DNA of 34,520 bases from Candidatus Magasanikiibacteriota bacterium. Its GTDB lineage: Bacteria; Patescibacteriota; Patescibacteriia; Magasanikbacterales; GWA2-37-8. The stretch spans positions 1-34,520 of the forward strand of contig CALRGC010000009.1 in NCBI GenBank assembly GCA_943357105.1, written 5' to 3'. The translations under genes were made by a program, and so were the position numbers. Each line of letters begins with the position of its first letter. The first letter of the stretch is position 1. Under the pieces are notes generated by a model. The model was not told where the DNA came from. It saw nothing but the letters and a program-made list of their open reading frames with translations, and did no database searches. This document shows positions 1-34,520 of this stretch, piece after piece.

Positions 1-996
1 CACTACTTCGTTGAGATCAGAGGCAGATAGTTTGGCGTCTTCGAGCGCTTTCTTTACTGGACCCAAAGTTTTTTCCACCAATCCACCTACGAGCTCTTCC
101 AATTTAGAACGAGTCAATTTCAAAACTAAATGTTTTGGACCATTGGCATCGGAAGTAATAAACGGTTGGTTGATTTCACTTTCTTGTGCGGTAGATAATT
201 CGATCTTGGCTTTTTCCGCGGCTTCTTTAATGCGCTGCAAAGACAACGGATCTTTACCCAAATCAATACCTTGATCTTTTTTAAATTCATCCAAAATCCA
301 TTGAATAATTACTTGATCAAAATCATCACCACCAAGATGGGTATCACCATTGGTAGAAAGCACCTGCACATTGTCCGGAGCGACTTCAAGGATAGATACA
401 TCAAATGTACCACCACCCAAATCATACACCACAATTTTTTGTTCGGTCTTTTTATCAAAACCATAGGCCAAAGCGGCGGCAGTTGGTTCGTTGATAATAC
501 GCAAAACTTTTAGACCAGCAATTTCACCGGCGTCTTTGGTTGCTTGGCGCTGAGAGTCGTCAAAATAAGCGGGCACGGTGATTACCGCTTCAGTCACTTT
601 TTCTCCCAAGCGTTCTTCCGCGTCCGCTTTCATTTTACCCAAAATCATCGCAGAAATTTCTTGCGGAGAATATTCTTTGCCTTGCATCTGCACTTTCACA
701 CCTTCACCAGATTTTACAATCTTATAAGGCATGAGTTTGAGATCGCGTTGCACTTCTTCGTCATTCCAATTGCGACCGATCAGACGCTTGATGGAATACA
801 AAGTGTTTTCCGGATTGGTCACCGCCTGACGTTTGGCCAACTGACCAACTAAGCGTTCACCGGATTTGCTCACAGCCACAATAGACGGTGTGGTGCGTGC
901 GCCTTCTTTATTTTCGAGAACTTTTGGCTGACCACCTTCGATGATGGACATACAGCTATTGGTTGTACCCAAGTCGATTCCTAATACTTTTGACAT
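1..996 (-). CDS. dnaK: Molecular chaperone DnaK (Hsp70), C-terminal part missing at window edge
   Basis: ATP-dependent Hsp70 chaperone that binds unfolded proteins in the cytoplasm together with DnaJ and GrpE. The 332 visible codons are the N-terminal ATPase domain. The first phosphate loop [10 protein letters not shown] is at residues 6-15 and DLGGGTFD at about 191-198, followed by the typical [11 protein letters not shown] block just before it. The substrate-binding domain lies outside the window. The ATG at 996 is chosen because the protein begins [12 protein letters not shown] as in the family; no clear ribosome binding site precedes it. The gene starts only about 10 bases after the membrane-protein gene on the same strand. 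No CIRCE operator is seen directly upstream, unlike at hrcA. Confidence 0.97.
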
Positions 997-1006
997 ATAT
1001 GTTATG

Positions 1007-1510
1007 TTAATTAATTTTATTAATAAAATTATTTTTTAGATTATTATTTACAATACCAAAAATTTTTAAAGCAATACCAAGCAATAAAACATAAGCGCAA
1101 AAAATAAAAATATACGATGGGCTCATATGAGATTCTCCGACTTTACCAGCTGGGGTTAAAAATCCATTATCATACAAATAATTATAAAATATCACATAGA
1201 CAATTAATTCATATGTTGAATAAATAAGACTACCAATAATAAATAAATTACCGAGTAGCTTATTTTGTTTAAATGGCTTATTTTTTATATAACGGATGCT
1301 AACCAAAATAAATTTAATAATTAAACTAGACCAAAATATCAACCATAAAAAACTTAAAGATACTATATCATGTAAATATAAACTATCTTCAAAAACATCA
1401 CCAAAAAAAATAAACCAAATCCACAGAGGAAAAATCACCAAATAAACAGACGTGACCAGCATTAACGAGCCAAACAATTTTATTTTATTTATTTTTTCTA
1501 TTATGCTCAT
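1007..1510 (-). CDS. Small multi-pass membrane protein of unknown function
   Basis: About 167 residues with four strongly hydrophobic stretches (near residues 12-38, 46-68, 82-108 and 132-155) separated by short charged loops, so probably an inner-membrane protein. I do not recognise a family. The ATG at 1510 ([12 protein letters not shown]) is preferred over an in-frame GTG at 1546, because the longer version would run through the divergent promoter at 1515-1543. Coding sequence is markedly AT-rich (many AAT, ATT, TTA codons). It lies between the NYN gene and dnaK and ends about 10 bases from the dnaK start, so the two are probably cotranscribed. It appears inserted into what is usually an uninterrupted hrcA-grpE-dnaK block. 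Confidence 0.7.
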
Positions 1511-1514
1511 ACAC

Positions 1515-1543
1515 TTAACAAATTTTAATAATATTGATATAAT
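1515..1543 (+). promoter_or_regulatory. Sigma70-type promoter of a candidate small RNA
   Basis: TTAACA (1515-1520), a 17-base spacer and TATAAT (1538-1543) with an extended TGA just before the -10. Transcription would start near 1550, and the only thing downstream before a terminator is about 85 bases of non-coding DNA. Confidence 0.65.
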
Positions 1544-1549
1544 CACTTT

Positions 1550-1638
1550 ATCACGATGGGAGGACTATCAAAGAGTTCTGTCCCGCGGAAATGCCTCTTA
1601 TAATAACCTTTTGATTAATTTCAAGAGGTTTTTTATTT
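1550..1638 (+). ncRNA. Candidate small RNA with its own promoter and terminator
   Basis: The segment runs from the predicted start near 1550 to a U-tract at about 1629-1640. It can form a hairpin at 1558-1584 (GGGAGGACT paired with AGTTC plus TCCC, two-base bulge, seven-base loop), followed by the terminator stem CCTCTT (1594-1599) with AAGAGG (1623-1628) and a T-rich run. No convincing open reading frame lies inside. It is convergent with the NYN gene, whose stop codon is at 1633, and divergent from the membrane-protein gene. It does not match the tmRNA, SRP RNA, 6S or fluoride-riboswitch signatures I know. Function unknown. Confidence 0.5.
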
Positions 1639-1640
1639 TT
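1594..1640 (+). terminator. Rho-independent terminator of the candidate small RNA
   Basis: Stem CCTCTT/AAGAGG with a 23-base AT-rich loop, followed by TTTTTTATTTTTTATT. Read on the minus strand there is no T-run after the stem, so it acts in the plus direction, against the end of the NYN gene. Confidence 0.6.
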
Positions 1641-2184
1641 TATTCCATTCAAACTTACTCAACTCTTCTATCAGCAATAACCTCGATCTGGTAGCCGCGG
1701 TTTGCAGAGCTAGTGTCGGTTGATGCCCGAAACCAACATACTCTATATTCTTTTTTAACTCTTTTACTTTTTGCATCGCGGGAAGCAAATCAGTATCGGA
1801 TGAAATTACGATAGCGTCATCATACAAATTTTCATAGGCGCCTACCAGTAAATCCGTTGCAATCTTTACATCCACGCCTTTTTCGTGATAAACACCATCG
1901 TTTTTCATCAGATAACCTTTGTGTACTGTAACTTTATTATCTCTTAAATGATTAAACAATTTTCTTTGGGCCAAACGCATTTTTTGCCCTTTCATATCAT
2001 TAGGCAAGGCTCTAACCACACCAACATAATAACCAACTGAAATTACCTCTCTTTCACCCGCCAGATTCTCACATATACCACGATAATTGTATCTACTTAA
2101 ATTTTTTATTTCCAACGACTTCATTTTGAAGTAAAAATTACTTCCATCTATGAATATCGCCGCCCTCCTCTTATTTTCTGACAT
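1633..2184 (-). CDS. NYN-domain (LabA/DUF88-type) protein, probable nuclease
   Basis: 183 residues, the usual length of a stand-alone NYN domain, a PIN-like fold found in metal-dependent RNases. Visible acidic motifs fit the family: AIFIDGSNFYF near the N-terminus (catalytic Asp), KGVDVKIATDLL in the middle and VISSDTDLLPA towards the C-terminus, then the VGF strand. Likely a cytoplasmic RNA-processing or decay enzyme; the substrate cannot be told. The ATG at 2184 follows the hsp20 terminator by only about 15 bases. I see no separate promoter, so expression may depend on read-through from the heat-shock operon. Confidence 0.88.
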   Translation of the reverse strand: MSENKRRAAIFIDGSNFYFKMKSLEIKNLSRYNYRGICENLAGEREVISVGYYVGVVRALPNDMKGQKMRLAQRKLFNHLRDNKVTVHKGYLMKNDGVYHEKGVDVKIATDLLVGAYENLYDDAIVISSDTDLLPAMQKVKELKKNIEYVGFGHQPTLALQTAATRSRLLLIEELSKFEWNKK

Positions 2185-2197
2185 ATAATTTAGCTTA

Positions 2198-2242
2198 AAA
2201 CAAAAACCCCACCGGGCTCTCTTGCGAGAGCGGGGTGGGTGG
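2198..2242 (-). terminator. Terminator after hsp20
   Basis: A strong GC-rich hairpin (CCCCACC arm paired with GGTGGGT, inner GCTCTC/GAGAGC around a TTGC loop) is followed on the minus strand by TTTTTGTTTT. It separates the hrcA-grpE-hsp20 unit from the NYN, membrane-protein and dnaK genes. Confidence 0.85.
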
Positions 2243-2307
2243 TTTTAGTTAATTACACTTTACCACCACACCCGATATTTGTCAAGTGGATAAATTGTCA
2301 ATGTTAA

Positions 2308-2739
2308 TTATTTTTTCTTAGTAATTTTAATCTCCACTTTTTTTGGTTCAGAAAGTTGCACTTTTGGACAACTGATTTTTAATATACCATCTTCAAAACT
2401 AGCTTCTACTTTATCCTCGGCTACCGCTGTGGGCAAAGCAATCTGACGAAAAAACGATCCACTGCGAACCTCTTTGCGATAATAATTTTTTTCTTCGATT
2501 TCGTGCTCTTTGTGATTTTCACCTTGCAAAGTGAGCACACCTTTTTCCACGCTCACCTTTACATCTTCCGGACTAAATCCGGCCAGCGGTGTTTCTACCA
2601 CTACGGATTTATCGGTTTCATACATATCTACCGCGGGTGTAAACGCTTTCATACTGGAATTTACCGCCGGCAAACGATTAAACGCTTCATCTACTTGATC
2701 AAATGGGTCCCACATCGGGCTCCAACGAATTAGAGTCAT
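2308..2739 (-). CDS. hsp20: Small heat-shock protein, Hsp20/alpha-crystallin family
   Basis: ATP-independent holdase that binds unfolding proteins during stress. The 143 residues are typical. A short N-terminal arm (MTLIRWSPMWDPFDQVDEAF) leads into the alpha-crystallin domain from about residue 35 (PAVDMYETDKSVVVETPLAGF, then the VEKGVLTLQGE and GSFFRQIALPTAV strands), ending with the DGILKISCPK motif and a Lys-rich tail. It follows the Nudix-GrpE gene by 23 bases in the HrcA-controlled unit and is closed by the hairpin at 2198-2242, so it is the last gene of the CIRCE-regulated transcript. Confidence 0.95.
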   Translation of the reverse strand: MTLIRWSPMWDPFDQVDEAFNRLPAVNSSMKAFTPAVDMYETDKSVVVETPLAGFSPEDVKVSVEKGVLTLQGENHKEHEIEEKNYYRKEVRSGSFFRQIALPTAVAEDKVEASFEDGILKISCPKVQLSEPKKVEIKITKKK

Positions 2740-2762
2740 ATTAAAAAGGTTAATTATTAAAT

Positions 2763-3635
2763 TTATTTTGAAATTATTACTTTGGCGGCTTTGATTACTT
2801 TTCCTCCCATTTTATAGCCACCGATTAATTCTTTTATTACCATACCGGGCTCTTGGCCTTCCACTTCTTCTTCGCCCATACTCTCATGCATATTGGGGTC
2901 AAATTTTTCACCAACGGTTTTTATCTCTTCAATGCCGTGTGATTTTATCACATCGCCAAATTGCTTCATGATAAATCCGATACCGTCAATCCAATTTTTC
3001 ATTTGCTTATGCTCTTCGTTATCGGCTTGCAGAATTGGATGATGAAAGAAAGCAGATTTGAAATTGTCATATACCGGAATAAAATCTTCCAAAATTTGTG
3101 CCTTACTCATCTGCGCCCATTCACCGCGGCGCTCGTTGGTTTCTTTTTGTAAATTTTTGTAATCCGCTAGAGCGCGTTGCCAATCTTTTTTGTATTCTTC
3201 TGATTTATCCAAATTTTGTTTTTTAGACAGAAAAAATTCTTCAATGTGTTTTTTAACTGTTGGTTTTACATCTTGTCTAATCAACAATTCTCCTGGAGAT
3301 AATACAATAAAATCTGTGGCTTCATCAGGCTGTAAAACCGGCTTTTGCTCATCATCTACCATTTCCGCTCTATAGCGTAAAGCTATATAATGAATACCTT
3401 CTTCTGTTCTAATAGACTCACTAGTTGTCACATATTCCAAATTTTTAATATCCAATCCAGTTTCTTCTTTTACTTCTCTTAATACTGTATCACTAATTTT
3501 TTCTCCATATTCAATATGCCCACCCGGAGCCGTAAACATATCGCCTTCTTTCGGAGATTTAATTAAAAATAATTTTCCGTCTTTATCAAAGATATATACT
3601 CTAACAACAATGTGAATTTTTTGTTCGTCAGTCAT
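2763..3635 (-). CDS. grpE: Fusion of a Nudix hydrolase with GrpE nucleotide exchange factor
   Basis: 290 residues in two parts. Residues 1-135 are a Nudix hydrolase with an intact Nudix box: G39, five residues, E45, seven residues, then R53-E54-V-K-E57-E58-T-G60-L. The substrate would be a nucleoside diphosphate derivative. Residues about 143-290 are GrpE, the ADP-release factor of DnaK: a coiled-coil region (EYKKDWQRALADYKNLQKET), the head (DPNMHESMG) and the C-terminal GGYKMGGKVIKAAKVIIS signature. There is no stop or Met at the junction; a TTG codon at residue 142 is the only nearby alternative start and lacks a ribosome binding site. The gene begins one base after the hrcA stop, so translation is coupled to it. 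Confidence 0.93.
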   Translation of the reverse strand: MTDEQKIHIVVRVYIFDKDGKLFLIKSPKEGDMFTAPGGHIEYGEKISDTVLREVKEETGLDIKNLEYVTTSESIRTEEGIHYIALRYRAEMVDDEQKPVLQPDEATDFIVLSPGELLIRQDVKPTVKKHIEEFFLSKKQNLDKSEEYKKDWQRALADYKNLQKETNERRGEWAQMSKAQILEDFIPVYDNFKSAFFHHPILQADNEEHKQMKNWIDGIGFIMKQFGDVIKSHGIEEIKTVGEKFDPNMHESMGEEEVEGQEPGMVIKELIGGYKMGGKVIKAAKVIISK

Positions 3636-3636
3636 A

Positions 3637-4317
3637 TTATTTGTTCAAAATTTCTTTAACTAATTGTAAAAGCGAATAGTTGCGTTTGTAATCGGTACGA
3701 GTCGGAGCAAGCAAAGCCAACAAACTGTCGCCAAATCTAAAAGACGCGACCGATAACATATTTCCAAATGGATGCTCCGTACCAACAAAAAACTGAATAT
3801 CATCAGAAACAAGATCATAAAAACCAGGAATGCAATCTTCACAACGATCAAAAACTTGTGACACGTCTCCGACTATCCCCAGCTCCACAAATTCCGGTTT
3901 GGAAAATAGATTGGACAGACCGGTGTAGTAAATAGAATTTGGAGAAAATGCGAATATCACGGTTTCTTGAGTGATCGCCGCAAGCACTTTGGCTAGATTT
4001 TTTTGAGCTTGAATTTTATCTTCAAAACCAAAAAAACTTTCCAGAGCGTCCGACTCTTTTTTGCCAACTTTCAATTTTTCCCAATCGGTTTTGCCAAGAT
4101 AATATTTATATCCTGATTCAGTCGGGATACGACCGGCCGAAGTGTGAGGATGAGTCAAATAGCCCATCTCTTCTAGATCACGCAATTCATTGCGCACCGT
4201 GGCTTCACTCCAATCCAAACCAGCCTCAGATACCAAAAACTTCGACCCAATTGGCTGGGCCGTAGCGATGTATTTTTCAATAACTAGGGTCAAAAGTTGC
4301 TCTTGACGAGTATTCAT
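3637..4317 (-). CDS. hrcA: Heat-inducible transcriptional repressor HrcA, short form
   Basis: Represses heat-shock genes by binding CIRCE; in other bacteria GroEL helps it fold. Residues 1-75 form the winged helix-turn-helix (MNTRQEQLLTLVIEKYI, WSEATVRNELRDLEEMGYL, HPHTSAGRIPTESGY), all strongly conserved. The rest is a GAF-like part ending in the TRTDYKRNYSLLQLVKEI motif. At 226 residues it is much shorter than the usual 330-350, consistent with loss of the inserted dimerisation region. The gene lies directly downstream of its own CIRCE site and promoter, which shows autoregulation, and leads the Nudix-GrpE and hsp20 genes. Confidence 0.95.
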   Translation of the reverse strand: MNTRQEQLLTLVIEKYIATAQPIGSKFLVSEAGLDWSEATVRNELRDLEEMGYLTHPHTSAGRIPTESGYKYYLGKTDWEKLKVGKKESDALESFFGFEDKIQAQKNLAKVLAAITQETVIFAFSPNSIYYTGLSNLFSKPEFVELGIVGDVSQVFDRCEDCIPGFYDLVSDDIQFFVGTEHPFGNMLSVASFRFGDSLLALLAPTRTDYKRNYSLLQLVKEILNK

Positions 4318-4323
4318 AAAATA

Positions 4324-4350
4324 TTAGCACTCTAACCTTATGAGTGATAA
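4324..4350 (-). promoter_or_regulatory. CIRCE operator (HrcA binding site)
   Basis: TTAGCACTC (4324-4332), nine-base spacer, GAGTGATAA (4342-4350). This matches the CIRCE consensus TTAGCACTC-N9-GAGTGCTAA with one mismatch. It lies six bases upstream of the hrcA ATG and overlaps the -10 element, as expected for repression by HrcA. Confidence 0.96.
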
Positions 4351-4377
4351 TATACCAGAACTTATCCACACTGTCAA
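4349..4377 (-). promoter_or_regulatory. Promoter of hrcA-grpE-hsp20
   Basis: On the minus strand: TTGACA (4372-4377), 17-base spacer, TATATT (4349-4354). A consensus -35 and near-consensus -10 overlap the CIRCE site, giving a strong promoter that HrcA would block. Confidence 0.88.
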
Positions 4378-4394
4378 GGGTAATTCTGCATAGC

Positions 4395-4518
4395 AAAAAT
4401 AAAGAAAAAGGCGCAAATAGTGACTTTTTCGCTTTCCTCGGCCGCGAGGCCTCAGGGAATCGCCTGCGGGCTCATAACCCGCTCAAAAGTAACTATTTGC
4501 GCCTTTTTCTTTATTTTT
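4395..4518. repeat. Large inverted repeat, family B copy 1
   Basis: Perfect 27-base arms at 4395-4421 and 4492-4518 enclose a 70-base core. The core holds a further ACTTTT/AAAAGT pairing and two GC-rich hairpins (CCTCG-GCCG-CGAGG and GCGGG-CTCATAA-CCCGC). It lies just after the stop of the SPFH gene and before the hrcA promoter. The T-rich outer arm could terminate the SPFH transcript. Its core segment TCGCCTGCGGGCTCATAAC resembles one in the element at 33241-33411. Confidence 0.85.
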
Positions 4519-4521
4519 TGT

Positions 4522-5091
4522 TTATTTTATAGTCTGAACCTCATGTAACAATACATTCTCTACGTAGATACCCCGCGCATAAAAGATGCGTTCAAGCTCA
4601 TTTTTAAGATCCATTTCAACAGCATCACGTTTAGTACTGACAATCTCATTCTGATCAAACTTACTAAACACCATGCGCACACGACTGCGGATAGTAGGGC
4701 GGATAATCTTGGCCACGAAATCCTCGCCAATCTGCTGCCAGATACTTGGGATCTGATGCACATCCAAACGCAACAACACCGTGCCCTCTACCCCCACTCG
4801 CACGCCGTCCTGAGTAACAGCGGCAATTGGAATATCACCCAAAGCTTTTTCATTCTGCACATTAAACTGACGATTTATAGAATATTCCAAAGTCTGCACA
4901 TTGAACAGTTTGGCTTTCTGCCAAAAAGGAATTTTGAGATGAAGCCCTGGGGTCAAAACTTTTTTCAATACCCCGCGGCCCAAATCATAAACACAAGCCA
5001 CATAACCCGGTGGCACAGTGATGAAAAAACCTTTCAACACATCGTCCACCACGAATGAGTACATTAATTTATCTAAAGAATCTCCAGCCAT
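4522..5091 (-). CDS. SPFH/Band 7 domain protein (prohibitin/stomatin-like)
   Basis: 189 residues. The N-terminal part (VLKGFFITVPPGYVACVYDLGRGVLKKVLTPGLHLKIPF) is the typical Band 7 entry, followed by QTLEYSI, a DGVRVGVEGTVLLRLD strand pair and an amphipathic helix with the IIRPTIRSRVRMVFSKFD segment. Such proteins form membrane-associated rings that organise proteases or insertases. It is shorter than most (usually 250-320), lacks the long C-terminal coiled coil, and has no clear N-terminal transmembrane helix, only the moderately hydrophobic FFITVPPGYVACVY. It starts five bases after the yidC stop, so it is cotranscribed with the membrane insertase. Confidence 0.87.
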   Translation of the reverse strand: MAGDSLDKLMYSFVVDDVLKGFFITVPPGYVACVYDLGRGVLKKVLTPGLHLKIPFWQKAKLFNVQTLEYSINRQFNVQNEKALGDIPIAAVTQDGVRVGVEGTVLLRLDVHQIPSIWQQIGEDFVAKIIRPTIRSRVRMVFSKFDQNEIVSTKRDAVEMDLKNELERIFYARGIYVENVLLHEVQTIK

Positions 5092-5096
5092 AAATT

Positions 5097-5825
5097 TTAG
5101 TGATGGCCTCCCCCGCCCGCATCTTTGGGTTTGGCGGAGAAAAGCACATAGATTAATATGCTGATTATATCAGAAAATACCATAGAAGTCAAAATAAACA
5201 GTGATTTGACCATCGGCAATATCCACAAGGCGGTAAAGGTAAAAAGTGGGAACAAAAAGAGAAAAACCACCTGACTATTTTCCCAATGTTTTTTATGGCG
5301 ATTTTCAAAGACAATATAGGCAAACATATAAACAGCGCAAATTCCAGCCCAAATCCAATCATGAATACGGCCGATCTCAAAACCATAGAAGTTGGTATTA
5401 ATTTTGCCGGGAAAATCTATTGAAGGATATAAAATTTTAGCTAGTCTATCGCCAGTAATACCGCGCACAAATACTTGATAAAGCAGTACCAAAACCAGCA
5501 ACTGAATTAAAAGAGTAAGCACTTTTGCCCAGGGAGAAATCTTATTTCTCTTAATAATTTTGCGAATTTCCTCATTCTGAGCAATGGTATCATGGCGAAA
5601 ATCTTTGGCGGCTTCGAGTGCTTCTTCTTGAGCTTTTTCTTGCTTGACGGCATTACGTTCGGAAATAATGGTCAGCGGTAGCAAAATAAAGCGCAACAAA
5701 ACCGTAAGCCAAACCACGGCCCAACCCAGATTGTGATCGGTCAAATTATTGTAGATCCAAATCAAAGAATTCACGAGCGGTACCAACAGATACTGATTCC
5801 AAATAATATCTAACAAGTTAAACAT
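5097..5825 (-). CDS. yidC: Membrane protein insertase YidC/Oxa1 family
   Basis: Inserts and folds inner-membrane proteins with or without SecYEG. 242 residues from the ATG at 5825 (MFNLLDIIWNQYLLVPLVNSLIWIY). The longer open frame upstream is rejected because it would cover the divergent promoters. Hydrophobic segments follow the Oxa1 core layout: a first helix pair around WAVVWLTVLLRFILLPLTI with the conserved Arg in the membrane, a cytoplasmic coiled loop (NAVKQEKAQEEALEAAKDF), then helices near LLIQLLVLVLLYQVFV, WIWAGICAVYMFAYIVF, VVFLFLFPLFTFTALWILP and a last one before a Gly/His-rich tail. It lacks the large periplasmic domain of proteobacterial YidC. Operon with the SPFH gene. Confidence 0.93.
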   Translation of the reverse strand: MFNLLDIIWNQYLLVPLVNSLIWIYNNLTDHNLGWAVVWLTVLLRFILLPLTIISERNAVKQEKAQEEALEAAKDFRHDTIAQNEEIRKIIKRNKISPWAKVLTLLIQLLVLVLLYQVFVRGITGDRLAKILYPSIDFPGKINTNFYGFEIGRIHDWIWAGICAVYMFAYIVFENRHKKHWENSQVVFLFLFPLFTFTALWILPMVKSLFILTSMVFSDIISILIYVLFSAKPKDAGGGGHH

Positions 5826-5834
5826 AATATGATA

Positions 5835-5863
5835 ATTATAGCATAAAAGAGTATTTTTGACAA
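5835..5863 (-). promoter_or_regulatory. Promoter of yidC-SPFH
   Basis: Minus strand TTGTCA (5858-5863), 17-base spacer, TATAAT (5835-5840). The -10 ends nine bases before the yidC ATG, so the leader is only a few bases. Confidence 0.82.
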
Positions 5864-5884
5864 CAAACTCTAAAGTAGTGGAAA

Positions 5885-5913
5885 TTGACCAAAAGCGATT
5901 TTTGTGGTACAAT
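5885..5913 (+). promoter_or_regulatory. Promoter of the ABC-F gene
   Basis: TTGACC (5885-5890), 17-base spacer, TACAAT (5908-5913). Divergent from the yidC promoter, with about 23 bases of leader before the ATG at 5943. Confidence 0.8.
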
Positions 5914-5942
5914 TTGCCGGTAAAATCGACTAATTTCAATAT

Positions 5943-7418
5943 ATGGAACACGGTGATGTAATTCTGCGTTTTGAGGATGTGACATTTTATTATGATGAAA
6001 ATAAAGTGCTTCTGGAGGAAGCCAATTTTTCCGTCCGCAAAAATGCCAAAATCACTATAATGGGACAAAACGGTGCGGGCAAAAGCACTATCTTTAAAAT
6101 GATTACCGGTGAACTGAAACCAGAAAAAGGTCAGGTACATATTGGCCAAGGCGCTACGATTGGTATTGCTACTCAGGTGATGAAGCAAGAAAATTTTGAA
6201 AAAACTTTGGAAGAATTTTTTGCTGGAGCATTCGAAGACAAAAAATATGATCTACCAAAAAGAATAAAAGATATATTGGAAGTAGTGCGCCTCAATGTAA
6301 AACTTGATAAAAAAATAAAGGAATTTTCCGGTGGCCAGCAAGCGAGTTTGCTTTTGGCTTTTGCTCTGATCCAACAACCGGATATTTTGTTACTTGATGA
6401 GCCGACCAATAATCTTGACGCTGACGGCATTGGTCACCTTACTCAATTTTTGATGGACTATCCGAAAACTTGTCTGGTAATTTCGCATGACGCGAATTTT
6501 CTCAATGCCTTTACTCACGGCGTGCTTTATCTAGATTCCTATACGCATAAAGTTGAGCAATATGTGGGCGACTACTATGAAGTACTTGGTGAAATTGAAG
6601 CGCAAATCGAACGTGAACGCGCCAAAAATGCTCAACTCCAAAGAAGTATTCAGGACAGAAAAGATAAAATAAACTTTTTTGCGCACAAAGGTGGTAAGAT
6701 GCGCGCGCTAGCCAGTAAACTCCGCGACCAAGTAGAAGAAGCGGAAGAAAATATGGTAGATGAACGCCAAGAAGATAAAACTATTCGTGATTTTATTATT
6801 CCTTCGCAGACTGATATTGTGGGTACGGTGGCCGAAATAAAATTCGTCGGTATTATGGTAGATCATGAGCCAGTACGCAAAAATTTACTCTCCCCTATTT
6901 CGCTACGCAAAAAACAAAAATTAATTATTCAAGGACCAAACGGAATTGGTAAAAGTACTTTTTTGCAGGCTTTAGCTATGGGCACTGAAATTGGAGCCAC
7001 TATCAGTAAAGATGTAAAAGTGGGATATTACCGTCAAGATTTTTCCGGACTTGATTTTGATAAAACCGGCTATCAGGCCTTGGCTGATATGATGGTTGAT
7101 CCGTGGAATCAGGAAATTTACGCCACCGCGGCGCAATTTTTGCTATCTAGCGAAATTCTAAAAAATAAAATCGGTTCTTATTCCGAAGGTCAGAAAGGCT
7201 TACTCTGCTACGCGCGCTTTGTATTACAAAAACCTGGCCTACTAATAATGGACGAGCCGACCAATCATATTAATTTCCGTCATCTGCCGGTCATTGCCGA
7301 AGCTCTAAATAATTTTGAGGGGGCGATTATTTTGGTAAGTCACGCCTATGAATTTGTCGATCAAATTAAAATTGATCAAACTTTGGATCTGGGCGCGGAC
7401 AATACTTTTGAGAAATAA
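5943..7418 (+). CDS. ABC-F family ATPase with two nucleotide-binding domains
   Basis: 491 residues with no transmembrane segment. Domain 1 has Walker A GQNGAGKST, signature FSGGQQ, Walker B LLLDEPTNNLD and switch VISHD. A charged coiled linker follows (EIEAQIERERAKNAQLQRSIQDRKDKI). Domain 2 has Walker A GPNGIGKST, but a weakened signature (YSEGQK) and MDEPTNHIN, in which the D-loop Asp is Asn. ABC-F proteins act in the cytoplasm, mostly on ribosomes as translation factors or antibiotic protection factors; which role applies here cannot be told. The catalytic Glu after both Walker B strands is kept. It is followed by the VKOR gene after 23 bases. Confidence 0.9.
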   Translation: MEHGDVILRFEDVTFYYDENKVLLEEANFSVRKNAKITIMGQNGAGKSTIFKMITGELKPEKGQVHIGQGATIGIATQVMKQENFEKTLEEFFAGAFEDKKYDLPKRIKDILEVVRLNVKLDKKIKEFSGGQQASLLLAFALIQQPDILLLDEPTNNLDADGIGHLTQFLMDYPKTCLVISHDANFLNAFTHGVLYLDSYTHKVEQYVGDYYEVLGEIEAQIERERAKNAQLQRSIQDRKDKINFFAHKGGKMRALASKLRDQVEEAEENMVDERQEDKTIRDFIIPSQTDIVGTVAEIKFVGIMVDHEPVRKNLLSPISLRKKQKLIIQGPNGIGKSTFLQALAMGTEIGATISKDVKVGYYRQDFSGLDFDKTGYQALADMMVDPWNQEIYATAAQFLLSSEILKNKIGSYSEGQKGLLCYARFVLQKPGLLIMDEPTNHINFRHLPVIAEALNNFEGAIILVSHAYEFVDQIKIDQTLDLGADNTFEK

Positions 7419-7435
7419 AAAAACGGTGGTATAAT
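7408..7435 (+). promoter_or_regulatory. Promoter of the VKOR gene, apparently leaderless
   Basis: TTGAGA (7408-7413), 16-base spacer, TATAAT (7430-7435). The ATG is at 7442, only six bases after the -10, so transcription should start at or next to the A of the ATG. Confidence 0.6.
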
Positions 7436-7441
7436 AGTAAT

Positions 7442-7915
7442 ATGTTGGAAAAAATAAAACAATTTATTTACCGACCGACGATAATTGATATTAAATGGAA
7501 GAAAGCTATTTTAGCGCTTGCTTCTATTGGCCTCATAGATACCGGCTATCTCACTTACTCACACTATCAAGCTCAAATTCTACGCTGTTTTGGCCATACG
7601 GTAGTCAATGCCTGCCAGGTAGTGACGGAAAGCATCTATTCCACCATTTTAGGCGTCCCGGTAGCTTTAATCGGACTTTGTTTTTATATTTTTTTGATCA
7701 CCGTTACCATCTTAAGCTTTAAAAATAAATATAATTTTCTTTTAAATCTACTTTTGCCAATTACCACGCTGGCCATGCTGATGAGTTTGCGTTTTGTCTA
7801 TTTACAAGTCGCCGTAATCGGCTATATCTGCTACTACTGCATGCTTTCGGCAACTTTGTCACTAACATTATTTGTTATTTCAATGGTAATTTACAAAAAA
7901 ATAAATAAAATTTAA
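7442..7915 (+). CDS. Vitamin K epoxide reductase (VKOR)-family membrane thiol oxidoreductase
   Basis: 157 residues, a stand-alone VKOR domain without the C-terminal thioredoxin part common in bacteria. Such enzymes reoxidise DsbA-like proteins with quinone and so drive disulfide formation outside the membrane. Visible are the first transmembrane helix with IDTGYLTYSHY, the loop cysteines C49 and C58, the GVPVALIGLCFYIFLITV helix and the quinone-site C130-Y-Y-C133. About four membrane helices in all. No ribosome binding site is seen, which fits the leaderless promoter just upstream. The partner DsbA-type gene is not in the window. Confidence 0.92.
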   Translation: MLEKIKQFIYRPTIIDIKWKKAILALASIGLIDTGYLTYSHYQAQILRCFGHTVVNACQVVTESIYSTILGVPVALIGLCFYIFLITVTILSFKNKYNFLLNLLLPITTLAMLMSLRFVYLQVAVIGYICYYCMLSATLSLTLFVISMVIYKKINKI

Positions 7916-7919
7916 AACT

Positions 7920-8095
7920 AAAAAATAAAAATATCTCATAATTTTTACCACATAAAAGTGAGCCCCTAATTGGCGTAAGTAAATTTGAGTGGTGCCCCAC
8001 AGGGCAACGGCTCTACCCTTAGAGCCGTAACGAAAATTTATAGCCAATTATGCGAACTTTTATCAGGTAAAAATTATGAGATATTTTTATTTTTT
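7920..8095. repeat. Branched long inverted repeat, family A copy 1
   Basis: Perfect 30-base arms at 7920-7949 and 8066-8095 enclose nested pairings (ATAAAAGT/ACTTTTAT, TAATTGGC/GCCAATTA, TAAATTT/AAATTTA) and two terminal hairpins (TGCCC-CACA-GGGCA and ACGGCTCTA-CCCT-TAGAGCCGT). It sits between the convergent VKOR and GIY-YIG genes, and its right arm contains the GIY-YIG stop codon. The core is almost identical to 21387-21575. It probably terminates transcription in both directions, but its size and branching go well beyond a simple terminator. Confidence 0.93.
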
Positions 8096-8332
8096 GACCA
8101 GAGATAATTTCTGAGTACGAGATAATTTCTTAATAGCAACCTCACGCTTCAGAGCTCTAGACAAAGTACGGAAATTTTCACTATAGATCAATTTCACCGG
8201 CCGACGCGAGCGCGTATACTTCGCCGCCGTTTTGGAAAAATTATGATCGTGAATTCTTTTTTCCAAATTATTGGTATAGCCGGTATATAAAGTTTTGTCT
8301 TTACAGCGCACAATATAGACCGTGTAAAGCAT
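8087..8332 (-). CDS. GIY-YIG domain protein (UPF0213/YhbQ-like)
   Basis: 81 residues, the length of a minimal GIY-YIG domain. The family hallmark reads MLYTVYIVRCKDKTLYTGYTNNLEKRI, with the YVY-x-YTG type pattern, followed by the conserved H and Arg region (KYTRSRRPVKLIY) and Glu in REVAIKKLSR. Members are small putative nucleases of poorly known role. The last codons and stop lie inside the right arm of the inverted repeat at 7920-8095. It starts three bases after the metallo-beta-lactamase gene, so it is probably the last gene of the long transcript coming from the suf cluster. Confidence 0.92.
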   Translation of the reverse strand: MLYTVYIVRCKDKTLYTGYTNNLEKRIHDHNFSKTAAKYTRSRRPVKLIYSENFRTLSRALKREVAIKKLSRTQKLSLVKK

Positions 8333-8335
8333 AGA

Positions 8336-8971
8336 TTAAATTTCAGTTTCTTGGCCAATTTCCAATTTAATAAACTTCATACCAAGCGGCTCAAGCAAAG
8401 TGGCCGGCCAACGTGATCCAAAGTCGGGATCTTTTAGCATACCATCATGGGCGGCGAACCAAAATTGTGGGTGTATAGCCTGCGCGTAATCCAAAGTTTC
8501 GGAAATTTTCAGCCACGGCGCGGCTACCGGTAAAGCCAAAACTGGCACCGATTTACCGGGATTAATAAAATTATCGCCGGGATAAAATAATTTGTGGTTG
8601 ATAAAATAACCGGTGTTTTGAATTTGCGGAATTGAATTATAAATAACACAGTGTCTGTCGCCAAACGCTTCAACTAAAACATCTTTGTAGGTTGTCTGTT
8701 CGCCATCTTCTAAAATTTTATATTCAATCCCCTCTTTGTCCAGCACCGCTCCCACACCATGATTGGTAAAAATTTTTACCGTCGGATTATTTTTTAAAAT
8801 ATTTTTTATTGACTCTGGATCACAATGATCAAGATGCTCGTGAGTAATCAAAATAATGTCCAAATTCTGCACCGAATCTTGTAGATTGGAAAAACTGCCC
8901 GGATCAAATAAAATCCTAACACCATTTTCTTCTACCAACAAACATGAATGTCCAAATTTGGTAACTTTCAT
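8336..8971 (-). CDS. Metallo-beta-lactamase fold hydrolase (UlaG-like)
   Basis: 211 residues. It opens with MKVTKFGHSCLLVEENGVRILFDPG, typical of the UlaG/YtkL-like group, and has the metal-binding motif T-H44-E-H46-L-D48-H49. Further ligands are probably GD in LFYPGDNF and the His in FAAHDGM. Members hydrolyse phosphoester, lactone or other bonds in the cytoplasm; the substrate here is unknown. It starts two bases after the sufT stop, so translation is likely coupled to the iron-sulfur genes, though a functional link is only suggested by position. Confidence 0.92.
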   Translation of the reverse strand: MKVTKFGHSCLLVEENGVRILFDPGSFSNLQDSVQNLDIILITHEHLDHCDPESIKNILKNNPTVKIFTNHGVGAVLDKEGIEYKILEDGEQTTYKDVLVEAFGDRHCVIYNSIPQIQNTGYFINHKLFYPGDNFINPGKSVPVLALPVAAPWLKISETLDYAQAIHPQFWFAAHDGMLKDPDFGSRWPATLLEPLGMKFIKLEIGQETEI

Positions 8972-8973
8972 AA

Positions 8974-9372
8974 TTATTGATTTAAAAGCATCTCGCGAAT
9001 TTCAGGATTAATCATGTCCTTATTCCAAACCGGAGTCCAGACTACATTTACGTTCACATCTTCAATGCCCGGATAAGCTTCCATTTCATAGCGCGCGCGA
9101 GCAATGATATTTGGCCCCACCGGACAGGCCATACTGGTGAAAGTCATAGTAATATTAGCTGTAGTACCCTCAATTTTGACATCATAGATCAAGCCCAGAT
9201 CCACAATACCCACGCCCAATTCCGGATCCAAAATATTATTAAGTTGTTTCCAATAATCTTCGGTGCGCATAGATGGCGGTACAGGAAAAGGACGAACTGC
9301 CGGTTTGGCGGAATTTTTTTTAGTTTTCTTTATGATCTTTTTGACAACTGTTTTTTTAGCAACTTTTTTCAT
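8974..9372 (-). CDS. sufT: MIP18/DUF59 family iron-sulfur assembly factor SufT-like
   Basis: 132 residues. A Lys-rich, probably disordered N-terminus (about residues 1-25) leads into the DUF59 domain: YWKQLNNILDPELGVGIVDLGLIYDV, TMTFTSMACPVG (conserved reactive Cys) and a C-terminal NVVWTPVWNKDMI. Family members help mature iron-sulfur proteins. Its place right behind the SUF genes supports this. An 85-base gap with two hairpins (9391-9416 and 9437-9453) separates it from sufU, which could reduce its expression relative to the main operon. Confidence 0.93.
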   Translation of the reverse strand: MKKVAKKTVVKKIIKKTKKNSAKPAVRPFPVPPSMRTEDYWKQLNNILDPELGVGIVDLGLIYDVKIEGTTANITMTFTSMACPVGPNIIARARYEMEAYPGIEDVNVNVVWTPVWNKDMINPEIREMLLNQ

Positions 9373-9390
9373 AATTACTAGAGTTGAATT

Positions 9391-9453
9391 AAGAAAGAAA
9401 ATTTATTTTCTTTCTTGTGAAACTAGACGTAATTTCAAGTTTCGCAGAAACTT
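9391..9453 (-). other. Two small hairpins between sufU and sufT
   Basis: An A/T-rich palindrome (AAGAAAGAAAAT at 9391-9402 against 9405-9416) and a stem AAGTTTC-GCA-GAAACTT (9437-9453). Neither is followed by a T-run on the minus strand, so they look more like an RNA processing or partial attenuation site than a full terminator. Confidence 0.4.
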
Positions 9454-9457
9454 ATAA

Positions 9458-9826
9458 TTATTTTTCAAAATCTTTTAAGGCGTGCTGCAGAGTGGCATAT
9501 CCTAACAGCGCACATTTTACTCGGCCGGGACTAATTGGCACCTGCAACAAATCATAAACTTTTTGTGTCTTCATTTTTTTGAGTATGGATAATTTTTTAC
9601 CTTTAATCTCATCACTGAGCATCGACATCGACGCTTGACTAATGGCGCAACCATTACCAATAAAAGCAATATCTACTATAGTATCATTTTTAATTTTTAA
9701 ATCCATCTGGATAGTATCGCCGCACAAAGGATTATTTTCAAAAACTCGCGCCGTACGATCGGTAATTTCACCCTTATTGTGCGGGTGTTGATAGTGATCC
9801 AAAATATTTTCGGAATAAAGATCCAT
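9458..9826 (-). CDS. sufU: Iron-sulfur scaffold/sulfur-transfer protein SufU
   Basis: 122 residues from the ATG at 9826 (MDLYSENILDHYQHPHNKG), the canonical SufU/IscU start. The three ligand cysteines are seen in NNPLCGD, GNGCAISQAS and GRVKCALLGY, with the conserved Asp in CGD. SufU receives persulfide sulfur from SufS, usually through a zinc site. The longer frame upstream lies inside sufS and is rejected. The ATG is one base after the sufS stop, so the two are translationally coupled. It ends with the ALKDFEK tail, slightly shorter than in Firmicutes. Confidence 0.96.
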   Translation of the reverse strand: MDLYSENILDHYQHPHNKGEITDRTARVFENNPLCGDTIQMDLKIKNDTIVDIAFIGNGCAISQASMSMLSDEIKGKKLSILKKMKTQKVYDLLQVPISPGRVKCALLGYATLQHALKDFEK

Positions 9827-9827
9827 A

Positions 9828-11054
9828 TCAATTTTTGATCTTAAAAATTTTGAGAGTTTTTTGCAGAGCTTTGACGGCAGTGTCCACATCCGCTTTGGTA
9901 TTATAAAGATAAAAACTCATTCTGGCAGTAGACGGTACACCCAGACGGCGCACGAGCGGCTCAGCACAGTGAAAACCGGCGCGAATCGCGACACCTTGAG
10001 AATCAAAAACACTGGCAATATCGTGGGGATGAATTCCTTCTACCACAAACGATAATACTGGTCCGCAATTTTTAATATTTTTGGGGCTAAATAATTTTAC
10101 TTGTTTAAATTTAGAAAATTTGGCTTTGGCGTAAGCGAGCAATTCACGATCGTGCTTTTCAATCGCGCTCATACCGATTTTTTTCAGATAATCCAGCGCA
10201 GCGCCAAACGCCACCACATCGGCCACATTTTGGGTGCCGGCTTCAAATTTGGCATAATCGGTTTTGTATTTCGAGGTATATTGCTCGACAGTTTCAATCA
10301 TATCCCCACCATACATATATGGCGACATCTCAGCGATTAAACTTTCTTTTATATACAAAACACCCACACCCATTGGCCCCAGCATCTTATGAGAAGAAAA
10401 AGCCAGAAAATCACAGCCGATATTTTGGACATTGGTCTGACTATGCGCGATACTCTGCGCCGCATCTACCAAAACTTTCGCGCCCACCGCGTGAGACAGC
10501 TCAGTAATTTGTTTCACCGGCACAATACTACCGGTGACATTGGACATACCGGTCACGCAAACCAATTTTGTATTGAGATTTAATAATTTTTGGAAACCTT
10601 CTATATCCAACAAAAAATCTTCAGTAAGTGGAATAATTTTTAAAATTGCTCCGGTTTCTCGACAAAGCTCTTGCCAAGGCACCAGATTGGCGTGATGTTC
10701 CAGTGCACTCACAATTACTTCGTCACCTTTTTTAATATTTTTTTTGCCCCAACTTACGGCCACACAGTTTATCGACTCAGTAGTATTTTTGGTAAACACA
10801 ATTTCACCGGCCGATTGAGCGCCGATAAATTTGGCGGTTTTTTCACGCACGGCTTCGTAAGCACCGGTAGATTCTTCCGACAAGGTATGCACGCCGCGAT
10901 GAATATTAGCGTTTATCGTCGTGTAATATTTTTGCAAAGCATCCAGAAATATTTTTGGTTTTTGACTTGTCGCCGCATTATCCAAATATACCAAGCGTTT
11001 ACCGTGCACACGGCGTTTGAGAATTGGAAAATCTTTTTGGATATTGAGTGGCAT
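9828..11054 (-). CDS. sufS: Cysteine desulfurase SufS
   Basis: PLP-dependent enzyme that takes sulfur from cysteine for iron-sulfur cluster assembly. 408 residues, normal for group II desulfurases. Seen are the YLDNAATSQKP start, ANIHRGVHTLSEES, the PLP pocket ALEHHANLVPW, VLVDAAQSIAHS, the Schiff-base Lys in SSHKMLGPMG, and the persulfide Cys in RAGFHCAEPL near the C-terminus. It lies two bases downstream of sufD and is followed immediately by its partner sufU. Confidence 0.98.
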   Translation of the reverse strand: MPLNIQKDFPILKRRVHGKRLVYLDNAATSQKPKIFLDALQKYYTTINANIHRGVHTLSEESTGAYEAVREKTAKFIGAQSAGEIVFTKNTTESINCVAVSWGKKNIKKGDEVIVSALEHHANLVPWQELCRETGAILKIIPLTEDFLLDIEGFQKLLNLNTKLVCVTGMSNVTGSIVPVKQITELSHAVGAKVLVDAAQSIAHSQTNVQNIGCDFLAFSSHKMLGPMGVGVLYIKESLIAEMSPYMYGGDMIETVEQYTSKYKTDYAKFEAGTQNVADVVAFGAALDYLKKIGMSAIEKHDRELLAYAKAKFSKFKQVKLFSPKNIKNCGPVLSFVVEGIHPHDIASVFDSQGVAIRAGFHCAEPLVRRLGVPSTARMSFYLYNTKADVDTAVKALQKTLKIFKIKN

Positions 11055-11056
11055 AA

Positions 11057-11668
11057 TTATTTAAAAAGAAATTTAGTGATGGCTGAGCGAATAGCGCTTT
11101 TTATATATTCGTCTTCAATCTCACTCATTTCAGTTTCAAAAAATCCTTGTACCAACAATGCTTTGGCATCTTTTTCTTTGATCCCGCGCGATAATAGATA
11201 AAACAAAGCTTCTTCATCGACTTTGCCTACACTGGCGGCATGTCCGGCTTTCACGCTATCGCTTTTTATCTCCAAATTGGGCGCGGCTTTAGCGGAAGAA
11301 TTTTCGGATAATAATAAAGTGTGATGAGAAAAATATGAATCAGCGCCGACTATTTTTTCTTGCACTTTGGCCACACCGGAAATATTACAAACCGCACTAT
11401 CGGTAAGCGCGGCACGCACGCGCGTGTGAATTAGAGTATTGTCAGCATTATGAATAGTCGTAATGTTTACCAAAAAAGAATCGCTCTTTTCTCCCAGGAC
11501 AAAAAATATTCCTCGAAAACTACTACTCTCGCCTGAAGCGTCCACTATAAATTCTCGCGTCCCTTCCCAACCTTTAGTAATCAAACCAACTAAAATCAAA
11601 TCAGACTTTGGTGCCAAAGTAATAGTTTCGTTCGGGATAGTATCAATAAAACGAATTTCTGGTTTCAT
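11057..11668 (-). CDS. sufD: SufD-like component of the SufBCD scaffold, short form
   Basis: 203 residues from the ATG at 11668 (MKPEIRFIDTIPNETITL). A TTG at 11680 would add four residues and overlap the sufB stop; the ATG is preferred. The C-terminal part has the SufB/SufD family pattern (AKAAPNLEIKSDSVKAGHAASVGKVDEEALFYLLSRGI, then KDAKALLVQGFFETEM), with the conserved His in AGHAASVG. It is about half the usual SufD length, having lost much of the N-terminal helical part, so it may be a minimal partner for SufB. It starts five bases after the sufB stop. Confidence 0.92.
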   Translation of the reverse strand: MKPEIRFIDTIPNETITLAPKSDLILVGLITKGWEGTREFIVDASGESSSFRGIFFVLGEKSDSFLVNITTIHNADNTLIHTRVRAALTDSAVCNISGVAKVQEKIVGADSYFSHHTLLLSENSSAKAAPNLEIKSDSVKAGHAASVGKVDEEALFYLLSRGIKEKDAKALLVQGFFETEMSEIEDEYIKSAIRSAITKFLFK

Positions 11669-11672
11669 AAAA

Positions 11673-13091
11673 TTATCCAACTGAGCCGGTCATCTCCAGT
11701 GCCAATAAACGATTGAGCTCGACCGCGTATTCCATTGGTAACTGTTTCACAATCGGCGCGGCAAAACCATTCACAATCATCGTGGCGGCTTGTTCCTCGG
11801 TAAGACCGCGACTCATCAAATAAAACAATTCTTCTTCGCCAATTTTGGCCACCGTGGCTTCGTGCGCCACAGCCACATCCTGCTCTTTGATATCCATTGT
11901 CGGATAAGTATCACTGCGAGAAGATGAATCGAGCATTAGCGCGTCGCAGACTACGCGAATTTTTACATTTTTGGCGCCTTTGACTACTTTTACCATACCG
12001 CGATAAGTCGAACGGCCGTTATCTTTGGAAATAGATTTGGACACGATGGTAGAGCTGGTATCTGGAGCCAAGTGAATTACTTTTCCGCCAGCGTCTTGAT
12101 GTTGTCCGTGCGCGGCAAAAGCAAGAGATTGAATTTCACCTTTGGCCCGTTTGCCTCCCAAAATAATACTGGGATATTTCATCGTTACCTTGGATCCCAA
12201 GTTGCAATCTAGCCAAAACATTTCCGCGTCTTCATGCGCGAACGCGCGTTTGGTCACGAGATTATAAACATTGCTGGACCAATTTTGAATAGTAGTATAT
12301 TGCACACGCGCGCCTTTTTTCACAATAATTTCTACCACCGCGCTATGCAGTGAATCGCTAGAATAAGTCGGCGCGGTACAGCCCTCGACATAATGCACAC
12401 TACTGCCTTCGTCGGCAATAATCAGCGTACGCTCAAATTGGCCCATGTTTTCAGTATTGATGCGAAAATACGCTTGCAATGGCAATTCCACATGTACGCC
12501 TTTGGGAATATAGATAAAAGATCCACCGGACCACACCGCTGAATTGAGCGCGGAAAATTTATTATCATGCGCCGGAATAATTGTACCAAAATATTTTTTG
12601 AAAATCTCGGGATGATTTTTCAATCCGTCATCGGTCGATTCAAAAATCACCCCTTGTTTGGACAAACTTTCATGCACAGAATGATAGACCATTTCCGATT
12701 CAAATTGCGCGCCAGTACCAGATAAAAATTTTCTTTCCGCTTCGGGAATGCCAAGCTTCTCGAAAGTATCTTTAATTTCCTCTGGCACATCTTCCCATTT
12801 AGTCTTGGCTTTGTCTTGCGGGCGCACATAGTAGCGAATATTTTCAAAATCGATACCGGACAAATCAGCGCCCCAGGTCGGCATGGATTTTTCTAGAAAA
12901 ATTTTGTAAGCCTTAAGACGATAATCGAGCATCCATTGTGGTTCATCTTTAAAAGCGGAAATTTCACGAATCACGCGCTCGTTCAACCCGCGCTTGGATT
13001 CAAAAAAACTCTTGGTTTGCGTTTTGAAACTAAAAGCAGAAGTATCGCCCGTATTGGCCAGTAATTTTTTGGTTTTTTGCGGGACGGCCAT
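11673..13091 (-). CDS. sufB: Iron-sulfur cluster scaffold protein SufB
   Basis: Core scaffold of the SufBC2D complex on which clusters are built. 472 residues, normal length. Visible: [30 protein letters not shown] at the start, [49 protein letters not shown] and the C-terminal core ending [28 protein letters not shown]. The Cys in EGCTAP and the C-terminal Glu/His region are the family's functional residues. It follows sufC by nine bases and overlaps none of its neighbours. Confidence 0.98.
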
Positions 13092-13100
13092 AGGCTTAAA

Positions 13101-13868
13101 TTATTTTTTTAGAAAAGCATCGTAACCGCCTTTTTCAATTTTTTTCACCAGATCTTTGCCGCCGCTTTTCACAATCTTACCTTTGGACATCACATGCACT
13201 TTTTTTGGCGACAAGAGTGCAATTAATTTTGGATTGTGGCTGACTACTATCAGTGCCATCTTTTGTTTTTTGTGTATAGCGACTAATTCACGAGCGACAA
13301 TTTTGAGCGCATCAATATCCAGACCCGAATCGATTTCATCCAAAAAAGCAATTGTTGGCTGAAGCATCGCCATCTGTAACACTTCGGATTTTTTCTTTTC
13401 ACCACCGGAAAATCCTTCATTCACGGAGCGGGAAATAAATATCGGATCAATTTTTAATCGACCCATCTCTTCTTTCATCGCTTTGGAAAAATCCATTGGC
13501 GATATTGCAACCGCTTTTTTATCACGTGCCATTGCCACCGTATTGCGCGCCGTGCGCAAAAAATTTCCATAAGAAACTCCAGCCACTACTTGCGGATGTT
13601 GGAAACCCAAAAATAGTCCGGCCTGAGCGCGTTCATCTGGAGACATTTTGAGAATATTTTTTTTGTCGAGCGTCACAATGCCGCCATCGACATCATATCT
13701 GGGGTGACCCATGAGTACCGAAAGCAGAGTGGATTTTCCCGAACCATTTTGTCCCATTATGACATGCACTTCGCCTGAAGACACCTCTAAAAACACGCCA
13801 TTTAAAATTTTAATGCCGTCAATTGAAGCTTGGAGATTTTTAATTTGCAAGGTGGTTTTTTTGAACAT
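13101..13868 (-). CDS. sufC: SUF system ATPase SufC
   Basis: ABC-type ATPase that drives the shape change of SufB-SufD during cluster assembly. 255 residues: Walker A GQNGSGKST at 39-47, the Q-loop in FLGFQHPQVVAGVS, signature FSGGEKKK, Walker B IAFLDEIDSGLDIDAL and the switch His in VVSHNPK. The ATG at 13868 lies inside the end of trhO (29-base overlap), so the suf genes are read from the trhO transcript and coupled to its translation. No promoter is visible immediately upstream of sufC. Confidence 0.97.
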   Translation of the reverse strand: MFKKTTLQIKNLQASIDGIKILNGVFLEVSSGEVHVIMGQNGSGKSTLLSVLMGHPRYDVDGGIVTLDKKNILKMSPDERAQAGLFLGFQHPQVVAGVSYGNFLRTARNTVAMARDKKAVAISPMDFSKAMKEEMGRLKIDPIFISRSVNEGFSGGEKKKSEVLQMAMLQPTIAFLDEIDSGLDIDALKIVARELVAIHKKQKMALIVVSHNPKLIALLSPKKVHVMSKGKIVKSGGKDLVKKIEKGGYDAFLKK

Positions 13869-14811
13869 GGTATTTTTTGATTATACTCTCTATTTTATAG
13901 TAAAAACGCTCGAAAGTCAAAGCAACTGGCCCAAGTTTTTCTTTTATTTTACAAACTATACCGCAATACCCTTCCTCAGAAACTTCACATTCATCGCAAC
14001 AGATAAAATGACGCTTACCGCGACAGTGCAGATAGCTACAATCCAAATATTTTTCCGCCGACTTCTGACAGAGCCAACATTTACCGACCACTTCATGCTT
14101 GGGATCAGTCAAATTAAAACCCATGGTGACGCGACCATCAAAAACATAAAGCGTACCTTTGAAATCTTCATTAGGAAATTTTTCCATATAGGTGACGATA
14201 CCGCCGTAGAGCTGATAGACATCACTAAAACCATTGTTCACCAAAAATCCGGAAGCCTTTTCACAACGCACACCGCCGGTGCAGACTGTGACAATAGTTT
14301 TATCTTTCAAACTTTTGATGCTGGGCAAAATTCCGGCCAGATCACGAAAATTTTTCAGCGGCGGTAAAATTGAACCGGCAAAATGACCAACTTCAAACTC
14401 ATAATCATTGCGCATGTCGATAATATAAAATTCGCGGCCGCCATGAATCCATTGATGTAATTCTTCAGCTTGAAGATATTTACCGGTGGTCGTGCGCGGG
14501 TCGATGTCTTTTTCACCCAGATGCGAACTCACAATTTCATTGCGCACTTTTATGGATAATCGTGGGAAAGCATCGCTGGTGCCAGCGCTTAATTTAAAAT
14601 GAATATCGGCAAAACGAGCGTCTGATTTAAGCGCTTCAATATATTTGGCAATATTTTCTTTGGTACCTTCAAAAGTGCCGTTGACGCCCTCGGTAGCAAT
14701 AATCAGACGACCCTTGAGGCCAAGCTGTTGGCAGAGGGCACGCTGAGAATTCATCAGAGCCTCCGGATCAGCTATCTGAATGTATTTATAAAATAAGACA
14801 ATTTCGTACAT
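13840..14811 (-). CDS. trhO: tRNA uridine(34) hydroxylase TrhO (rhodanese-domain, YceA/UPF0176 family)
   Basis: 323 residues. The N-terminal acylphosphatase-like part (MYEIVLFYKYIQIADPEAL, GRLIIATEGVNGTFEGT) leads into a rhodanese domain with the loop C177-TGGVRC183-EK, and then a Cys-rich C-terminal segment (CWLCQ, CSYLHC, FICCDEC, GYCGIVC) that probably binds metal. The family hydroxylates U34 of certain tRNAs to give 5-hydroxyuridine. Its last 29 bases overlap the start of sufC, which places a tRNA-modification enzyme at the head of the iron-sulfur operon. A weak -10 (TAATAT) lies close to the ATG. Confidence 0.94.
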   Translation of the reverse strand: MYEIVLFYKYIQIADPEALMNSQRALCQQLGLKGRLIIATEGVNGTFEGTKENIAKYIEALKSDARFADIHFKLSAGTSDAFPRLSIKVRNEIVSSHLGEKDIDPRTTTGKYLQAEELHQWIHGGREFYIIDMRNDYEFEVGHFAGSILPPLKNFRDLAGILPSIKSLKDKTIVTVCTGGVRCEKASGFLVNNGFSDVYQLYGGIVTYMEKFPNEDFKGTLYVFDGRVTMGFNLTDPKHEVVGKCWLCQKSAEKYLDCSYLHCRGKRHFICCDECEVSEEGYCGIVCKIKEKLGPVALTFERFYYKIESIIKKYHVQKNHLAN

Positions 14812-14826
14812 ATATATTACTTATCA

Positions 14827-14864
14827 ACCCCTATCCTACACAAAAAAAGTGGTTTTGTATAGGG
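14827..14864 (-). other. Hairpin with two alternative pairings in the trhO leader
   Basis: On the minus strand CCCCTAT can pair with ATAGGGG further down, or its inner part CCTATACAAAA can pair with TTTTGTGTAGG (one U-G pair). The two forms compete for the same bases. It lies 16-53 bases upstream of the trhO ATG. Confidence 0.35.
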
Positions 14865-14865
14865 G

Positions 14866-14938
14866 AAAACAAAAAACCGTTCGCCTGCTTTATCTCTAAA
14901 ATTTAGAAATAAAGCAGATTTGACGAACGGTTGTTTGC
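14866..14938 (-). terminator. Two-level hairpin after the 162-residue gene, family C copy 1
   Basis: Outer stem AACCGTTCG/CGAACGGTT, inner stem CTGCTTTAT (14885-14893) with ATAAAGCAG (14909-14917), and a loop centred on TCTAAAATTTAGA. On the minus strand the stem is followed by TTTTGTTTT, so it should terminate transcription of the upstream GC-rich gene. The inner loop is nearly the same as at 15626-15690 while the stems differ. Confidence 0.82.
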
Positions 14939-14988
14939 CCTAACTGCGCCCTTTACCAGGGCGGACCACGAATGAACATCCTTCCTCC

Positions 14989-15477
14989 TCATTTGGTGGT
15001 GGGTTCCGCGGGTGGAACCTTGGTGAAACGGAGCCATTTTTCTTCCCAATCAACGCCATTGGCCTGGAGGACCCTGGCGATGGTTGGGCCAAGCTCTTCG
15101 ACCTGACCTTCCACAAACACCTTGGCAACTTCTTCGGGAATGTTGGTACCGAAAAGAGCTACCAGGATGATTTCCGTTGACAGGGCGCAACGACCACTCA
15201 GACCTTCCATGCCGACGGCCATCATCTGCAAGTCCGACACAGCCTCACTGGCAAACCAGTTGGCCGCATGGTCCATGATGAAGATGTCGTGGACACCCAT
15301 GCCTTCAAAGGCCAGACCCATTCCGAACCTCTCTGCCTTGCGAAAGGCACGAGAGATGATGGTCGGGGTGTCGCCGATCATCTGGCCATGGTGCCTGGCG
15401 CAAAAGAAAATAACTGCCGGGACTGCATACACAGCGACCTCCAAAGAAATCACCTTTGCTTTTGGCAAACCCTCCAT
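14989..15477 (-). CDS. Hypothetical protein, GC-rich gene, no family recognised
   Basis: 162 residues from the ATG at 15477 (MEGLPKAKVISLEVAVYAVPAVIFF). Moderately hydrophobic N-terminus, a Met/Gly-rich middle (GMGLAFEGMGVHDIFIMDHAANWF, MMAVGMEGLSGRC) and a helical acidic C-terminus (IPEEVAKVFVEGQVEELGPTIARVL) ending Pro-rich. No signal peptide or motif that I can assign. Its base composition is clearly richer in G and C than the flanking genes, which suggests acquisition. It has its own strong promoter (15577-15605), a 90-base leader with an inverted repeat, and a dedicated terminator hairpin about 50 bases after the stop. Confidence 0.72.
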   Translation of the reverse strand: MEGLPKAKVISLEVAVYAVPAVIFFCARHHGQMIGDTPTIISRAFRKAERFGMGLAFEGMGVHDIFIMDHAANWFASEAVSDLQMMAVGMEGLSGRCALSTEIILVALFGTNIPEEVAKVFVEGQVEELGPTIARVLQANGVDWEEKWLRFTKVPPAEPTTK

Positions 15478-15500
15478 CGGTGTTTCTCGGTTAAGTTGGA

Positions 15501-15556
15501 GTTACGAAGGGGAATATTCATCTAAACCAATTTAGAAAAATATTTCCTTTCGTAAC
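15501..15556. repeat. 18-base inverted repeat in the leader of the 162-residue gene
   Basis: GTTACGAAGGGGAATATT (15501-15518) and AATATTTCCTTTCGTAAC (15539-15556) pair fully if two G-T pairs are allowed on the plus strand. On the minus-strand mRNA the same two positions become A-C mismatches. It may be a regulatory leader or the remnant of an element end. Confidence 0.6.
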
Positions 15557-15576
15557 TATTTAAAGAACAATGAAAA

Positions 15577-15605
15577 ATAATATCATGAATAATTACTTTT
15601 GTCAA
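15577..15605 (-). promoter_or_regulatory. Strong promoter of the 162-residue gene
   Basis: Minus strand TTGACA (15600-15605), 17-base spacer, TATTAT (15577-15582) with an extended TGA. It would give a leader of about 93 bases. Confidence 0.82.
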
Positions 15606-15625
15606 TGCTTGATTTGTAATAATAA

Positions 15626-15690
15626 AAAATCACGCGCCCTATTTTATCTCCAAAATATTTAGAAATAAAATAGGTCAGCGCATGATTTTT
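15626..15690 (-). terminator. Two-level hairpin after the 148-residue gene, family C copy 2
   Basis: Outer arms AAAAATCACGCGC and GCGCATGATTTTT (one mismatch), inner stem CCTATTTTAT (15638-15647) with ATAAAATAGG (15665-15674), and an inner loop like that of copy 1 (TTTATCTC ... TTAGAAATAAA). A T-run follows on the minus strand. It begins about 62 bases after the stop of the 148-residue gene. Confidence 0.82.
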
Positions 15691-15751
15691 GTTTCACACC
15701 CCTCCCTACCCGCCACTATTTGGCGGTCCAGTGGAAATTTTCATGATCTCC

Positions 15752-16198
15752 TCACTTGCCAGGCCGCTTGGCATTACAGCGGCGACAGTGAATGAAATTC
15801 GGCGCATTCCTGGAGAAGCATGTGCCTTCTCCCTGAATCAACGCGTAGCAGGTCCACGGAGCCGACGACCACCTGGCATCCCAGAATTCACCCAGATCCA
15901 TGGCGGGCTGAGTCGGTGGAACCGCCGGCCTGGTCGCGAAGACGCGCGGTTCGATCTGACCCTTCTTCGGAACCTGGGCCGCACGAGCACGCACCCGCTC
16001 TTCCTGAGCGCGGACGATCTGATCGATGCGCTCCTGAGCGAGCTTCTGCCGAATGTGTTTGCGTTGGCCCTTCGAGAGACCAGACTTGGTCTTCCTCGTG
16101 CGGTACCACCGCCTTTCCTTCTCGGGTTTGATCGGAGCATACCAACCCTTGGATTGAAGGATCTGCTTGCGGAACTCAAAACGAGCTGAAGTTGACAT
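15752..16198 (-). CDS. Hypothetical basic protein with a RanBP2-like zinc ribbon at the C-terminus
   Basis: 148 residues from the ATG at 16198 (MSTSARFEFRKQIL), which has GAGGG five to nine bases upstream; an in-frame GTG at 16243 has no such site. The N-terminal two thirds is a very basic, Gln/Arg-rich helical segment (RTRKTKSGLSKGQRKHIRQKLAQERIDQ by parts, then RAQEERVRARAAQ). The C-terminus reads W-T-C, nine residues, C-FSR-N-APNFIH-C-RR-C. This has the C-x3-N-x6-C-x2-C half of a RanBP2-type zinc finger with a longer first loop. It may bind RNA or protein. Very GC-rich (40 of 60 bases at 15961-16020), unlike the neighbours. Confidence 0.75.
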   Translation of the reverse strand: MSTSARFEFRKQILQSKGWYAPIKPEKERRWYRTRKTKSGLSKGQRKHIRQKLAQERIDQIVRAQEERVRARAAQVPKKGQIEPRVFATRPAVPPTQPAMDLGEFWDARWSSAPWTCYALIQGEGTCFSRNAPNFIHCRRCNAKRPGK

Positions 16199-16273
16199 GA
16201 CACCCTCACACTGCGCGTGAATTGCGCCAGTCAAAACTACCAAATCTCTCTCTGTAAGTCAAATTATTTACAA

Positions 16274-16308
16274 AAAATCCCGATTAAAATCGGGATTTTA
16301 TTTTTATT
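16274..16308 (-). terminator. Terminator after the glyoxalase-fold gene
   Basis: Perfect stem AAAATCCCGATT (16274-16285) with AATCGGGATTTT (16288-16299), with T-rich flanks on both sides. It lies just after the VOC stop on the minus strand and also bounds the GC-rich island. Confidence 0.85.
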
Positions 16309-16316
16309 GTTTTAAT

Positions 16317-16715
16317 TTACACCGCCTTCTCATCCGCCTGATGCAAACCAAAGATATTTCCATCGGTATCTTTGAAGTATCCTTGCCAAGCCATTCCCGC
16401 TATCGCCATCTTGGGCAAAGCAACTGTGCCACCGGCCGACAAAATCTTTTCCGCGTACGCGTCAAAATTATCTACCACCACCGTACAGACATAGCCGCTA
16501 ACACAAGCACCATCCTCTGGCGGATTTCCTTTGCGACGGGTCAAACCACCGTTGATACCTCCGGCTTCATCTTTGCCACCAGTCATCACCATCCAATATT
16601 CAAACTGACCGCCTTCCCACTTTTTTATCTCCCAACCAAAAACTGTGGTGTAGAATTCGGCGGTTTTTTCCGGCTGACTGGAATGTATTTCAAAATGCGC
16701 GACACGATTGGACAT
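16317..16715 (-). CDS. VOC-family (glyoxalase/dioxygenase fold) protein
   Basis: 132 residues, the length of a single VOC module made of two beta-alpha-beta-beta-beta repeats. It starts VAHFEIHSSQPEKTAEFYTTVFGWEIKKW and has the second-half pattern VVDNFDAYAEKILSAGGTVALPK, with GYFKDTDGNIFGLHQ at the end. The His in HFEIH and Glu or His near the C-terminus are candidate metal ligands. Substrate unknown; members include glyoxalases and antibiotic-binding proteins. It starts five bases after the stop of the 19-codon basic peptide gene and shares its promoter. Confidence 0.92.
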   Translation of the reverse strand: MSNRVAHFEIHSSQPEKTAEFYTTVFGWEIKKWEGGQFEYWMVMTGGKDEAGGINGGLTRRKGNPPEDGACVSGYVCTVVVDNFDAYAEKILSAGGTVALPKMAIAGMAWQGYFKDTDGNIFGLHQADEKAV

Positions 16716-16720
16716 AAAAA

Positions 16721-16780
16721 TTATTTACTTTTCTTTGGTTTCTTTTTTTCTTTCTTTTGCGCGTTGTTTCCTTTGGCCAT
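16721..16780 (-). CDS. 19-residue Lys-rich peptide gene
   Basis: ATG at 16780, TAA at 16721, encoding MAKGNNAQKKEKKKPKKSK. It resembles, from memory, the small conserved basic proteins that begin MAKG-N-QKK in other bacteria and have no known role; this is a resemblance and not a firm family call. An extended -10 (TGC-TATACT, 16810-16818) lies about 30 bases upstream, and the VOC gene starts five bases downstream. It could be a real peptide or a translated leader that couples to the VOC gene. Confidence 0.5.
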   Translation of the reverse strand: MAKGNNAQKKEKKKPKKSK

Positions 16781-16809
16781 ATGATTATATATAAATTAAT
16801 TATATTTTA

Positions 16810-16818
16810 AGTATAGCA
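16810..16818 (-). promoter_or_regulatory. Extended -10 promoter of the small peptide and VOC genes
   Basis: TGC-TATACT on the minus strand (TATACT at 16810-16815). No good -35 is seen at the right distance. It would give a leader of about 20 bases. Confidence 0.45.
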
Positions 16819-16848
16819 TAATTTGTCCAAACAATCTACAAAACAAAA

Positions 16849-16872
16849 AACACCGACTATTGTCGGTGTTTT
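16849..16872 (-). terminator. Terminator after tRNA-Ser
   Basis: Stem ACACCGAC/GTCGGTGT with a four-base loop, followed on the minus strand by TTTTTTGTTTT. It closes the gatC-gatA-LOG-lgt-tRNA transcript. Confidence 0.88.
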
Positions 16873-16909
16873 GGAATATGAACACATTGTCCATATAAGC
16901 GTGACCCAG

Positions 16910-16994
16910 CGGAGAGAGAGGGAGTCGAACCCTCGATACCTTTCGGTATACATGCTTTCCAAGCATGCGCCATCGGCCACTAGGCGACCTCTCC
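16910..16994 (-). tRNA. tRNA-Ser (anticodon GGA)
   Basis: An 85-base cloverleaf on the minus strand: acceptor GGAGAGG with TCTCTCC, D-arm GCC...GGC, anticodon stem CATGC/GCATG with loop TTGGAAA, the long variable arm of serine tRNAs (TACC-GAAA-GGTA) and T-arm GAGGG-TTCGACT-CCCTC. The discriminator is G and no CCA is encoded. The first 15 bases overlap the last codons and stop of lgt. It reads UCC and UCU codons. Confidence 0.97.
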
Positions 16995-17777
16995 AGTGCT
17001 AGTTGAATCGGGTTTGATTTTATCAAAACAAAGAGAAAAAGTCAATCCTACAAAAATCACGATCATCCCCCATTGCGCTGGCGTGAGATGATAATAACGA
17101 ATATCGGACTGCGCCAGATCAGACGCGCGCAAAAAATCCAGCCAAAACCGCACAAACGCGTAAATCATAAAAGAAATTTTGGATACCAATCCGTAGCGCA
17201 GTTTAATTAATTTTTTAAAAGATAAAATCGAAACAAAAAATATGAAAAAAGCCAAAATAGAATCAAGTAGCCCCAGATCAAAACGCGCGCCCTCGGGAAA
17301 TTTCACAGCCAGCAAGGAGTGAGAAAGTGTGCCTGGATGATCATGAATAAGAAAACAGCCGATACGCCCTATAGCCCAGCCCAGCCAAAGCCCAAGCGCC
17401 ATCACATCAAAATAAGGCAAAAGTTCCGTCAGAGAAAAATTTTTCACTTTAGCAAAAATATATATTGCCAATGCCGCGCCGACAAATCCACCGATGGATG
17501 ACGCTCCGCCCTGCCAAAAATAAACTACTTCCGACGGATGTAAAAGATAATAATCGGGCGCGTAAAAAACCACGTGAAACACTCGCGCCATAATAAAACC
17601 ACCAACAATACTCCACATTGCCAAATCCAAAATTACTTGCTCGGATAAAAAATATTGCCGAGCATATTTGTAAGAAATTATCAAACCAGCTAATATTCCA
17701 AGCGATACCATCAATCCCCAGACTTGAATAATAATTGGCCCGATCGCGAAAGCATTGGCTTGGAAATATGGGATCAT
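16980..17777 (-). CDS. lgt: Prolipoprotein diacylglyceryl transferase Lgt
   Basis: Transfers diacylglycerol from phosphatidylglycerol to the lipobox Cys of prolipoproteins at the inner membrane. 265 residues, normal length, with about seven membrane helices. Motifs: MARVFHVVFY early, GGASSIGGFVGAALAIYIF, and the signature region GLWLGWAIGRIGCFLIHDHPG (canonical GRIGNFxNxE is altered here), then the C-terminal YAFVRFWLDFLR. The last codons, GEVA and TAG, are formed by the first 15 bases of the tRNA-Ser gene. It begins one base after the LOG gene stop. No lipoprotein signal peptidase gene is nearby. Confidence 0.94.
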   Translation of the reverse strand: MIPYFQANAFAIGPIIIQVWGLMVSLGILAGLIISYKYARQYFLSEQVILDLAMWSIVGGFIMARVFHVVFYAPDYYLLHPSEVVYFWQGGASSIGGFVGAALAIYIFAKVKNFSLTELLPYFDVMALGLWLGWAIGRIGCFLIHDHPGTLSHSLLAVKFPEGARFDLGLLDSILAFFIFFVSILSFKKLIKLRYGLVSKISFMIYAFVRFWLDFLRASDLAQSDIRYYHLTPAQWGMIVIFVGLTFSLCFDKIKPDSTSTGEVA

Positions 17778-17778
17778 A

Positions 17779-19152
17779 CTACTTGATAAATTTCAAAATC
17801 TCATCCGGTCTATCTACTACATTTACCAACTTTTGATCTACCATACTGATAGTTTTGAAATTACCATAAAGCATCCGAAAATATTCAATCATCGGATGCC
17901 AAAAATCTCGACCAAATAAAATCACCGGAGTCAGCGGCATCTTGCCGGTTTCTTGCAAGGTGAGTAATTCAAATAATTGATGGAGAGTGCCAAATCCGCC
18001 AGGGAAAAATATAAACGCTTTGGAAGGGGCGGTAATAATTAATTTGCGCACAAACGGAAAAGAAAAACCAATTGATTTGGTAAGATAATTATTATTGATA
18101 ACGGTGTTCTCGCGCGTAATGTACATGCCAATACTTTCGCCACCTGCCTCAAACGCGCCGCGATTGGCGGCCTCCATGGTGCCGGATCCGCCGCCGGTAA
18201 TAGTGGTGAAACCATTTTGGGCTAATAATTTACCGACTTCTTGAGCGGCTTGATAATATGACGAACCTGGTAAGATACTTTTGGTGCCAAAAACAGTCAC
18301 ATCATTTTTCATCTGCGCCAAAAATTCAAAACCGTCTACCAGTTCGGCCATTATACGAAAGACACGCCAATCCGGACCACCTTTGGTGGCGGTAGCGGTT
18401 TGATCAAAATCAAATTCGTTTGGTCTATCTTCCGCGTCTTTGATAAATTCAAAAGCTTCGGCGGCGGTATGGGCCACTTTCCAACTATCGATAATTTCTT
18501 CAGACACGGAATGCACCATGTTACTGGAATTTTCTCGTAAAAATTTTATTACTGGATCCCAAAAAGTACGTCCTACCAAAACGATTGGCGATTTTGGCAT
18601 ATACCCCATCTCCATATAGTCCACTACTTCAAAAAATTCATCCAGCGTGCCAAAACCACCAGGGAAAAATATAAAAGCATTGGCCGGTGAAGTGAGCATT
18701 ACTTTACGCGTGAAAAAATAATAAAAACCGACTGAATGTTTCACATACGGATTGATACGTTGTTCAAATGGTAATTGGATATTGATACCCACGGTTTCGC
18801 CGCCGCCCTCAAAGGCGCCGCGATTGGCGGCCTCCATAATACCGGGGCCACCACCGGTAATGGTAGTGAAACCGTGTTTGGCCAACATATAGCCGAGCTC
18901 TTCCGCGTCTTTATAATAGTGATCATTTTTGGGCAAACGCGCGGAACCAAGAATCGTGACTTCACGTTTGAATTGTTTTAAAAATTCATAACCGTCGATA
19001 AACTCGCTGATAATTTTAAAAATTCTCCAGCTGTCACGAAAATTTACCACCGCGCCGGCGGTAGAAAAATTTTCCGGCGGTAAAATACGATCAGTCGGCG
19101 AAGTAATAGTCGCCGTTGGAGCTGGTGCAATTTTTTCTTTATCTTTTGGCAT
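17779..19152 (-). CDS. Tandem LOG-family (TIGR00730, lysine decarboxylase-like) protein
   Basis: 457 residues made of two LOG Rossmann domains (about 36-240 and 258-457), most LOG proteins having one. LOG enzymes are phosphoribohydrolases that release bases from nucleoside monophosphates. Domain 1 keeps GSAR (69-72), ITGGGPGIMEAANRGA, Arg149 and PGGFGTLDE with Glu172. Domain 2 has GTKS in place of GSAR, keeps GGGSGTMEAANRGA and Arg369, but has PGGFGTLHQ, with Gln392 in place of the catalytic Glu. So domain 1 looks active and domain 2 catalytically dead. It sits between gatA (7 bases) and lgt (1 base). Confidence 0.93.
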   Translation of the reverse strand: MPKDKEKIAPAPTATITSPTDRILPPENFSTAGAVVNFRDSWRIFKIISEFIDGYEFLKQFKREVTILGSARLPKNDHYYKDAEELGYMLAKHGFTTITGGGPGIMEAANRGAFEGGGETVGINIQLPFEQRINPYVKHSVGFYYFFTRKVMLTSPANAFIFFPGGFGTLDEFFEVVDYMEMGYMPKSPIVLVGRTFWDPVIKFLRENSSNMVHSVSEEIIDSWKVAHTAAEAFEFIKDAEDRPNEFDFDQTATATKGGPDWRVFRIMAELVDGFEFLAQMKNDVTVFGTKSILPGSSYYQAAQEVGKLLAQNGFTTITGGGSGTMEAANRGAFEAGGESIGMYITRENTVINNNYLTKSIGFSFPFVRKLIITAPSKAFIFFPGGFGTLHQLFELLTLQETGKMPLTPVILFGRDFWHPMIEYFRMLYGNFKTISMVDQKLVNVVDRPDEILKFIK

Positions 19153-19159
19153 AAAAAAT

Positions 19160-20584
19160 TTATAATTTTATTTTATCAGCGACCCGCATTACCAGACATT
19201 CACTCAAACGCGGACCCATTATCTGTGCACCAATCGGCAGACCGGATTTGGTCATTCCGGCATTGACGGAAATTCCTGGGATGCCAGCACTACAAGCAGG
19301 CGAGACAAATACATCGGCCAGATACATCTGAATAGGATCAGAAGATTTTTCTCCAATATTAAAGGCGGCAAATGGCGAGGTCGGCGTGATGAGTACGTCC
19401 ACTTCACTAAAGACGCGATCAAAATCGCGGCGAATTAAAGTACGCACCTGCTGAGCTTTTTTATAATAAGCGTCATAATATCCGGCTGACAAAGCATAGG
19501 TGCCGATAAGAATACGACGCTTTACTTCTTCCGGGAATCCTTGTTCGCGACTATTGGCATAAAGATCAAATAAATCTTTGCCGCCAGCCCGCACGCCGTA
19601 GCGGACACCATCCATACGCCCTAAATTGGAACTATCTTCACTTGGCACCAAAATATAATAAACCGAAATGGCGTATTTGGTCAGCGGCAAAGACACATCG
19701 ATAATTTTTGCGCCTCGCGCTTCCAAATTTTTTATCTGTTTCTCTATCGCCTGCTTTACTTCCGGATCAATACTTTTGTTTTCAAAATATTCGCGTGGCA
19801 CACCGATCCGCAAACCTTTGATATCTTTTTTTAGATCTTCAGAATAATCCGGCACGCTATCTGGTACAGTAGTGGCGTCAAGATTATCTTGACCAGCGAT
19901 TACTTGCATCACGACGGCCATATCATCCACTGTTTTGGTCATTGGGCCAACCGTATCAAAAGACGAAGCCATTGGCATAATTCCAAAACGAGAATTGCGA
20001 CCATAGCTGGGGCGCAGACCAACAATGCCACAAAAACTAGCGGGCTGACGAATTGAGCCACCGGTATCTTCGGCAATCGCGAACAGACACATATTATCAG
20101 CCACCGCGGCGGCCGAACCACCAGATGAACCGCCGGCAACTTTTTTCAAATCATGGGGATTGGCGACCGGACCATACATACTATTTTCATTACTGGCACC
20201 ATGACCAAAAGCGTCACAATTGGTTTTGCCAATCATTACCGCTCCTTGATCCAAAATTTTCTGAATCACGGTAGCGTTGTATGGCGGAGTATAATTATCG
20301 AGAATTTTGGCCGAAGCGGTAGAGCGCACACCGGCGGTGCAGATAGCGTCTTTAACCGCAAATGGAATACCGGTGAGTGGTAGCTGTTTACCGGCGGCGA
20401 TTAATTTATCCGCCGCGCGCGCTTGAACAAGTGCCGAATCGTCCGCTACCGTGATAAAGGCATTGATTTTTTTATCTCTTTTGCTTATCTTGTCCAAACA
20501 CGCTTGAACTAATTCTACCGCGGTAAATTTTTTAGCATCCAAACCGGCGCGGGCTTCTTTGATTGTCAGTTCGTTTAATTTCAT
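19160..20584 (-). CDS. gatA: Asp-tRNA(Asn)/Glu-tRNA(Gln) amidotransferase subunit A
   Basis: Glutaminase subunit of GatCAB, which converts misacylated Glu-tRNA(Gln) or Asp-tRNA(Asn) to Gln- or Asn-tRNA. 474 residues, slightly short but complete. The amidase Ser-cisSer-Lys triad is visible: Lys78 in FAVKDAICT, Ser153 in GGSSGGSAAAV and Ser177 in DTGGSIRQPA. It overlaps gatC by the ATGA sequence at 20581-20584. The gatB gene is not next to it and must lie elsewhere if the complex is whole. Confidence 0.98.
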   Translation of the reverse strand: MKLNELTIKEARAGLDAKKFTAVELVQACLDKISKRDKKINAFITVADDSALVQARAADKLIAAGKQLPLTGIPFAVKDAICTAGVRSTASAKILDNYTPPYNATVIQKILDQGAVMIGKTNCDAFGHGASNENSMYGPVANPHDLKKVAGGSSGGSAAAVADNMCLFAIAEDTGGSIRQPASFCGIVGLRPSYGRNSRFGIMPMASSFDTVGPMTKTVDDMAVVMQVIAGQDNLDATTVPDSVPDYSEDLKKDIKGLRIGVPREYFENKSIDPEVKQAIEKQIKNLEARGAKIIDVSLPLTKYAISVYYILVPSEDSSNLGRMDGVRYGVRAGGKDLFDLYANSREQGFPEEVKRRILIGTYALSAGYYDAYYKKAQQVRTLIRRDFDRVFSEVDVLITPTSPFAAFNIGEKSSDPIQMYLADVFVSPACSAGIPGISVNAGMTKSGLPIGAQIMGPRLSECLVMRVADKIKL

Positions 20585-20880
20585 ATTACTTCATCTTTAA
20601 AAACCGCCGGCACTTTGAGCAAATTATTTTCTACTTGTGGCATTTGCGCCAATAGTTCTTTTTTGTGAGCGCAATCACGCGACACATCGGCACGCGAGAC
20701 ATCTTCGAGGCCAGTCACCTGGGCGGTTGGCTCTACCCCATCGGTATCTACTTCATTTAATTGGGCGACAAATTCCAAAACGGTGGAAATAGTTTCCGCG
20801 TGACGTTTTTCTTCGGCCGGGCTCAATTTGATACGAGCCAACTGAGCGATTTTCCTTACTTCTTCTATTGACAAAGACAT
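20581..20880 (-). CDS. gatC: Asp-tRNA(Asn)/Glu-tRNA(Gln) amidotransferase subunit C
   Basis: Small subunit that wraps around and stabilises GatA. 99 residues, the normal size. It opens with MSLSIEEVRKIAQLARIKLSPAE and has the conserved LNEVDTDGVEPTAQVTGLEDVSRADV and VPAVFKDEVI end. The last bases form ATGA with the gatA start. It is the first gene of the gatC-gatA-LOG-lgt-tRNA-Ser unit. Confidence 0.97.
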   Translation of the reverse strand: MSLSIEEVRKIAQLARIKLSPAEEKRHAETISTVLEFVAQLNEVDTDGVEPTAQVTGLEDVSRADVSRDCAHKKELLAQMPQVENNLLKVPAVFKDEVI

Positions 20881-20905
20881 AAATTTCTATAAAAACGATG
20901 TGGCT

Positions 20906-20934
20906 ATTATACAAAATATTGGCGAAAATGGCAA
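20906..20934 (-). promoter_or_regulatory. Promoter of gatC and downstream genes
   Basis: Minus strand TTGCCA (20929-20934), 17-base spacer, TATAAT (20906-20911). It would give a leader of about 20 bases before the ATG at 20880. Confidence 0.8.
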
Positions 20935-20970
20935 ACTTGATAATTTGATTTTTACAGAATTTATTGATAG

Positions 20971-20976
20971 TATAAT
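20971..20976 (+). promoter_or_regulatory. -10 element of tsaE, possibly leaderless
   Basis: Consensus TATAAT ends four bases before the ATG at 20981, so transcription would start within or just before the start codon. The -35 region (about 20948-20954, T-rich) is weak. Confidence 0.45.
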
Positions 20977-20980
20977 TTGT

Positions 20981-21406
20981 ATGCAAATAATTACCAAAAC
21001 CACAGAAGAAACAACTGAATTTGGAAAAAATTTAGCCGCTCAATTAAATGGTGGCGATATTTTATTACTCGAAGGCGAACTCGGTGCCGGTAAAACCACA
21101 CTGGTGAAAGGACTGGCCGCTGGACTAAACATCAAATACGAAATCACCAGTCCAACCTTCACTCTGATGAATACTTATCCGGTAGACTTGGAAAAAATAA
21201 AAAATTTGGTACATATTGATACCTATCGTCTCAAAGATGAGGAAGAATTGATTGAAATTGGCGTGGAAGATTATCTAGGCAAGCCAGACACATTGTGCAT
21301 CGTGGAATGGCCGGAGAAAATCGCCAAATTATTAAATGACAAAAAAACTACTATCGTAACAATCGAACACTTAGAAAATAATCAGAGGAAAATAAATAAA
21401 AAATAA
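20981..21406 (+). CDS. tsaE: tRNA threonylcarbamoyladenosine biosynthesis ATPase TsaE
   Basis: ATPase that works with TsaB and TsaD in making t6A37 on ANN-decoding tRNAs. 141 residues from the ATG at 20981 (MQIITKTTEETTEFGKNLAA). Walker A is GELGAGKTT at about 32-40, followed by ITSPTFTLMNTY (switch), LVHIDTYRL and CIVEWPEKI with the conserved Trp. A longer upstream frame is rejected because it crosses the gatC promoter. The last 20 bases of the gene, encoding RKINKK and the stop, belong to the left arm of the inverted repeat at 21387-21575. Confidence 0.95.
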   Translation: MQIITKTTEETTEFGKNLAAQLNGGDILLLEGELGAGKTTLVKGLAAGLNIKYEITSPTFTLMNTYPVDLEKIKNLVHIDTYRLKDEEELIEIGVEDYLGKPDTLCIVEWPEKIAKLLNDKKTTIVTIEHLENNQRKINKK

Positions 21407-21575
21407 TTTCAGAATTTTTACCGCATAAAAGTGAGCCCCTAATTGGCGTCAGTAAATTTGAGTGGTGCCACGTAGTGGCAACGGCTCTACCCTTAGAGCC
21501 GTAACGAAAATTTATAGCCAATTATGCGAACTTTTATCAGGTAAAAATTCTGAAATTATTTTTTATTTATTTTCC
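21387..21575. repeat. Branched long inverted repeat, family A copy 2
   Basis: Perfect 36-base arms at 21387-21422 and 21540-21575 surround a core nearly identical to that at 7950-8065: the same nested stems and the ACGGCTCTA-CCCT-TAGAGCCGT hairpin, with the second hairpin changed to TGCCAC-GTA-GTGGCA. The outer arms differ from copy 1 yet stay self-complementary. The arms carry the final codons of tsaE on one side and of rarA on the other. Core orientation is the same in both copies relative to the plus strand. Confidence 0.94.
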
Positions 21576-22793
21576 GAAATATTTCTTGCCCTTCAACTGC
21601 TCTGGCAAATAATCCTGCTCCACCGGCTCAGCAAAATCCGGATTGTACTTATAATCTTTTCCATAACCGATCTCTTTCATAAATTTCGTCGGCACGTTGC
21701 GCAGATGAATTGGCACACCCAGATGCGATGTGGCCAGCGCGTCTTGCTTGGCTTCTGTATAGGCAGTATAAAGTAAATTGGATTTTTTGGATTTGGCACA
21801 ATACACTACGGCCTGCGCCAGATGCACGCTACATTCCGGATAGCCGATTTTGTGACATGCGTCATAGGCGGCATTAGCCTGGATCATTGCCTCACTATTG
21901 GCCATACCGATATCTTCACTAGCAAAACGCAATACGCGCCGAGCGATATATAACGGATCCGCCCCACCCTCAAGCATCCGTGCCAACCAATATATACTAG
22001 CATTCGCGTCACTCCCGCGCATACTTTTGTGTAACGCGGAAATAAGATTATAAAATTCTTCACCCTTTTTATCAAAAACCAAATGCGTTTTTTGTAAAGC
22101 TTCTTTGATATCCTCGACCGTAATTTTTAATTCTTTATTTTTTCCAATTTTTTTGGCTTTGACCGCCAGATCCAAACTATTGAGCGCGGCGCGCGCGTCA
22201 CCGGATGCCAACTCAGCCAACATCTCAATCTCTTTTTTATCTATCTTAATATTTAGATTTCCCAATCCCCGCTCTTTGTCTTGAATTGCTTGATTAATAA
22301 TTTTTACCAAATCATTTTTTTCCAAATATTTCAAAATAAAAACGCGGGAGCGTGATAATAAAGCGCCGTTAATTTCAAAAGAAGGATTTTCGGTAGTGGC
22401 GCCAATTAAAATTATTAAACCTTTTTCTACATATGGCAACAGCGCGTCTTGCTGAGCTTTATTCCAGCGATGAATTTCGTCAATAAACAAAACCGTGCGT
22501 TTGTTTTCCAAACGGCGATGAAACTCAGCGTCTTCCACCGCTTTGCGCAATTCGTCTTTGCCACCCATCACGGCGGAAATGGACACAAAATGCGCTTTGG
22601 TTTGTTTGGCAATTATTTGAGCCAGGGTAGTTTTGCCAACTCCCGGCGGACCCCAAAAAATTATCGAAGATATTTGATCCGATTCAATTAAATTTCGTAG
22701 CATCTTTCCTTTACCAACAATTTCCTCCTGACCAAAAAATTCTTCGAATTTTGTTGGACGCATTCTGTCTGGCAACGGAGCAAAAGAGGTCAT
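21567..22793 (-). CDS. rarA: Replication-associated recombination protein RarA (MgsA/WRNIP1 family AAA+ ATPase)
   Basis: Acts at stalled replication forks in the cytoplasm. 408 residues: Walker A GPPGVGKT at 48-55, Walker B VLFIDEIHRW at 101-110, sensor 1 LIGATTENPSFE, the Arg finger in SRSRVF and the C-terminal tetramerisation part (MLEGGADPLYIARRVLRFASEDIGMA). The ATG at 22793 (MTSFAPLPDRMRPTKF) is chosen because GGGAGG lies six bases upstream; ATG 22799 would have it directly abutting. It shares ATGA with the end of the cardiolipin-synthase-like gene, so the two are coupled. Its stop is inside the right arm of the family A repeat. Confidence 0.96.
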   Translation of the reverse strand: MTSFAPLPDRMRPTKFEEFFGQEEIVGKGKMLRNLIESDQISSIIFWGPPGVGKTTLAQIIAKQTKAHFVSISAVMGGKDELRKAVEDAEFHRRLENKRTVLFIDEIHRWNKAQQDALLPYVEKGLIILIGATTENPSFEINGALLSRSRVFILKYLEKNDLVKIINQAIQDKERGLGNLNIKIDKKEIEMLAELASGDARAALNSLDLAVKAKKIGKNKELKITVEDIKEALQKTHLVFDKKGEEFYNLISALHKSMRGSDANASIYWLARMLEGGADPLYIARRVLRFASEDIGMANSEAMIQANAAYDACHKIGYPECSVHLAQAVVYCAKSKKSNLLYTAYTEAKQDALATSHLGVPIHLRNVPTKFMKEIGYGKDYKYNPDFAEPVEQDYLPEQLKGKKYFGK

Positions 22794-23893
22794 ATCCATC
22801 CTCCCAGATGTTTGCCGAGCCAAGCTTTAATTTTGGTTTTTAAAGATGATTGGGTCAGAATTTCTTCATTCAATTGCAAAGAATTTTTTTGCAGATCATC
22901 AAAAATCTGATCAAGTTCCTCTACCATCGCTTTTTCCTCAAACAACACTCCGGCTTCTTCATTATAAAAAAAACTACGCGGGGTAAAATTTACACTGCTA
23001 ACAAATCCCACTTGTTCGTCGCTGGTCATGGCTTTGCCGTGATTCATTTTAGGAGACAAAAAAATATTGGCGCCGCTTTTGTGAGCCAGACGATTATAAA
23101 AACTGGCGATCCAATCAGTAAACCGATAATCGGTATAGCGTGGCAAAAATAAATTAACTTGCGCCCCGCGTTCTTTGGCTTCAGACATCAAATTAAAAAA
23201 TTTTTTATCTGGTACAAAATACGGCGTCATCAAATTAAATTTTTTCTTGGTGGATTCCAGACTTTTCAAAAAAAATTTCTTAGCGGAAGAATCCTTAAAT
23301 GCCACCGGAGAATGTAAAATAAAACGCAAACGATTTTTTACTCCAATTAATTCTTCTTTGATGCCCAAAATTAAAAGATGCGCTACTTTTTTACGATCGC
23401 CGCCGCTACGAATATATGAACGGGCAAACGAACGCAACAAAATATTCACCGGACGACCGGATAAACGCACATGCAAATCATCCCACTCTGAATACAGTTT
23501 GGCCACATTAACACCACCAACAAAAACAACATCTTTGTCAATAATCAAAACTTTACGATGATTACGATACCACAAACGAGTCAACCAAACATGCAAAGCC
23601 GGCCGTGGTGCCAGAGAATTATAAAAAACCAAATCTACTCCGGCTCCCCGCAAACGACTTATGCTCAAACGACTCATTTCAAAACTTCCAACCGCGTCTA
23701 CTACTACCTTTATTTCCAAACCTTGCTGAGCTTTAAGACAAAGAGCATCAACAAAAGATTGACCAAAATCATCATCAATAAAAGAATATACCTCCCAATA
23801 AATTGAATATTGTGCGCCCAAAATCGCCTCTTTCATGGCGGTGACGGCTTCGTGAGTACGACGATAAAATTTGTAAGTAAATTCTTTGCTCAT
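22790..23893 (-). CDS. Phospholipase D/cardiolipin synthase family protein
   Basis: 367 residues with two HKD motifs: H112-R-K114-VLII-D119 with GGVN after it, and H285-G-K287-AMTS-D292 with SSVNFTPRS. This matches cytoplasmic-face cardiolipin synthases that join two phosphatidylglycerols, or a related phosphatidyltransferase. The N-terminal membrane helices of ClsA are missing, as in ClsB. AAGGG lies directly before the ATG at 23893. A TATAAT (23932-23937, minus) at the end of the MFS gene may be a promoter, but no -35 is visible. Confidence 0.93.
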   Translation of the reverse strand: MSKEFTYKFYRRTHEAVTAMKEAILGAQYSIYWEVYSFIDDDFGQSFVDALCLKAQQGLEIKVVVDAVGSFEMSRLSISRLRGAGVDLVFYNSLAPRPALHVWLTRLWYRNHRKVLIIDKDVVFVGGVNVAKLYSEWDDLHVRLSGRPVNILLRSFARSYIRSGGDRKKVAHLLILGIKEELIGVKNRLRFILHSPVAFKDSSAKKFFLKSLESTKKKFNLMTPYFVPDKKFFNLMSEAKERGAQVNLFLPRYTDYRFTDWIASFYNRLAHKSGANIFLSPKMNHGKAMTSDEQVGFVSSVNFTPRSFFYNEEAGVLFEEKAMVEELDQIFDDLQKNSLQLNEEILTQSSLKTKIKAWLGKHLGGWI

Positions 23894-23932
23894 ACCCTTA
23901 GTTTAAACCGCTTTAGACAAAAGATCAAATTA

Positions 23933-25126
23933 TTATAAAACATTTACTTGCGCGTCTTCGTCCGGCACGGCATTAGCCAACTTTTTCCGATGAACGTAAA
24001 TTATCGCGAAAGCGATAAACATATAGCTGGCGCTGAGAATAAAAGAAAGATTATTTTTATAATTATAAACCGGACCGGTCACGAGCGGACCAATTACCAT
24101 TCCTAAAGACGTTACTGAACCAATCATGCCCATTACTTCGCCTTTGATGGTTGGCGGTGCCAATCCGATGACTTCGCTAGTAAATAAGGCTCTTAAAACC
24201 GACTGGGCGAATACCGCGAATAAAATACCTAAGAAGAAAAAAATCGCATACACTAATCCCATCAATAAATAACCACAAGCAAAGACAAAAAACATTAGTA
24301 AAACCAATTGTGGCTCTTTGAAACGTCGCAACCAAAAATGTTTCAACCCTACCATCTGATTAAGTGCCATTATTATTCCTTGTATTGTCATAATTACACC
24401 AATAATAAAGGCGTTAAAACCAAACCGGTCAGCAAAATAGATAGAATTTACAGCATAAGCCCCGGAAGTGGCCAGACCAAATAAAAACCAAACAATAAAG
24501 TATGGCAATAATTGTTTATTGTCCAAAGCGCGCAGGATCGGACGAAAAGGATTGATAGACATTTTTTCGGTATTGCGCGTATGATTCGTTTCCTTCAAAA
24601 AGAAATAAGCGGCGATAAAATTCAACACCGCCAAGCCGCCCGCAGTCCAAAAAGGCAACGACGGTGAAATAGCGCCGAGCATTCCACCGAGCATTGGTCC
24701 AAAAATAAAACCAATTCCAAATAGAGCACTGACCATACCGAGATTATGAGTGCGCTCTTTTTCATCTTTGGAAATATCCACCAAATAACTCTGTGCTGTA
24801 GAAAAATTTCCGGCGGCCAAACCATCAATAATACGTCCTAAAAATAAAATTGGTAAAGTTTTGGCAGAGGCAAATACTAGCCAACCCAAAGCGGTGCTAC
24901 CGATACTAACCATCAACACCGGGCGACGGCCGATTCTATCCGACAGCGCGCCGAGCATCGGGGTGCTTAAAAAAGAACAGCTAGCGAAAGTGGCAAATAA
25001 ATAAGTGATTTCTATGGCCGATCCGCCAAATCTGGAAATATAAAAAGGCAGAGACGGCAAAACAATGCCAAGTCCCACCACATCCATTAAAACCGTAAAG
25101 GCAATGGTTAACTTTTGTTTAGACAT
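23933..25126 (-). CDS. Major facilitator superfamily transporter (TetA/multidrug-like)
   Basis: 397 residues, about 12 membrane helices. The N-terminal half starts LTIAFTVLMDVVGLGIVLPSLPFYI and has MFS motif A in the loop between helices 2 and 3 (GALSDRIGRRPV), then GRIIDGLAAGNFSTAQSYLVDI and a motif C-like GIGFIFGPMLGG in helix 5. The pattern fits drug:proton antiporters of the TetA/NorA type, but the substrate cannot be read from sequence. The ATG at 25126 is used because AAGGTG precedes it closely; GTG 25132 is an alternative. It lies 20 bases after the coiled-coil gene. Confidence 0.93.
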   Translation of the reverse strand: MSKQKLTIAFTVLMDVVGLGIVLPSLPFYISRFGGSAIEITYLFATFASCSFLSTPMLGALSDRIGRRPVLMVSIGSTALGWLVFASAKTLPILFLGRIIDGLAAGNFSTAQSYLVDISKDEKERTHNLGMVSALFGIGFIFGPMLGGMLGAISPSLPFWTAGGLAVLNFIAAYFFLKETNHTRNTEKMSINPFRPILRALDNKQLLPYFIVWFLFGLATSGAYAVNSIYFADRFGFNAFIIGVIMTIQGIIMALNQMVGLKHFWLRRFKEPQLVLLMFFVFACGYLLMGLVYAIFFFLGILFAVFAQSVLRALFTSEVIGLAPPTIKGEVMGMIGSVTSLGMVIGPLVTGPVYNYKNNLSFILSASYMFIAFAIIYVHRKKLANAVPDEDAQVNVL

Positions 25127-25146
25127 AATCACCTTATATTACCTCA

Positions 25147-25497
25147 CTAGGCCTTTTTAAATTTCACCGAAAAAACCGGTTCGTAATTATTGTTATATTC
25201 ATCAGTGACTTCCACCGTCTCCCCTTTCATCAGTTTGGTCATCGCGGCATCCGACAGCATTGTCATATCGGATTCCAAATCTACTTTATAATCATCCAAT
25301 TTTTGAAACTCTCCGGAAAAATCCGACTTCACCGACATCTCAATCTCCTTTTTGCGCGCGCGCAATTCTTTGGATTTATCTACCAAATTTTTGTATTCAC
25401 TGCTGGCGGCCAGCGCATCGCGATAAGCGGCTTTGATATCTTTCTGTTTTTTCTTGATCTCCTGAATGTGATTAAAAATTTGTTGCAGGTCTTGCAT
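25147..25497 (-). CDS. Hypothetical coiled-coil protein
   Basis: 116 residues, very rich in Lys, Glu and Asp. The first 75 residues are a probable helical hairpin (QQIFNHIQEIKKKQKDIKAAY, then NLVDKSKELRARKKEIEMSV and a third stretch), ending in a short strand-forming tail (GETVEVTDEYNNNYEPVFSVKFKK). No signal peptide or membrane segment. I do not recognise the family; the layout recalls GreA-like helical hairpins, but the acidic tip motif is not evident. It lies between the HU terminator and the MFS gene, with an extended -10 at 25523-25531. Confidence 0.8.
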   Translation of the reverse strand: MQDLQQIFNHIQEIKKKQKDIKAAYRDALAASSEYKNLVDKSKELRARKKEIEMSVKSDFSGEFQKLDDYKVDLESDMTMLSDAAMTKLMKGETVEVTDEYNNNYEPVFSVKFKKA

Positions 25498-25522
25498 AAA
25501 ATATATATTTAAAAGTTGCTAT

Positions 25523-25531
25523 ATTTTAGCA
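25523..25531 (-). promoter_or_regulatory. Extended -10 of the coiled-coil gene
   Basis: TGC-TAAAAT on the minus strand (TAAAAT at 25523-25528), about 25 bases before the ATG at 25497 and just after the HU terminator. No -35 match. Confidence 0.35.
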
Positions 25532-25564
25532 CAAAAAAAGAACTCTGACTAGTCAGAGTTCTTT
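25532..25564 (-). terminator. Terminator after the HU gene
   Basis: Perfect 14-base palindrome arms (25537-25550 and 25551-25564, AAAGAACTCTGACT and its complement) with TTTTTTT following on the minus strand. Confidence 0.92.
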
Positions 25565-25577
25565 GATTGAATTTTGA

Positions 25578-25859
25578 TTACAAAACAGCTTCTTTAGCAG
25601 CTTTGGCCACGCGGAATTTTACCACAGTCTTGGCTGGAATCTGAATAGTAGCGCCGGTAGCTGGGTTACGACCCATACGAGCGGCTCTCTTGATCTTTAC
25701 CAATTTGCCCAAACCTGGGACTACGAATTCACCACTCTTTTTGACTTCCTTGTAAGCCAAGTTAGTCATTTCGGCCAAGAAGCCGTCTACCTGTTTCTTG
25801 CTCAAACCAGTGGATTCGGCAAGAGAAGCGATGATCGCTGACTTTGTCATTTTAGCCAT
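25578..25859 (-). CDS. hup: HU-family DNA-binding protein
   Basis: Nucleoid protein that binds and bends DNA as a dimer. 93 residues, the usual HU/IHF size. N-terminal helices MTKSAIIASLAESTGLSKKQ, the beta arm with GRNPATGATIQIPAKTVVKFR (the GRNP-x-TG signature) and a C-terminal helix AKAAKEAVL. It has its own strong promoter and terminator, so it is monocistronic and likely highly expressed. Confidence 0.97.
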   Translation of the reverse strand: MAKMTKSAIIASLAESTGLSKKQVDGFLAEMTNLAYKEVKKSGEFVVPGLGKLVKIKRAARMGRNPATGATIQIPAKTVVKFRVAKAAKEAVL

Positions 25860-25900
25860 ATATTTGGTTAAAATTAATTAATAATTAAAATTACTCTAAT

Positions 25901-25929
25901 ATTATAAGGGGTTTTTGAAAAGCCGTCAA
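25901..25929 (-). promoter_or_regulatory. Promoter of the HU gene
   Basis: Minus strand TTGACG (25924-25929), 17-base spacer, TATAAT (25901-25906). It would give an AT-rich leader of about 35 bases. Confidence 0.88.
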
Positions 25930-25975
25930 GTGCTTGCCCAATAAACATTGGTTTTTTGTCAAGATATACGAGCGA

Positions 25976-26725
25976 TCACTCAAACCACTCACCAAATAAT
26001 TTATTTACCAATTCCCTGTCCTCATCTTTTTCAAAAATATGGTCGGCTCCAGGGATAATCACCAGTTCAGCGTTTGGAAAATTTTTCACCAAACGTTTGC
26101 TATATTCAATATCCACTACGGTATCGGCATCGCCATGGATGATCAATGTGGGACATTTTATATCTTTGACTTTATCAAACATTATATAATTTTTATAATC
26201 TTCAAATACAGAATAATCTACTTGGTATTCTTTACCACTTAAACTTTTATAGACGGTAGACCCTGTATTTTTCCATTTTTCTATTTCTGCTTCTCCTTTT
26301 CTTTTTGTTTTTTGATCCACATAATCCGACACCGGACATTTCAAACCAAGTCTGGAAACTTCAGGGTGTTTCAAGGATGCGGCCATCGCAGTAAGCCCAC
26401 CGGCACTCGACCCAAATAAATCAATTTGAGTATAACCGAAATTTTTCAAATAATTTATGGCCGCCTCTACATCATCAACCGTGCTGGTTATTGTTTGAAA
26501 TTTAAAATCGCCTTCACTTTCACCACAGCCATTCAAATCAATTCTTAGTGAATTAATTCCTCTCTTAGAGAATTCCTTGACTACCGAAAGAGTTGTTGGT
26601 CTATTTTTATTACTGGCATAACCATGGATCACAACAACAACTCTACCTGAATTTTTATTTGGTTCTTCTAAAATGCCGCAAATTTTCTGACCTTTTGAAT
26701 TTTGGAAAAAAACTTTGGTAGTCAT
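25976..26725 (-). CDS. Alpha/beta hydrolase (serine peptidase/esterase-like)
   Basis: 249 residues. The oxyanion-hole region is VVVIHGYASNKNRP and the nucleophile elbow G-S-S107-A-G-G. The acid is in IIHGDADTVVDIEYS and the catalytic His in PGADHIF, giving a full Ser-Asp-His triad. It fits the cytoplasmic serine aminopeptidase/acyl-hydrolase group; there is no signal peptide. Substrate unknown. Its ATG is only 11 bases after the 3' end of tRNA-Glu on the same strand, so it is probably transcribed from the tRNA promoter and freed by tRNA processing. Confidence 0.93.
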   Translation of the reverse strand: MTTKVFFQNSKGQKICGILEEPNKNSGRVVVVIHGYASNKNRPTTLSVVKEFSKRGINSLRIDLNGCGESEGDFKFQTITSTVDDVEAAINYLKNFGYTQIDLFGSSAGGLTAMAASLKHPEVSRLGLKCPVSDYVDQKTKRKGEAEIEKWKNTGSTVYKSLSGKEYQVDYSVFEDYKNYIMFDKVKDIKCPTLIIHGDADTVVDIEYSKRLVKNFPNAELVIIPGADHIFEKDEDRELVNKLFGEWFE

Positions 26726-26736
26726 AGTTTTAATTG

Positions 26737-26808
26737 TAGCCCGTAGGGGAGTCGAACCCCTCTTCTAGCCTTGAGAAGGCCATGTCCTAGCCGATAGACG
26801 AACGGGCC
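26737..26808 (-). tRNA. tRNA-Glu (anticodon CTC)
   Basis: A 72-base cloverleaf on the minus strand: acceptor GGCCCGT with ACGGGCT, D-arm with TCGTCTATCGGCTAGGA, anticodon loop TTCTCAA (CTC at 34-36) and T-arm AGGGG-TTCGACT-CCCCT. The discriminator is A; CCA is not encoded. Reads GAG; a TTC-anticodon tRNA-Glu should exist elsewhere. Confidence 0.96.
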
Positions 26809-26832
26809 AAATTAATATACCAAGTGACAAAA

Positions 26833-26861
26833 AGTATAACAAAATCAATCATTACAGTCAA
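26833..26861 (-). promoter_or_regulatory. Promoter of tRNA-Glu and the hydrolase gene
   Basis: Minus strand TTGACT (26856-26861), 17-base spacer, TATACT (26833-26838) with an extended TGT. It lies about 25 bases upstream of the mature tRNA start. Confidence 0.85.
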
Positions 26862-26868
26862 ATAATCC

Positions 26869-26897
26869 TTGACTTTTGAGTGCATTTAATGTAGTGT
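26869..26897 (+). promoter_or_regulatory. Possible promoter of a plus-strand RNA
   Basis: TTGACT (26869-26874), 17-base spacer, TAGTGT (26892-26897). The -35 is good; the -10 keeps only the T, A and final T positions. It is paired with a plus-strand terminator at 27088-27112. Confidence 0.4.
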
Positions 26898-27095
26898 CAG
26901 TGCAGTTGCTCTGTTGACTGTTGCTCGTTTTGGATTGCCTAGGCGCACCAAATTCATTGAGCCGCTCAACGCGGTATCTGACGTGACGATTTCATCGTCT
27001 TTCCAGTACCAAGCAACCAAAGCGGAGGTGGGGGCGTTTTCTGCCATGGGACGCCCACCACCTCCGCCGAATCCCCTTTTTACTAACAATGCCAT
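26886..27095 (-). CDS. Possible 69-residue hypothetical protein, or antisense of a structured RNA
   Basis: An open frame whose ATG follows the methyltransferase stop directly (TAG-ATG). The predicted peptide starts MALLVKRGFGGGGGRPMAENAP and contains VAWYWKDDEIVTSD and SGSMNLVRLGNPKRATVN. No family is recognised and there is no ribosome binding site. The DNA is GC-rich and contains a 16-pair hairpin (about 27022-27068), odd for a normal coding sequence. The same stretch is bounded on the plus strand by a possible promoter and terminator, so the gene may be an artefact of a plus-strand RNA. Both readings stay open. Confidence 0.35.
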   Translation of the reverse strand: MALLVKRGFGGGGGRPMAENAPTSALVAWYWKDDEIVTSDTALSGSMNLVRLGNPKRATVNRATALTLH

Positions 27096-27112
27096 CTATG
27101 GCATTTTTTTAT
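26904..27112 (+). ncRNA. Candidate structured RNA, about 200 bases, GC-rich
   Basis: Between a plausible promoter and a terminator. Local hairpins include TTGAG-CCG-CTCAA, GACGAT-TTC-ATCGTC and a long stem GCGGAGGTGG plus GGGCGT paired with ACGCCC plus CCACCTCCGC (one bulged A). GTTGCT near the start can pair with AGCAAC near 27012. No tmRNA, RNase P, SRP or 6S signature is recognised. It competes with the 69-codon reading on the other strand. Confidence 0.4.
27088..27112 (+). terminator. Plus-strand terminator overlapping the methyltransferase stop
   Basis: ATGCCAT-CT-ATGGCAT stem followed by TTTTTTTATA on the plus strand. It covers the last codons of the minus-strand methyltransferase gene; that gene has no T-run on its own strand here. 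Confidence 0.6.
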
Positions 27113-27599
27113 ACATAAAAATCCCTTGTTCATTGGCAATTGGCTTATAATTATGAAATTGGAAAACGTATGACAATATCTTCACTTCCGTTTTGGCTTC
27201 ATTAAATATTTTCGTTTCCAATTTTTTCATATGGGGTGGATATAAAAACATCATGATCACATCGGCATCACCAACATCAGCGTCATAAATTGACTTGTAA
27301 AAAACTTTTATCTGTCCCCTTTTGCCTTTTAAAAAAATCAGCAGCTTGGTCCAAATGACCAAAAATGGATTCAATTCATAACCGGTAGCTTGTGCTCCTG
27401 ATTTTGCAGCCAAAAATAATAGTCGTCCGGCACCTGAACCTAAATCAATTACTTTCATTCCTGGTTTTATTTGTGCCAACTCCATCATCTTGCGCGCTTG
27501 TTTGCGGTGAGTTGGTAAAAATGGCACACCCAAAAATAATGGTGAAAAAACAAAGGCCACCAAAATAAATACAACGCAATATAACAAAAAACTAAGCAC
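27096..27599 (-). CDS. Membrane-anchored class I SAM-dependent methyltransferase
   Basis: 167 residues. One N-terminal transmembrane helix (about residues 3-27, FLLYCVVFILVAFVF) precedes a compact Rossmann methyltransferase: motif I KVIDLGSGAGRLLF (50-63), the acidic residue after strand 2 in ATGYELNPF, and VIMMFLYPPHM at motif IV. The substrate is unknown. It starts with GTG at 27599, eleven bases after the NlpC/P60-like gene, with no clear ribosome binding site. Third gene of the ATP-grasp operon. Confidence 0.88.
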   Translation of the reverse strand: MLSFLLYCVVFILVAFVFSPLFLGVPFLPTHRKQARKMMELAQIKPGMKVIDLGSGAGRLLFLAAKSGAQATGYELNPFLVIWTKLLIFLKGKRGQIKVFYKSIYDADVGDADVIMMFLYPPHMKKLETKIFNEAKTEVKILSYVFQFHNYKPIANEQGIFMYKKMP

Positions 27600-27610
27600 G
27601 TGAATTTTAA

Positions 27611-28405
27611 TTATTTTATCCTTCTTATTTCCAAAATCTTGGCTTGTTTGGCTTCAATAAAAGTTTCATTTTTTTCTCCTTCAAAATTTTGTTCTACCCA
27701 CTGCTGTTCGAGCAATGATCCGTTTGGTTTGATTATTTTTATCTCGCCACTTGAAACACCGTGGCCATATTTTCCTTCACTATCCCAAGCACGCGCGTGG
27801 GCGTATTTGATAGTGTCGCCAATTTTTTCGGTAATCAATAAAATATGATTTAGATTATTTTTTTTACCGGTTTCAAGCATCACTATTACATCGCCGCTCT
27901 GCGCCTGATCCAAAGAAATTTTTTCTGTGTTAAAATCATTGGCATAATGTCTCACCCCGATATTTTCCACCGGACGCAAGAGAGAAATAAGATATCGCAA
28001 AATATGTCGTGGCGAAACAATAAAAAATTTACGGACAATATCCACGCCCGAAGTTTCCAAAAAATGCGCGCGTAAAATTTGCGTGACAAAACCGGAGCAT
28101 TCAATCCCAAGATTGTGATCGATCAAAAATTTACGGATATCTTTAGGTGATATTTTTTCACCGGTATGTTCATTGTGCAAACAACAATGACCGGTTTTAT
28201 CAAAAAGCCCGGCGTGATATTGCACGGAAATAATTTTTGCCTCTTCCACGATTTCCGACGGGGTTCCCTTACCTACCAACACTCGCAATTGCGCTCGTTG
28301 TTTAAGACGAAAATTATTAAAATAGGGACAACGCACGCCAGACAGACCTTCAAATGGAAGATTGAAATAATCGTTTAATATTTTTTGAGCTTTGGCGGAT
28401 AACAT
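27611..28405 (-). CDS. NlpC/P60-like (papain-fold) cysteine hydrolase
   Basis: 264 residues from the ATG at 28405 (MLSAKAQKILNDYFNLPF). The nucleophile is probably Cys103 in GIECSGFVTQIL, matching the (D/E)CSGFV motif of NlpC/P60 peptidases. SGDVIVMLETG and NHILLITE (His187) follow as in the family. A Cys/His cluster (GHCCLHNEH, about 72-80) before the catalytic Cys is unusual. No signal peptide is seen, so it would act in the cytoplasm, unlike cell-wall amidases. It lies two bases after the ATP-grasp gene, so a shared pathway is likely. Confidence 0.78.
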   Translation of the reverse strand: MLSAKAQKILNDYFNLPFEGLSGVRCPYFNNFRLKQRAQLRVLVGKGTPSEIVEEAKIISVQYHAGLFDKTGHCCLHNEHTGEKISPKDIRKFLIDHNLGIECSGFVTQILRAHFLETSGVDIVRKFFIVSPRHILRYLISLLRPVENIGVRHYANDFNTEKISLDQAQSGDVIVMLETGKKNNLNHILLITEKIGDTIKYAHARAWDSEGKYGHGVSSGEIKIIKPNGSLLEQQWVEQNFEGEKNETFIEAKQAKILEIRRIK

Positions 28406-28407
28406 AA

Positions 28408-29640
28408 CTAATTTTTTAGGATTGATAGGGCAAAATTTCTGCATTTTTCACCAGTTGAATTTAAAGTATTTTGGTCTTTTAAAATTCCATTATCTGACTG
28501 TACCCTGATCCAATCGGCTTCGGCCTCGGTATTTTCATAGACAAAAACCTGAAAATTATCTTTGGAAAATTTGGAAATATTTTCTAATAATTTTTTGCCA
28601 GAAATATTATTTTTTGTGGGCATTACCTTTTGAGTAATTTGCGCCCCCGCTTTAATTGTGGTTAATTTCGCTTTGGTATTTTTTCCTTCGATCAAAGCCA
28701 TAAGATGCGCCTGAAAAGTGGCCAAACCATTTTTATTTTTTCTTTGTTGTAATTGCGATTCAAAACTGGTGCTGGCCGGCTGACGCGCGTTTATTTCTAT
28801 TAGAAATAATCTGCCGGTTTTGGCTTCCAGCATCACATCAATGCCAAATAGTCCGCGCCAACTATTTTTGGCCAGCTTCTCCCCTACGGCTTTGGCTATT
28901 TTTTCGTACTCTTTTTTTTGTTTGGCGTTCAAAATTTTATTTGCATAGGACCAATCGTTTCCCACGGTGGCAAACTCTCTATTGGTAAACGGCCGGATTC
29001 CGGTAATCTGCGCGTTGATATTGCCGACCAATACTTTCTTTCCCCAGACCACATTATTATTAGTCAACATTACACCCTCTATATATTTGGTCACCCGCAC
29101 TGGCCGATCGGGAAAATTTTTCTGTATCTGTTCAAGTTGTTGTCTATTCTCTATCAACACCGTACCACTACCGGTATGGGCGCGATTGAATTGCAAAATA
29201 AATTTTTGTCCTGCCCACTTTATATCTTTGGCCACTTTCACCTCATGCGGTGGTAAAAAAATTTTTAATTCTCCCAGCCAACTTACTTGAGAAATTTTTT
29301 CTTCTACCAAATTTGACAGTTCGGCACTGGGATTGAGCAGATTATACCCCATTTGCGCGCAAATTTTTTCGAGTAGTGGTGTATTTTTAAACACCAAAAT
29401 ATTTGGATTTTTAAAAGCACCAATAAATTTCTTGGCCTCAGGACGAACCAATAAATCACGTGTGTCCAACAGCTCCTTATTTTTTATAAGCAAAACATTC
29501 TTCTGTCCTTTAGATAAACTATTGGCAAAGTTGGTATAATTTGAGATAATATAGTAGCCTTTGGTATTCAATGGCAGACCGAGCGCTCGCTCCAGATCAC
29601 GCGCTACATATACTATTGGCTGTTTGAGGGAAAATGACAT
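28408..29640 (-). CDS. ATP-grasp domain ligase of unknown specificity
   Basis: 410 residues from the ATG at 29640 (MSFSLKQPIVYVARDLERALG). The longer frame is rejected because it runs through the promoter. ATP-grasp features: lid Lys/strand KFILQFNRAHTGSGTVLIEN, VRVTKYIEGVMLTNN, and the metal site GLFGIDVMLEAKTGRLFLIEINARQPAS, where Asp, Glu and Asn bind Mg-ATP. The N-terminal third is a divergent pre-ATP-grasp domain. Such enzymes join a carboxylate to an amine through an acyl phosphate. First gene of an operon with an NlpC/P60-like hydrolase and a methyltransferase. Confidence 0.87.
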   Translation of the reverse strand: MSFSLKQPIVYVARDLERALGLPLNTKGYYIISNYTNFANSLSKGQKNVLLIKNKELLDTRDLLVRPEAKKFIGAFKNPNILVFKNTPLLEKICAQMGYNLLNPSAELSNLVEEKISQVSWLGELKIFLPPHEVKVAKDIKWAGQKFILQFNRAHTGSGTVLIENRQQLEQIQKNFPDRPVRVTKYIEGVMLTNNNVVWGKKVLVGNINAQITGIRPFTNREFATVGNDWSYANKILNAKQKKEYEKIAKAVGEKLAKNSWRGLFGIDVMLEAKTGRLFLIEINARQPASTSFESQLQQRKNKNGLATFQAHLMALIEGKNTKAKLTTIKAGAQITQKVMPTKNNISGKKLLENISKFSKDNFQVFVYENTEAEADWIRVQSDNGILKDQNTLNSTGEKCRNFALSILKN

Positions 29641-29647
29641 ATAGGAG

Positions 29648-29676
29648 ATTATACTAAAATAACCCCTTTTTGGCAA
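29648..29676 (-). promoter_or_regulatory. Promoter of the ATP-grasp operon, apparently leaderless
   Basis: Minus strand TTGCCA (29671-29676), 17-base spacer, TATAAT (29648-29653). Only seven bases separate the -10 from the ATG at 29640, so the mRNA should begin at or next to the start codon. Confidence 0.78.
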
Positions 29677-29683
29677 TTATTCT

Positions 29684-30625
29684 ATGGTTGAGCTGTATCA
29701 AGAACTGCAAAATTTCGGCGACGTCAAAACCAACGTATCGTTCAAAAAAATGACGACCTTTGCCGTGGGAGAAATGGCCCAGTGTTTAATCACTGTTACC
29801 GACACGGAAAAATTGATTGGGTTGCTCAATTATCTCAAAAATAATGGGGTAAATTTTTTTATTTTAGGTGGTGGCAGTAATCTGCTGATGCCAGACCGCG
29901 ATATTGAAGGCGTGACCGTACGAATTCAAACCAAAAAAGTAGAGATGGCGGATGACACCACCATCATGTCCGATGCGGGAGTGGGTTTTGGTACTTTGAT
30001 TAATCTTTCATTAGCGCACAGCCTTGAAGGATTGGAATGGGGCGTGGGTGTGCCCGGTACTGTCGGCGGCGCGGTGCGTGGCAATGCTGGCGCGATGGGC
30101 AGAAATATTGCCACTTGTCTGGAAAAAGTGCAGGTTTGGCGCGATGGTGAAGTAATTGAATTACAAAATTCTGAATGCGGTTTTGATTATCGCGAAAGTC
30201 GTTTTAAATTTAATGGCGATATTGTGCTACGCGCTTGGTTTAAACTCAAACCCGGAGATAAAAAAGAAATAATGTTGCGCGCCACGACTTATATGAAGCA
30301 AAGATCCGGACGCTATCCGCACACACCCTCAGCCGGAAGTTTTTTCAAAAATATTCAGATATCCAAATGGCCGGGCAAAGTGGAAGAGTTGCCGGAACTA
30401 TTTCGCGAACGTGGCATGATCCCGGTCGGCTGGGTAATGGAACAACTGGATCTCAAAGGCCTTACCATTGGTGGCGCCAAAGTATCCGATGAGCATGGAA
30501 ACTTTGTAATCAATTTCAATAACGCCACCCAGGAAGATGTTTTAAAAATTGTTGAAGTGATGAAAGAAAGGGCGTATAATAAATTTAAGCTAGAGATTGA
30601 GCCGGAAGTAGAAATAGTTCAATAA
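29684..30625 (+). CDS. murB: UDP-N-acetylenolpyruvoylglucosamine reductase MurB
   Basis: FAD enzyme that reduces UDP-GlcNAc-enolpyruvate to UDP-MurNAc in peptidoglycan synthesis. 313 residues: MTTFAVGE at the FAD-domain start, GGGSNLL at 62-68, GLEWGVGVPGTVGGAVRGNAGAMG, FDYRESRFK and the catalytic Ser219 in PSAGSFFKN, with the last Glu in LEIEPEVEIV. ATG at 29684. It lies divergently from the ATP-grasp gene, and no strong plus-strand promoter is visible in the 43-base gap. Confidence 0.98.
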   Translation: MVELYQELQNFGDVKTNVSFKKMTTFAVGEMAQCLITVTDTEKLIGLLNYLKNNGVNFFILGGGSNLLMPDRDIEGVTVRIQTKKVEMADDTTIMSDAGVGFGTLINLSLAHSLEGLEWGVGVPGTVGGAVRGNAGAMGRNIATCLEKVQVWRDGEVIELQNSECGFDYRESRFKFNGDIVLRAWFKLKPGDKKEIMLRATTYMKQRSGRYPHTPSAGSFFKNIQISKWPGKVEELPELFRERGMIPVGWVMEQLDLKGLTIGGAKVSDEHGNFVINFNNATQEDVLKIVEVMKERAYNKFKLEIEPEVEIVQ

Positions 30626-30660
30626 ATTAATACCAATTTTATTCATTAATCATAGCGGCT

Positions 30661-31014
30661 ATGCAAATCCAAATTACAGGCAAAGGAATGGAGCTCACCG
30701 AAGCGATTCACGAATATGTGGAGAAAAAAATCGGCGCTTTGGATAAATTTTATGATAAAATTATTCGCGCTCATGTGATTGTGGGCGTGGAAAATCACCA
30801 CCATCTGAAAGGACAAATTTTTATCTGCGAATGTAAATTGGAAGTGACCGGCAATAGCTTATTTGCTTCTAAAAATGAAAAGGATTTGTATAAAGCCGTA
30901 GATAAGGTCCGCGATTATTTGGAAGGTGAAATTAAAAAACACAAAATATTACAGCGGGAAAAAGACCGAAAAGACAAACGCCAAGTGCGTAATAATAAAG
31001 AATATAAGGACTAA
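30661..31014 (+). CDS. hpf: Ribosome hibernation promoting factor, short HPF/RaiA family
   Basis: Binds the 30S decoding channel of idle ribosomes. 117 residues, the short form: MQIQITGKGMELTEAIHEYVEKKIGALDKFY, basic strands HVIVGVENHHHLKG and NSLFASKNEKDLYKAVDKV, then a strongly charged C-terminal tail (REKDRKDKRQVRNNKEYKD) instead of the dimerising domain of long HPF. It ends three bases before the transketolase ATG, so the two are cotranscribed. Confidence 0.96.
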   Translation: MQIQITGKGMELTEAIHEYVEKKIGALDKFYDKIIRAHVIVGVENHHHLKGQIFICECKLEVTGNSLFASKNEKDLYKAVDKVRDYLEGEIKKHKILQREKDRKDKRQVRNNKEYKD

Positions 31015-31017
31015 ATT

Positions 31018-33243
31018 ATGAGTCTGAATCTACTTGATGAAAAAGTTTGGAAAAAATTTTCCAAAGATGAGAAAAGAGTAAACGGCAACTATGTAAATTT
31101 AATGGGCGCGGATCTGGAAGAATTAGCAGGAGTGGATGTAAAACGCTTGCAACACTTGGCCGCAATTTTGCGTGGCTTTATTTTTGCGGCCGTGGAAGCC
31201 GGACAAAGTGGCCACCCAGGTGGTAGCAGTGCTAAGGTAGAGCAACTTTTGGCCTTGGTACTAGGTGAAAATTTGGCTTTTGATCCGATTAATCCCAAAA
31301 ATCCCGGGCGTGATCGTATTATTTGGAGCGCTGGGCATTGCACTCCCGGGCTGTTCGCGATGAATTCCCTTATTTACGAAATTTTGCGCCGCAGTGGTCG
31401 ACAATTTTCTGAAGCCGCGGTCCAACCGGTACTACCAGAACATCTTTTGCGTTTTCGCCATAGCGACGGCCCGCAAGGCCACGCCGAAGGTCATTATCCC
31501 CTAGCCGATACTTCTACCGGACCATCCGGTCATGGCTTGTCCGGCGCTGGTGGTATGGCGATAGTGCACAAGTCTTGCGGCCTACCAACCAAAGTATATG
31601 TGATGATGGGCGATGCCGAGAGCGAAGAAGGGATGACCTATGAAGCCCGCAATGTGCTAGCGGCTACGGGCACAGACAATATAATTGTGAGTTTGGATTA
31701 TAATCATTTTGGCATTGACGGTCCGATAGAAGAAGCGATGAATTCCACTTATATTGATCATTGGCGTGGTATGGGCTGGAATATGATCGAGGTGGACGGA
31801 CATAATGTGCTGGAAGTTTTGTATGCCTATCGCCTGGCGCCAAAAATTTTTAATAACTCACGACCGACCGTGGTAATTTGTCATACCCTCAAAGGTAAAT
31901 TGTATGGTAGCAAAGAAAACACTGCTGCCAGCCACGGCGCGCCGATAAAACACGATGAATATATTGAAGTGATGAAAAATCTTGGCTTTGATATTCCCGG
32001 GATACCAAAAGAAGTAATGAAAGATATTGAAGTAATTCTAAAAAATATTTCACCGGAAGATGAAAAATATGTTTTAGAAAAATTGGATATTGGCGCTAAA
32101 AAAATAAAACCAGAATCCGAGCTGGTCCGCCAAATGGCGGTGACTTTGGGTAATCGAGCTTTGGTAAATCCTACTTCGCTACGCCGTCCTGACACACTGC
32201 CGCCGGAATTAATTTTCGAAGAAGGTTCAAAGGTGGCAACGCGCAAAGCGGCCGGAGCTTGGTACAAATGGCTCATGGGTCAAACGGCATTTTTTTATGC
32301 CGGCGCGGGTGATCTGGGCGGATCGATAGTGACCGCTCCGGCAGAAAATATGTATGGACTGATTACCGCCAAAAATCCCCTTGGTCGTGGTATTCGTTTT
32401 GGCATTGCCGAACAAAATATGGCCATGATGAGCGCGACTTTGACTCAAGATATTTTACCAGGCGGATTTCATCCGGTATCCGTTTTTGGCACCTACGCGG
32501 TATTTACCACGATGATCGGCAACTGTGTGCGTCTGGCCGTGATAAATAATCACCTCTACCCTGCTCACAAAGGTTTCTTTATTATGTACGCCGCCCACGA
32601 TGGACCGGAAACCGGCGAAGATGGCCCTACTCACCAAGGTTTATATTGGATGAGTCTTTATAATGCCATTCCAGGAATAAAAGTATACAAACCAATGGAT
32701 GCCAATGAAATGGTAGAGATGTTGTTTTATGCTCTAGAAAAAGGCGAACCAATCGCGCTCTCGGCTATGCGTCCGGATACTCCGGTAATCAAGCGCGGTG
32801 GCGATGTGCCACCAGCGATGGCGGCCACTTGGGGAGCGTATGTCTACAAACCTTTCAAAGAAAATGACAAACAAAAAACCGTGCTTGTGATTTGTGGCGC
32901 GCAGATGTTGTTTAATACTTTAGAAATTTTGCCAAATCTGGAAAAAAATTATGACGTAAAAATTATTTGCGTCACTTCTCCGGAATTATTTGAAGAATTG
33001 CGTCACACCAACGAACGCGTGGCTCAACAAGTGTTACCGGATCATGAGCGTGAATTGGTGGTGGCTTTGCATAACGGTTGGAAAGGTTTTTTATATCCTT
33101 TTATGTTGCCGAAGAATTATGAGAAGCGGTCTGTTTGTATCGATACTTATCTCAAATCCGGGAATGTAGAAGAAGTGTACGAAGTGGCGCATTTGACGCC
33201 GGCGGAGATTGAGCAAAAGATTCTCAATGCTATTATCAAATAA
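31018..33243 (+). CDS. tkt: Transketolase
   Basis: Thiamine-diphosphate enzyme of the non-oxidative pentose phosphate pathway, moving two-carbon units between sugar phosphates. 741 residues, longer than the usual 620-680. Seen: GHPGGSS at 65-71, the ThDP/Mg motif GDAESEEGMTYEARN (about 198-212, GDA in place of GDG) with LDYNHFGIDG, the catalytic Glu in FGIAEQNMAM (about 465), and EDGPTHQGLYWMS. AAGGA lies eight bases before the ATG. Many genomes of this group lack other pentose phosphate enzymes, so it may feed nucleotide synthesis. The stop codon belongs to the first arm of the inverted repeat that follows. Confidence 0.93.
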   Translation: MSLNLLDEKVWKKFSKDEKRVNGNYVNLMGADLEELAGVDVKRLQHLAAILRGFIFAAVEAGQSGHPGGSSAKVEQLLALVLGENLAFDPINPKNPGRDRIIWSAGHCTPGLFAMNSLIYEILRRSGRQFSEAAVQPVLPEHLLRFRHSDGPQGHAEGHYPLADTSTGPSGHGLSGAGGMAIVHKSCGLPTKVYVMMGDAESEEGMTYEARNVLAATGTDNIIVSLDYNHFGIDGPIEEAMNSTYIDHWRGMGWNMIEVDGHNVLEVLYAYRLAPKIFNNSRPTVVICHTLKGKLYGSKENTAASHGAPIKHDEYIEVMKNLGFDIPGIPKEVMKDIEVILKNISPEDEKYVLEKLDIGAKKIKPESELVRQMAVTLGNRALVNPTSLRRPDTLPPELIFEEGSKVATRKAAGAWYKWLMGQTAFFYAGAGDLGGSIVTAPAENMYGLITAKNPLGRGIRFGIAEQNMAMMSATLTQDILPGGFHPVSVFGTYAVFTTMIGNCVRLAVINNHLYPAHKGFFIMYAAHDGPETGEDGPTHQGLYWMSLYNAIPGIKVYKPMDANEMVEMLFYALEKGEPIALSAMRPDTPVIKRGGDVPPAMAATWGAYVYKPFKENDKQKTVLVICGAQMLFNTLEILPNLEKNYDVKIICVTSPELFEELRHTNERVAQQVLPDHERELVVALHNGWKGFLYPFMLPKNYEKRSVCIDTYLKSGNVEEVYEVAHLTPAEIEQKILNAIIK

Positions 33244-33411
33244 ATATTTCCATTCTCTCGCCTTTGAAAATACTCGGATAATTTGCAACCCGCCAAAGCT
33301 CTGGCCGTGAACTCGCCTGTGGGCTCAAACAACACGGCCAGCCACGCTTCGTCGGCTCACAAATTATTTCCGAGAATTTTCAGAGGCTCGTTCAGGGGAA
33401 ATATTTATTTT
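33241..33411. repeat. Large imperfect inverted repeat, family B copy 2
   Basis: Outer arms TAAATATTTCC (33241-33251) and GGAAATATTTA (near 33397-33407), then imperfect pairing of GAAAATACTCGG and ATAATTTG with CAAATTATTTCCGAG and AATTTTC. The core carries a nine-pair stem CTGGCCGTG/CACGGCCAG around a loop with TCGCCTGTGGGCTCAAAC. That loop resembles the core of 4395-4518. It separates tkt from the aminotransferase gene and includes the tkt stop. Confidence 0.8.
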
Positions 33412-33421
33412 CTTTATTTTT

Positions 33422-34520
33422 ATGAAATTGTCAGATAAATTTTTACAAAATGACGCGTTGTCGCCAAAAGTGGATTATAATCATGATCTGGATTTTTTGG
33501 GGACTGAGATTGCTTTTGCTTTTGGGTCGGAGGTGGCGGAATTGGAAAAAGCCAAAAAATTTCCTCAGATATATAAATTCCATATTGGGGATACCGGGCC
33601 AAAAACTCCCGAGCCGATTATTGAAGTGGCTATCCAGGCGCTCAAAGATAAACAGACTAAATACGGACACTATTTAGGTTATCCGCAAGTGCGTGAAAAT
33701 ATCGCCAGACATTGGACAAAAACCCGCGGTGTGGAGATTAAAAAAGAAAATATTTTATTGGAACCGGGCGGCAAACCGGCCATAGAGCTGGCAATTCAGA
33801 CACTAATAGGAAAAGATGATCAGATAATTGTACAGGATCCGAGCTATCCTATTTACGCGTCCTTGGCCAACTACTACACGCGTGGGCAATGTCTATATTG
33901 GAAAGCGCGCCAAAATCCAACCGATAAAACTCTGCACTTTGATCCGGAAGATTTAAAAAATCTGTTGGCACAAAATCCCCGTGTTAAATTATTATTTCTC
34001 AACACCCCCCAAAATCCCACCGGCATGGTCATGCCGCGCGCTACTATCGAAGCGGTGGCTGATTTGGCGAAAAAAAATAAATTCATGGTAGTGTTTGACG
34101 ATATCTACGATCAAATTGTTTTTGAAGGCTATAAACATTTTAGCATACTCTCGGTGCCGGGAATGCTGGACCATACTATCAATCTCAACGGCTGTTCCAA
34201 AAATTACGCGATGACCGGTTGGCGCGTTGGCTTTGTGATAGCACCAGAGTGGGTCATTGAAATATTTGGGCAGTTGGCCGTCAATAAATGGAGTTGTTTG
34301 AGTCGCTTCAACCAAATCGTGGCCGGCACGATTTTTGGCGATGTTGATCTGGATGGTTTTCACTACCCTAGCGTCGCGGAAAAAATCCAACCAATTTTAC
34401 AAAAAGATTTTGTTGAATACGAAAAGAAAGGCAAATTTATGTCAGCGGCCCTAAAATTACTTGAGCCGTATATTTATTGCAACGAAGCGCAGGGCGCGTT
34501 TTATTTATTCGCCGACTTCG
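33422..34520 (+). CDS. Class I/II pyridoxal-phosphate aminotransferase, C-terminal end missing
   Basis: 366 codons are visible, reading to the window edge without a stop. The protein starts MKLSDKFLQNDALSPKVDYN and has the fold type I layout: KFHIGDTGPKTP, KYGHYLGYPQVRENIA, EPGGKPAIELAI, NTPQNPTGMV (PLP pocket), VVFDDIYDQIVF, and the PLP Lys260 in NGCSKNYAMTGWRVG. This fits the aspartate/alanine aminotransferase group; the amino donor cannot be told. No promoter is evident between the inverted repeat and the ATG at 33422, and no clear ribosome binding site. Confidence 0.95.
   Translation, partial: MKLSDKFLQNDALSPKVDYNHDLDFLGTEIAFAFGSEVAELEKAKKFPQIYKFHIGDTGPKTPEPIIEVAIQALKDKQTKYGHYLGYPQVRENIARHWTKTRGVEIKKENILLEPGGKPAIELAIQTLIGKDDQIIVQDPSYPIYASLANYYTRGQCLYWKARQNPTDKTLHFDPEDLKNLLAQNPRVKLLFLNTPQNPTGMVMPRATIEAVADLAKKNKFMVVFDDIYDQIVFEGYKHFSILSVPGMLDHTINLNGCSKNYAMTGWRVGFVIAPEWVIEIFGQLAVNKWSCLSRFNQIVAGTIFGDVDLDGFHYPSVAEKIQPILQKDFVEYEKKGKFMSAALKLLEPYIYCNEAQGAFYLFADF

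Follow-up and report, generated by a model that had tools for sequence, protein, structure and literature searches.

GC-rich single-gene units ending in a common hairpin module in Magasanikbacteria: a candidate two-cassette array beside trhO

The interval between trhO and a VOC-family gene in a Magasanikbacteria genome raises the question of what two adjacent GC-rich genes, each closed by a similar hairpin, represent, and whether they were gained as separate packages. The host genome (G000; Patescibacteria) comprises 0.93 Mb on 34 contigs and is 98.8% complete, with about 250 kb of it covered here as separate stretches. The window, the whole stretch of 34,520 nucleotides that was analysed, is contig C9. 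The island is bounded by trhO (13840-14811, minus strand) on one flank and by the VOC-family gene (16317-16715, minus strand) on the other. Between them, gene2 (15752-16198, minus strand), a GC-rich ORF of 148 aa, comes first in the order of transcription, followed by gene1 (14989-15477, minus strand), a GC-rich ORF of 162 aa of no recognised family. Local GC content in 500-bp windows peaks at 55-58% against approximately 42% in the surrounding region, and GC3 reaches 63% in gene1 and 68% in gene2 versus 40% in 20 neighbouring native genes, confirming the description in the first-pass annotation of two genes in the same direction with GC above their neighbours. Across the cassette set, codons ending in A are mostly avoided, with ATA, TTA, ACA and GTA nearly absent.

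Database comparison gives few clues to the two products. The C-terminus of gene2 carries a zinc-ribbon-like motif (W-x-C...C...C-x2-C), with nothing above threshold in Pfam, PHROG or NCBIfam. The search for gene1 across 86 genomes of the order matched one other genome, where the GC-rich DNA is truncated by the contig end; its single remote homologue, at 30% identity, belongs to another family of the same order (G083). A single-sequence structural model of gene1 reached a pLDDT of 39, and a sequence search of the PDB returned no match of value. A viral or plasmid source was considered and rejected, since gene1 is absent from the viral contigs, phages and plasmids searched and a strict hairpin pattern is absent from the viral contigs.

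The two hairpins belong to one family. Within the limits set by the covariance model, hairpin Ca (14865-14936, minus strand) lies 3' of gene1 and hairpin Cb (15618-15691, minus strand) 3' of gene2, at 52 and 60 nt from the respective stop codons, so the earlier placing of a hairpin 50-60 bases past each stop holds. Compared with dinucleotide shuffles, their folding gives z values of -9.7 and -8.5. Cb consists of an outer stem, a one-sided bulge, an inner stem with a conserved AT-rich core and a T-tract, and is terminator-like; the island hairpins terminate in TTTTTTATT or TTTTTTGTT. An alignment of 50 sites defines an outer stem of about 12 bp whose sequence varies, an unpaired spacer (CA or CAA) between the stems on the 5' side only, a GAGGATA-like bulge on the 3' side in some genomes only, and an inner stem with the conserved core TTTRTTTCYAAA...TTTRGARAYARA. 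The structure is supported by covariation, with two-sided changes in all 29 of 29 pairs and 94.5% of cells able to pair, falling to about 50% or less in slid controls. As in an intrinsic terminator, a stable stem leads into a T-tract, and the structure lies on the sense strand 3' of a gene.

The covariance model found matches in 44 of the 114 genomes searched, yielding a set of 80 distinct hairpins from about 30 genomes, all of the same order, with 77 having both flanks usable. In the host genome, further copies lie behind GC-rich genes on contigs C1 (two), C15, C2 and C21, as the first-pass annotation had proposed to look for. The gene-plus-hairpin unit recurs at least six times here and at least 80 times across the order, some arrays being spaced at 500-750 bp. 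Across the 77 sites, mean GC is 54% in the 300 bp upstream of the hairpin and 40% over the same distance downstream, the upstream side being higher in 72 (p = 2e-13), whereas 470 other terminator-like hairpins from the same loci exhibit no contrast (40.4 versus 40.1%). The family hairpins are therefore not the ordinary terminators of native genes, a reading under which the cassette idea would have lapsed. In a phylum-wide draw of 380 genomes, matches were confined to this order except for three weak ones, and a strict DNA pattern scanned against all species genomes matched only two Magasanikbacteria MAGs, both of this genus.

Several structures were recorded alongside this set. At L009 (G000:C15, 3746-4815), a GC-rich gene of 301 aa, 2OG-Fe(II) oxygenase-like by eye and lacking an NCBIfam match, ends in a two-stem bulged hairpin that has no T-tract and was missed by the covariance model. 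L200 (G000:C2, 1322-4905) is a GC-rich island of about 4 kb with long ORFs at 64-66% GC, two of which begin with the identical MGYPVPGSNVMFK and then diverge. Elsewhere in the window, positions 7920-8095 and 21387-21575 hold two copies, about 90% alike, of an element of about 180 bp with inverted ends of 40-46 nt, which may be MITE-like or another family of structured intergenic sites, and positions 4395-4518 hold a near-perfect 34-nt inverted repeat with arms 56 nt apart.

The hairpin forms part of a larger 3' module. In the sense direction, each island gene is followed by a Shine-Dalgarno sequence, a mini-ORF, a GC stem-loop with a G-rich tail and the 70-nt hairpin. The mini-ORF after gene2 (15706-15744, minus strand) encodes MKISTGPPNSGG before its stop codon, with the Shine-Dalgarno GAGGAG just 5', and carries a TGPP variant of the arrest motif; the one after gene1 (14953-14979, minus strand) encodes MFIRGPPW before its stop codon and is preceded by GAGGAGGAAGG. 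By a strict test, a mini-ORF with R[AG]PP occurs within 150 nt before the hairpin at 13 of 80 sites, compared with 0-1 in control windows and 0.3 in shuffles; a looser count, adding TGPP variants and one doubtful case, gives 16 of 80. Such mini-ORFs, which span some 7-12 codons between the main ORF and the hairpin, mark a minority of sites, mostly in the present genus. Their peptide sequence is conserved: variation falls mostly at third codon positions, and the gene1 mini-ORF differs from its G003 counterpart over MFIRGPP by five synonymous and zero non-synonymous codons. Arrest peptides of the RAPP type include ApdA, ApcA and ApdP (PMC10951233, PMC12992588), and in experiments RAPP and RGPP prove the most versatile of the arrest motifs and the readiest to bring arrest about (PMC12992588). 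The mini-ORFs here are predicted to stall ribosomes. The module is also common to unrelated genes, that of gene1 being 86% identical over 88 nt to the module of an unrelated gene in another family (G078). Across all sites, the G-rich segment in the 35 nt before the hairpin tends to complement the 5' arm of its own inner stem (mean 4.75 versus 4.48, sd 0.10, in site-swapped controls), and an attenuator-like alternative pairing between the two is suggestive only.

At the 5' end, a unit typically has a promoter and a leader of its own. Upstream of gene2, a promoter-like site (16234-16262, minus strand) combines a -35 box TTGACT (16257-16262) and a -10 box TAGTTT (16234-16239) with a 17-nt spacer; upstream of gene1, the corresponding site (15577-15605, minus strand) has TTGACA (15600-15605) and TATTAT (15577-15582) at the same 17-nt spacing. 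Sigma70-type promoters with this spacing occur in many units, and 30% of leaders versus 6% of shuffles attain a promoter score of at least 10 out of 12. A same-strand terminator precedes 37% of units versus 16% of native genes (p = 4e-4). Leaders, too, are common to otherwise unrelated genes: the gene2 leader is 85% identical over 83 nt, up to the start codon, to that of a G001 unit (L075) without protein similarity, and two units of different genera (L053 and L117), again without protein similarity, have in common a 106-nt structured leader (GGAAGATTCCTTCGAAG...) at 73%, which has no Rfam match. The gene1 leader (15501-15570, minus strand) contains a boxA-like TTGTTCTTTAAA (15559-15570), which is only a weak lead, and after it the inverted repeat GTTACGAAAGGAAATATT / AATATTCCCCTTCGTAAC (15539-15556 with 15501-15518). 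The boxA-like GYTCTTT occurs in 10 of 74 leaders versus 2.6 in shuffles; a boxA antitermination leader was demoted to a lead because a search of the host genome's rRNA leader turned up no copy of the heptamer. GTTCTTT (boxA-like) followed by a long stem-loop was also seen in the leaders of more GC-rich genes (L204, 16851-17084; L199, right of 15150; L200, right of 4905; L208, right of 1470).

The cargo is diverse. The domains identified include DapD, a PurM-like AIR synthase, purine nucleoside phosphorylase (PNP), NUDIX, cytidine deaminase and an OPT transporter; most other cassette proteins tested had no family match, and PHROG matched none of 10. Housekeeping genes flank the units, among them trhO, suf genes, ftsH and rpmE. 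Such varied cargo under a single 3' module speaks for cassettes and against a gene family. These enzymes also bear on the suggestion that the GC-rich stretches are structured non-coding RNAs with incidental ORFs, which we regard as barely plausible. The high GC of these stretches within an AT-rich genome, the structure of their leaders and ends, and a few sites without a clear ORF would suit it, but recognisable enzymes are encoded, protein sequence is conserved between orthologues (51% over 105 aa for those of C15), and neither the hairpin nor the leaders match Rfam.

Comparison between related genomes reveals filled and empty sites. On the upstream side of rpmE, G003 has an insert of about 830 bp comprising promoter, gene and hairpin that is absent in G001 and G002, and an insert of this type was not seen at the rpmE flanks of G000 and G004. 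A unit lies before ftsH in G003 but not in G000, G001 or G002, and at L070 a G004 unit stands directly behind a native terminator, a position that is empty in G001 and G002. Short repeats, TTGACTTT and TTTTTnTTT, occur at the junctions; with about 20% DNA divergence between the genomes compared, the unit end points are approximate. At the trhO locus itself, the hairpin is kept in G000, G003 and G004 while the adjoining gene differs, being gene1 in G000 and a gene of 182-183 aa in G003 and G004; at another locus, G003 has a gene1-like unit closed by this hairpin, of which the contig covers only the final part. Comparing the trhO-VOC interval among relatives, as had been proposed, accordingly gives a divided answer. 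The gene next to trhO differs, G003 and G004 not carrying gene1 in that place, but G003 keeps a gene2 homologue, with 31-32% identity over 101 aa, at its trhO locus. This homologue and the units C1a, C1b and C15 keep the same positions in congeners, with about 30-50% protein identity and GC3 still at 49-80%. They are older residents, an old and vertically retained part of the set, so not all units are recently mobile. The cassette idea of the first-pass annotation is supported by the repetition of the unit and by the presence or absence of whole units between congeners, with part of the set staying at fixed loci.

The fixed loci give some weight to a plainer account, namely that these are ordinary lateral or orphan genes, old or independently acquired, behind which one successful terminator design has spread by gene conversion without any mobile unit. 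A stem with a T-tract is, after all, a normal intrinsic terminator, and GC falls in some G001 units as amelioration predicts; prolonged residence together with rapid evolution and loss might account for some of what is seen. As a full explanation it is nevertheless improbable, since termination needs neither a conserved apical core nor a bulge, the hairpin family is nearly absent behind native genes, orthologous loci lack whole units, and one 3' module serves unrelated genes in two families.

A further matter is how units might move. The first-pass annotation had likened the island to integron gene cassettes, while noting that attC core sequences do not appear. Set against attC anatomy (PMC2727003), the hairpins have the folded layout of integron cassette sites, with two stems, an unpaired spacer and one-sided bulges; the boxes RYYYAAC...GTTRRRY occur at 0 of 80 sites, as that remark anticipated. 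The only tyrosine recombinase found in the host genome is XerC/D-like, scoring 75 bits against TIGR02249 (integron integrase; cut-off 265), and lies beside ddl, away from every site found, which disappoints the expectation of family hairpins next to such a gene. Membership among integron gene cassettes was rejected on both counts, the boxes and the integrase, leaving the comparison as a likeness. G003, 88% complete and with many sites, gave no match for the tyrosine recombinase family, and there are genomes that have Xer and no sites.

An integron-like system with a new type of site would make the hairpin the folded single-strand site of a resident Xer-like or other recombinase, with site-specific insertion and excision. 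Two stems with a one-sided unpaired spacer resemble a folded attC, and the constant orientation of the hairpin behind each gene, the arrays at 500-750 bp spacing and the presence or absence of units one by one are what such a system would produce. It is unlikely nonetheless, given the missing boxes, the poor correspondence between Xer genes and sites, a conserved apex and variable base that reverse the attC pattern, and a T-tract and transcriptional orientation for which termination alone accounts. Only tentatively can it be entertained that Magasanikbacteria own a cassette system without an integron integrase, in which the bulged hairpin, partly with an arrest mini-ORF, would be both terminator and single-strand attachment site, drawing on a pool of GC-rich metabolic and orphan genes.

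Movement through RNA, with a reverse transcriptase copying promoter-to-terminator transcripts and inserting them, was weighed as well. Reverse transcriptases are present in G000, G001, G002, G004 and G020, but none was found in the site-bearing G003, G005, G023 and G024, for which reason the enzyme was rejected as the mover; moreover, the inserts carry their own -35 and -10 boxes, which transcripts would lack, making this route very improbable. One reverse transcriptase gene (G000:C19:16398-17006) is possibly part of a diversity-generating retroelement. No Y1 transposase was found in the g1 genomes searched. As no integrase-like gene, reverse transcriptase or Y1 transposase tracks the sites, entry by DNA uptake plus recombination at short repeats is favoured, with moderate confidence.

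The explanation we prefer, at a probability of roughly 60%, is that the island consists of two insulated single-gene cassettes in an array, with a common transcription-ending 3' module. Each cassette would be a compact transcription unit, running from a sigma70-type promoter through a leader, a GC-rich ORF and sometimes an arrest mini-ORF to a GC stem-loop with a G-rich tail, the bulged two-stem hairpin and the T-tract. The hairpin would act as the intrinsic terminator and mRNA 3' end. That it belongs to the unit is shown by its association with GC-rich genes, its covariation, the 3' modules common to unrelated genes, and the filled and empty sites. A ribosome starting on the mini-ORF would presumably stall at R[AG]PP, a few tens of nucleotides before the hairpin; parked there, it could keep the 3' end terminating and exonuclease-resistant, insulating the unit from its neighbours. 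Units would enter gaps between transcription units, most likely when DNA taken up by the cell recombines at short repeats, for instance T-tracts or TTGAC boxes, with the common 3' module as a putative recurring crossover target.

The literature searched gives no clear picture of how Patescibacteria, whose genomes measure about 1 Mb, gain and try out single genes, and no account of these cassettes was found in it. An insulated package marked by a 3' hairpin makes it possible to catalogue the genes open to exchange across an entire order, DapD-like and PurM-like enzymes among them, and a RAPP/RGPP mini-ORF at the 3' end of a transcript would be a novel setting for programmed ribosome arrest. The evidence points to GC-rich, hairpin-ended single-gene packages as an undescribed way of gene trading in Magasanikbacteria.

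Comparison with known systems places the units more precisely. REP/RAYT elements are likewise dispersed, imperfect intergenic hairpins, but the present hairpins are few in copy, tied to GC-rich genes and unaccompanied by a Y1 transposase in the g1 genomes. What the mini-ORFs share with RAPP arrest peptides is a small ORF that carries R[AG]PP close to its C-terminal end and is conserved at the protein level; they differ in being only about 7-12 codons long and in lying 3' of the main gene before a terminator, whereas the known type lies upstream of a localisation gene. Phage morons are autonomous single genes with their own promoter and terminator, known from prophages. The units resemble them as compact promoter-gene-terminator units of deviant composition between transcription units, but sit among chromosomal housekeeping genes and have a 3' structure conserved family-wide. 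Integron cassettes and CALINs (attC clusters without an integrase) offer a gene with a folded 3' site, one orientation, short arrays, varied cargo and an unpaired inter-stem spacer, all of which recur here. Unlike them, the units have neither RYYYAAC/GTTRRRY nor an integron integrase, conserve the apex and vary the base where attC does the opposite, and possess their own promoter, a T-tract after the hairpin and, in some cases, arrest mini-ORFs. Because the units lack a defining feature of integron cassettes and one of morons, they are filed under neither, and we rate them as a probable mobile kind of single-gene cassette with a novel 3' module.
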